Assembly: GCF_002150785.1 (NCBI RefSeq) | Contig: NZ_MTAZ01000003.1 | Span: 1 to 42,367, forward strand | DNA length: 42,367 nt | DNA from: Arenibacter amylolyticus | GTDB lineage: Bacteria; Bacteroidota; Bacteroidia; Flavobacteriales; Flavobacteriaceae | Direction: 5' to 3' | Part shown: positions 1 to 42,367 of the stretch, one piece after another | Layout of the letters: each line of letters begins with the position of its first letter | Position numbering within the stretch: position 1 is the first letter of the stretch | Position numbers and translations under genes: made by a program | The notes under the pieces: model-generated | What the model was told of the DNA's origin: nothing | Databases searched by the model: none | The model's input: the letters and a program-made list of their open reading frames with translations, nothing else

Positions 1-1
1 C

Positions 2-925
2 TCAAATTCCTTGAAGAAAAAACTCTTGGTGAATAATGCGGGTTTAAATGCAGCAGCTGTCTGTATTATTGGAGAAAAAGTAGAGAAGAAATTATTCCCT
101 GGAGAGAGTGCACTTGGCAAACAAATTAAGGTGAAGGATGTTTGGCTGAAGGTAATCGGTATTATTGAAGAGAAACTAATCTCCGAAAAAGCACAGGAAA
201 ACTTAGGCATCAGAGATCTCAATCAGGATATCTACATCCCTATTAAAACTTTCCTGGTACGCTACCAGGATCGAAAGATACTTACAGACCAGCAACCAGA
301 TTTTAGTGGCGGGGGAATGATTATTATGAGCGGAGGTGACAGTGGTCCCAAAAAGAGAATTCCGAGGGGCAATTACCATCAATTGGACAAGCTAACGGTT
401 CAGGTAAATAATTCTAACGAATTAAAATCTACTGCAGAGGTGCTCAGTAAACTTCTTAAGAAGCGACATAATGAGGTGCTCGACTTTGAAATTAGTATTC
501 CAATACACTTATTAAAACAACAGCAGAAGACTAAACAAATCTTCAATATTATGCTCAGTGTAATTGCAGGAATCTCCCTTCTAATAGGCGGAATTGGAAT
601 TATGAATATTATGCTGGCCTCGGTCTTGGAGCGCACCAAAGAAATAGGAATTATGAGGGCCATAGGTGCCACAAAACAAGACGTGATTCTACAATTCCTC
701 TCAGAATCTGTATTGATCAGTTTGGGCGGGGGAATAATAGGTATCCTACTGGGTATCGTCTCTTCGTATGCTTTACAATTGGCCACGGGAATAGAAACCA
801 TACTATCCTTAAATTCTATTGTATTGTCCTTTTTGGTGGCCATGTTTATAGGACTCATTTTTGGGGTACTACCTGCCAAATCGGCAGCAAACAAAAATCC
901 CATCGAAGCTATAAGACGGGAATGA
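2..925 (+). CDS. MacB/FtsX-type ABC transporter permease (3' part)
   Basis: C-terminal part of an inner-membrane permease of a MacB-like ABC exporter. The frame is open to the left window edge; the TTG at 11 is internal, since the MacB_PCD-like stretch (NAAAVCIIGEKV, LFPGE, GKQIKV, LKVIGI) begins at once, so the true start lies outside. The FtsX domain occupies roughly the last 130 residues, with hydrophobic segments around SVIAGISLLIGGIGIMNIML and two later ones, and the typical ERTKEIGIMRAIGAT cytoplasmic loop. The protein ends in AIRRE, usual for this family. It lies 55 bp before a TolC-like gene in the same direction, the normal order of a tripartite efflux cassette; adaptor and ATPase genes are presumably upstream. 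Substrate cannot be deduced. Confidence 0.9.
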   Translation, partial: SNSLKKKLLVNNAGLNAAAVCIIGEKVEKKLFPGESALGKQIKVKDVWLKVIGIIEEKLISEKAQENLGIRDLNQDIYIPIKTFLVRYQDRKILTDQQPDFSGGGMIIMSGGDSGPKKRIPRGNYHQLDKLTVQVNNSNELKSTAEVLSKLLKKRHNEVLDFEISIPIHLLKQQQKTKQIFNIMLSVIAGISLLIGGIGIMNIMLASVLERTKEIGIMRAIGATKQDVILQFLSESVLISLGGGIIGILLGIVSSYALQLATGIETILSLNSIVLSFLVAMFIGLIFGVLPAKSAANKNPIEAIRRE

Positions 926-980
926 GACTCCTTAAAACGAATGAAACCATTTTTTCCCACCCATCAAACCATTTAATATT

Positions 981-2441
981 ATGAAGAAAAGTATTGTTCT
1001 ATTATTCCTTTGCTCCAATCTGATGGTCGTAGGACAGACAAAAAAATTGCAACTCTCGGAAGCCATAGACATGGCTAAAAAGAATTCCCCGGAATACAAG
1101 GCGGTCCTTAACCAGTCGCAAGCCAGCTATTGGAGGTATCGGACCTTTGTGGCAGAGTATTTATCGTAGTTCCGACTAATAGTCACCCTACCCGAGTATT
1201 CCAATTCCATTAGAAGAATAACCAATGACGAGGGCCAAGATATATTTGTAAACCAAAATCAATCTAGGATAGATGGAAGGCTTGCCATTACACAGGCAGT
1301 ACCGTTTACTGGAGGCTCCCTATCCTTGAGTTCCCAAATGCAGCGAATAGATCGTTTTGGCACCAATAAGACTAGCAACTACTCCTTAATTCCTATTTCT
1401 ATTAACTATTATCAAAACTCCCTATTCTACAATCCCTATAAATGGGCCCGTATGATAGAACCTTTGCGTTATGAAGAATCCAAACGCGGCTTTATTGAGC
1501 GAATGGAGGATATAGCTGTAAGCAGTTGTCGTCGTTATTTTGATTTATTGAAGGCACAAATGCGATTGGAAAACTCCCAAAAAAACCTATTTACCCAGGA
1601 TACCCTATTGCAAATAGCTAAAGGCAGGTTCGAAATTGGAAAGATTGCGGAGAATGAATTGTTACAAATGGAATTAGGACACCTCAACTCCAAAAACGAA
1701 GTAACTACTAATAACATCCTACTTAAGAGAACTTCCCAAAACCTTGCCCGTTATTTAGAGTTGGAAACAGAGGAAATTGAATTGGAAATTCCAGAAAGTT
1801 TGGTAGATTTTGAGGTGAATATAGAAACCGCCCTGGATGAAGCTTCCAACAATAGGAAGTCTATAATTGAATTTAGAAGAAGTAGATTGGAAGCAGAGCA
1901 AAACCTGGCAAGAATTAAAGGGAGTAATAGGTTGGAGATAAACGTAAACGCCAATTTTGGATTAAACAAAAGGTCTGAGGAGTATGAGGAGCTGTTTCAC
2001 GATTTTGACAAACAACAGAACGTTTCCGTTACCTTGGGAATACCTATTTTTGATTGGGGGGTATCCAAATCTAAACGAAAAATGGGCGAGGCAGATCTTG
2101 GCTTGGTAGAAACCAATATAGAGCAAGAAAAACAAGCTTTTGAGCAAGAAATCTACCTCCACATATTAAACTGGTCTAGTAAACGAGATTTCCTGGCAAC
2201 TTCAGAGAAGGCAAGAGAAATAGCTACAAAACGGTATCAAATTACTAAGGAAAGATATATTTTAGGTAAAATCACCATCACCGATCTAAATCTGGCCCAA
2301 CAAGAAAAAGACAAGGCCGAATATGATTATCTAAACTCCTTGGAAGATTTCTGGATAGATTATTACACCCTGAGAAAACTAACCTTGTACGATTTTATAA
2401 ATGACAGGAAGATTGTAGCCGAAAATATTGAATTTGATTAA
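981..2441 (+). pseudogene. TolC-family outer-membrane efflux protein, interrupted by in-frame TAG
   Basis: A full-length outer-membrane efflux protein frame of 487 codons whose only defect is TAG at 1167-1169 (codon 63). A signal peptide (MKKSIVLLFLCSNLMVVGQ) and the first OEP helix (LQLSEAIDMAKKNSPEYKA) precede the stop. The same frame continues without a shift through YSNSIRR, AITQAVPFTGGSLSLSSQ and two long helical OEP repeats to 2441. The context (..EYLS-stop-FRLIVTLPEYS..) fits a former CAG glutamine changed to TAG by one C-to-T transition. The stop-free frame after it suggests a recent lesion, amber readthrough or a sequencing error. A late restart would lack a signal peptide, so the product should not reach the outer membrane unless the stop is read through. 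Follows the MacB-like permease in the same operon. Confidence 0.85.
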
Positions 2442-2566
2442 TGCACCCTAACCCAACTGGGTGGTCCTTCAAAACAAACCCCATACTGTGTGGCCCGCAA
2501 CTAAAGCAAAAACATAATAGGTATTGTTGATAGTTTTCATAATTTTATTGTTTTAAATAATACCGT

Positions 2567-3505
2567 ATGACCATTACACAATTACAATATGTCCTTGCCG
2601 TAGCAGAGCATCAGAATTTTACTCTTGCAGCAGAAAAAAGTTTCGTGACCCAGCCTACCTTAAGTATGCAGGTGCAAAAACTAGAGGAGGAATTGGACAT
2701 ATTAATCTTTGATAGAAGTAAAAAGCCAATCGCTATTACAGAGGTAGGCCAAAAAATAGTAGCCCAAGCAAAAAACATTGTTAACGAAGCCAATCGAATT
2801 CAGGATATCGTAGATCAAGAAAAGGGGTTTATTGGAGGTGAGTTTACCTTGGGAATCATCCCTACGGTGATGCCTACCCTTCTTCCCATGTTTTTAAAGA
2901 TTTTTATTAATAAGTACCCGAAAGTCAACTTGATCATCAAGGAGAAAAGTACGGAAAACCTGATTAGAAATTTGCAGGACGGCCATTTGGACGCTGCTAT
3001 TGCTGCCACCCCTTTAGAAATAGAATATATAAAGGAGCGTCCCCTATATTATGAACCCTTTGTTGGCTATGTACCATCGTCTCATAGATTAGGCGCTGCC
3101 ACCCAGCTAGTTCCAGAAGATCTAGACATCAAGGATATCTTATTATTACGGGACGGTCATTGTTTTAGGGACAACGTTATAAATTTGTGCAATACCCCTA
3201 AAAATTTCAAGGATGACCATTTTCAATTACAAAGTGGCAGTTTTGAAACCCTTATTAACCTCTCCAATGAAGGCTTAGGCATGACCCTCTTGCCGTATTT
3301 AAATACCTTGGAATTGGATGAAAGCAAAAAACAAAACTTAAAAACGTTTCAAAATCCATCCCCTGCCAGGGAAGTGAGCCTTATCTATCACAAAAGCGAA
3401 CTAAAGGTACAGATTACCAATGCACTATACGATGTTATTTCCAGTGTGGTGCGTGGGGCCATCGCCTTTCAGGATGTAAAGATCATTAGCCCCCTTAGTA
3501 AATAG
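2567..3505 (+). CDS. oxyR: OxyR-type LysR hydrogen peroxide sensor
   Basis: LysR-family transcription factor of 312 residues. The N-terminal winged helix-turn-helix (about 1-60) carries FTLAAEKSFVTQPTLSMQVQKLE; the rest is a substrate-binding-like regulatory domain. The segment RDGHCFRDNVINLC places cysteines exactly at 199 and 208, the positions and spacing of the peroxide-sensing disulfide pair of E. coli OxyR, and the neighbouring GHC-RD signature is conserved. This makes a peroxide sensor much more likely than a generic LysR regulator. In OxyR a disulfide between these cysteines converts the tetramer to its activating form. No catalase, Dps or peroxiredoxin gene is adjacent; the only oxidative-damage gene nearby is the msrA-like gene at 5381-5887. 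A poor -7-like match (TAGTTTTC, 2531-2538) precedes it. Confidence 0.92.
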   Translation: MTITQLQYVLAVAEHQNFTLAAEKSFVTQPTLSMQVQKLEEELDILIFDRSKKPIAITEVGQKIVAQAKNIVNEANRIQDIVDQEKGFIGGEFTLGIIPTVMPTLLPMFLKIFINKYPKVNLIIKEKSTENLIRNLQDGHLDAAIAATPLEIEYIKERPLYYEPFVGYVPSSHRLGAATQLVPEDLDIKDILLLRDGHCFRDNVINLCNTPKNFKDDHFQLQSGSFETLINLSNEGLGMTLLPYLNTLELDESKKQNLKTFQNPSPAREVSLIYHKSELKVQITNALYDVISSVVRGAIAFQDVKIISPLSK

Positions 3506-3740
3506 CTGTAATCTACTTTTGTAGTTGTTATGGATTATAAATTAGATTAGAGAGGTAATGGAGAAGCCTGAACAATTAGTAGCACTAAACTTCTTTCTTA
3601 ATGAAGGTCATCGAGTCAATGAGAAGTATGCAGTAAAATAATCAAAGCCCATTTCAAGAATAATAAAATTATAAATAAAAATGACGGTTCCCTGCCCAAA
3701 TAGCTTTGGGATAATTTATAAAGCCCCCTCACAGAAACAT

Positions 3741-3763
3741 AAAAAAACCCCCTATAAAGGGGG
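3741..3763 (-). terminator. Rho-independent terminator of the small gene 3771-3968
   Basis: Read on the minus strand, a GGGGG/CCCCC-based hairpin with a short loop is followed directly by seven T. It starts 8 bases after the stop codon of the 65-residue gene. The plus-strand side has no T-run, so it serves minus-strand transcription. Confidence 0.8.
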
Positions 3764-3770
3764 TCTTGAA

Positions 3771-3968
3771 TTATGTCTTTAAATAAATTAAACTTTGCTG
3801 CAATTCTGGTTTGTCAAAAATATAACGCTGTAACCAGTGTTTTAGTTCTTCCAATTCATTTGGTTGTAATCTTGTTACTGCTTTCTTCAATTCTTTACTG
3901 AATAATCTAGTGTCAAAACTAACCTTTTGCAGTACTGTTTTGGTGTATTCCAACATAGCATTTGCCAT
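3771..3968 (-). CDS. Small conserved-looking protein of unknown function (65 aa)
   Basis: Function not recognised. The frame extends to an ATG at 4010, but the MANAMLEYTKTVLQKVSFD start at 3968 is preferred: the preceding 14 residues look non-conserved and the sequence just before 3968 is A-rich as in Bacteroidota leader regions. The product is mostly helical, charged, and lacks a signal peptide, membrane segment or cysteine (features: VSFDTRLFSKELKKAV, ELEELKHWLQRYIF). A strong terminator sits 8 bp past the stop, so it is probably transcribed alone, a good sign that this short gene is real. My impression is that similar short proteins occur widely in Flavobacteriaceae, but that is recall, not a search. 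Confidence 0.65.
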   Translation of the reverse strand: MANAMLEYTKTVLQKVSFDTRLFSKELKKAVTRLQPNELEELKHWLQRYIFDKPELQQSLIYLKT

Positions 3969-4058
3969 ATTTAAATTTTGTTTTTGGTTGATAGGTCTAA
4001 TATAACCCACATAAGGTATATAATATTACTCACAAATCGTTAAATTATAGTCAAATTG

Positions 4059-5384
4059 ATGTTAAAAAGGATGAACTTGCATTTTTTGATCCCGTTTCGC
4101 CTCCCAAAAACGCATTTTTGGACGTTGGCATTTCTCCTATCGGTCTTTCTATTTACCAGCTGTAAGTCACTGAAAAACAACAAGCTTACCACCACGCTAA
4201 ATAATGAAGTGAGCTCCTACAGCAATCGGGATTACTTTCAGGGAATCTTAATTTACGACCCTATAAAAAGTGATACGATCTATAGCCATAACAGCAATAA
4301 ATACTTTACTCCAGCAAGTAATACTAAGATCTTCACCTTATATACTTCCCTTAAAACCTTACCTCCGAAAATCCCATCCTTAAACTATGCGGTTAATAAG
4401 GACACCCTGTTTTTGGAGGGCACGGGAGACCCCACCTTGCTACATCCCTATTTTAAGGACTCCACCGCTATAAAGTTGGCCTCGAAATATAATAATGTTG
4501 CACTCTACCTCAACAATTTTAAAGAAGATAGGTACGGTCCAGGTTGGGCGTGGGAAGATTATGATACTTATTATAGTCCTGAGCGCAGCGGGTTTCCCCT
4601 ATACGGAAATGTAGTGAACATTCACCTGGTGGATAGCCTACGCGTAGTTCCTCATTATTTTAAAGAGCACGTAGTCCCCATCTCCTACATCAGGAATAGG
4701 GAAGAGGATAATAATACATTCTATTTCAACCCCAGCAGAAAAGACACCCTAACCGTCCCCTTCAAGGTAGATACCACCCTAACGAAGCAACTATTAGAGT
4801 CCGTTTTGAGGAAGAAAATAAAAATAGTTTCAAAGATGCCTGAAGCTGAAAAACAGACCTTATATAGCATACCGTCGGACTCCCTATACAAACGAATGAT
4901 GCTAGAAAGCGATAACTTCCTAGCCGAACAATTACTGATCCTGGTTTCTTCCACCCTTTCCGATACCCTTAACAGTGCTAAAGCTAGAAACTACGTTTTG
5001 GAAAACTATTTGTCAGATTTAAACCAGAAGCCCCGTTGGGTAGATGGATCCGGGCTCTCCCGATACAATTTATTCTCTCCAGAATCCATGGTAGCCGTTC
5101 TTTCCAAGATGGTAGAGGAGTATCCTAAAGAACGAATACTTAATCTTTTCCCAGTAGGCGGAGTTTCGGGCACCCTAAAAAATAGATTTCCCGGGAACCC
5201 TACTCCTTATATTTATGCTAAATCTGGGTCTTTGGGTAATAATTATAGCCTAAGCGGATATTTGATTACCAATTCTGGGAAAATTTTGGTTTTTAGTTTC
5301 ATGAACAACCACTTTGTAAAAAGTGGCAGTGAAGTAAGAAAGACCATGCAACGTATCTTTGAGCATCTAAGAGACTCTTACTAA
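4059..5384 (+). CDS. dacB: D-Ala-D-Ala carboxypeptidase/endopeptidase, PBP4 type (peptidase S13), lipoprotein
   Basis: Serine penicillin-binding protein of the S13 class, which trims or cleaves peptidoglycan cross-links in the periplasm. All three active-site motifs are visible: SxxK as SNTK (about residue 87), SxN as SDN in LESDNFLAEQLL, and KSG in YAKSGSLGNNYSLSG near the C-terminus. GTGDPTLL is another S13 hallmark. The N-terminus is a lipoprotein signal ending in FLFTSC, with the lipid-carrying cysteine at residue 35, so it should be membrane-anchored, unlike soluble E. coli PBP4. ATG at 4059 is chosen over the TTG just before it; ATG at 4071 is also possible. At 441 residues it is in the normal range. 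It converges on the msrA-like gene with a 4-bp overlap of the two 3' ends. Confidence 0.92.
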   Translation: MLKRMNLHFLIPFRLPKTHFWTLAFLLSVFLFTSCKSLKNNKLTTTLNNEVSSYSNRDYFQGILIYDPIKSDTIYSHNSNKYFTPASNTKIFTLYTSLKTLPPKIPSLNYAVNKDTLFLEGTGDPTLLHPYFKDSTAIKLASKYNNVALYLNNFKEDRYGPGWAWEDYDTYYSPERSGFPLYGNVVNIHLVDSLRVVPHYFKEHVVPISYIRNREEDNNTFYFNPSRKDTLTVPFKVDTTLTKQLLESVLRKKIKIVSKMPEAEKQTLYSIPSDSLYKRMMLESDNFLAEQLLILVSSTLSDTLNSAKARNYVLENYLSDLNQKPRWVDGSGLSRYNLFSPESMVAVLSKMVEEYPKERILNLFPVGGVSGTLKNRFPGNPTPYIYAKSGSLGNNYSLSGYLITNSGKILVFSFMNNHFVKSGSEVRKTMQRIFEHLRDSY

Positions 5385-5887
5385 GTGGCTAAGCTATTGG
5401 CATCAACAAACTGAGGGAATTGCTTTAGCAATAGCGCTATTTTCGGCGCGATATAACGTTTACAAAAAGGCTTTTGTGTATCCGTTAGATAATAGTTATA
5501 AAACTGGGGATCAGCACTTCTAAAAGCTACAAATGGGAGCACCTGGGTAATCAGTTGCCCGTTAAAAGAAGCTTGTAATTGCTGTAAGTATTCTTTAGAC
5601 CTTATTGTATCTACCTCCTTAAAGGTATAAATGGCAGACCTATATTTGGTACGCATGCTATGGGAAGAAGTGGAATGATGGGTATGTAGATGAATCAAAA
5701 TCAAATGAAACAATCCAATGTGATCCTGGTTATACTCCACCACAACCGCTTCGGAAAATGAACTGGCCGCTCCCTCGGACGACACAAACCCCATTTTTAC
5801 ATTTACTACCCCTTTTAAAGTCTGAAAAACAACCTCTGTACACCAATGACATCCACCTCCAAAAGCAATTTCATTTGTTTTAGACAT
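5381..5887 (-). CDS. msrA: Divergent MsrA-like peptide methionine sulfoxide reductase
   Basis: Belongs to the MsrA fold, which reduces methionine-S-sulfoxide with a catalytic cysteine. The signature is GGGCHWCTEVVFQTLKGV: Cys13 matches the nucleophile and Trp15 is kept, but the usual Phe of GCFW is His14. The glutamate of the HAE region is kept (SFSEAVVVEY), as is the tyrosine of YRSAIY. The normally conserved HDPTxxNxQGxDxGxQYRS block is replaced by a His/Ser-rich HTHHSTSSHSMRTKYRS, losing the active-site aspartate. At 168 residues it is of normal length. It lies 22 bp downstream of the nudix gene, likely one transcript. It may be a true Msr with altered substrate pocket or a diverged paralogue. 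Confidence 0.8.
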   Translation of the reverse strand: MSKTNEIAFGGGCHWCTEVVFQTLKGVVNVKMGFVSSEGAASSFSEAVVVEYNQDHIGLFHLILIHLHTHHSTSSHSMRTKYRSAIYTFKEVDTIRSKEYLQQLQASFNGQLITQVLPFVAFRSADPQFYNYYLTDTQKPFCKRYIAPKIALLLKQFPQFVDANSLAT

Positions 5888-5909
5888 ACATCATCATTCG
5901 CCCTTATGT

Positions 5910-6497
5910 TTAAGAATCACATAAGGAATTAATCTGTGCATATTGAAGCAACAAAATGGTTTTAGCATCTTTAATTTCTCCAGTTGCTACCATCTTTAGG
6001 GCCTCTTTAAAGGACACCTCCATCACCTCAATATTCTCGGTCTCATTTTTGGCCCCTCCGCCCTCACCTACTTTCATATGTTCGTCATAGGCTCCTATGA
6101 AGTAATGAAGGATTTCTGTTACTGAGCCTGGGGACATATAGGATTCAAAGACCTTTTCTACCTGCTCTAATCGATACCCAGTCTCTTCCTCCGCTTCTTT
6201 TTTTATACACACTTCTGGGGAGTCACCATCCAATACGCCTGCGCACACTTCAATCATCATCCCATCCTTATTGCCATTTAAATAGGTGGGCATTCTAAAC
6301 TGTTTGGTTAGAATTACCGTCCCCTTTTTCTTATTGTACAATAAGATGGCGGCGCCATTTCCCCTATCGTACGCTTCCCGTATTTGTTTTTCCCAAGTAC
6401 CGTTCGCTTTCTTATACTCAAAGTCAACCTTCGTTAGCGTATACCAGTTATCGGAAAGCACTTCCGTTTGTATGTTTCTTACCTTTTCGTTTTTCAA
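5910..6497 (-). CDS. nudK: NudK-like Nudix hydrolase (GDP-mannose pyrophosphatase family)
   Basis: Nudix hydrolase of 195 residues. The Nudix box spans about 87-108 (AGVLDGDSPEVCIKKEAEEETGY, with EAEEETG giving the metal-binding glutamates). The N-terminal half (RGNGAAILLYNKKKGTVILTKQFRMPTYLNG) and PEVCI before the box match the E. coli NudK pattern rather than ADP-ribose pyrophosphatases, although the two are close. NudK hydrolyses GDP-mannose to GMP and mannose-1-phosphate in the cytosol. First gene of a probable nudK-msrA transcript; the AIM24-family gene ends upstream with an 85-bp gap. Confidence 0.85.
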   Translation of the reverse strand: MKNEKVRNIQTEVLSDNWYTLTKVDFEYKKANGTWEKQIREAYDRGNGAAILLYNKKKGTVILTKQFRMPTYLNGNKDGMMIEVCAGVLDGDSPEVCIKKEAEEETGYRLEQVEKVFESYMSPGSVTEILHYFIGAYDEHMKVGEGGGAKNETENIEVMEVSFKEALKMVATGEIKDAKTILLLQYAQINSLCDS

Positions 6498-6582
6498 ACT
6501 CGTTATTTAATGGTGTCCTTTACAAAGCTATAAAATGTTAGGGTATAAAAGCCTTTAAACCTCCCAGATAGAAATCATAGGC

Positions 6583-7380
6583 TTAAAATCTATTATCCCC
6601 ATCCAAAATATCTCCTAATCCCCCAAGAATACTACCTTCGCCCTTCTGCTTCCCTTTTCCGGGCACGGATGCCAGTACACGACCTGCAAGCCTACTAAAG
6701 GGTAAGGATTGAATATAGACAGTTCCAGGCCCTTTGAGAGTTGCGTAAAAAAGTCCCTCCCCGCCGAAAACGGTATTTCTAATGCCCCCCACAAATTCTA
6801 TATCGTAATCTACGTCCTGAGTAAAACCGATGATACAACCAGTATCTACCTTTAAGGTTTCTCCCACCGCAAGTGTTTTCTTAGCCGTGGTACCCCCAGC
6901 GTGGACAAAAGCCATGCCGTCTCCTTCCAATTTTTGCATAATAAACCCCTCTCCTCCAAAGAGTCCACGTCCAAGTTTCTTTGAGAATTCGATACCCACA
7001 GAAACCCCTTTGGCGGCACATAAAAAAGCATCTTTTTGGCAAATAAACTTCCCTCCAAACGCGGTAAGGTCTATCGGAATGATTTTTCCTGGGTAGGGCG
7101 AAGCAAAACTAACTTGTTTTTTACCCTGACCAATATTTAGAAATACCGTCATAAACAAGCTCTCTCCGGTAAGTAAGCGTTTCCCAGCAGAGAATAATTT
7201 CCCTAAAACGCCACTATCCTGATTGGAACCGTCCCCAAATATAGTGTCCATTTTAATTTCGCTGTCCATCATCATGAAGCTACCAGCCTCGGCAACAACA
7301 GCTTCTTGGGGATCTAGTTCAATTTCTACATATTGCATTTCTTCCCCGTAAATGTGATAATCTATTTCATGTGCATTCAT
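6583..7380 (-). CDS. AIM24 / TIGR00266 family protein
   Basis: 265-residue protein of the AIM24 (DUF124, TIGR00266) family, beta-rich trimer-forming proteins of unknown bacterial role. Visible signatures are VEAEAGSFM-like VVAEAGSFMMMD near residue 30, the TGESLFMTVF segment, ICQKDAFLCAAKGVSVGIEF, RGLFGGEGFIMQKLEGDG, FVHAGGT and a second GGEGLFYATLKGPGTVYIQSLP. Length is normal. No signal peptide or membrane helix, so it is probably cytosolic. A weak -7-like element (TATCTTTC on the minus strand at 7460-7467) lies 80 bp upstream. Confidence 0.9.
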   Translation of the reverse strand: MNAHEIDYHIYGEEMQYVEIELDPQEAVVAEAGSFMMMDSEIKMDTIFGDGSNQDSGVLGKLFSAGKRLLTGESLFMTVFLNIGQGKKQVSFASPYPGKIIPIDLTAFGGKFICQKDAFLCAAKGVSVGIEFSKKLGRGLFGGEGFIMQKLEGDGMAFVHAGGTTAKKTLAVGETLKVDTGCIIGFTQDVDYDIEFVGGIRNTVFGGEGLFYATLKGPGTVYIQSLPFSRLAGRVLASVPGKGKQKGEGSILGGLGDILDGDNRF

Positions 7381-7826
7381 TCGCTTTTAGATTTAAGGTT
7401 TTACAGTTATCAAGAGTGGCGCCTATACCCTTTTATTTTAGAATCCCAATTTACAATTTGAAAGATAAAAGATACGGGTGCCACCTTTATTTTTTTTGGT
7501 ATAGGTAGCAGAAATGGAGATTTTGTTACACATTAAAGGGATTCACAAGCTTAGGAGTGAATCATAAAATAATGTATGGGCGTATGGGACAGGGATGGGA
7601 ATAGCTAATTAGACAGATAAATAGCGTTAAACGACTAAGGGAATTTTAGTTTTTTGACAGGTAGTATTTTGGCGCCGCCTAGCACTGGTAACTGCACCAG
7701 CTCCAAGTATCAAAATTGTGCTCCTATAACTCCCTTAACCGTTACACATCTCTAAATATCTCCCAATGCTTTCGATAAAGTTAATGTGGAGTTCACTCTA
7801 AAGATCATAGGGAAGTGGTAATCCTT
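7381..7826. other. 446-bp intergenic gap
   Basis: No convincing gene on either strand. It must hold the promoter of the AIM24-family gene and the 3' end of the usp transcript. An 8-bp inverted pair CCTATACC/GGTATAGG (near 7423 and 7500) and GTGGC/GCCAC arms around 7415 and 7475 are visible but have long AT-rich loops and no T-run, so I assign no role. Confidence 0.4.
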
Positions 7827-8648
7827 TTACAGTTTAAAAGTCATGACAGGGGTTTTCGCATGATTGGCTACATCCTCCCCGATACTCCCCATAAAAAATC
7901 GGTTAATACCTTTTCTTCCATGTGTTGGCAATCCTATAATATCTGCATTCCTACTTTCACCAAAGGCTAATATGCCGCGTTCTACCGTATAATCATTAAA
8001 TATTTCCACTTCTAGGCTGACTTTGGCCTCGTGGAGAAAGTTATTGATTTTTTTAAAGGCATCCTTGGTACTCAGAAAATTATCTCCGGGAGTATTTACA
8101 TTTACCAAAATCAACTCTGCAGCAAGTTTATCTGCAATAGCCTTTGCCTTATGGAAAGCGGGAAGATTCTCTAGTTCAAAATCGCAGGCGAAGACAAACC
8201 TTTTTACCTCAAAATCTACAATCTCATCCTTGATCACCAGAACGGGAATTTGGGCGTTCCTCACCATTTTTTCCGCATTAGAACCCACAAACAATCCTTT
8301 AAATCCCTCTGTTCCATGAGACCCCATCACAATTAAATCTGCATTGTGTTTTTCGGAAATGAGTTTTACCTCACTGTAAACCTTATAGCGTTTAACAATG
8401 GGCGTAACCTTTATTCCTTTTAAATAAGGCTTGTCTAAAAACTCCCTAAAGCGCGACTCTGCGAGTTTTATTAAGAATACGGCCTGTTGTTGCAGCACAT
8501 CTTCATTAGTGGTCATCCAAGAATCGGACAATTCCAACATGTGTAATACAATAATCTCCGAGTCAAATTTTTTAGCAATGGAAGCTGCCGTTTTAAGGGC
8601 TATTTCGGAAGGTTCAGAAAAATCGACAGGTACAATAATGGTTTTCAT
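7827..8648 (-). CDS. Tandem universal stress protein
   Basis: 273 residues forming two UspA-like domains (about 1-142 and 150-273). The first has the full ATP-binding motif G-x2-G-x9-G-S: GSHGTEGFKGLFVGS, followed by EKMVRNAQIPVLVIK. The second has the looser PTHGRKGINRFFMGS and ends HAKTPVMTFKL, so only the first domain has a clear canonical nucleotide site. Cytosolic. It begins 57 bp after hemN on the same strand, so co-transcription with hemN is likely; tandem Usp proteins next to low-oxygen genes are common in Bacteroidota. Confidence 0.92.
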   Translation of the reverse strand: MKTIIVPVDFSEPSEIALKTAASIAKKFDSEIIVLHMLELSDSWMTTNEDVLQQQAVFLIKLAESRFREFLDKPYLKGIKVTPIVKRYKVYSEVKLISEKHNADLIVMGSHGTEGFKGLFVGSNAEKMVRNAQIPVLVIKDEIVDFEVKRFVFACDFELENLPAFHKAKAIADKLAAELILVNVNTPGDNFLSTKDAFKKINNFLHEAKVSLEVEIFNDYTVERGILAFGESRNADIIGLPTHGRKGINRFFMGSIGEDVANHAKTPVMTFKL

Positions 8649-8705
8649 AAGGCATTATTTAAAGGTTGATAATTAATATTATAGTTGTTGTTCTCTTAGA
8701 CAGCT

Positions 8706-10067
8706 CTAAATAGTCATGGAAAACAGTCTGGTCTGGGGAGCTTTCCTATGCAACAAAAGATCAAAGGCCATGCAAATATTCCTGACAAAGGGTCGGCCTT
8801 TCTCCGTCACCAACATCCCGTCACTCTCTATTTTTAAAAGTCCGTCCCTCTCCATTTCATTCAATCTTTCCCGTACCTCTGCCAGCTCTGGGAACACCAT
8901 ATCCGGGGTATCCGTAGGAGTCTTTAGCCTACACATTAAATTTAGGATGTGTTGGCGAATTACCTTGTCTTCCTCTGTTAAAATATGTCCCTTAAAAATA
9001 GGGATGATATTGTTGTGCACAAGGTGTTCGTATTCTTCCAAACTCTTTACATTTTGAGCAAAACTCCCCCAACTATCACTAATACTAGACACTCCCAAGC
9101 CAATCATTACTTGGGTTTTTGAGGCCGTGTATCCCATAAAGTTTCTGTGAAGGTCTCCATTTTCCATAGCCTTGTATAAGTTATCGCTAGGTAAAGCGAA
9201 GTGATCCATTCCTATTTCGGTATAACCTACTTCTGCCAATAGGGCCTTTCCTTTTTCATATTGTCTCCGTTTTTCCTCTGGGGTGGGTAAATCTGCATCC
9301 TGGAATCCCCTTTGTCCGTTCCCTTTTATCCAAGGCACATGGGCATAGCTATAAAATGCCAATCGGTCTGGCATTAATTCCTTGGTACACATAATAGTTT
9401 CTTCTACGTGGGCCACTGTCTGAAAAGGCAAGCCAAAGATGATATCGTGACTTATTGAGGTATATCCAATTTCCCTAGCCCAATCCGTAACATTTTTCAC
9501 ATTTATAAATGGCTGAATACGATGAATGGCTAGCTGCACCTTCATATTATAGTCTTGCACCCCATAGCTCACGCGCCTAAATCCTACATCGTAAAGAGCT
9601 TGCAAATGTTCCTTTGTAGTGTTATTAGGGTGCCCCTCAAAACTGAATTCGTACACTTCTGCTTTTTTAGCCGTCTTAAAAAGCCCATTAATCAATTGGG
9701 TTAAATTATCAGGTGAAAAAAAGGTGGGGGTTCCCCCTCCTAGATGGAGTTCTTTAATAATAGGTTTCTCGGGTAGTAAATCACAGTAAAGCTCCCATTC
9801 CCTTAATACATTGCTGATATATGGGTTTTCTACTTCATGGCGTTTTGTAATTCGTTTGTGACATCCACAAAATGTACATAGGCTTTCACAAAATGGAAGG
9901 TGGATATAAAGACTAATTCCTTCGGAAGTATTGCTCGCAACAAAACTATCTACTAGGGTAGATTTCCATTGTGCACCAGAAAAGGTTTCCATATCCCAAT
10001 ACGGAACAGTTGGATAACTAGTATAACGGGGTCCAGGAATATTATATTTTTGAATTAAAGGGTTCAT
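8706..10067 (-). CDS. hemN: Oxygen-independent coproporphyrinogen III oxidase
   Basis: Radical SAM enzyme that decarboxylates coproporphyrinogen III to protoporphyrinogen IX without oxygen (haem biosynthesis). The 4Fe-4S motif is C60-x3-C64-x2-C67-G-C69, the HemN-specific CxxxCxxCxC form. Also seen are YIHLPFC, LHLGGGTPTF, FEGHPNNTT, VSYGVQDYN, DIIFGLPFQT and IGMDHFALPSD. At 453 residues it matches true HemN (about 457 in E. coli) rather than the shorter HemW. The promoter region has a perfect -7 element and an FNR-like palindrome (see 10093 and 10123), consistent with induction when oxygen is low. Confidence 0.96.
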   Translation of the reverse strand: MNPLIQKYNIPGPRYTSYPTVPYWDMETFSGAQWKSTLVDSFVASNTSEGISLYIHLPFCESLCTFCGCHKRITKRHEVENPYISNVLREWELYCDLLPEKPIIKELHLGGGTPTFFSPDNLTQLINGLFKTAKKAEVYEFSFEGHPNNTTKEHLQALYDVGFRRVSYGVQDYNMKVQLAIHRIQPFINVKNVTDWAREIGYTSISHDIIFGLPFQTVAHVEETIMCTKELMPDRLAFYSYAHVPWIKGNGQRGFQDADLPTPEEKRRQYEKGKALLAEVGYTEIGMDHFALPSDNLYKAMENGDLHRNFMGYTASKTQVMIGLGVSSISDSWGSFAQNVKSLEEYEHLVHNNIIPIFKGHILTEEDKVIRQHILNLMCRLKTPTDTPDMVFPELAEVRERLNEMERDGLLKIESDGMLVTEKGRPFVRNICMAFDLLLHRKAPQTRLFSMTI

Positions 10068-10092
10068 AAAGTTATTGTTGTGAATGATTGGG

Positions 10093-10100
10093 CAAAGTTA
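10093..10100 (-). promoter_or_regulatory. -7 promoter element of hemN
   Basis: On the minus strand the sequence reads TAACTTTG, an exact match to the Bacteroidota -7 consensus TAnnTTTG, 25 bp before the hemN start codon. Transcription would begin near 10088. No clear -33 TTTG is seen; that region is taken by the FNR-like palindrome. Confidence 0.6.
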
Positions 10101-10122
10101 AGTGCGCCTCCCCACTTAAAAC

Positions 10123-10136
10123 ATGACGCTTATCAG
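10123..10136 (-). promoter_or_regulatory. Candidate CRP/FNR-family site upstream of hemN
   Basis: ATGACGCTTATCAG; on the coding strand CTGAT-AAGC-GTCAT, compared with the FNR consensus TTGAT-N4-ATCAA (7 of 10 arm bases match). Its centre lies about 41 bp before the start site predicted from the -7 element, the classical class-II activator position. Spacing and target gene make it credible; binding itself is inference. Confidence 0.45.
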
Positions 10137-10280
10137 GTAATGCACCGCCCAACCCATCAATAAGAAAGGAGTTTCCCTTATACTTTAAGGAATATATTAG
10201 CCCCAATCGTTATAAAAATGGATTTTTACCCCATTTTTCTTAAATACATAAATCTACTCCGTCATTAATTTTATAATCCA

Positions 10281-10288
10281 TATTTTTG
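10281..10288 (+). promoter_or_regulatory. -7 promoter element of the nucleotidyltransferase/kinase operon
   Basis: TATTTTTG exactly matches TAnnTTTG and lies 21 bp before the ATG at 10310, so the leader would be very short. No good -33 element is visible. Confidence 0.5.
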
Positions 10289-10309
10289 CAATCCTAAAAA
10301 CAGCAAATT

Positions 10310-11200
10310 ATGACATTACTTTTGATGGCCGCGGGAAGTGGCAGCCGATATGGAAAACTTAAGCAATTTGATACCTTGGGTCCTAAGGATGAATTCTTAA
10401 TGGAGTTCAGTCTATACGACGCCATAAAAAATGGTTTTGAGCATGTTGTTGCCATTACAAAAAAAGAGAATGTAGAAGATCTTAAGGAGCATCTTTCCCA
10501 AAGGTTACCAAAGAACATAAAGCTAGATGTACTTGCACAGGAAATAGACGATTTACCAGAGGGAGTAACCTATACCGGTGACCGTGTAAAACCTTGGGGT
10601 ACGGCACATGCCGTTTGGACCGCAAGAAATGTGATTGACGGCCCATTCGCCATTATAAATGCCGATGATTATTACGGGAAAAACGCCTATAAAAGTGCTT
10701 CCGATTTTATAAGATCCAATAATAATGAGTCTACCTACGGATTGGTTGCTTATACGCTAAAAAATACGTTGTCCGAGCACGGTTCCGTATCTAGGGGCGT
10801 GTGTAAATCTGAAAACAACAAATTAACCTCTATCCATGAACACATCCAGATTGAGAAAAACGGAGATGTTATTAAAGATTTGGATACTGGAACCGAATTT
10901 AACGGTGAGGAATTGGTGAGCATGAACTTCTGGGTATGTCAGCCTTCCATATTCCCCTTTATCACAGGTTATTTAACAGATTTCATCAATAATAACGACA
11001 ACATTGCGAAGGGCGAAATATACCTTCCATTTGCCATTAAGGAAATGATAGATCAGGAGCTGATAGATGTAGATGTCCTTGCTTCGGACAGTCAGTGGTT
11101 TGGAGTAACCTATGCCAGTGATAAAGAGACTGCGGTTACAGAATTACAGAAAATGACGGACAATAACGAATATCCATCTCCAGTGTGGGATACCCTATAG
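10310..11200 (+). CDS. Sugar-1-phosphate nucleotidyltransferase-like protein
   Basis: 296-residue NTP-transferase fold. The nucleotide-binding loop LLLMAAGSGSRYGKLKQFDTLGP is at the very N-terminus and the metal-binding NADDYYG near residue 118; WGTAHAVWTAR is the usual substrate-side signature. Expected reaction: sugar-1-phosphate plus NTP to NDP-sugar, in the cytosol. The 12-bp spacing to the NahK-like kinase implies one operon in which the kinase makes the sugar-1-phosphate used here. This resembles the logic of AmgK-MurU in cell-wall sugar salvage, but the protein is longer than MurU and sugar and nucleotide specificity cannot be read from the sequence. Confidence 0.82.
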   Translation: MTLLLMAAGSGSRYGKLKQFDTLGPKDEFLMEFSLYDAIKNGFEHVVAITKKENVEDLKEHLSQRLPKNIKLDVLAQEIDDLPEGVTYTGDRVKPWGTAHAVWTARNVIDGPFAIINADDYYGKNAYKSASDFIRSNNNESTYGLVAYTLKNTLSEHGSVSRGVCKSENNKLTSIHEHIQIEKNGDVIKDLDTGTEFNGEELVSMNFWVCQPSIFPFITGYLTDFINNNDNIAKGEIYLPFAIKEMIDQELIDVDVLASDSQWFGVTYASDKETAVTELQKMTDNNEYPSPVWDTL

Positions 11201-11212
11201 AATTACCCATTG

Positions 11213-12292
11213 ATGATTGAAGAAAAAACCGGCATGCTCAATAAGGTATTGGGCAATTTTAAGATAGATCAAAAGACCTATCAGTTCCAAGAAATAACCC
11301 AGGGGTATATCAATGACACCTATCTGGTACTGGACCAGAGCGGGCCGTTGTATATTTTACAGCGAGTAAACCGCAATGTCTTTAAGGATATTAAGGGGCT
11401 AATGGGAAATATTTCCAATGCCTTTAATTACCTTATAGATCAGGATTATACCCCTATTGCGTTATTAAGAACCCAGGAGGATGCTCCCTATTTTGAAGAG
11501 GAGGAAAAGGGGTATTGGAGGTTGATGACCTATATCAACAATACCGTTGCCTATGATAATGCTACCAACATCCATATAGCCCATGAGGCTGGAAGGGTGG
11601 TTGGAAAATTTCATCAACTTTTGGCGAAGGCCTCTTTGGACGACTATGTGGATACCATTCCACAATTCCACGATCTTGCTTTAAGGGAGCAGCAGTTTAA
11701 TGATGCCATAAAATCTGCTGAGGCAGAAAAGTTGGAGGTTTCCAAAGCTTCCATCGAATTTGCCAAAGCCACCTTGGAAAAATTAAAAGTGATTAACAAC
11801 TCCAAGCTCCCCCTACGTATCTGTCATAACGATACAAAATTGAATAATATTCTCTTCTCCAAGGAAAGTCAGAAGGCCTTATGCCTCATCGATTTGGATA
11901 CTTTGATGAAAGGATATTTTTACTACGATTTTGGGGATGCCATAAGAACCGTTGCCAATACGGCCATTGAAGATGAGCAAGACCATAGTAAAATCACCTT
12001 TAAGCGCGACTTATTTGAGGCGTTTATAGATGGGCTAGAGGCCAACGGTCCCTTTTTACAAAAGGAGGAACTAGATACTTTGGCATGGGGAGCTGTTTTT
12101 ATGCCCTTTATCCATGGTCTTAGGGCACTGACGGATTACCTGAACAACAACATATATTACAAGGTATCTTATGAAAATCAGAACCTAGACCGTTGCCTAA
12201 GTTTGTTCCATTTTACCAATAAAGCCCTACAGGAGATAGATTTTATGCAAGAGGTGATTAAGCAAAAGCTAACCCCCTTAACCAACAGCTAA
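11213..12292 (+). CDS. NahK-like anomeric sugar kinase (APH-fold phosphotransferase)
   Basis: Aminoglycoside-phosphotransferase-fold kinase of 359 residues, the length of Bifidobacterium N-acetylhexosamine 1-kinase. The catalytic loop is ICHNDTKLNNILF and the metal-binding loop LIDLDTLMKGYFYYDFGDAIR; ILQRVNRNVFKD near the N-terminus carries the ATP-site region. The ATG at 11213 is preferred to the TTG immediately before it. It should phosphorylate a sugar (perhaps an N-acetylhexosamine) at C1 in the cytosol, feeding the preceding nucleotidyltransferase. It ends 15 bp from the convergent LacI gene with no obvious terminator. Confidence 0.8.
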   Translation: MIEEKTGMLNKVLGNFKIDQKTYQFQEITQGYINDTYLVLDQSGPLYILQRVNRNVFKDIKGLMGNISNAFNYLIDQDYTPIALLRTQEDAPYFEEEEKGYWRLMTYINNTVAYDNATNIHIAHEAGRVVGKFHQLLAKASLDDYVDTIPQFHDLALREQQFNDAIKSAEAEKLEVSKASIEFAKATLEKLKVINNSKLPLRICHNDTKLNNILFSKESQKALCLIDLDTLMKGYFYYDFGDAIRTVANTAIEDEQDHSKITFKRDLFEAFIDGLEANGPFLQKEELDTLAWGAVFMPFIHGLRALTDYLNNNIYYKVSYENQNLDRCLSLFHFTNKALQEIDFMQEVIKQKLTPLTNS

Positions 12293-12307
12293 TAGCTCCA
12301 TAGTAGA

Positions 12308-13324
12308 TTACATTTTTTGGGTAGAGTCCCGCACTACCAAACTTGTTTTAATAGTTTGTGTAGCGAATTCCTTTGTGGTATTTTCTTCCATCCGTTCTAT
12401 CAAGATATTTGCCGCTGTTTCGCCGAGGAATGTTCCATGTTGGCTAACAGCGGTTAAGGACGGGGTTACATACTGCGATAATTTCCCATTGGTAAAACCA
12501 ATTATAGAAATATCCTGCGGAACTTTATACCCCCTACTCTTTACAATTCTTAAAACTTCTACCGCGGTAATTTCGTCTAACGCCATGATTCCGTCTATTT
12601 TTTGGTGACTTAACAAAAGGGACATCATCAATTCTAGATCGGTATTTTTAGAGAGGCGTACTACCAACTGATCATTATAGGGGATGCTAGCCTCCTCCAG
12701 TGCCTTTTTATAACCCGAGACCCGCAGTTTCCCTACGCTAGAATGATCGATAGCGGTTACTACGGCAATGCTGGCACAGCCCGTATCTAGCAAATACTTG
12801 GTGGTTCTAAATCCTGCTTCATAATCATCTACCACCACCTTATCACATTCAATTTCATGGGAGACCCTATCGAACATTACCATGGGAATTTGCTGCTCTA
12901 ACAAATTGTGAATATGGTCTAACTTATTGTTAAACTGCGTTTCCTCTGCCATGGAGATGATGATACCATCTACCGTACCACCCCCTAAAAACCCGAGTGT
13001 TTTCACCTCCTTTTCATAAGACTCGTCACTAATACAACTCAACAGATTATACCCCCTATCATTGGCTACTTTTTCGATTCCAGAAAAAACCTGGGTAAAA
13101 AAGTAATTGAGGATATTAGGCACTACCACACCTATGGTTTTTGTCTTCTTCTGACGTAGGTTTAAAGCCAATTTATTGGGCCGATAGTTATTTTCTTTGG
13201 CATACTGCTGAATCTTACTCTTTAGTTCCGCGCTAATTTCATGGTTATCATTAATTGCTTTGGATACGGTTGATACGGAAACATTAAAAGCTTGGGCTAT
13301 CTTTTTTAAGGTCATTTTTTTCAT
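12308..13324 (-). CDS. LacI-family transcriptional regulator, probably of xylose genes
   Basis: 338 residues: N-terminal LacI helix-turn-helix (LKKIAQAFNVSVSTVSKAINDNHEIS, hinge YRPNKLALNLRQKKTKTIGVVVPNI) followed by a periplasmic-binding-protein-like sensor (GIEKVANDRGYNLL, DGIIISMAEE, MVMFDRV, DGIMALDE, ISIIGFTNG, PSLTAVSQ). On the same strand as xylB and xylA, from which it is separated by the DUF559 repeat region, so regulation of xylose use is the simplest reading. An inverted repeat at 13356-13374 lies just upstream of its start. Confidence 0.93.
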   Translation of the reverse strand: MKKMTLKKIAQAFNVSVSTVSKAINDNHEISAELKSKIQQYAKENNYRPNKLALNLRQKKTKTIGVVVPNILNYFFTQVFSGIEKVANDRGYNLLSCISDESYEKEVKTLGFLGGGTVDGIIISMAEETQFNNKLDHIHNLLEQQIPMVMFDRVSHEIECDKVVVDDYEAGFRTTKYLLDTGCASIAVVTAIDHSSVGKLRVSGYKKALEEASIPYNDQLVVRLSKNTDLELMMSLLLSHQKIDGIMALDEITAVEVLRIVKSRGYKVPQDISIIGFTNGKLSQYVTPSLTAVSQHGTFLGETAANILIERMEENTTKEFATQTIKTSLVVRDSTQKM

Positions 13325-13355
13325 GGACTACAAGATAGCCCTAATAAAAGTTAAC

Positions 13356-13374
13356 AGTAATGGAGGTAATTACT
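13356..13374. promoter_or_regulatory. Inverted repeat upstream of the LacI gene
   Basis: Perfect 6-bp arms AGTAAT and ATTACT separated by seven bases, 32-50 bp before the regulator's start codon. Possible autoregulatory site, but it lacks the central CG usual in LacI operators. Confidence 0.25.
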
Positions 13375-13396
13375 ATAAATTAAAGTTTCAGTCACA

Positions 13397-13455
13397 AATC
13401 CCTCCGTCTTCACTAAAGCGAAGCCACCTCCATTTTCTAGGGGGAAGGTGCTTTT
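13397..13455 (-). repeat. Folded repeat copy A1
   Basis: Reading on the minus strand from AAAAGC: a first hairpin with CACCTTCC and GGAGGTG arms, then GGCTTCG..GAAG forming a second small hairpin, then ACGGAGGGATT. It is a near-copy of A2 (13962-14019), sharing CCCTCCGTCTTC and GAAGCCACCTCC, and is inverted relative to B1. It overlaps the DUF559 stop codon. Confidence 0.8.
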
Positions 13456-13834
13456 ATTTATTGATTGCTTTTTCCTTAAAATTCATTCTAATTTCTTTTA
13501 ATACCGATTCTAAGTTATCAAAAACCATCTTATTCTCGAATCGAATGACTGTGAAACCTAATCCACTTAAGTAAGCAGTTCGTCTTTCATCGTATTCCCA
13601 TGCTGTAGAATTCTGATGTACTTCTCCGTCAAGCTCTATTATCAATTTATCCGATGCCAAATAAAAATCCACAATATAATTTCCAATACTATGCTGCTTT
13701 ACAAAATTCTTTCCATCAAGTTTTTTTGCCCTTAGATACTTCCATAAAAATGCTTCCGCAGGCGTTAAGTTCATTCTTAAATCCTTTCTAGATTTTATTA
13801 ACTCTTTTCTATTATGGATAACAATCTTCTTCAT
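13454..13834 (-). CDS. DUF559 endonuclease-like protein
   Basis: 126-residue DUF559 (PF04480) protein, a family with a Vsr-like PD-(D/E)xK nuclease fold. The N-terminal LIKSRKDLRMNLTPAEAFLW is the family's typical start, and the core NYIVDFYLASDKLIIELDG supplies Asp56, Glu67, Asp69 and His73, the expected metal-site residues; the C-terminal half has YLSGLGFTVIRFEN. So the nuclease site appears intact. Its biological role is unknown. It is alone between inverted folded repeats and has no methyltransferase or restriction partner, which argues against a simple restriction system. Confidence 0.88.
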   Translation of the reverse strand: MKKIVIHNRKELIKSRKDLRMNLTPAEAFLWKYLRAKKLDGKNFVKQHSIGNYIVDFYLASDKLIIELDGEVHQNSTAWEYDERRTAYLSGLGFTVIRFENKMVFDNLESVLKEIRMNFKEKAINK

Positions 13835-13847
13835 GGTTAATCACTTT

Positions 13848-13903
13848 AAAAGCTCCCCTCTTTTTAAAAGAGGGGTGTCCAACGCGTTGGACGGGGAGAT
13901 TAG
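13848..13903 (+). repeat. Folded repeat copy B1
   Basis: AAAAGCTCCCC start, a perfect 21-bp palindrome (13855-13875, CCCCTC..GAGGGG arms), then a perfect 16-bp palindrome GTCCAACGCGTTGGAC (13877-13892), then GGGGAGATTAG. CTCCCC can pair either with the inner GGGG or with the terminal GGGGAG, giving alternative folds. Same architecture as A1 and A2 read in the other direction. Confidence 0.85.
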
Positions 13904-13961
13904 ACTCGCCAATGTTTGAACTTAAAAAAATATTGGATCATCCGTAACAGTCTGCACCACC

Positions 13962-14019
13962 AATCCCTCCGTCTTCGCTATCACGAAGCCACCTCCTTTT
14001 AACCAAAGGGAGGAGCTTT
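13962..14019 (-). repeat. Folded repeat copy A2
   Basis: On the minus strand AAAGCTCCTCCCTTT, loop, AAAAGGAGG, then hairpin CTTCG-tgatag-CGAAG, then ACGGAGGGATT. Near-identical to A1 in both ends and hairpins; aligned with B1 it shares AAAGCTCC at one end and ACGGxGxGAT at the other. Confidence 0.8.
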
Positions 14020-14100
14020 AAACTATTTTACCCCATTTCTTAACTCCCGTTCGATTGTCAAACCTTTACGTATTTAGATCCCATTTCTTCCTAGTTATTT

Positions 14101-14150
14101 TTCCACTCTATTCTAAAGAGGTGTATTCAATGCAATAGACGGGGAGATGA
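14101..14150 (+). repeat. Folded repeat copy B2 (diverged)
   Basis: CTCTATTCTAAAGAG forms the first hairpin; GTGTATTCAATGCAATAGAC replaces the second palindrome with weaker TATT/AATA arms; the end GACGGGGAGAT is identical to B1. The AAAGCT end is not recognisable. Confidence 0.6.
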
Positions 14151-14212
14151 AGCAAGAACTGGTTTAATTTTCAATAAACCCTAGAACATCTCTTGTACCC
14201 TAGACCAAAACC

Positions 14213-15538
14213 CTAAATATACTGATTGATGATATTTTCATACAGCTCTTGTTTTCCACTGATCAAGGGCAATTCGCCGTTCTCCTTTGCCAATTCATAC
14301 AAATCCGCTAGGGTGAGTTTTCCATTTTCAAATTCCCTTCCTTTTCCTGCGTCAAAGGAGCTATATCGTTCTTGGCGCATTTTTTCATAAGCGGAGGAGG
14401 ACAAAATTTTATCGGCTGTTAATAAGGCCCGTGCAAAGGTGTCTGCTCCTCCTATGTGAGCGTGAAAAACATCATCCAGATCCGTGGAATTTCTTCTAAT
14501 CTTAGCATCAAAATTTACACCTCCACCCTGTAGTCCTCCAGCTTTTAGGAATACCAACATGGCCTCGGTGGTTTCTTGGATATTATTGGGAAATTGATCC
14601 GTGTCCCATCCATTTTGATAATCCCCCCTATTGGCATCTATACTTCCCAACATGCCCGCTTTGGCAGCAACTGCCAACTCGTGCTGAAAGGTATGTTGGG
14701 CTAGGGTAGCGTGATTTACTTCCACATTAATTTTAAAATCTTTCTCTAGACCATACTCCCTTAAAAATCCGATGGCAGTTGCCGCATCAAAATCGTATTG
14801 GTGTTTGGTGGGTTCCATGGGTTTGGGCTCAATAAAAAAGCTGCCTTTAAATCCTTGGGAACGGGCATAATCCCTAGCCATCGTTAAAAACTGGGCCATA
14901 TGATCCAATTCCCTCCCCATATCCGTATTTAACAGGGACATATATCCTTCCCTTCCTCCCCAAAAAACGTAATTTTCCCCATCTAGGGCGATGGTGGCAT
15001 CCAAGGCTAATTTTATCTGTCCGCCTGCCCTAGCCACCACTCTAAAGTCTGGATTGGTGGCAGCCCCGTTCATATACCTAGGATGAGAAAAGCAATTGGC
15101 CGTTCCCCACAATAACTTAATACCCGAAGCGGCTTTCTTTTCCTTTATATATTCGGTAATAATATTTAATCGTTTTTCTGACTCTGCAAAGGTGTTTCCT
15201 TCTTGAATCAGGTCAAAATCGTGAAAACAGAAATAATCGAACCCCATTTTGCTAATAAACTCAAATGCGGCATCGGCTTTGTCCTTAGCAGCCTGTATGG
15301 GGTCTGAAGCCTGATCCCACTCAAAACGTTGTGTACCCGGTCCAAATGGGTCGCTCCCTTGTCCGCAGAAGGTGTGCCAATAAGCAATGGCAAATTTAAA
15401 GTGTTCTCGCATGGTTTTCCCAGCAACCACTTGTTCTGGGTTATAATATTTAAAAGCCAAGGGATTGTCTGACTCCCTGCCTTCAAATTTAATCTCTCCA
15501 ATACCCTTAAAATATTCCTTGTTTCCTAGTAGTGCCAT
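14213..15538 (-). CDS. xylA: Xylose isomerase
   Basis: 441-residue class II xylose isomerase, converting D-xylose to D-xylulose in the cytosol with two divalent metals. Seen: [31 protein letters not shown] with the active-site histidine, [21 protein letters not shown], the metal-site stretch [58 protein letters not shown] and [15 protein letters not shown]. Length is normal. It begins 4 bp after the xylB stop, so xylB-xylA is one transcription unit. Downstream lie the folded repeats and then the likely LacI regulator. Confidence 0.98.
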
Positions 15539-15542
15539 TTTC

Positions 15543-17030
15543 TTATTTATTGCTGTTCATAATTAATTCTAGTTCCTTTTTCCAAGCCTCATAGGCCTTG
15601 AGGTATTTCCCGTTATCCTCACATGGTTTAAATGTATGAAGGTGGTCATTATGGGTGATATAGGTACTAAACTTCTCAAATCCGCCTTCATATATACCTG
15701 CAGCACGCGCCGCGCCTATAGCCCCTGTGGTATCATAAATCTCGATTTCCTGATTAACCAAGCAGGCGAGGGTATTGGAGAATATTTCCGACCTAAATAG
15801 GTTATCGTTTCCGGCGCGCATGCTTTCAATATCAATTCCATCCTGTTTTAATATTTCCATCCCGTACGCAAAGGAAAATGCAATCCCCTCCAAAGCAGCT
15901 CTACATAAATGTCCTTTGTGGTGATTGTTTAGGTTTACATTTAATAAACGAGCACCTATATCCCTATTATTCAGCATTCTTTCTGCCCCATTTCCAAAAG
16001 GAATTAAACAAACGCCATCAGAGCCTACGGGAATTTCTTTAGCCAAGGCATTCATCTCGTCATAGGAGTCGACCTCCAAATTTTTTAACAACCACCGATA
16101 CTGAATACCTGCGCCATTAATATTCAACAGTTTACCAATATGTGGGTTTTTCTTGGTATAATTAACATGCGCAAAATTATTCACCCGTGTACTTTCCTTT
16201 CCCGAAAGCGTATCGGTAACAGCATATACCACTCCTGAGGTTCCACCAGTTGCTGCCACTTCCCCAGGCTTAAATACGTTTAATGACAGGGCATTGTTAG
16301 GCTGGTCCCCTGCCCTATATAAGATTGGTGTACCCTGTGCCAATCCGCTTTCCTTGGCGCCCTGCGCATCTACTTTAGATTGAAGCCCAAAGGTATCTAC
16401 GATGTCTGGGATTAGGGAGTTAGAAATTCCGTAGTGATCCAGTACTAAATGAGCCACCGAATCTTCCTTAAAGTCCCATAGAATTCCCTCGGAAAGACCC
16501 GAGATAGTAGTATTCATCACGCTAGAGAAGCAATAAGCAATATAGTCTCCTGGCAACATAAGTTTATGGGCCTTTTGGTATGTTTCTGCTTCGTTCTCCT
16601 TTACCCATTTTAGTTTTGAGGCGGTAAAATTTGCTGGAGAGTTAAGTAGGTGTTTCTTACACTTCTCCTCTCCTATGGAGGCATAGGCGTTTCTACCGAT
16701 TTCCACTGCCCGGCTATCACACCAAATAATGGCGTTGCGAACCGGATTCCCCTCTTTATCCAATAAGACTAAGCCATGCATTTGATAGGCAATCCCTATC
16801 CCCTTAATTTGATTTTGGGAAACCTTATATTTCTCTTTGATATTCTTTATTCCCTTACAGACATACCGCCACCAATCCCTTGGGTCCTGTTCTGCCCATC
16901 CATTTTTTAGGGCAATCATTTCCATTTCAGATGCTGGCTCCTGTACCACGCCTACCAATCTGCCATTGGCAATTCCAACTAAAGCAACTTTAATGGAAGA
17001 ACTTCCTATATCCAATCCCAAATAATACAT
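15543..17030 (-). CDS. xylB: Xylulokinase
   Basis: 495-residue FGGY-family kinase, phosphorylating D-xylulose to xylulose-5-phosphate. The N-terminal phosphate loop is [74 protein letters not shown] and the C-terminal [10 protein letters not shown] are xylulokinase features. First gene of the xylBA pair. Its 5' region (17031-17280) has a TAnnTTTG element at 17089-17096 and a LacI-like operator at 17241-17254. Confidence 0.96.
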
Positions 17031-17088
17031 ATATCAGTTTGTTTGAGGGACATACCTCCCTATTTGAAACGGCCCTTTGAGCCTCTCT

Positions 17089-17096
17089 CAAATATA
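17089..17096 (-). promoter_or_regulatory. -7 promoter element of xylBA
   Basis: Minus-strand TATATTTG matches TAnnTTTG exactly, 58 bp before the xylB start codon. No clear -33 element. Confidence 0.45.
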
Positions 17097-17240
17097 TTAA
17101 AAACAATCAGAATGAATTGGTTTTGCGGAAAAGGGAGTAAAACGCTGGGAGGGATGCTACTGGAATTGCCTTTACAAGATAAAGCGCAACAAACTCATCA
17201 CTAGTAGATTACAGTCCACCCTCAGGAGGAAATTGTTTTT

Positions 17241-17254
17241 CGAAAACGGTTTCG
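17241..17254. promoter_or_regulatory. Candidate LacI-family operator upstream of xylBA
   Basis: CGAAAACGGTTTCG, a 14-bp palindrome broken by one mismatched pair and centred on CG, the form typical of LacI/GalR operators. It lies upstream of xylB and just past the end of the siroheme gene. It is about 145 bp above the -7 element, so either another promoter lies closer or it acts at a distance. Confidence 0.45.
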
Positions 17255-17280
17255 CAAATTAGGGTAATGGAATCCTTTGT

Positions 17281-17862
17281 TTATTCCTTCTTATTGATAA
17301 GTCCTTTGGTGAATTCGTTCAGTGTTTCTACTTTTTCCTCAAAATCACCTTTGATGGTTTTACGGAATTCGTTGAGATTTTTTACCAAATCATCTATATT
17401 ATCCGGAATTACCTCTTCAAAAAACTGGCGTAGGCGTTTGGCGGTGGTAGGAGATTTTCCATTGGTAGAGATGGCTACTTTAACGTTGCCCTTGGTAACG
17501 ATACTTCCCATATAGAAATCACAATATGGCGGATTATCGGCCACGTTTACTAGCGTGTGACGCTCCCTACAATCGTGATATACCTGCTGATTTACCTCGG
17601 TATTATTGGTTGCGGCAATAACTAATTGGCGTCCCTCTAAGTACCTACTATTATAAGAATCTTTGGTTATTTTCACTCTATGTTTACTAGCAAGGGCCAA
17701 GGTTTCGTCCAAAAAATGAGGCGCAAGCATTTCTACCTTTGCTTGGGGACTGGATTTTAACATAAAGCTCAATTTCTCCAATCCTACATTTCCACCTCCA
17801 ACAATGAGGATATTAAGCTGGGATACTTTTAAAAAAATAGGGTATAGTTCATTCCTTTCCAT
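17281..17862 (-). CDS. Precorrin-2 dehydrogenase / sirohydrochlorin ferrochelatase (CysG N-domain type)
   Basis: 193-residue Met8/CysG-N-like protein making siroheme from precorrin-2: NAD-dependent dehydrogenation, then iron insertion. The Rossmann loop is NILIVGGGNVGLEKLSFML (about 18-36); VIAATNNTEVNQQVYHDC, VNVADNPPYCDFYMGSIV and VKVAISTNGKSPTTAKRLRQFFEE are family signatures. The uroporphyrinogen methyltransferase half of CysG is absent, so that step must come from another gene. It stands alone, away from sulfate or nitrite assimilation genes. Confidence 0.92.
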   Translation of the reverse strand: MERNELYPIFLKVSQLNILIVGGGNVGLEKLSFMLKSSPQAKVEMLAPHFLDETLALASKHRVKITKDSYNSRYLEGRQLVIAATNNTEVNQQVYHDCRERHTLVNVADNPPYCDFYMGSIVTKGNVKVAISTNGKSPTTAKRLRQFFEEVIPDNIDDLVKNLNEFRKTIKGDFEEKVETLNEFTKGLINKKE

Positions 17863-18036
17863 TGTACGCTCCTAATTTAAAATATGGGGTTGTCCATGAG
17901 GGTTAAAAAGCAATAATTACGGTTCCTAGTCAGTATTAAACCCATGTCTCACCACCCTACAAAGATAGGGCGTAATTAGAGAATATATGGCAAACCCCTT
18001 GTGCCTATCTAAAGGTTTATTACACCCACACTGCTT

Positions 18037-18564
18037 TTATAACCTTAAGGTAGCTCCTAAACTAAAATTGGCCACCCCCAATCCCAACTCGGCATAGGCT
18101 CCAAAATTATCCGTAAGGTACCACCTACCACCAACAAATGCACTTAGGGCCCATTCATTGTCATAGGTACCCGCGGCTACAAAAGTATTGTCATAAGACA
18201 AAATATTATAGGAAAGCATGGCGCCGCCGTAGAGGTCTAGATTATCTATTTCCAAGCCGCCATAATGATAGGCACCCCTAGCGCCCAATAGCGTATAATT
18301 CCATTTATCACCTTTATCGTATTTATAGGACTTATGTCCTAAATAACCTCCAACGCTCACCACACCGGGACCTGGAAGCTCCCACATTCCATATTCGTAA
18401 CTAGCATAGATGGAGGCTTTTTGGTTTGGGGACCCTAAGGTGTTATAATGTCCTCCAAGTCCAAACCCTACGTTAAGGAGTTGTGTGCCCTGGTTAAACT
18501 CTTGCCCAATAGCAGCAAAGCCGACTAATAGTCCTGTAATGGTAAAAACAAAAATCTTCTTCAT
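18037..18564 (-). CDS. Small outer-membrane beta-barrel protein
   Basis: 175 residues with a signal peptide (MKKIFVFTITGLLVGFAAIGQ, cleaved near residue 21) and alternating aromatic/glycine strands: LNVGFGLGGHYN, SIYASYEYGMWEL, VSVGGYLGHKSY, LLGARGAYHYG, NLDLYGGAMLSYN, SAFVGGRWYLTDNFGAYAELGLGVANFSLGATLRL. An eight-stranded OmpW/OmpX-like barrel is likely; the protein ends in a strand as expected for BAM insertion. Specific function unknown. Monocistronic by spacing. Confidence 0.8.
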   Translation of the reverse strand: MKKIFVFTITGLLVGFAAIGQEFNQGTQLLNVGFGLGGHYNTLGSPNQKASIYASYEYGMWELPGPGVVSVGGYLGHKSYKYDKGDKWNYTLLGARGAYHYGGLEIDNLDLYGGAMLSYNILSYDNTFVAAGTYDNEWALSAFVGGRWYLTDNFGAYAELGLGVANFSLGATLRL

Positions 18565-18793
18565 TAATCTAATCCAATTAAAATATAATAATCTCGAGAA
18601 ATGTTGAACGAAGGTACTATATATTAAGGCAGACGTAAAACAACCAATCTTAAATCCTCCCCAATTTTTAAATCCGCAACGTTTCTAAAATTATATACCA
18701 AATTCTAAAAGGGTTCAAGGCAATTTAAACGGTTCATAATGCGAGTGCGCAAACACCACCTTTCCATTTTGTTTGGTATAGCAACAAAATAAA

Positions 18794-18836
18794 AACGGCA
18801 GTCTACAAACACTTATCCGTTTGTAAAACTGCCGTT
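18794..18836 (-). terminator. Long terminator of the proCBA operon
   Basis: Arms AACGGCAGT and ACTGCCGTT are perfectly complementary, with an inner ACAAAC/GTTTGT stem. On the minus strand it is followed by TTTTATTTTG, 33 bp after the proA stop. The rest of the 304-bp gap 18565-18868 holds only AT-rich leader sequence of the barrel gene's upstream side. Confidence 0.85.
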
Positions 18837-18868
18837 ATTATCTAGAGGCAATGAGAACTACCCAGTAA

Positions 18869-20068
18869 TTACTCTCTTATCTGTCCATCGCCAAAAACAT
18901 AGTACTTATTGGTCACCAATTGCTCTAAGCCCAACGGCCCCCTATGGTGTAATTTATCGGTACTAATTGCCAATTCTGCACCTACACCCATTTGTCCCCC
19001 ATCGGTAAACCTAGTGGAGGCGTTATGATATACTGCGGCGCTATCTACTTGATCCATAAACGCGCCAGCTACCTCCTTATCTTCGGTCATAATGGTTGCC
19101 GAATGGCCACCGGAGTATTTATTGATGCGATCTATGGCATCCTCCAGCCCTTCTACTGGAGCAACCACGCACTTCATCGCTAAAAACTCCTCGTACCAGA
19201 CGGATTCCTCATTAACCAGTTTATTATCCTTTAGGATTTCTGCTGCAGATTGATCTACCAAAACATCAACTCCCTGCGAAGTAAGCACCTCATTTAGCTC
19301 CTTTAATTTATTAGGATAGTCTTGGATGCTAGCATTGATCAGAATTTTATCTAAAGCATTACAGGCCGAAATCTTATCGGTTTTTGCGTTTAGGATTACT
19401 TGTAAGCTTTGTGCCCAATCTGCCGATTCGTCTACATATAGAAAGTTGTTCCCTCTACCACTTACTAGGACTGCACATTTTGCGTGCTCCTTAACAAAAT
19501 CGATTAAACGCTCACCTCCACGGGGAACAATCAAATCCAATTTTTCGGAAGGGTTCCTAAGGAACTCTTGGGTTTCCTGCCTATTCATATGAAGCAATTT
19601 AATCCAGTCCTTAGATAAACCATTTTCTTCTAGGGCCTCATGCCAACAAGCTTCCAATGCCAAATTACTATTTATAGCTTCCTTTCCACCTTTCAACAAT
19701 ATTTTATTATTGGCTTTAAATGCCAATACGGCAGCTTCTATAGTTACATCTGGCCTGGATTCATATATGATTAAAATGGTACCGAAGGGTGCTGTTTTAT
19801 TTTGGATCTTAAGTCCATTTTCCAGATTTCGCTCCGATTTTATTTTCCCCACAGGATCGTCCTGACTTAGGATTTCCTCTATGGCACCGATCATACCATC
19901 CACTTTTTTTTCATCTACGATCAGTCGGTCGTACATTGCCCTATCGGATGCATCAAAAAGATCCAGGTCTTTTTTATTAGCTTCAATAATTTTATTTCTA
20001 TTACGATCCAGAAGCTTCATCATGGACTGTAATACTTTATTTTTTATATCTGTATTTAATAATTTCAT
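18869..20068 (-). CDS. proA: Glutamate-5-semialdehyde dehydrogenase (gamma-glutamyl phosphate reductase)
   Basis: 399-residue ProA, second step of proline synthesis: NADPH reduction of gamma-glutamyl phosphate. Seen: AAPFGTILIIYESRPDVTIEAA-type segment, LKGGKEAINSN, IVPRGGERLIDFV and the catalytic cysteine in KISACNALDKILI; FTDGGQMGVGAELAISTDKLHHRGP closes the family signature. Last gene of proC-proB-proA, 37 bp after proB, and followed by a strong terminator. Confidence 0.97.
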   Translation of the reverse strand: MKLLNTDIKNKVLQSMMKLLDRNRNKIIEANKKDLDLFDASDRAMYDRLIVDEKKVDGMIGAIEEILSQDDPVGKIKSERNLENGLKIQNKTAPFGTILIIYESRPDVTIEAAVLAFKANNKILLKGGKEAINSNLALEACWHEALEENGLSKDWIKLLHMNRQETQEFLRNPSEKLDLIVPRGGERLIDFVKEHAKCAVLVSGRGNNFLYVDESADWAQSLQVILNAKTDKISACNALDKILINASIQDYPNKLKELNEVLTSQGVDVLVDQSAAEILKDNKLVNEESVWYEEFLAMKCVVAPVEGLEDAIDRINKYSGGHSATIMTEDKEVAGAFMDQVDSAAVYHNASTRFTDGGQMGVGAELAISTDKLHHRGPLGLEQLVTNKYYVFGDGQIRE

Positions 20069-20105
20069 CTTCTTCTTTACTATTTAAAATAATTTCTAAC
20101 CGTAC

Positions 20106-20876
20106 TTATGCGGTAAACTTGGTTCCCACACTTTTTCCTTCTACAATATCCAAGATCACTCTTTTGTGCTTTCCATTGGCTATAAAGGTCGGAATATTTT
20201 TGGAAGCAGTCTGTTTGGCGATATTCAATTTAGAACCCATGCCTCCTCTTCCTTCCGCTTCACCTTTTTCTATGGTCTGCACGTATTTTTCCACGTTTTG
20301 ATCTACGCTAACGTTTTTAATCACCTCGGTTCCCTTTTCATCCGGGTGCCCAGTGTAGAGTCCGTTGGTATCGGTAAGGATAATCAACTTATCTGCATTA
20401 ATGAGTTCGGCAACCAGACTGGCCAGTTCATCGTTATCGGAGAACATAGATTTCGTAAGCGAAACTGCATCATCCTCATTAGCGATGGGTATTACACCCT
20501 CGGACATTAATCCTTCATAGCAATTTACCATATTATCCCGATGGTTCCCAGGATTAAAATCTCGTTTTGTGGCCAAAACTTGGGCACATTTCATTCCATA
20601 ATCCTGAAAAAGATTGTAGTAATGGCGCATCATTCTGGGTTGACCAATAGCGGAGAATACCTGACGCCGGGTCACCTTATCATCTATATGGCTCTCCCCC
20701 ATTACTTCCATCCCCGCTATAACGGAGCCGGAAGACACCAATACGGTCATAATATTGCGTTCGTACAGTTCTGCGATTTGTTGCACCAAATGATCTAGAA
20801 CAGGCTTTACAATCCTATTGTCCTTATTGGTAATAACATTGGTACCTACTTTTATAACTACTCTTTCTTTATACAT
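20106..20876 (-). CDS. proB: Glutamate 5-kinase without PUA domain
   Basis: 256-residue amino-acid kinase. Signatures: VVIKVGTNVITNKDN at the N-terminus, VSSGSVIAGM, ANEDDAVS, DNDELASLVAELINADKLIILTDTNGLYTGHP and GGMGSKLNIAKQTA. It lacks the C-terminal PUA domain of E. coli ProB (367 residues); kinase-only forms occur in several phyla. Catalyses ATP-dependent formation of gamma-glutamyl phosphate. Three bases separate it from proC, so they are co-transcribed. Confidence 0.95.
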   Translation of the reverse strand: MYKERVVIKVGTNVITNKDNRIVKPVLDHLVQQIAELYERNIMTVLVSSGSVIAGMEVMGESHIDDKVTRRQVFSAIGQPRMMRHYYNLFQDYGMKCAQVLATKRDFNPGNHRDNMVNCYEGLMSEGVIPIANEDDAVSLTKSMFSDNDELASLVAELINADKLIILTDTNGLYTGHPDEKGTEVIKNVSVDQNVEKYVQTIEKGEAEGRGGMGSKLNIAKQTASKNIPTFIANGKHKRVILDIVEGKSVGTKFTA

Positions 20877-20879
20877 ATC

Positions 20880-21686
20880 CTATTGCTCTTTACCTAGTTC
20901 TACAGCCCTATTAAATGCAGAATAAGCTGCTTCTTTAATAAGTTCCTTCACATTATTGTCTTCCATGCTGTCTAATGCAGCCCTTGTAGTACCCCCTTTA
21001 GAGGCTACCCTTTCCATCCACGAATTGGGAGAAAGGTCCGACTGGTTAAAGAGATCTACGGCACCTTCAAAAGTTTTGCTCACCAACACCTTACTGTCAT
21101 TTGGGGAAAAGCCCATTTTTAAGGCTGCCTCCATCATACTTTGCATAAAGTAAAAAACATAGGCCGGTCCGCTTCCGGAAATACCGGTAGAGGCATCAAT
21201 AAACTTTTCTGAGCTTACAAAAATAGATCTACCTGTAGTGTCTAACAAGCTTTCAATGGTTAAAAGTTCTATTCTGGAAACCTGTTTGGAAGCTGTATAG
21301 GAGGTTACCCCCTTTCCGATCTGTGCCGGTAAATTTGGCATAGCTCTTACTATTTTATCGATTCCCAAAGCTTCCTGCATGGTGTTTATTGTAACACCCG
21401 CCATAATGGATATTATAATTTGATCTTCACTAATTCCGTTTTTTAATTTCTTAAAAAGATCTTCGCAATGGTAAGGCTTTACCGCAATAAAGATTAAATC
21501 TGCCTTAGGAAGACAGCTATCCAAATCGTCGTAAACCTCAAAATGTGAAATCTTTTTTAAGGAGGTGGTTTTTTCCGGGGAATTGTCGAAAATCATTAAA
21601 TTTTTCTTTTTTAACAGTTTTGACTTTGACATAGACTCCGCATAGGTTAGTCCCATGTTACCCGCTCCAATTACTAATACTCTCAT
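20880..21686 (-). CDS. proC: Pyrroline-5-carboxylate reductase
   Basis: 268-residue ProC, last step of proline synthesis. The Rossmann loop VLVIGAGNMGLTYAESM is at the N-terminus; FIAVKPYH, SIMAGVTI, RAMPNLPAQIGKGVTSY, DASTGISGSGPAYVFYFMQSM and VASKGGTTRAALDSME match the family. First gene of the proC-proB-proA operon; the promoter must lie in 21687-22156. Confidence 0.97.
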   Translation of the reverse strand: MRVLVIGAGNMGLTYAESMSKSKLLKKKNLMIFDNSPEKTTSLKKISHFEVYDDLDSCLPKADLIFIAVKPYHCEDLFKKLKNGISEDQIIISIMAGVTINTMQEALGIDKIVRAMPNLPAQIGKGVTSYTASKQVSRIELLTIESLLDTTGRSIFVSSEKFIDASTGISGSGPAYVFYFMQSMMEAALKMGFSPNDSKVLVSKTFEGAVDLFNQSDLSPNSWMERVASKGGTTRAALDSMEDNNVKELIKEAAYSAFNRAVELGKEQ

Positions 21687-22156
21687 GTAAAATTTTTAGT
21701 TAATACTTAATTTACACCTCTAAAGGCTCAAAAACAGTGCGAAACCCCAATTTTCACTATAGAGTTTATCTGTAGGAATTACATTCTCATAGTCAGTGTC
21801 TATATGCATGGCCCAGCTCCCACTATAAGGGGGCTGAATAAATCCTACAATTACAAGAAAATTAGTGAAATACCCTAAAAGCGTTTGATTTCGACTGACA
21901 AAAAGGGATAAATAGCCCGACAAACTATCAATTTTCCACTTTTTGGCACGTACCCGACAAGTTGACTATCCAACTAAACAATAAAATTATTCCTACTCTA
22001 ATGGTAAGAACGTTGCATAGACCTAGAAACACATTTGGAATAAAAATCTAAAAATGGGCTTCATTTCATCTTTGACAACCTAAACACGAGTAATTCTTAT
22101 CTACCTAGTTGAAACCCGATCAATTATTCACGTACCACTACTGTGAAAGGCCCCTA
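21687..22156. other. 470-bp intergenic gap between proC and the TRAP genes
   Basis: No supported gene. A 67-codon minus-strand frame (21720-21923) exists but shows no family signature, ribosome-binding site or typical composition. The gap must hold the proC promoter and the 3' end of the uronate operon; I see neither an exact TAnnTTTG element nor a T-tailed hairpin. Confidence 0.4.
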
Positions 22157-23467
22157 TTATTCTATTAAACCAAAGGCACGTGGCAACCATAGGGATAGCT
22201 CAGGGAAATAGGTTAAGAGCAACAAAACGAAAATCATGGCCCCCAATAGTGGCAATAATGGCTTTATCACCTTAGTAACTGGAACCTTAGCCACTCCACT
22301 ACCAACAAACAACAGTGTCCCCACCGGGGGTGTACAAACTCCAATGCATAGATTAAGGACAATTACCATTCCAAATTGCACGGGGTGCATTCCCAAGGCC
22401 ATTACCACTGGCAAGAAAATAGGGGTGAAAATAAGTACCGCCGGGGTCATATCCATAAAGGTACCCACCACCAATAGGGTTAAATTGATAAACAACAAGA
22501 CCATAAGGGGGTTTTTTACCGACTCTAACAAGAATCCCGTGAATAACTGAGGAATAGATTCGAAGGAAAACAACCAGGACATGGCCATGGAAGTTGCAAT
22601 GAGGAACATTACAATAGCCGTTGTTTTGGCACTGCGAAGGAGGATAGGTTTAAAATCGGAGAATTTCAGCTCTCGGTTTATAAATCCGAGTAAAATAGCG
22701 TACACCACCGCGATGGCAGCCGCTTCTGTGGCCGTAAAGATTCCGGCTACAATACCACCCACTACAATTACCAATAAGGTTAGACTTAGAATAGCATTCT
22801 TAAAATCGCGGAACAATTTTTTAAAACTTACCCGTTTCTCCTTTGGCAATCCTTTCCTTAAGGCATATACGTATACTACGGCCATAATAACCAACCCTAC
22901 CAATATTCCCGGAATATAGCCTGCAATAAAGAGGGCCGCCACGGATGCCGTACCCCCACTGGCCAAAGCGAAAATAATTAATACGTTACTAGGGGGAATT
23001 AATAGTCCTGTGGTGGAAGAACTAATATTTACCGCTGCACTGAACTCCCTTGGGTAACCGTCTTTTGCCATTTTATCTGTTAGTGTACTTCCTATAGCGG
23101 AGGCTGCTGCAATAGCCGACCCCGATATAGCCCCAAATAACATGGCCGAAATAATATTTACATAGGCCAAACCTCCCGGCAAACTTCCAATAAGCGATTT
23201 GGCAAATTCAATCAATCTATTGGCAATTCCTCCCCTATTCATTATTTCCCCGGCCAATATAAAAAATGGTATCGCTAAAAGCGCAAAGTTATCAATCCCG
23301 ATAGTCATTCTTTGACTTACCGTTGTGGTAGCTGGCAGATAGGCAATTTTTATCAAGAGGGTAATGGTTGTAGCTATCCCTATGGAGTAGGCCACTGGCA
23401 CCCCATAAGCCAACAACCCTAGAAAACTTACGAACAATACAAGAATACTAATGGTTTCAATGCTCAT
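22157..23467 (-). CDS. dctM: TRAP transporter large permease
   Basis: 436 residues and about twelve hydrophobic segments: the membrane translocation subunit of a Na+-driven TRAP system. Typical: GVPVAYSIGIATTITLL, LLAIPFFILAGEIMNRGGIA, GAISGSAIAAASAIGS, SSSTTGLLIPPSN, ATEAAAIAVVYA, GTFMDMTPAVLIFTPIFLPV and CIGVCTPPVGTLLFVG. It overlaps the small permease gene by 11 bp and ends the minus-strand uronate operon. Neighbouring glucuronate enzymes point to a hexuronate or related sugar acid as cargo. Confidence 0.96.
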   Translation of the reverse strand: MSIETISILVLFVSFLGLLAYGVPVAYSIGIATTITLLIKIAYLPATTTVSQRMTIGIDNFALLAIPFFILAGEIMNRGGIANRLIEFAKSLIGSLPGGLAYVNIISAMLFGAISGSAIAAASAIGSTLTDKMAKDGYPREFSAAVNISSSTTGLLIPPSNVLIIFALASGGTASVAALFIAGYIPGILVGLVIMAVVYVYALRKGLPKEKRVSFKKLFRDFKNAILSLTLLVIVVGGIVAGIFTATEAAAIAVVYAILLGFINRELKFSDFKPILLRSAKTTAIVMFLIATSMAMSWLFSFESIPQLFTGFLLESVKNPLMVLLFINLTLLVVGTFMDMTPAVLIFTPIFLPVVMALGMHPVQFGMVIVLNLCIGVCTPPVGTLLFVGSGVAKVPVTKVIKPLLPLLGAMIFVLLLLTYFPELSLWLPRAFGLIE

Positions 23468-23945
23468 GGTGACTGGGATTAAAAGTGATTTTGATATGAT
23501 AAATGGAAAAGAATATTATTACGAGTCCGCAAAGGGGCACAATGGCATATACATACCCTAAGGGAAGCAACAAGGCCGGTGAAACCTGCCCTAGTTTAAG
23601 GGTGATATACACCAAATTTCCACCGCCGATCACCATCACTAGCAGTGCAAAAACAGCCATAATTAGTTGGATAACCCGATGTCTTTTATACTGTCTTTTA
23701 GGAGGAAGTTTCCCCAGTAAGAAGTCCATGGACAGGTGTCCTTCTGGTTGTCCGTTGATATAGGCGGCCCCCAATACGGTTAACCAGATAAGGGAAAAAC
23801 GGGCAAATTCTTCGGTAAAGGAACTAGATTGTCCAATGATATATCTTGAAGCAACCTGCCAAACCACATCTAGCACCAATAGGCTAAATATAAGTACTAA
23901 CATTCCTTCAATGATCTTGTTTAAGGTAGAATAAATGGTCTGCAT
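23457..23945 (-). CDS. dctQ: TRAP transporter small permease
   Basis: 162-residue DctQ subunit with four membrane helices and the characteristic VASRYIIGQSSSFTEEFARFSLIWLTVLGAAY plus GHLSMDFLL. Start and stop codons overlap the neighbours (one base with dctP, 11 with dctM), showing translational coupling. It partners DctM in the inner membrane. Confidence 0.95.
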   Translation of the reverse strand: MQTIYSTLNKIIEGMLVLIFSLLVLDVVWQVASRYIIGQSSSFTEEFARFSLIWLTVLGAAYINGQPEGHLSMDFLLGKLPPKRQYKRHRVIQLIMAVFALLVMVIGGGNLVYITLKLGQVSPALLLPLGYVYAIVPLCGLVIIFFSIYHIKITFNPSHHEH

Positions 23946-24940
23946 TAATGGTCTTTAATTTGGTCGATTATTTTTTTCATGTTTGGGTCTTTCATCAACT
24001 CTTCCATGATGGGTTTGGTTTTGGCTATAAAGGGGCTTTTATCCGGATTGTAAATTTGTACCTTGGCCTCCTTAAGGACCTTCATGTTTTCTTGGACGGT
24101 CTCTTGCCAGTACACCTTTTGTTTAGCAACACTCTCATTTGCAGCTTCCTGCAACCATTCCTTTTCTACATCATTCAGCGTCTCCCAAAATTTGGTCCCT
24201 ACCACTACCACGTCTGGCACCATGGTATGTTCGTCTATGGTGTAGTATTTACAAATTTCATAGTGGTTAGAGGTTACAAAGGAGGGGACATTGTTCTCGG
24301 CCCCATCTACCACTCGCTGCTGCAGGGCTGTATAAAGCTCTCCATAGGCCATGGGGGTAGCAGATCCACCAAGATCATTCACCATATTAACGGCCATTTG
24401 ATCGTTCATTACCCTAATTTTCTTCCCTTTTAAGTCGTCCGGGGTTTTTATAAATCCGTCCAAGGTGTAAAAGCTTCTAGCCCCAGCATCGTAAAAACAG
24501 AGTCCTCGAAGCAGGTGATCGCTACCGCTTTCCAAGATTTTCTTACCCACTTCCCCCTCCAATACCTTAAACATATGCTCGGTATCTCGAAACAGGTAGG
24601 GGATTCCCAACACCTTGTATTCTGGTGCAAAACTGGACATGGAAGCAGCGCTCACCTTGGTCATGGCAAGACTTCCTATCTGCAACAATTCTAACATCTC
24701 CCGTTCTGACCCCAATTGGCCATCTGGAAAAATTTTAATCTGCAGCTTACCACCTGATTTCTCCATAAGTGTCTCTTGCATTGCTACTATCCCCTTATGC
24801 ACCGGATGGGAAATGGGCAATGAATGTGCAAAAAACAATGTTTTATGGGAGGCACTTTCCGAGCAGGAAGTTATAAATAGGTAGGCCATTGCCCCCATTA
24901 TTCCCAATAATTTCCGTCTTAAATAATTAGTTACCCACAT
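23945..24940 (-). CDS. dctP: TRAP substrate-binding lipoprotein
   Basis: 331 residues. The N-terminal signal ends YLFITSC with Cys26 as lipid anchor, so the binding protein is membrane-tethered rather than free. SLPISHPVHKGIVAM, GKLQIKIFPDGQLGSEREMLELLQ, YKVLGIPYLFRD, DDLKGKKIRVMND with the carboxylate-binding arginine, and YTALQQRVVDGAENNVPSF are DctP signatures; GAENN resembles binding proteins for uronates. It begins 152 bp after uxuA on the same strand. Confidence 0.94.
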   Translation of the reverse strand: MWVTNYLRRKLLGIMGAMAYLFITSCSESASHKTLFFAHSLPISHPVHKGIVAMQETLMEKSGGKLQIKIFPDGQLGSEREMLELLQIGSLAMTKVSAASMSSFAPEYKVLGIPYLFRDTEHMFKVLEGEVGKKILESGSDHLLRGLCFYDAGARSFYTLDGFIKTPDDLKGKKIRVMNDQMAVNMVNDLGGSATPMAYGELYTALQQRVVDGAENNVPSFVTSNHYEICKYYTIDEHTMVPDVVVVGTKFWETLNDVEKEWLQEAANESVAKQKVYWQETVQENMKVLKEAKVQIYNPDKSPFIAKTKPIMEELMKDPNMKKIIDQIKDH

Positions 24941-25092
24941 ATCTTTTTATTACAACTCTGTCTGCTAAAGATAACAACCTTAGCGTTTTAATATCAAAAT
25001 CTCAAAAAAACACCCTTTAAAAGAACTGCTAGCCCCCTTTCCTAATGTTAACAGAATAGCTGCACCGCTTTATGCACCTTCTTTTAGAGGCG

Positions 25093-26304
25093 CTATGAAG
25101 GCTCACCATCTGGTAATAACAGCTCACGCAACCCTTTCTCCAAACCATAGAGTTGCGCCATCCCGATCCCCCTTCCTATAAGGGAGTATCCAGGATAAAA
25201 CTCTTTCCTCCTTTTTTTATCTTCCAGTAATACATGGCCGTGATCTGGCCTCACCGGAATAGCCACCTCGCCCTTTCCACTTATATGTCTTCTTTGTTGC
25301 TCTCTAATAAGTGCCTTCATTATCTTCCCCATAGGGATAGCCCCATCCAGATGGGCTGCTTCGTGAAAACTGCCATCGGCTTCACGGTAAACATTCCTTA
25401 AATGCAAAAAATGAATATTGGGCCCAAAATCCTCTATCATCTTCAAAAGATTATTGGAGGCAATAGCCCCCAAGGAGCCTGTACAAAAGGTGATTCCATT
25501 ATTGGGAGAGGGAACACAGTCTAAAACAAACCTAAAATCCTGATAGGTAGCGGCTATCCTAGGTATACCAAACACCGGGAAGGGAGGATCATCTGGATGA
25601 AGAGCCATTTTAATCCCCAATTTTTCGGCTTCAGGTAGTATAGCTTTTAGAAAATAGACCAGATTTTGCCGTAATTCATCTTTTGTTATTCCACTTACCT
25701 CACCTAGGGTCTTTTTAAATTGAGATATGGGTATGGTTCCTTTAGATCCCGGCATTCCTGCCAAAATAGCATCTAAAAGCCTTGCAGATTGTTGGGGATC
25801 TAAAGCTTGAAAGTAGGCTTCCGCTGCCTTACACTCTTCCTCATTATACGTTTCTTTTGCTTTTTCCCTTTTTAAAACAAAAAGGTCGAAAGCTGCGATG
25901 GCCGTTGGATTGTAGCACAAACTAATAGCTCCATTGGGGAGATTATAACTTAAATCGGTACGTGTCCAATCTATAAGCTGCATAAAATTATAGCAGACAA
26001 TTTTTATGTCGTGAGCGGCTAAATTTTTAAGAGTTTGTATATAATTCTGGATATACCTATCACGTTCTGGCAATCCATATTTTATTGCCTTATGGACATT
26101 TACACTTTCTACCACAGACCACTCCAGTCCATGGGATGCAATTTCATCTTTTATGGCTCTAATTGCTTGCATGGACCACCCCTCCCCTATAGGAACCTCA
26201 TGACAGGCCGTCACCACTCCTACTGCCCCAAGTTCTCGGATATCTTGCAAAGACACGCCAAAATTAGGGCCAAACCACCGTATTGTTCTTTTTAAATACT
26301 CCAT
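25093..26304 (-). CDS. uxuA: Mannonate dehydratase
   Basis: 403-residue TIM-barrel UxuA, dehydrating D-mannonate to 2-keto-3-deoxy-D-gluconate with a divalent metal. Family features: MEYLKRTIRWFGPNFGVSLQDIR, GVVTACHEVPIGEGW, VVESVNVHKAIKYGLPERD, KIVCYNFMQLIDWTRTDL, ALHPDDPPFPVFGIPRI, FCTGSLGA, IHFLHLRNV and RPDHGHVLLEDKKR. Length close to the E. coli enzyme (394). It starts 3 bp after the SDR gene, clearly one operon. Confidence 0.97.
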   Translation of the reverse strand: MEYLKRTIRWFGPNFGVSLQDIRELGAVGVVTACHEVPIGEGWSMQAIRAIKDEIASHGLEWSVVESVNVHKAIKYGLPERDRYIQNYIQTLKNLAAHDIKIVCYNFMQLIDWTRTDLSYNLPNGAISLCYNPTAIAAFDLFVLKREKAKETYNEEECKAAEAYFQALDPQQSARLLDAILAGMPGSKGTIPISQFKKTLGEVSGITKDELRQNLVYFLKAILPEAEKLGIKMALHPDDPPFPVFGIPRIAATYQDFRFVLDCVPSPNNGITFCTGSLGAIASNNLLKMIEDFGPNIHFLHLRNVYREADGSFHEAAHLDGAIPMGKIMKALIREQQRRHISGKGEVAIPVRPDHGHVLLEDKKRRKEFYPGYSLIGRGIGMAQLYGLEKGLRELLLPDGEPS

Positions 26305-26307
26305 GGA

Positions 26308-27129
26308 TTACACGCCGGAGAAAGAGCTAAAACCACCATCCACATCATATACAGCACCGGTAACAAAGGAAGAAGCATCACTTAAGAGGTAATGGACCAT
26401 TCCATTAAGTTCTGAAGCATCCCCAAAACGGGCCATGGGGGTATTGCCTATTATTTTTTTCCCTCTTTCCGTAAAAGATCCGTCCTCGTTTGTTAGGAGG
26501 CGTTTATTTTGATTGCCAATAAAAAATCCAGGGGCAATTGCATTTACCCTGATTTTATCATTGAACTTGGATGCCAATTCGTTTGCCATCCATTTGGTAA
26601 AGATATCTACGCCCGCCTTGGCCAAGGAGTAGCCCAGCACTCTAGAGATGGTCTGTTTAGCTGCCATAGACGATATATTTATAATAGATCCATACCCTTG
26701 GTTGGCCATTATTTTACTGAGAACAATAGTAGGCATCACCGTTCCCATTAGGTTAATGTCTACCACTTTTTGAGTGTCCCCAATTTCTATATCATAAATG
26801 GTCTGTTCGGGTTTTAAGGTAGCTCCTGGGATATTACCACCTGCGAGATTGATTAACCCATGCAGCTTCCCAAATTTGGCTACTATATTCTCCCGTAATT
26901 CGGTCAATGCCTCTTCACTCATTACATCCACCACATAAAAATGGGCGCTATCGGAATCCCTGCTATTCAACTCCTCGCATTTCGCCTCCAATTTATCCTG
27001 GGAACGGCCCAACAAAATTACTTTTGCCCCTTGTTCTACTAAATAGGTAGCAATGGATCCCCCTAAAGTACCGGTACCCCCAGACAGGGCATAAATTTTA
27101 TCTTTTATCGAAAACAATTCACTCATCAA
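26308..27129 (-). CDS. SDR-family fructuronate reductase (D-mannonate oxidoreductase)
   Basis: 273-residue short-chain dehydrogenase. NAD(P) loop: YALSGGTGTLGGSIATYL; active site Ser in INISSMAA and YxxxK as YSLAK; NLAGGNIPGA and APGFFIGNQNKRLLTNEDGS are typical of the Bacteroidota SDR used with UxuA. It replaces the unrelated long-chain UxuB of E. coli, reducing D-fructuronate to D-mannonate in the cytosol. The assignment rests on family resemblance plus position 3 bp before uxuA. Confidence 0.85.
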   Translation of the reverse strand: MMSELFSIKDKIYALSGGTGTLGGSIATYLVEQGAKVILLGRSQDKLEAKCEELNSRDSDSAHFYVVDVMSEEALTELRENIVAKFGKLHGLINLAGGNIPGATLKPEQTIYDIEIGDTQKVVDINLMGTVMPTIVLSKIMANQGYGSIINISSMAAKQTISRVLGYSLAKAGVDIFTKWMANELASKFNDKIRVNAIAPGFFIGNQNKRLLTNEDGSFTERGKKIIGNTPMARFGDASELNGMVHYLLSDASSFVTGAVYDVDGGFSSFSGV

Positions 27130-27217
27130 TCTTTGTTTTAGGATGCTATATGCATCTATAATTACTAATGGTTATTATTTATTACTTTTATCCTCGTGAA
27201 TAGGGTAGGGAAGCATC

Positions 27218-28597
27218 CTATTCCTTCTTCGCCATTTTATACCCTTCTATAGTAGTGTAATATTTGGTTAGCATGTTTGGCTCCTCCCAATTAGGTAATT
27301 GTCCCTGCTTTAAATATCGTAAATAATTTTGGGTTACTTGTGCGAAATGTGCTTCGTGTCCAATTTTATATTTCGCTGGGATGTGAATCTTGTATAGTAG
27401 GTTATTTACTTTTTCTGCAGTATTTCCTGGATATATTTTAGCAATATCTTCCTGCAATGCCGCATTAATATCAGCTTCTAGATTCCCTTTTTCTTTGAGA
27501 CTTACATACAGGGTTGGCTTATAATCTTCTTCTGCTCCCTGTTTTATAATGAGATTACTTTTAGTTCCTCTCATTATACTGTAGTGGGTATCACCAGTAC
27601 CTTCGGGAGCTTGGTAATTCCAAATCACCGAAACCTTGGCGTATTTACCTTTAATCTTATAAATCATTTCCCCATTGCAATACACCTTTAGCTTGTCGCC
27701 CACCAAATCTTTTTTAAGGTAGTCTGGAAAAGTATCCAAACCAGTCACTTTACTAAACTCCTCCAAAGTAAGATCTGTAGACCAGCGCTTGGCGCTTACC
27801 ATCTCTATATCGGACTGGTTGATGATTTGCTCGGGGAATAGCTCCCATTGCACCAGATCTACCAAATGCGTGGTTACATCTACCATCCCCTCCCCTTCTT
27901 CGTTGATATCAAAGAACCATGCCGGACGTACTAGGGGCTCCCCGGAAACGTATTTATAAAAATGGTGTACACTTTCCTTACTGATAGCAGGAGTTTCCTG
28001 GCTTCCGTCTATCACCTTCCCAAATACCTTGGGAGAAGCAGATAAAAGTCGCTGTACATCCGTAGTCACCTCAAAACGTTCGGTCATGATATCATAGATC
28101 AACACCCCATTTTCCTTGGCCACCTTAAACGCCTCCTCCAGTTTTTGATATCCTTCTGGATTTATCACCAATGGCTTATCTGCATAAACATTAATTCCGG
28201 CTTTCACTGCGGCAAGAATATAGTCGATCTTTTTGGAGTTCTTCCCAGCGACGATCATAACATTCCCCGGTTTCTCGGCTATCATTTTTTTCAAATAACC
28301 GTCTCCCAAAAAAGTTTCTACCTGCCAATCCGTAGGGGAATCTGCTCTAGAATTATAAGCTTCTATCTTACTTAAAAAATCTTTTACCTCTGGCCCTTCT
28401 GGGGCAAAGACATACATGGTGGAGTCTACCTCTGGATACATGGTTTTTTGCACCAGTGCGGCATGGAAATGCCCAGGGTCCAAGGTCATCAACCTCACCT
28501 TTTCCGTATCGGGTTCCTCGGTTAATTGTTTTTCTTTTTTGCTTTCCCCGCAGCTTAGACAAAGAATTAGGAAAAAGCTAATAGTACAGTATTTCAT
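27218..28597 (-). CDS. Exported Gfo/Idh/MocA-like lipoprotein with oxidoreductase C-terminal domain
   Basis: 459 residues; a lipoprotein signal (MKYCTISFFLILCLSC) predicts membrane anchoring outside the cytosol. The fold resembles Gfo/Idh/MocA oxidoreductases: VMIVAGKNSKKIDYILAAVKAGINVYADKPLVI holds the (E/D)KP motif and the C-terminal half is the putative oxidoreductase C-terminal domain (GMVDVTTHLVDLVQWELFP). The N-terminal strand reads RLMTLDPGHFHAALVQ, with no GxGxxG loop, so dinucleotide binding may be altered. Substrate unknown; its place in the operon suggests a glucuronate-derived compound. The carboxy half contains a conserved-looking histidine-rich HIPAKYKIGHEAHFAQV. Confidence 0.82.
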   Translation of the reverse strand: MKYCTISFFLILCLSCGESKKEKQLTEEPDTEKVRLMTLDPGHFHAALVQKTMYPEVDSTMYVFAPEGPEVKDFLSKIEAYNSRADSPTDWQVETFLGDGYLKKMIAEKPGNVMIVAGKNSKKIDYILAAVKAGINVYADKPLVINPEGYQKLEEAFKVAKENGVLIYDIMTERFEVTTDVQRLLSASPKVFGKVIDGSQETPAISKESVHHFYKYVSGEPLVRPAWFFDINEEGEGMVDVTTHLVDLVQWELFPEQIINQSDIEMVSAKRWSTDLTLEEFSKVTGLDTFPDYLKKDLVGDKLKVYCNGEMIYKIKGKYAKVSVIWNYQAPEGTGDTHYSIMRGTKSNLIIKQGAEEDYKPTLYVSLKEKGNLEADINAALQEDIAKIYPGNTAEKVNNLLYKIHIPAKYKIGHEAHFAQVTQNYLRYLKQGQLPNWEEPNMLTKYYTTIEGYKMAKKE

Positions 28598-28688
28598 AGC
28601 TTAAAGTATAAACGCAATTACCCCCTCCATTGTTTGGTAGAATGTAGCAATAGGGAGGTACAATTTGCGATAAATTGGATTTAGGTTA

Positions 28689-30065
28689 TTACACCTTTAC
28701 ATAGTTGGTTCCGTAGGGTGCTCTTTGCTCCCTCTGTAATAAGGCATTGGCTTCATCGTCATTTATAAACATTTCTTTTTCGTTGTCCCACTCTAGCTTT
28801 CTATCAAATTGCATGGCAATGTCACTAATTAAGCAGGTAACGCAGGCCTTATGTCCTTTTCCTACAGGAGAGATGGGAGTTTCCCTAGATTTAATACAGT
28901 CTAACCAATTTCCGTGTTGATCTTCTATTTTATATAAATGTGTTTCATTCTCACCTATTACAGATTCCAAAATCTTGGGATCTGAGGCATTTAATGCCTT
29001 GTTGCTTTTTTCTTTATCCACAGGGTCGGAGGCAGAGGCCTGGTAAGCCCCTCTGGACACAAATATCCATCCATCCTCACCAATGTATTTTATCCCATTG
29101 GGATACCCTCCACTGGTATAGACCGTAATATTATTTTCATACTGATGTTTCACAAAAAAATCGCCATGCACGTTCCAAAGACCAGATTTCGGGAATTCGG
29201 CCAAGGCCTCCACAGAGATTGGCCCAGTTAATTCCGTATTCATTCCCCAAGCTGCCGAATCGTAATGATGCTGTCCCCATCCGGTGATCATCCCTGCCCC
29301 ATAGCTCCTAATTCGGAGCCAACCAGGTCTGCCATATCCTTGTTGCGGATGCACGCCAATTTCGGTATAGGGCACTTCTGGTGTTGAACCTTGCCATGCC
29401 TCAAAATTAAGATTTGAAGGTATAGGCATTGGGGGTGCCTCTGTTCCGGCTGGATCCCCCGGCAGTCCAATCTTAACGGTATGCAACTTTCCTATCCTCC
29501 CATTACGCACCAACTCTGCAGCAATTCTAAATTGGGGCATTGCCCGTTGTTGGGTTCCAACCTGTAGAATGGCTCCAGTTTTCTGAATTACTTCTCGAAG
29601 CTGCTGCCCCTCCCTAACCGTTAAGGAGGTGGGTTTTTGTAGGTAAATATCCTTTCCTGCCAAGGCAGCTTCCATAGCGGGTTGGGCATGCCAATGATCG
29701 GGCGTACTTATCACTACGGCGTCTATATCTTTATTGAGGAGCATCTCCCTATAGTCGTCGTAAACCTTGGTATCCATATAATTATCCTGTCCCGTTTTCT
29801 GCTTATAGAAATTATCTACCAATATTTTGGCATCGGCAGCCCTATTGGCATCCACATCACAGACGCCTACAAAACGCGTCTGCTCGTAACGGATGGTATC
29901 GCGGATATCATGGTCGCGCGCAATTCTTCCACAACCAATCTGCCCAATATTTATCTTGTTACTAGGAGCATTTTTCCCGAATACACTTGCGGGAACTATA
30001 GTGGGAAATGCCACTGCCGCCGCTGTACCCAAGGACGATTTCTTAATAAAACTTCTTCTTTGCAT
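28689..30065 (-). CDS. Tat-exported Gfo/Idh/MocA oxidoreductase
   Basis: 458 residues with a twin-arginine signal (MQRRSFIKKSSLGTAAAVAF), implying export folded with its cofactor bound. The Rossmann loop INIGQIGCGRIARDHD (about 38-53), VVISTPDHWHAQPAMEAALAGKDIYLQKP (EKP variant QKP) and LQVGTQQRAMPQFRIAAELVRNGRIGKL are typical of periplasmic family members. The C-terminal half has WQGSTPEVPYTEIGVHPQQGYGRPGW and GWGQHHYDSAAWGM with likely catalytic histidines. Members of this group oxidise or isomerise sugars, often through keto intermediates; the substrate is not known here. It begins 13 bp after the PmoA-family gene. Confidence 0.9.
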   Translation of the reverse strand: MQRRSFIKKSSLGTAAAVAFPTIVPASVFGKNAPSNKINIGQIGCGRIARDHDIRDTIRYEQTRFVGVCDVDANRAADAKILVDNFYKQKTGQDNYMDTKVYDDYREMLLNKDIDAVVISTPDHWHAQPAMEAALAGKDIYLQKPTSLTVREGQQLREVIQKTGAILQVGTQQRAMPQFRIAAELVRNGRIGKLHTVKIGLPGDPAGTEAPPMPIPSNLNFEAWQGSTPEVPYTEIGVHPQQGYGRPGWLRIRSYGAGMITGWGQHHYDSAAWGMNTELTGPISVEALAEFPKSGLWNVHGDFFVKHQYENNITVYTSGGYPNGIKYIGEDGWIFVSRGAYQASASDPVDKEKSNKALNASDPKILESVIGENETHLYKIEDQHGNWLDCIKSRETPISPVGKGHKACVTCLISDIAMQFDRKLEWDNEKEMFINDDEANALLQREQRAPYGTNYVKV

Positions 30066-30078
30066 TGGTAATTATAAT

Positions 30079-31314
30079 TTAGTTTGTTATTTCTTCTACT
30101 TGTGGCGGATTTGCAAATGACTGCCAATAAGCTTCCGCTTCCCCTTTGGTCAATTCACCCTCAAACACTAGCATTCTATAATTTAATGTATACTCTTTAT
30201 TTGGTTCTATGGTCCACTCTTCATGTCTGATAGGGCAAAACTCAAAAAACATATCCCCACGACCACCGTTCCCATCTATGGGCCAAACCCGCATAGGTTC
30301 TGGATGGGCCCTATTTTTTGGATAACTCATAAACAAAATACCATTGGTACCTTTACCATTGGCAGATGCACCTGTCACCATACACCAACGGGCATTGGTC
30401 CCATCTGCCGTGAGTCGGTCCTTCCCCTCCGAGGTGAGTACCGTAACATTGTCCTTATGCCAACGTTCTGTAAAACGCATTCCGAGTCCACCCCCATAGC
30501 GATAGGCTTCAAAAAGAATTCCAGACCCTAGTGGGGTATTAAAAGTTGTGGTATAATCTACCATATAGTGATCTGGTCTACCCAAATCCCAAACCCTTAC
30601 CGCTAGATTTTCGTTTAGGGCTATTTGTTTTTCTGGCTCGGTTGCCGTTAAGTTGATGTGCTGTTGTTGTGCTGAAAACCCCGCATAGATAGCGCCTTGG
30701 TACAGTTCATTAAACTCTTTAAAATGCACCGTCCCTTGCTTCTCTCCCAAATTCCAAAAATCTACCTGCTCCCCTTTAATCCGGGTTCGGGTCCACGGAC
30801 CCCAGATACCATAATGATGATAGTGGTCTGGAGGTTGAATACGACTAAGCGTGTCCCCAGAGGGGGAAAGTAAGGGATGAATATATCCAGATTTCCCAAA
30901 GACCGAATCTACTCCCTCTGGGGGATAAGTCATTCCAAACCTATAGGTTAATAAAGGTAAAGTCCCTTTTGTTAAATTAAGATCTCCTTTACTCTTAATG
31001 ACCCTTACTCCTGCATCTAGTTCGTTTTCATCCACTACCTGTTTAAGCGTATACTGCTCCCCATTTTCGGCAGTGTGAACAAACCACAGTTTACTCCTAT
31101 TCTTGTCTAATTGGAAGGGGATTATACGCCCCTCATTTAGCAGTATCAAGTTTTCTGGATCGTGCAGAGAATTGTTCCCCAATTTCTCCAAATCCAAAGC
31201 GATCGGGGAGGTATGTAAAACGCCTTCATTATTGAGTACGGCAAACTTATAGACGCTGTTGTCTTTACAGGATAGGGTGATTATCAATACACAAGCAATA
31301 ATGACTTGTTTCAT
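30079..31314 (-). CDS. PmoA-family (DUF6807) lipoprotein
   Basis: 411 residues; signal MKQVIIACVLIITLSC marks a lipoprotein. The DUF6807/PmoA signature is clear: TYRFGMTYPPEGVD, KSGYIHPLLSPSGDTLSRIQPPDHYHHYGIWGPW, DFWNLGEKQGTV, and SYPKNRAHPEPMRVWPIDGN. Despite the name there is no link to methane oxidation shown; these beta-rich proteins are common beside Gfo/Idh/MocA genes in sugar clusters. First gene of the eight-gene minus-strand operon, divergent from the LacI gene. Enzymatic role unknown; PPDHYHHYG could bind metal or sugar. Confidence 0.85.
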   Translation of the reverse strand: MKQVIIACVLIITLSCKDNSVYKFAVLNNEGVLHTSPIALDLEKLGNNSLHDPENLILLNEGRIIPFQLDKNRSKLWFVHTAENGEQYTLKQVVDENELDAGVRVIKSKGDLNLTKGTLPLLTYRFGMTYPPEGVDSVFGKSGYIHPLLSPSGDTLSRIQPPDHYHHYGIWGPWTRTRIKGEQVDFWNLGEKQGTVHFKEFNELYQGAIYAGFSAQQQHINLTATEPEKQIALNENLAVRVWDLGRPDHYMVDYTTTFNTPLGSGILFEAYRYGGGLGMRFTERWHKDNVTVLTSEGKDRLTADGTNARWCMVTGASANGKGTNGILFMSYPKNRAHPEPMRVWPIDGNGGRGDMFFEFCPIRHEEWTIEPNKEYTLNYRMLVFEGELTKGEAEAYWQSFANPPQVEEITN

Positions 31315-31610
31315 TTTAATGGGTTAATTATAGAACATTTCCATAAAGCTACTAATTCCATTAGACCCCTTCTCTTGTTGTATTCTAGGCACAAAGTCTT
31401 GATTATCCTCTCCCCATTACAAGCTCCATCCTCTTACGCAACCGATTGCATAAAAAATCCTTACCGACCTCTTTTATTATATCCTAAAATATCGCAAATT
31501 ATAGCGTTTATCCTATGAAACCATAACATATAGTAGCTTTTATGATGCCTAAGGTATAAAAATATTGCTTACTTTTACTGCAACAATTGCGCAACTTTTC
31601 AATAAACCAC
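31315..31610. promoter_or_regulatory. Divergent control region of the uronate cluster
   Basis: The 296-bp gap between the PmoA-family gene and the LacI gene must hold promoters for both. Visible: the palindrome TTGCGCAA (31587-31594), 17 bp before the LacI ATG, a possible autoregulatory site; the nonamer TCGCAAATT at 31492-31500, also found at three other intergenic sites; and a loose -7 element on the minus strand (TATAATTTG, 31495-31503, with three spacer bases in place of two). Confidence 0.45.
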
Positions 31611-32633
31611 ATGAATAAGAGGATTACCATCTATGATTTGGCTAAAATGCTTAATGTATCCCCAGGAACAGTAAGTAGAAGTCTTAACGACCATCCATCC
31701 ATTAGCAAAAAGACTAAGGAAAGGGTAATTGCCAAAGCCAACGAATTAGGCTATAAGTCCAATAAGTTTGCAGCTAACCTCAGCAAGCAACAAACCAACA
31801 CTATAGGGATCATTGTCCCTAAGCTAGACTCTTATTTCATGTCTTCCATGCTTGCAGGGATAGAGAAAACGGTAAATGAAGCAGGATATAATTTAATTAT
31901 CAGTCAGTCTTTAGAGTCCATGGAGAAGGAAAAGCTTAACGCTGCGACCTTATTTAGCAGTAGCGTAGATGCCATATTAGTATCCTTGGCATACGACACC
32001 TCTAGCTTTGAACATTTCACTCCTTTTATCCAGCACAATATTCCGCTATTATTTTTAGATCGTGTGCACCATATCCCCAACTGCGCCACTCTAATAATAG
32101 ACAATAGATTAGCTGGAGAGGAAGCTACGGAACATCTGATACAACAAGGCTGCAAGAACCTGTTATACATAGGAGGCAATCCACAAAGGAATGTATATTC
32201 TGACCGATTTAAGGGATTTAAAGACGCCCATTTAAAAAACAATTTTACGGTTGACGCTTCCTATTACTTGGAATCGGATTTGAGTCGAGATTCCATAGGG
32301 ATGATCGTAGCGCATCTAAAAAGCACCAACAGAAAGATTGATGGGCTTTTTGTAGCCAGTGATACCTTTGCAGCGCATTTAATTAAGGCGCTGGTACAGG
32401 GAGGTTATAAAGTTCCAGAGGACCTAAAAATAATCGGGTTTAATAACGATCCCGTTTCGGAGCTGGTAACCCCCACCTTGAGCACCATAGATTATCCTGG
32501 ATACGAGATGGGCGTCTTGGCTGGCCAAAGTGTAATCAGTCAACTAAAAGGAAGTATCAATTTTAAGTTGGCCAACACCATTACCCTTAGACACCAACTA
32601 ATTATTCGCGAATCTACCTTAAACAATAAATAA
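31611..32633 (+). CDS. LacI-family regulator of the uronate cluster
   Basis: 340 residues from ATG 31611, preferred over the TTG at 31587 because MNKRITIYDLAKMLNVSPGTVSRSLNDHPSIS begins the helix-turn-helix directly and the TTG lies in a palindrome. The hinge (YKSNKFAANLSKQQTNTIGIIVPKL) leads to a sugar-binding-like sensor domain (GIEKTVNEAGYNLII, LLFLDRVHH, DGLFVASDTFAAHLIKAL, KIIGFNNDPVSELVTPTLSTIDYPGYEMG). Divergent from the uronate operon and 5 bp before the thuA-like gene, so it probably controls both. Confidence 0.93.
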   Translation: MNKRITIYDLAKMLNVSPGTVSRSLNDHPSISKKTKERVIAKANELGYKSNKFAANLSKQQTNTIGIIVPKLDSYFMSSMLAGIEKTVNEAGYNLIISQSLESMEKEKLNAATLFSSSVDAILVSLAYDTSSFEHFTPFIQHNIPLLFLDRVHHIPNCATLIIDNRLAGEEATEHLIQQGCKNLLYIGGNPQRNVYSDRFKGFKDAHLKNNFTVDASYYLESDLSRDSIGMIVAHLKSTNRKIDGLFVASDTFAAHLIKALVQGGYKVPEDLKIIGFNNDPVSELVTPTLSTIDYPGYEMGVLAGQSVISQLKGSINFKLANTITLRHQLIIRESTLNNK

Positions 32634-32638
32634 CAATC

Positions 32639-33556
32639 ATGAAAAAAACTATTATCACTTGTCTATGCGCTCTCTTAACAGGCTCCTTTTGGGCCCAGAG
32701 CTTGGAGTCCTTTCCGGTAACGGATGAATGGCTCGCCAAAATAGAAAGCATAGCTCCTTCTTCCCCACGTGTTAAAGCCAGTACAAAAAAGGTACTTGTA
32801 TTTTCGCAACACACCGGTTTCTACCATTGGACCACCCCGCACAACAATGAAATGCTAAAAATATTAGCAAGGAAAACTGGTGCATTTGAGGCAACTATAG
32901 CTTATGACATAAGTAGTTTCGATAAAAAAAACCTAAAGCAATACGACGCTATCATTCTGAACAATTCTAATCCGGCCGGACCTAAGCGCGACTTGTTCTG
33001 GGATCTTCTTAAAAAGAACAGCAGCCTTCCGGATAAGGTCATAGAACAACGAGCAGCTATTTATGAACAAAACTTATTGGATTTTGTGGCCAAGGGTGGC
33101 GGTCTAATGATCTTACACGGAGCAATTACCGTACAGAATAACTCCGTAGCCTTTAGCAAAATGACCGGAGGTAGTTTTGATTACCATCCCAAGCAGCAAG
33201 AAATGCACCTGAAGGAGGTAGATCCCAAGCACCCTTTGGTACAGGCTTTCAACGGCAAGGGTTTTACCCATGTAGACGAACCCTACTTTTTTAAGAATGC
33301 CTATTTCGACTATAATTTTAGGCCGCTTCTGTATATAGAGGCAGATAAACTGGAAGATGTACGCCACAAAGTAGAAAACAACACCATTTATGTATCTTGG
33401 ATAAAACGCCATGGAAAAGGCAGGGTGTTTTACAGTTCACCTTCCCATAACGCTCAAAGCATGGACAATCCGGCATTGCTACAGTTCTTCTTGGATGGCT
33501 TGCAATATGTAGTTGGGGATCTAAAAGCAGATGACAGCCCTATAGGCAAACCCTAG
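32639..33556 (+). CDS. Secreted ThuA-like domain protein
   Basis: 305 residues with a cleavable signal peptide (MKKTIITCLCALLTGSFWAQ). ThuA (glutamine-amidotransferase-like) fold: KKVLVFSQHTGFYHWTTPHNNEML, YDAIILNNSNP, GGGLMILHGAITVQNN, FDYHPKQQEMHLKEVDPKHPLVQAF, FTHVDEPYFF and YVSWIKRHGKGRVFYSSPSHNAQS. ThuA is linked to keto-disaccharide use in rhizobia, but no catalytic role is settled for secreted forms. Co-transcribed with the LacI gene and terminated by the hairpin at 33589. Its export puts it with the other exported proteins of this cluster. Confidence 0.88.
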   Translation: MKKTIITCLCALLTGSFWAQSLESFPVTDEWLAKIESIAPSSPRVKASTKKVLVFSQHTGFYHWTTPHNNEMLKILARKTGAFEATIAYDISSFDKKNLKQYDAIILNNSNPAGPKRDLFWDLLKKNSSLPDKVIEQRAAIYEQNLLDFVAKGGGLMILHGAITVQNNSVAFSKMTGGSFDYHPKQQEMHLKEVDPKHPLVQAFNGKGFTHVDEPYFFKNAYFDYNFRPLLYIEADKLEDVRHKVENNTIYVSWIKRHGKGRVFYSSPSHNAQSMDNPALLQFFLDGLQYVVGDLKADDSPIGKP

Positions 33557-33588
33557 TTTCGCACCGTATAAACAGTATTTAACAAATG

Positions 33589-33621
33589 AAAATGCGCACC
33601 ATTTCTGGTGTGCATTTTTTT
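33589..33621. terminator. Bidirectional terminator between thuA-like gene and uxaC
   Basis: A 13-bp stem, AAAATGCGCACCA / TGGTGTGCATTTT (one G-T pair), with a TTTC loop and a T-run on the plus strand. On the minus strand the stem's A/T arm gives TTTT, so it can also stop uxaC transcription. A second hairpin CCTAGC-GTAG-GCTAGG (33641-33656) lies between it and uxaC. Confidence 0.8.
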
Positions 33622-33664
33622 ATAACAATTCAAAGCGCCCCCTAGCGTAGGCTAGGAAAACAAG

Positions 33665-35071
33665 CTATTTATTAAAATCGAAATAGGATTTGGCATTGTA
33701 ATAGGAGATATCCGAAACAATCTTGCCCAACCATTTTTCATCAGCAGGCAATTCCCCATTTACCACATCCTGTGCCAAAAGGTTGCACAATATTCTTCTA
33801 AAATACTCGTGCCTAGTAAAGGAAAGGAAACTTCTAGAATCTGTTAACATACCCACAAAGCAACTTAAAAGGCCCATATTAGACAAGGTATTCATCTGCT
33901 CTTCCATACCTTGTTTTTGATCTAAGAACCACCAACCGGAACCAAATTGCACCTTCCCTTTTACCGAACCGTCATTAAAATTCCCAACCATAGTAGCTAT
34001 AACCGCATTATCCGCCGGATTGAGGTTGTAAATGATGGTTTTTGCCAATTGGTCCGTGCTATCCAAGGCATTTAGAAAACCACTTAACGCCCTAGCCTGT
34101 GAAAAGTCGCCAATAGAATCGAATCCCGTATCTGGGCCCAATTGGGACAACAGCCTTTTATTATTATCCCTAATAGCCCCCAGATGAAACTGTTGCGCCC
34201 ATCCCATTGCATGGTATTTTCTCCCCAAGAACAGCAATACTTGAGATTTAAAGTAGTTTACCTGGTCTTGTGGGATAGGCCTTCCATTCTTTACCTTTAA
34301 GAAGCATTCCTGTATGTTGTAGGTGCCTTCCTCAAAGAAATATAGTTGTTCCAACCCATGGTCTGCCAACCTGCAGCCCTGGTCGTGGAAAAACTGAATT
34401 CGGTTATCCAAGGCCTCCAATAAATCTTCATAATTCTTGATCGCAATCCCAGATACTTCCGACAATTGCTCCAAGTACAGAACATAGTCATCGCCTCCCT
34501 CTAAGGCAAAGGCCTTATCTGGCCTAAACGTGGGAAAGACCTTTGGTGAAACCCCTTGCTTCTTAATAATTCTATGATATTCCAAAGAAGCAATTGGCTC
34601 ATCTGTTGTACACAGGGATTCTACTTGCTGCTGCTGTAGCAACCCTTGGGCATAATGCGATTTTTGCGCCAATTGCGCATTGGTATTTTCATAAATTTCC
34701 TCGGCCGTATCCGGTCCTAAAAGCTCATGTATTCCGAAATAACGCTGTAACTCCAAGTGCGTCCAATGGTACAATGGGTTTCTGACGGTAAACGGAACGG
34801 TACCGGCCCATTTTAAAAACTTTTCCTTATCACTTGCTTTCCCAGTAATATAGTCTTCATGGATCCCCAGGGTCCTCATAGCCCTCCATTTGTAATGATC
34901 CCCAGCCAGCCAGGCCTCACTAATTGTATTGAATTGATAATTCTCCGCGATTTCCTTGGGAGATAAATGGTTGTGATAATCTATAATCGGTAAATCCTTG
35001 GCATACCCATGGTACAATCGCTTAGCAAAATCGCTCTGCAGTAAAAAGTCATCCTCTAGAAAGTTTTTCAT
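33665..35071 (-). CDS. uxaC: Glucuronate isomerase
   Basis: 468-residue UxaC of the amidohydrolase superfamily, isomerising D-glucuronate to D-fructuronate (or galacturonate to tagaturonate). Metal-site HxH: IIDYHNHLSPKEIAENYQF near residue 32; YHWTHLELQRYFGI, LCTTDEPIASLEYHR, TFRPDKAF, MGWAQQFHLGAIRDNNKR, DTGFDSIGD and GSGWWFLDQKQGMEEQMNTLS are diagnostic. Normal length. With the SDR and UxuA it completes glucuronate to KDG. It follows the cytochrome gene by 79 bp, so both may share a transcript. Confidence 0.97.
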   Translation of the reverse strand: MKNFLEDDFLLQSDFAKRLYHGYAKDLPIIDYHNHLSPKEIAENYQFNTISEAWLAGDHYKWRAMRTLGIHEDYITGKASDKEKFLKWAGTVPFTVRNPLYHWTHLELQRYFGIHELLGPDTAEEIYENTNAQLAQKSHYAQGLLQQQQVESLCTTDEPIASLEYHRIIKKQGVSPKVFPTFRPDKAFALEGGDDYVLYLEQLSEVSGIAIKNYEDLLEALDNRIQFFHDQGCRLADHGLEQLYFFEEGTYNIQECFLKVKNGRPIPQDQVNYFKSQVLLFLGRKYHAMGWAQQFHLGAIRDNNKRLLSQLGPDTGFDSIGDFSQARALSGFLNALDSTDQLAKTIIYNLNPADNAVIATMVGNFNDGSVKGKVQFGSGWWFLDQKQGMEEQMNTLSNMGLLSCFVGMLTDSRSFLSFTRHEYFRRILCNLLAQDVVNGELPADEKWLGKIVSDISYYNAKSYFDFNK

Positions 35072-35150
35072 AATATATAGGTATTAATGCCGGTGTTTAC
35101 GGTTATGCTATTTATAAAATTTCCGCCAAGGTTTTAAAATACATTCTCAT

Positions 35151-37382
35151 TTAACGCGCCTCTTCGATCAATTGGTTTAGCTCCTCCTCGGTATATTCCA
35201 TCCCGCTTTTTGATTTTTGGTCTCGCAGGGTTTTAATCTTGGATGCATTAAGCGACCTAGGATGATTGGAAAAGGCATTGGTGACATAGGAAATAATATC
35301 GGCTATATCCTGATCCGAAATATTGCTGTTATTCATAAGACCTGGCATTTGGTGGTTCTCATCATATATTTCCCCGTTTATTTCCAAGGGTCCTTTTAAA
35401 CCGTGCAATATAATTAACCCCAATTGCTCCACATGTTTGGAAATATACTTGGAACTAGTCAGCGACGGAGCCAATCCGGTAATCCCTTCCCCACTAGGAG
35501 CATGGCAAGCAGCACAAATTTGCCTAAAGAGCATCGCCCCTTTTGTCCTAGAGTCGGTTTTAGGCATTTGCTCGGAATAGATATAGTTTGGACGCTCCTT
35601 AATTTTTCGCTCCTTGGTGGCCGCCAACAGGGAGCCTATACCAGAGGTCGCCTCCATTCCCTTCCTTAGCACATAGGCATCCAAAGAATCTAACACCGCT
35701 TCAGATCCACTAACTATGGCCTCCTGCACCACCTTATTATCCTGATATTTTTGGGCTAAACTATGAAGTAATGGAAAGAACAAAGCTTGGTCTTCCTTGG
35801 CCCAAACTCCCAGTGTAGAAGCAAGGTAGGTGTCAAGGACAGCTTCCTCACGACCAAGCAGCTCCTTGAAAAGTCGATGAGCTTCCAGCTTGTTTTTACC
35901 GCTCGCAAACCCCTCCATGAGCACCAGACCATGTGCGGCTACCTCTGCTCCGGAATTCAACACCAGCTGTTGTAGCAACCCGAAATTAAGTTCCTCCAAG
36001 CCTTCCAAGGTGTATAGCGCGTGTATTTGCCCCAAAGGTTCATTTTCATTCCCTAAAAGGTGCTGTAAAGACGGGACAAGCTTCTTGTTATTTCTGTGTA
36101 TCAACAATTGCTGGGCTCGGTCCCGCACCCAACCGTTGGCATGGGTCAATAATGACACAAGCTCTTCCCCCTCTATATTACTGAGGTCTACAGGTTTACC
36201 ATCGGGTTTATTTGCATTTTTAACTCTCAAAATTCTTCCATAGTCCAATATGGTATCCAATTGTTTCTCTGCCGAGACCTTTTTAAGGTAAGGGCTTAGG
36301 AAGGCGTAATGTTGAATTACCCCACGGTGCATATCTACCACATACATATTCCCATCCGGGCCATTGGCGAGATTAACAGGTCTAAACCCCTCATCTGTGG
36401 AGGCCAAAAACTCTTTCCCTTCCCACGCTTGCTTGGCGGTTACCCTCCCATTATTAAAGCTAAGAACATTCCTTTTTATGGCATTCACTTCTGGAATACA
36501 CACAAAGACATTTTGATCATAGTCCTCTGGGAACATTCCGCCCCTGTACACCAGGGGACCGCAAGCAGCAGTTACATTAATCAACAGGCTATCTTGGTTA
36601 AGCACCCCTTTCTCATAGCCTCTATTTACCGATGCGGCATGAACTGGGTATACCCGTTGGTCCAGGGTGAGCACCTGAGCTACCCCGTGTTTCGGCACCA
36701 TATATTTATTGCGGACCAGCCTATTGGGCAAAACGTGATCTCCCATTAACTGGGTAGAATTATTATTGTAATAGAGTCGGCCAAAATTATCATGGCTAAT
36801 TCCCCATTGGCCTCTAAGGGTAGTAGGCTCCTTTATCCATTCTCCGTTTTTTCGCCGGTATCTGAAATTGGATTTGGCATTATAGATCCAGTTATCCACA
36901 TTCATCCTTAAACCATTGGGCTGATGTTCCGGATTGCCCACCGTGGCATATAAGGAATCTACCAAGACCTTATTTACAGGCTTATCTCCTGCTATTTCCA
37001 CAAACCACAAGTTGGGAGATTCTACATACAACAGCCCTCCATAAACTAGGGCCAACGCTCTTGGCATCACCAAACTATCCAAAAAGGGAATGGCATGATC
37101 CATTACTCCGTCCCCATCTTTATCTTCCAATATTTTTATAGCACCCGAACGCTCTTCTTCGCCTGTACCTTCTAGGTTTTGCATAAACCCAGGCATTTCG
37201 GCAACCCAAATCCTTCCACTCTCGTCAAAATCCATCGCCACGGGAGCCACCAGTAGTGGTTCCGAAGCCACCGCTTCTAGTACAAAGCCATCTTCCAAGA
37301 TATAATCCTCCAGAGATATTACTGGTTCTTCATAGGTGGGTTTACAAGAAACAATAATCAATAACATTAAAAAATATCGCAT
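35151..37382 (-). CDS. DUF7133-type beta-propeller/HEAT protein with c-type cytochrome domain (lipoprotein)
   Basis: 743 residues from the ATG at 37382, chosen because MRYFLMLLIIVSC forms a proper lipoprotein signal; an in-frame ATG at 37424 would add 14 unlikely residues. Order: a propeller-like sugar-dehydrogenase domain (GFVLEAVASEPLLVAPVAMDFDESGRIWVAEMPG, DGDGVMDHAIPF, NPEHQPNGLRM, YVVDMHRGVIQHYAFLSPY), a HEAT-like helical part, then a C-terminal cytochrome with CAACH (about residue 623) and a probable axial methionine in HQMPGL. Such proteins are thought to oxidise or pass electrons from sugars outside the cytosol; activity unproven. Upstream of uxaC on the same strand. Confidence 0.85.
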   Translation of the reverse strand: MRYFLMLLIIVSCKPTYEEPVISLEDYILEDGFVLEAVASEPLLVAPVAMDFDESGRIWVAEMPGFMQNLEGTGEEERSGAIKILEDKDGDGVMDHAIPFLDSLVMPRALALVYGGLLYVESPNLWFVEIAGDKPVNKVLVDSLYATVGNPEHQPNGLRMNVDNWIYNAKSNFRYRRKNGEWIKEPTTLRGQWGISHDNFGRLYYNNNSTQLMGDHVLPNRLVRNKYMVPKHGVAQVLTLDQRVYPVHAASVNRGYEKGVLNQDSLLINVTAACGPLVYRGGMFPEDYDQNVFVCIPEVNAIKRNVLSFNNGRVTAKQAWEGKEFLASTDEGFRPVNLANGPDGNMYVVDMHRGVIQHYAFLSPYLKKVSAEKQLDTILDYGRILRVKNANKPDGKPVDLSNIEGEELVSLLTHANGWVRDRAQQLLIHRNNKKLVPSLQHLLGNENEPLGQIHALYTLEGLEELNFGLLQQLVLNSGAEVAAHGLVLMEGFASGKNKLEAHRLFKELLGREEAVLDTYLASTLGVWAKEDQALFFPLLHSLAQKYQDNKVVQEAIVSGSEAVLDSLDAYVLRKGMEATSGIGSLLAATKERKIKERPNYIYSEQMPKTDSRTKGAMLFRQICAACHAPSGEGITGLAPSLTSSKYISKHVEQLGLIILHGLKGPLEINGEIYDENHQMPGLMNNSNISDQDIADIISYVTNAFSNHPRSLNASKIKTLRDQKSKSGMEYTEEELNQLIEEAR

Positions 37383-37667
37383 TACGCTCACATTGTTTTT
37401 ATGGGAGGACGCGTGTAAAACCACCTAAGCTCCTCAGATTTATAGTTCATAACGGACCATAGGCAATTCCGGAAAATCCCCTAGGATCCTAATTTTAAGC
37501 ATACTAAAATACCACAGCACCTTTAAAATTACTAACCTAACAAAGATTTTTAATTTAATCTGGAAAAGATTGGAAAAAGGGGAAGAATCCAGCTGTTTTT
37601 TTTAAGCATTGAGCATCAAGGCTTTAAGCTGGAAATGAATACGCTATACTTATAACTACCACCAAGG

Positions 37668-38075
37668 TTATTTCTCAGCGGTTTTCAATTTATCTTTTAG
37701 CAGCCTAATTTTTTCCTTTGAAAGTGGTTTTTCAATAAAATCATGAACCACATCGTAGGACTTAATCCTTTGCACCTCCTTGGGGTCTATGGTAGAGCTT
37801 ACTACAAAAATTGGTTTCTTGTCTATTTTAGACAATTTACTTATTTCATCCAGAAATTCCCAGCCGTCCATTACCGGCATATTCAGATCTAAGAAGATAA
37901 CATCGGGAGCATCCTCATTTTCCTCACCACCTGGCATAATATGCTCCAATGCTTCTTTTCCATTTTTATAGACTTTAACATCCGAGCAAAAGTCATTTTT
38001 CCTGAGCAATATTTTTGCACCAAAAACAAAGACTGGATCGTCATCAATAATACAGACTTTTTTAACTGTTTTCAT
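37668..38075 (-). CDS. Single-domain response regulator
   Basis: 135-residue CheY-like receiver with no output domain. Acidic pocket D11-D13 (CIIDDDPV), phosphoacceptor Asp63 (VIFLDLNMPVMDGWEF), the Ser/Thr of FVVSSTID and the lysine of IEKPLS. It overlaps the kinase gene's 3' end by 14 bp, so it is translationally coupled and the kinase is its likely phosphodonor. With no output domain it must act through protein contacts or a phosphorelay. Confidence 0.93.
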   Translation of the reverse strand: MKTVKKVCIIDDDPVFVFGAKILLRKNDFCSDVKVYKNGKEALEHIMPGGEENEDAPDVIFLDLNMPVMDGWEFLDEISKLSKIDKKPIFVVSSTIDPKEVQRIKSYDVVHDFIEKPLSKEKIRLLKDKLKTAEK

Positions 38076-41000
38076 GTCTAAAATAGGTTATAAAGTTCGT
38101 CCCCCTATCCACTTCACTTTCTACAACAATTTTACCCCCCATGGCTTCTACTTGGTTTTTACAGAGGAATAGCCCCATACCACGGGCATCGGGATGATCA
38201 TGAAAGGTTTTGTACATTCCAAACAATTTAGAACCGTGCCGTTCCATGTTAATTCCCAATCCATTATCCTTGACACTTAAGAAAACAAAGTCTCCTTCCA
38301 TACCTGCCGTAATCACAATCAGGAGTGGACGATCTGGAGATTTATATTTAATAGCATTGGTTAAGAAGTTGAGTATAATACTCTCCAAGTAGGCATGTAC
38401 CGCCAGTACATTAATATCTTTATCCACGTTGATTTCTATCTTGGACCCCGCTTGTTTGGCCAAGGACTCTATGGAATTTACTGCGTTTTGTACGTTTACC
38501 AGTAAATTTTGGGAACTTAGGGTATTGCTTACTTTGGAGTTGATCTCTACTATTTCATTTAAATGGCAGATGGTATCATTCATACTATCCGAAACCATTT
38601 TGATATTTTTAAAATACTCGTTTTCAGATATAGCTTCATCGTCTTGCTCTGCCAAATCTAGCAACATAGAAATATTACTGGTATGGGACCTTAGGTTATG
38701 GGATACAATATGTGCAAAATTCACCAATCGGTTATTGTGTTCGGTAAGGTTATCGGTCAGTAGTTTTTTGTCTGAAATATCCTGAATTTGGGACACCAAA
38801 TGGGTAAATTCTCCAGAATCATTCCTCGCCGCCGCCAGGGCAACCTGCACCCAAACATACCTTCCACTCGCGTGGATGTACCGCTTTTCTACTCTATAGC
38901 TTTCCCGTTTCCCCTCTGAAATTTCCTGCAATAAGCCAAAGGTCATCTCCCGTTCCTCCTCATGGGTAAGCTGAAAAATGGTCTTGTTCAGGATTTCCGG
39001 CTCTGTGTATCCTAGGATCTCACAGATTTTAGGGTTTACTTTCTGCAGTTCCCCGTCCAAATTAAGCACCATCATTCCTATAGCGGCATGCTCAAAAGTC
39101 TTTCTAAAAACCTCCTCGCTAAAAATAAGGTCTAGTTGCGTTCGCTTATTTTCATTAATATCCTGCACCAAGCCTGATAAGCGTACGCATTTCGCATTTT
39201 TAAATTCGGGAACCCCAATCATCCGCATCCACTTCAGGTTACCTACCCCTGTCTTCAACTCCAACTCAAAATCGAACTTCTCCCCATTATCGATCGCGTA
39301 TTGCAGGGTCTTGAACATCATTGCCCGATCCTTTTCCTGCACAAAGGTGTTAACTACATACTCTATTCCCTGTGGCAGGTAGTCATCTACCTCCAATATT
39401 CGTCTTAGGTTATCACTCCACACCACAATTTTAGATTCCGGATCCATTTCCCAAGACCCCAATCTTCCAATTACATGGGACTGCTCTAGGCGATTCTTAT
39501 AATTTAACAAGAGAATTTGATCCTTTTTCCGTTGGGTAATATCCTCTACTTGGGAGACGAAATGTAGCGCCTCTCCTTTTTCATTTTTTACGGCAGCTAG
39601 GGAAACATTGGCCCAAATAACTTGTCCATTTTTATGAATATACCGTTTTTCCATCTTATAGGAATCCCTTTTTCTTTCCATAAGTTCGGCCATCAGCTCT
39701 GCCGTCCTTTCTATATCGTCTGGATGGGTAACGTCGTAAAAAGACAATTCTTTCATTTCCGATTCGGAATAGCCCATGATGTTGGTAAGGGTAATATTGG
39801 CCCTTTGCAGCCTCCCTTTTAGGTCTATGACAGCCATCCCAAAAGGAGCATGTTCAAAAGTGAGTCGCGACTCCTCTTCCTTAATGGCCAATTCTTTTGC
39901 TGCCACCGTTTCTTTATCCACATCCTGAAAGAAGCCGTACAATCGCGTACATTTTCCGTTCTTATAATCGGGTATCCCAATGGTTCTAGACCAAAAGATT
40001 TTTCCGGTAGTATTTATCACTTGAAGCACATGATTAAAGCCTTTTCCCTCTTCCATGGCCATTTTCATGGCCTTTTTCATCGTTTCCCGATGCTCCCCCT
40101 CCTTAAAGAAATCGTAAACATCTTCCAAGGTGGGAACGTAGTCCTCTGGCACTCCGGCCATTTCTTTAATCATTGGACTCCAATACAGGGTGTTTTCATC
40201 AATATCCATTTCCCAAATCCCGATATTAGCTACATCATTGATCCTACTGATAAGTTCGGCATTGTGCTGCAATAAGAGTTCATTCTGTTTCCGCTTGCTA
40301 ATATCCTGCACCTGGGAAACAAAATGCATAATCTCCCCCTCTTCATTGGTTATGGCAGACATGGAAGTATGGGTCCAGACAACCGTTCCTTGTTTATGGA
40401 TAAACCTATAATCCATTTCTATATGTTGACGTTTGCCCTGTATCAATTCGCCTATCCGATCCTTATAGCGTTCTAAATCTTCTGGGTGGGATACATCCGT
40501 CAGATTCATTTGCTGTAACTCTGCCTCAGTATACCCATAAATGCTACAAAAACTAGGATTGGCGTGCATCAATTTAACATCCTTACTTACAAAAGCCATC
40601 CCTATGGTAGAGTGATTAAAGGTTTGTCTAAACTGCTCTTCCCTAAGTTTTATTTTTAACTGCGCCTTTTCTATATGGTCTACATCCTGCAAAAGCCCAT
40701 ATACCCTTCGGCAACTTCCCTTGGAAAATTCGGAAAGCCCTATAATGCGCACCCATTTCACCACTCCATCATTGGCCTTTAAACGGACCAATTCTTCAAA
40801 CTCTATAGGTTTCTCCATCGCCTTCTCTATGAGCGCATCTATTCGGGACCTATTTTCTCCTTCCACTATAAAGCTTAGCCCATTTTCTATAGAGGGGTTA
40901 TAATCTGCAGAGACCCCATGTATTTGTCTGGTGACCTTACACCAATAAATTTTGCTGTTCTGAAGATCTATTTCCCAATGCCCCACTTTTGCTGCCTCAT

Positions 41001-41850
41001 TGGATCGCTCCAAGAGGTCTTTGTATTTTGCCAGAAGTAGTTCATTTTTCTTTCTTTGGGTAATATCGTAGTGCATCCCAGAAACCACTTCTGCTTGCCC
41101 GTAAGCGTCATACTTAGTGATTTCCCCACGACAAAGTATCCAAACCCAATGCCCCATTTTATGACGCATGCGATACTCCAATTCGTAAGCACCATTTTGC
41201 TTTATGTGATTCTCCAGACTTAATTTAACATCCTTTCTGTCCTCTGGGTGCACAAGATTATGGAAAACCTGGACGGTCGTTGGTGCTAATTCTTCAAGGG
41301 TATAACCAATCATTTCGGCCCATCTCTCATTACACACTACAGCACCCGTTTTTAGATTTCCTTCCCAAATCCCCAGCTTTGCCCCTTTTATAACATTATG
41401 GTACTGGTCGTTTTTTTGTGTGAGCTGCTTCTTACATTCCAAGTATTTATCCAAACAAATGGCCATCCCCATTAACCGGTTGGGTTTCCCCGCCTCATCG
41501 TATGCAATGGCTCCCTTAAAATTCACCATCAAGGTGTGCCCCCTTGCATGTTTGCAGACAACATCTACGTTAAATGGAAACTGTGTGGGGTTACTCTGGT
41601 GTTTTTGATAGGCCTCTAAGATTAGCTGAAGGTTATCCTGATCCAAAAGTAAGGACCATTGAAAGGGTTGGTCTTCTACCGGGGCAGTATCATAGCCTAG
41701 TAGATGCCAAAGTTTATCGTTTAAGTAGCCAAGCTTAGGATTCTTAAGATCCCAATACCATAAACCATCGAAGGCATTTTGCCCCAATAAATTAAAGAAC
41801 TGGGACTCGCTCCCTATCCATGCGTCAAATTCCCTCTTTAAGCCACTCAT
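38062..41850 (-). CDS. Soluble multi-PAS sensor histidine kinase with eight PAS domains
   Basis: 1262 residues, no membrane helix seen. Approximate order: PAS1 15-135, PAS2 150-270, then pairs PAS3/4 285-522, PAS5/6 535-776, PAS7/8 790-1028, HisKA-type helix with His1051 in AHIVSHNLRSHTSNI, HATPase 1150-1260 (N-box NFLTNAIKYKSPD, G1 DNGLGI, G2 GMGL). PAS3, 5 and 7 share the form GxWExD..YW and end LVQDxD/N; PAS4, 6 and 8 share TFEHAxIGM, GYTExE, R-IHK-G-VVW and HFVSQVQDIS, so a two-PAS unit has been repeated three times. Ligand and cofactor are unknown. Overlaps its response regulator. Confidence 0.93.
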   Translation of the reverse strand: MSGLKREFDAWIGSESQFFNLLGQNAFDGLWYWDLKNPKLGYLNDKLWHLLGYDTAPVEDQPFQWSLLLDQDNLQLILEAYQKHQSNPTQFPFNVDVVCKHARGHTLMVNFKGAIAYDEAGKPNRLMGMAICLDKYLECKKQLTQKNDQYHNVIKGAKLGIWEGNLKTGAVVCNERWAEMIGYTLEELAPTTVQVFHNLVHPEDRKDVKLSLENHIKQNGAYELEYRMRHKMGHWVWILCRGEITKYDAYGQAEVVSGMHYDITQRKKNELLLAKYKDLLERSNEAAKVGHWEIDLQNSKIYWCKVTRQIHGVSADYNPSIENGLSFIVEGENRSRIDALIEKAMEKPIEFEELVRLKANDGVVKWVRIIGLSEFSKGSCRRVYGLLQDVDHIEKAQLKIKLREEQFRQTFNHSTIGMAFVSKDVKLMHANPSFCSIYGYTEAELQQMNLTDVSHPEDLERYKDRIGELIQGKRQHIEMDYRFIHKQGTVVWTHTSMSAITNEEGEIMHFVSQVQDISKRKQNELLLQHNAELISRINDVANIGIWEMDIDENTLYWSPMIKEMAGVPEDYVPTLEDVYDFFKEGEHRETMKKAMKMAMEEGKGFNHVLQVINTTGKIFWSRTIGIPDYKNGKCTRLYGFFQDVDKETVAAKELAIKEEESRLTFEHAPFGMAVIDLKGRLQRANITLTNIMGYSESEMKELSFYDVTHPDDIERTAELMAELMERKRDSYKMEKRYIHKNGQVIWANVSLAAVKNEKGEALHFVSQVEDITQRKKDQILLLNYKNRLEQSHVIGRLGSWEMDPESKIVVWSDNLRRILEVDDYLPQGIEYVVNTFVQEKDRAMMFKTLQYAIDNGEKFDFELELKTGVGNLKWMRMIGVPEFKNAKCVRLSGLVQDINENKRTQLDLIFSEEVFRKTFEHAAIGMMVLNLDGELQKVNPKICEILGYTEPEILNKTIFQLTHEEEREMTFGLLQEISEGKRESYRVEKRYIHASGRYVWVQVALAAARNDSGEFTHLVSQIQDISDKKLLTDNLTEHNNRLVNFAHIVSHNLRSHTSNISMLLDLAEQDDEAISENEYFKNIKMVSDSMNDTICHLNEIVEINSKVSNTLSSQNLLVNVQNAVNSIESLAKQAGSKIEINVDKDINVLAVHAYLESIILNFLTNAIKYKSPDRPLLIVITAGMEGDFVFLSVKDNGLGINMERHGSKLFGMYKTFHDHPDARGMGLFLCKNQVEAMGGKIVVESEVDRGTNFITYFRHENS

Positions 41851-42367
41851 AAAAGATGTGTAAATAAAACCCTAAGTTTATAAATATATTTAATTTTAAT
41901 AGATTAAGTTGCCAAAGAATCGCAAATTTTCACAGCTTCTGTACCCACTTACAGATCTAAAATCATTTAAAACACCTTGTCAAACTTTCATCTTTAAAAC
42001 GGCGTATTCCTAGGCTTATAAAGTGATATAAAAATCCCTTTGCCCCCTATTTTGGCAAAGTTGCGTAATAATAAAGCGCAAAGCTGATTTTAATCGACGA
42101 ACTACTTAATCGGACCAATCATCGGAGGAAAAACAGGAAAGAAGATTCATACAAAGCCATGCTTCCACAAGCTCCTTTTTTTTTATTTTGCAAATTACTT
42201 TGAACTCAGCAGCGGCATAAATTATCATTCTACCCTCTATTGATTCTAGCACAACGGGCCTCATTTTTATTGGGAAATCAATTTATTCCTTAGCTATGCA
42301 CCGAATATAAAAACTTCTTATAACAATCGAGTAGGAAGGTAGCCATTATTTGGCTACCTGTCCTCTC
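41851..42367. other. 517-bp region with no recognised gene
   Basis: AT-rich; it should contain the kinase promoter. One TCGCAAATT nonamer (41920-41928) occurs about 70 bp before the kinase start. I see no coding frame with family features on either strand up to the window end. Confidence 0.4.
42338..42358. terminator. Hairpin near the right edge, possible terminator
   Basis: Perfect 8-bp arms GGTAGCCA and TGGCTACC with a TTATT loop. No T-run follows on the plus strand (TGTCCTCTC), so it may end a gene outside the window on the minus strand or be unrelated to termination. Confidence 0.35.

Follow-up and report, generated by a model that had tools for sequence, protein, structure and literature searches.

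The closest described counterparts of the locus analysed here are the REP and REPIN sequences with their RAYT (TnpA-REP) proteins. These are short foldable repeats, often in facing pairs; the enzyme gene lies amid its own repeat type, and other copies are dispersed without the gene (PMC3733652 for part of these features). The CGTC-tagged REPs are recognised by a CGTC tag, an 8-9 bp stem that starts with A/T pairs and a CCA tail. In Di Nocera et al. 2013 (PMC3733652), Bacteroidetes are listed for these repeats, and the authors found no dedicated transposase.

TM_ECO are intrastrand triplex motifs, described in 23 copies in E. coli (Holder et al. 2015, PMC4666352). A hairpin is followed by a third block that mirrors one of its arms; the motifs occur in inverted pairs and at variable loci, and the names PIT and Box C are used alongside TM in that article. 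The triplex forms as a single strand in vitro, and in vivo footprinting gave no support. The accessible text links no mobility gene to the motifs, and neither ycjD nor an endonuclease or nuclease is mentioned in its main part.

On the protein side, YcjD was taken as a known PD-(D/E)XK member by Kosinski et al. 2005 (PMC1189080), and the accessible parts of the literature on the DUF559/YcjD family give no established function. Caulobacter VsrA, with a DUF559 domain, has been proposed as a Vsr-like mismatch-repair enzyme, with SOS in a methylase mutant (Matthey et al. 2026, PMC12907096). A DUF559-containing gene of Thermosynechococcus has been placed among the EDxHD homing endonucleases in work that deals with inteins (PMC9403480), and in Legionella pneumophila repeated DUF559-transposase segments are mutational hotspots and partners in long-range recombination (PMC12308824). 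The last two reports fit a mobile nuclease, and neither mentions flanking triplex repeats in the parts available to us; the Legionella segments also differ from our locus in being larger and in holding a transposase. We found no DUF559 paired with short flanking repeats in the accessible parts of the open-access papers on DUF559; the status of the unit described below as a new kind of element rests on this negative result.

Here we analyse a window of 42,367 nt from Arenibacter amylolyticus (GCF_002150785.1, contig NZ_MTAZ01000003.1, positions 1-42,367, forward strand), by which we mean the whole stretch of DNA studied. It holds a gene for a predicted one-domain nuclease amid triplex-type repeats, which makes this protein family a concrete candidate partner, E. 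coli included, for a long-puzzling class of bacterial repeats.

A DUF559 gene among four repeat elements

The central gene of the unit encodes a member of the DUF559/YcjD family (PF04480), on which profile, sequence and structure agree; its profile score is 112.1 bits against a Pfam cut-off of 20.6. The gene is complete, as was stated at first pass, and its residues Asp56, Glu67, Asp69 and His73 are invariant across 59 aligned sequences. Besides DUF559, Pfam reports only a sub-threshold MTES_1575 match in the protein, and no HUH tyrosine transposase (Y1) domain; its NCBIfam match falls below the cut-off. In a genome-wide profile search this is the sole full-length DUF559 of the genome, a second match covering only profile positions 67-108 within a 166-codon frame. 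The gene is under purifying selection, as estimated from four orthologues: dN/dS is 0.06-0.12, with dS near 1 for the pairs involving the window.

The AlphaFold2 model of the protein (pLDDT 85.9) is closest to 3hrl, a DUF559 protein (E 1.2e-8), then to the EDxHD homing endonuclease I-Bth0305I (3r3p, 4.6e-5). Vsr (1cw0) is a weaker fold match (E 0.019), ranked below PvuRts1I and a mitoribosomal chain. At the level of the model, these matches agree with the Vsr-like nuclease fold named by the first-pass annotation: the protein is predicted to be a PD-(D/E)XK (Vsr-like) nuclease, and would cleave DNA. Unlike I-Bth0305I and Vsr, it is encoded between repeats, and no intron, intein or mismatch-repair context is apparent in the window.

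The repeats bracketing the gene are confirmed, and the arrangement is larger than first described (Table 1). Two copies had been noticed; A2 and B2, upstream of the gene, bring the number to four, all between xylA and lacI. The homology of A1 and B1 and their facing each other across the gene hold, as does the overlap of A1 with the stop codon; B1 starts ~12 nt upstream of the start codon. The main stem of A1, which is imperfect, adjoins the stop codon and the main hairpin of B1 adjoins the start, both with the third block outward, and A2 lies tail to tail with B1, ~57 nt apart. The claim that both members of the first pair are folded does not stand for A1: folding is better than in shuffled sequences for B1 and A2, and no better for A1 and B2.

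Table 1. Features of the unit. R1 is a covariance model trained on 22 elements from the window's genus, all four window copies included; fold z compares folding with shuffled sequences.
Feature	Position	Strand	Remarks
xylA-lacI interval, holds whole unit	13325..14212	.	congeners empty or partly filled
Repeat element A1	13397..13456	-	R1 54.5 bits; fold z -0.36; mirror block 5 nt
DUF559 gene	13454..13834	-	126 aa; predicted nuclease fold of Vsr/PD-(D/E)XK type; Pfam PF04480 E 1.5e-32
Repeat element B1	13846..13903	+	R1 66.4 bits; fold z -3.76; mirror block 7 nt
B1 main hairpin, CCCCTCTTT...AAAGAGGGG	13855..13875	+	
B1 small linker hairpin, GTCCAACGCGTTGGAC	13877..13892	+	
B1 third block GGGGAGA	13893..13899	+	reverse (mirror) of 3' stem arm AAAGAGGGG
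Repeat element A2	13960..14024	-	R1 65.5 bits; fold z -2.15; mirror block 5 nt
Repeat element B2, decayed	14094..14151	+	R1 40.2 bits; fold z 0.43; mirror block 2 nt

The copies are concentrated at this gene. In the whole 3.985 Mb genome the exact core pattern has 5 matches, 4 of them at the DUF559 gene, and the reversed-pattern control has 0. R1 gives 20 matches in the genome, 4 of which lie less than 700 bp from the gene (binomial P ~2e-10, with neighbouring copies treated as independent). Within the window alone, a looser pattern with 3 mismatches falls short of significance, with 2 matches against 0.49 expected and as many in 11/100 shuffles, and an Rfam scan of the window gave no family at its threshold.

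Layout of the repeats

Aligned across the genus, the elements share one order of parts, in which a GTG-like joint connects the main hairpin to a second, small one, with GAC and a purine block after it. For most elements this block reads as the 3' stem arm reversed; in another subfamily the corresponding pair is GGAAGGGG against AGGGGAAGG. Read from the sequence, this layout is that of an intrastrand triplex. The third block matches its own stem arm at 142 positions summed over 22 elements, compared with a shuffled mean of 87 and maximum of 125; when the blocks were dealt out 20,000 times, 0 trials reached the observed value, which is no strict probability since the elements are related.

The same tendency is seen at 94 other DUF559 loci. 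Among near hairpins (n=234) the mirror match exceeds the direct one in 93, the direct exceeds the mirror in 13 and 47 are ties; the figures for far hairpins (n=190) are 27, 8 and 11. Exact mirrors of at least 7 nt occur in 50/246 near against 16/489 far hairpins. Direct blocks are likewise enriched near DUF559 (32/246 near, 14/489 far), and a triplex-type hairpin with an exact mirror of at least 7 nt lies within 400 bp of the gene at only 26/80 and 7/14 loci. Most of the repeats look triplex-type rather than like plain REP hairpins.

The elements of the window share their general features with TM_ECO, from which they differ by a small hairpin where the published pattern has 3 nt (PMC4666352, in part). 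They also share those listed above for REP/RAYT. The DUF559 unit lacks both the HUH domain and the GTAG tag and is therefore not a member of the REP/RAYT systems, although it may work like one; it further departs from them by its PD-(D/E)XK-type fold and by the mirror block in most repeats. GTAG is found in none of the 22 elements on the given strand and in 2/22 on the other, there in the flank outside the hairpins.

By reading, the linker hairpin in the window has CGTC before it and CCA-like bases after it on the other strand, which may point to the CGTC-tagged REPs; the stem is shorter in the A type. Repeats of the form CGTCATT..AATCC, our rendering of the CGTC REP, found no support as a DUF559 partner: across 63 loci, none lies near the gene and 1 lies far from it.

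In L202, L214 and L215, near position 1500, the intergenic mosaics that carry DUF559-type elements also contain another palindromic repeat, CGTCATTGCGAG or its complement GCAATGACG. In L012, L013 and L028, alternating elements are arrayed on both sides of DUF559, with a period of ~220 nt.

Association of gene and repeats across bacteria

Searching the window's genus yielded 34 DUF559 matches at 1e-12 or better. At 19/19 stand-alone loci inspected, palindromic repeats lie beside the gene (by eye), some of them one-sided; three of the matches outside these loci are in leuS. Up to five stand-alone copies occur per genome. The repeat type goes with the protein subfamily: three separate DUF559 subfamilies each have their own repeat, on one or both sides. 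Two of the genus loci, L019 and L020, hold more distant subfamilies with repeats of the CCCCCTNGCCCCC and CTCCCCTCT types, which R1 misses or barely detects.

Outside the genus, 14 of 46 PLSDB records matching the window's protein were inspected by eye; palindromic repeats, facing or single, lie close to the gene in every one of the 14. These records come from Cyanobacteriota, Deinococcota and Pseudomonadota. A larger, mostly proteobacterial set was formed by the best 80 of 453 relatives in named genomes, picked on protein similarity alone. We counted perfect hairpins of at least 8 bp within 400 bp of the gene, with windows in the same loci as controls. Two or more hairpins are present at 64/75 DUF559 loci with sufficient flank, against 64/904 control windows; the other 11/75 have fewer than two. 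Repeated 15-mers cover at least 40 nt at 41/75 loci against 21/904 controls. These two measures superseded a 12-mer repeat statistic that is noisy in GC-rich genomes; with it, the DUF559 segment tops every control in only 33/74 cases.

In the window's family we sampled 40 of 71 listed stand-alone genes. Their flanks show two or more hairpins in 20/40 and repeats in 28/40, and R1 matches below 1e-4 in 21/40, 13 of these on both sides. Counting any repeat signal, 35/40 are positive and 5/40 have none. The first-pass annotation had named DUF559 genes elsewhere without such flanks as an observation that would speak against it; flanking repeats at 64/75 genome loci and 35/40 family loci point the other way.

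DUF559 inside coding sequences

The domain also occurs in frame inside larger genes: leuS, for leucyl-tRNA synthetase (Pfam on L009, L010 and L277), recG (Pfam on L283) and metH, for methionine synthase, assigned by the surrounding residues. Cases without a Pfam run were assigned by reading flanking residues. The window's family holds leuS cases in L009, L010, L023, L267-L271, L274-L280 and L282, recG cases in L283-L286 and, by reading, metH cases in L272, L273 and L281.

These genes were taken as a pure negative control, a use that was given up: their outer flanks are near-empty, yet hairpins lie inside the reading frame, and part of the set became positive evidence. Two or more hairpins are found in the outer flanks of 0/20 and repeats in 1/20; R1 matches below 1e-4 occur at 0/20, with weak ones (0.001-0.01) at four of 20. 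Within the reading frames, taken from 20 of 23 listed DUF559 frames of at least 800 aa, we count 25 GC-rich hairpins in 5,400 nt of domain boundary, against 9 in the other 52,751 nt of these frames. Such hairpins stand at one or both boundaries in 14/20 cases, at both in 9, and are absent from the boundaries in 6/20, including all three in metH.

That the repeats are ordinary hairpins, terminators or common intergenic repeats which lie near short genes by chance in variable intergenic regions, seems to us very improbable. The elements are indeed mostly intergenic, and some genomes carry them without any DUF559. Yet the excess survives matching for non-coding content: in bins of 0-100, 100-200, 200-400 and >400 nt, hairpins accompany 33/38, 16/18, 13/17 and 5/5 of 78 DUF559 loci, against 41/665, 14/134, 4/84 and 5/26 controls. 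The contrast of 0/20 with 20/40 for hairpins, and of 1/20 with 28/40 for repeats, between the outer flanks of in-frame genes and those of stand-alone ones also speaks against chance, as do the mirror-block signal, the grouping of four of the five genome-wide core matches at one gene and the boundary enrichment inside coding sequence.

Filled, decayed and empty sites

The xylA-lacI interval was read in 18 genomes of the genus. It measures 888 nt in the window, with four elements and the gene, and 766-773 nt in three congeners with an element pair and the gene (G005, G008 and G015). The 342 nt of G002 hold elements and what remains of the gene, a C-terminal part, and G013 has 259 nt, with an element pair and no gene; G016, G006 and G009 retain a single element. 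Six genomes have 123-124 nt and no elements (G001, G004, G007, G011, G012 and G017), and G003, G010 and G014 are likewise without elements. Empty sites, which had been proposed at first pass as something to look for in orthologous intervals, do exist, besides decayed and filled alleles.

At leuS, the 18 genomes divide into three filled alleles (G012, G013 and G017), one solo element, one decayed element, seven empty alleles of 31 aa and six alleles of intermediate length that are unclassified. In G012 the two ends of the insertion are exact inverted copies of each other over 30 nt, the right one being CCCCCTCCTTGGGAGGGGGCAGGGGGGAGG; the left end in G013 is a near copy of the right. The solo element, in frame and without nuclease, is that of G005, and the decayed element belongs to G002. 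By eye, we found no clean target-site duplication. Presence and absence at the same site, with defined ends, is thereby observed at both leuS and xylA-lacI. The strongest argument for repeats and gene travelling together comes, in our view, from the leuS alleles; the solo element could also be a pre-existing target.

The latter possibility belongs to a different explanation, in which DUF559 is a free-standing homing endonuclease that lands in pre-existing triplex repeats, themselves spread by replication slippage or by another enzyme. We regard it as rather unlikely. It would account for the solo element in G005, and it draws on I-Bth0305I as the best fold match outside the family, on the assignment of the Thermosynechococcus gene to EDxHD homing endonucleases (PMC9403480, in part), on weak matches of the protein to homing models in PADLOC and PHROGs, and on five phage relatives, of which two are annotated homing endonuclease and one HNH. 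The two are H50 and H51, from Rhizobium phages RHph_TM61 and RHph_TM39. Against it stand the separate repeat types of the three DUF559 subfamilies in the genus and the way in which repeat number follows gene number (Spearman 0.81, below). The ends of the G012 allele weigh against it as well: homing into one element would need a duplication to leave exact inverted copies over 30 nt.

Co-occurrence at the genome level

In 199 genomes of the family, R1 matches are found in 51 and DUF559 (1e-12) in 66, with both in 35 (odds ratio 8.3, p 2e-9, phylogeny uncorrected). For stand-alone DUF559 the table with R1 reads 32, 19, 18 and 130 (odds ratio 12, p 1e-11, phylogeny uncorrected): the gene is present in 32/51 R1-positive and 18/148 R1-negative genomes. 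Among the 18 genomes of the genus, element number tracks the number of stand-alone genes, tallied by hand with broken copies included (Spearman 0.81, phylogeny uncorrected). Element counts may be lower bounds, since scoring covered at most 150 candidates per genome in the genus search and 26 in the family search.

The link between repeats and DUF559 is not strict. No DUF559 at 1e-12 is found in 16/51 R1-positive genomes. The richest of these, G030, has 22 elements and carries a broken DUF559 with no R1 element in that locus; G212 has 17 elements and no DUF559 even at 0.01, and the remaining 14 have one to eight elements each. A further genome, G193, combines 17 elements with in-frame DUF559 only. 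The expectation that repeats would be enriched where DUF559 occurs is borne out by the odds ratio of 12, and its second half, that they would be absent where DUF559 is absent, is not. The opposite outcome, a similar repeat density in genomes without the gene, does not agree with the counts for stand-alone DUF559.

The distribution also bears on the idea that DUF559 is a host enzyme, either a Vsr-type repair nuclease or a structure-specific enzyme whose task is to clear folded DNA, with the repeats being regulatory or accidental. Vsr is among the fold matches, weakly, VsrA of Caulobacter was proposed to act in mismatch repair (PMC12907096, in part) and the gene is under purifying selection. We nevertheless hold this idea to be improbable, given the patchy occurrence of the gene: ycjD is present in 3,365/5,426 complete E. 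coli genomes, and a stand-alone copy in 50/199 family genomes. A mobile gene would better account for as many as five stand-alone copies in one genome of the genus and for the in-frame insertions into unrelated genes. As a suggestion only, the damage linked to VsrA could alternatively reflect cutting at repeats.

A putative minimal mobile unit

On sequence grounds, the comparison shows gene and repeats together in distant bacteria, varying together, and jointly present or absent at given sites. The reading that we consider moderately probable is that the locus is a minimal mobile unit, made up of a DUF559 nuclease gene and of triplex-type repeats that face each other and form its ends, and that it works in a manner similar to REP/RAYT. 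The first-pass annotation had suggested a REP-like mobile unit with a nuclease in the RAYT role. The gene-repeat link and the alleles agree with this suggestion; its plain REP hairpins give way to repeats that are mostly of the triplex type.

In such a unit, the DUF559 nuclease would recognise its own class of repeat, probably folded as single-stranded, cruciform or triplex DNA at the replication fork, and would nick or cut there. Repair of the break could then copy the unit or its ends, by homing-like or break-repair copying and not by HUH transposition. Elements that stand alone, and tail-to-tail pairs lacking the gene, would be non-autonomous copies. If true, this would be a type of mobile element whose enzyme lies outside all known transposase and recombinase families. 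It would give DUF559 a function, and it would explain how leucyl-tRNA synthetase, RecG and methionine synthase of the window's family came to contain a nuclease domain.

E. coli ycjD and the published triplex pattern

A broader claim, for which we judge the chances evenly balanced, is that stand-alone DUF559 proteins, YcjD included, are dedicated enzymes of bacterial intrastrand triplex repeats in Bacteroidota, Cyanobacteriota, Deinococcota and Pseudomonadota. They would form a new class of mobile elements of ~0.5 kb, with triplex-forming ends and with in-frame entry into essential genes (leuS, recG and metH), where they would be tolerated as an extra domain.

In E. coli the DUF559 gene ycjD lies in the sapF-fabI interval (H132-H190), and in one record (L053) a single exact match to the published TM pattern stands ~170 nt downstream of it. 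The window has 0 matches to the exact TM_ECO pattern. Where E. coli strains lack ycjD, the sapF and fabI pieces stayed apart in the search; the eefRABCD operon is reported to occupy the place of ycjD in such strains (PMC12817139, in part). One E. coli comparison matched few extra places, perhaps because the motif is masked, and another gave no support for a dose effect of ycjD: there are 3-6 extra matching places with the gene and 2-6 without, and these are not clean motif counts.

The published pattern is present in 23/30 DUF559-positive genomes, and the reversed control has 0 matches in all 30. These genomes were hand-chosen and non-random, taken from the 80 loci, and all carry DUF559. The highest number, 470 exact matches on both strands, is found in G238, the genome behind L132, which is labelled Pseudomonas citronellolis. 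In Variovorax guangxiensis (G229), 20/33 matches are arranged tail to tail, as ten pairs with 40-49 nt between the members.
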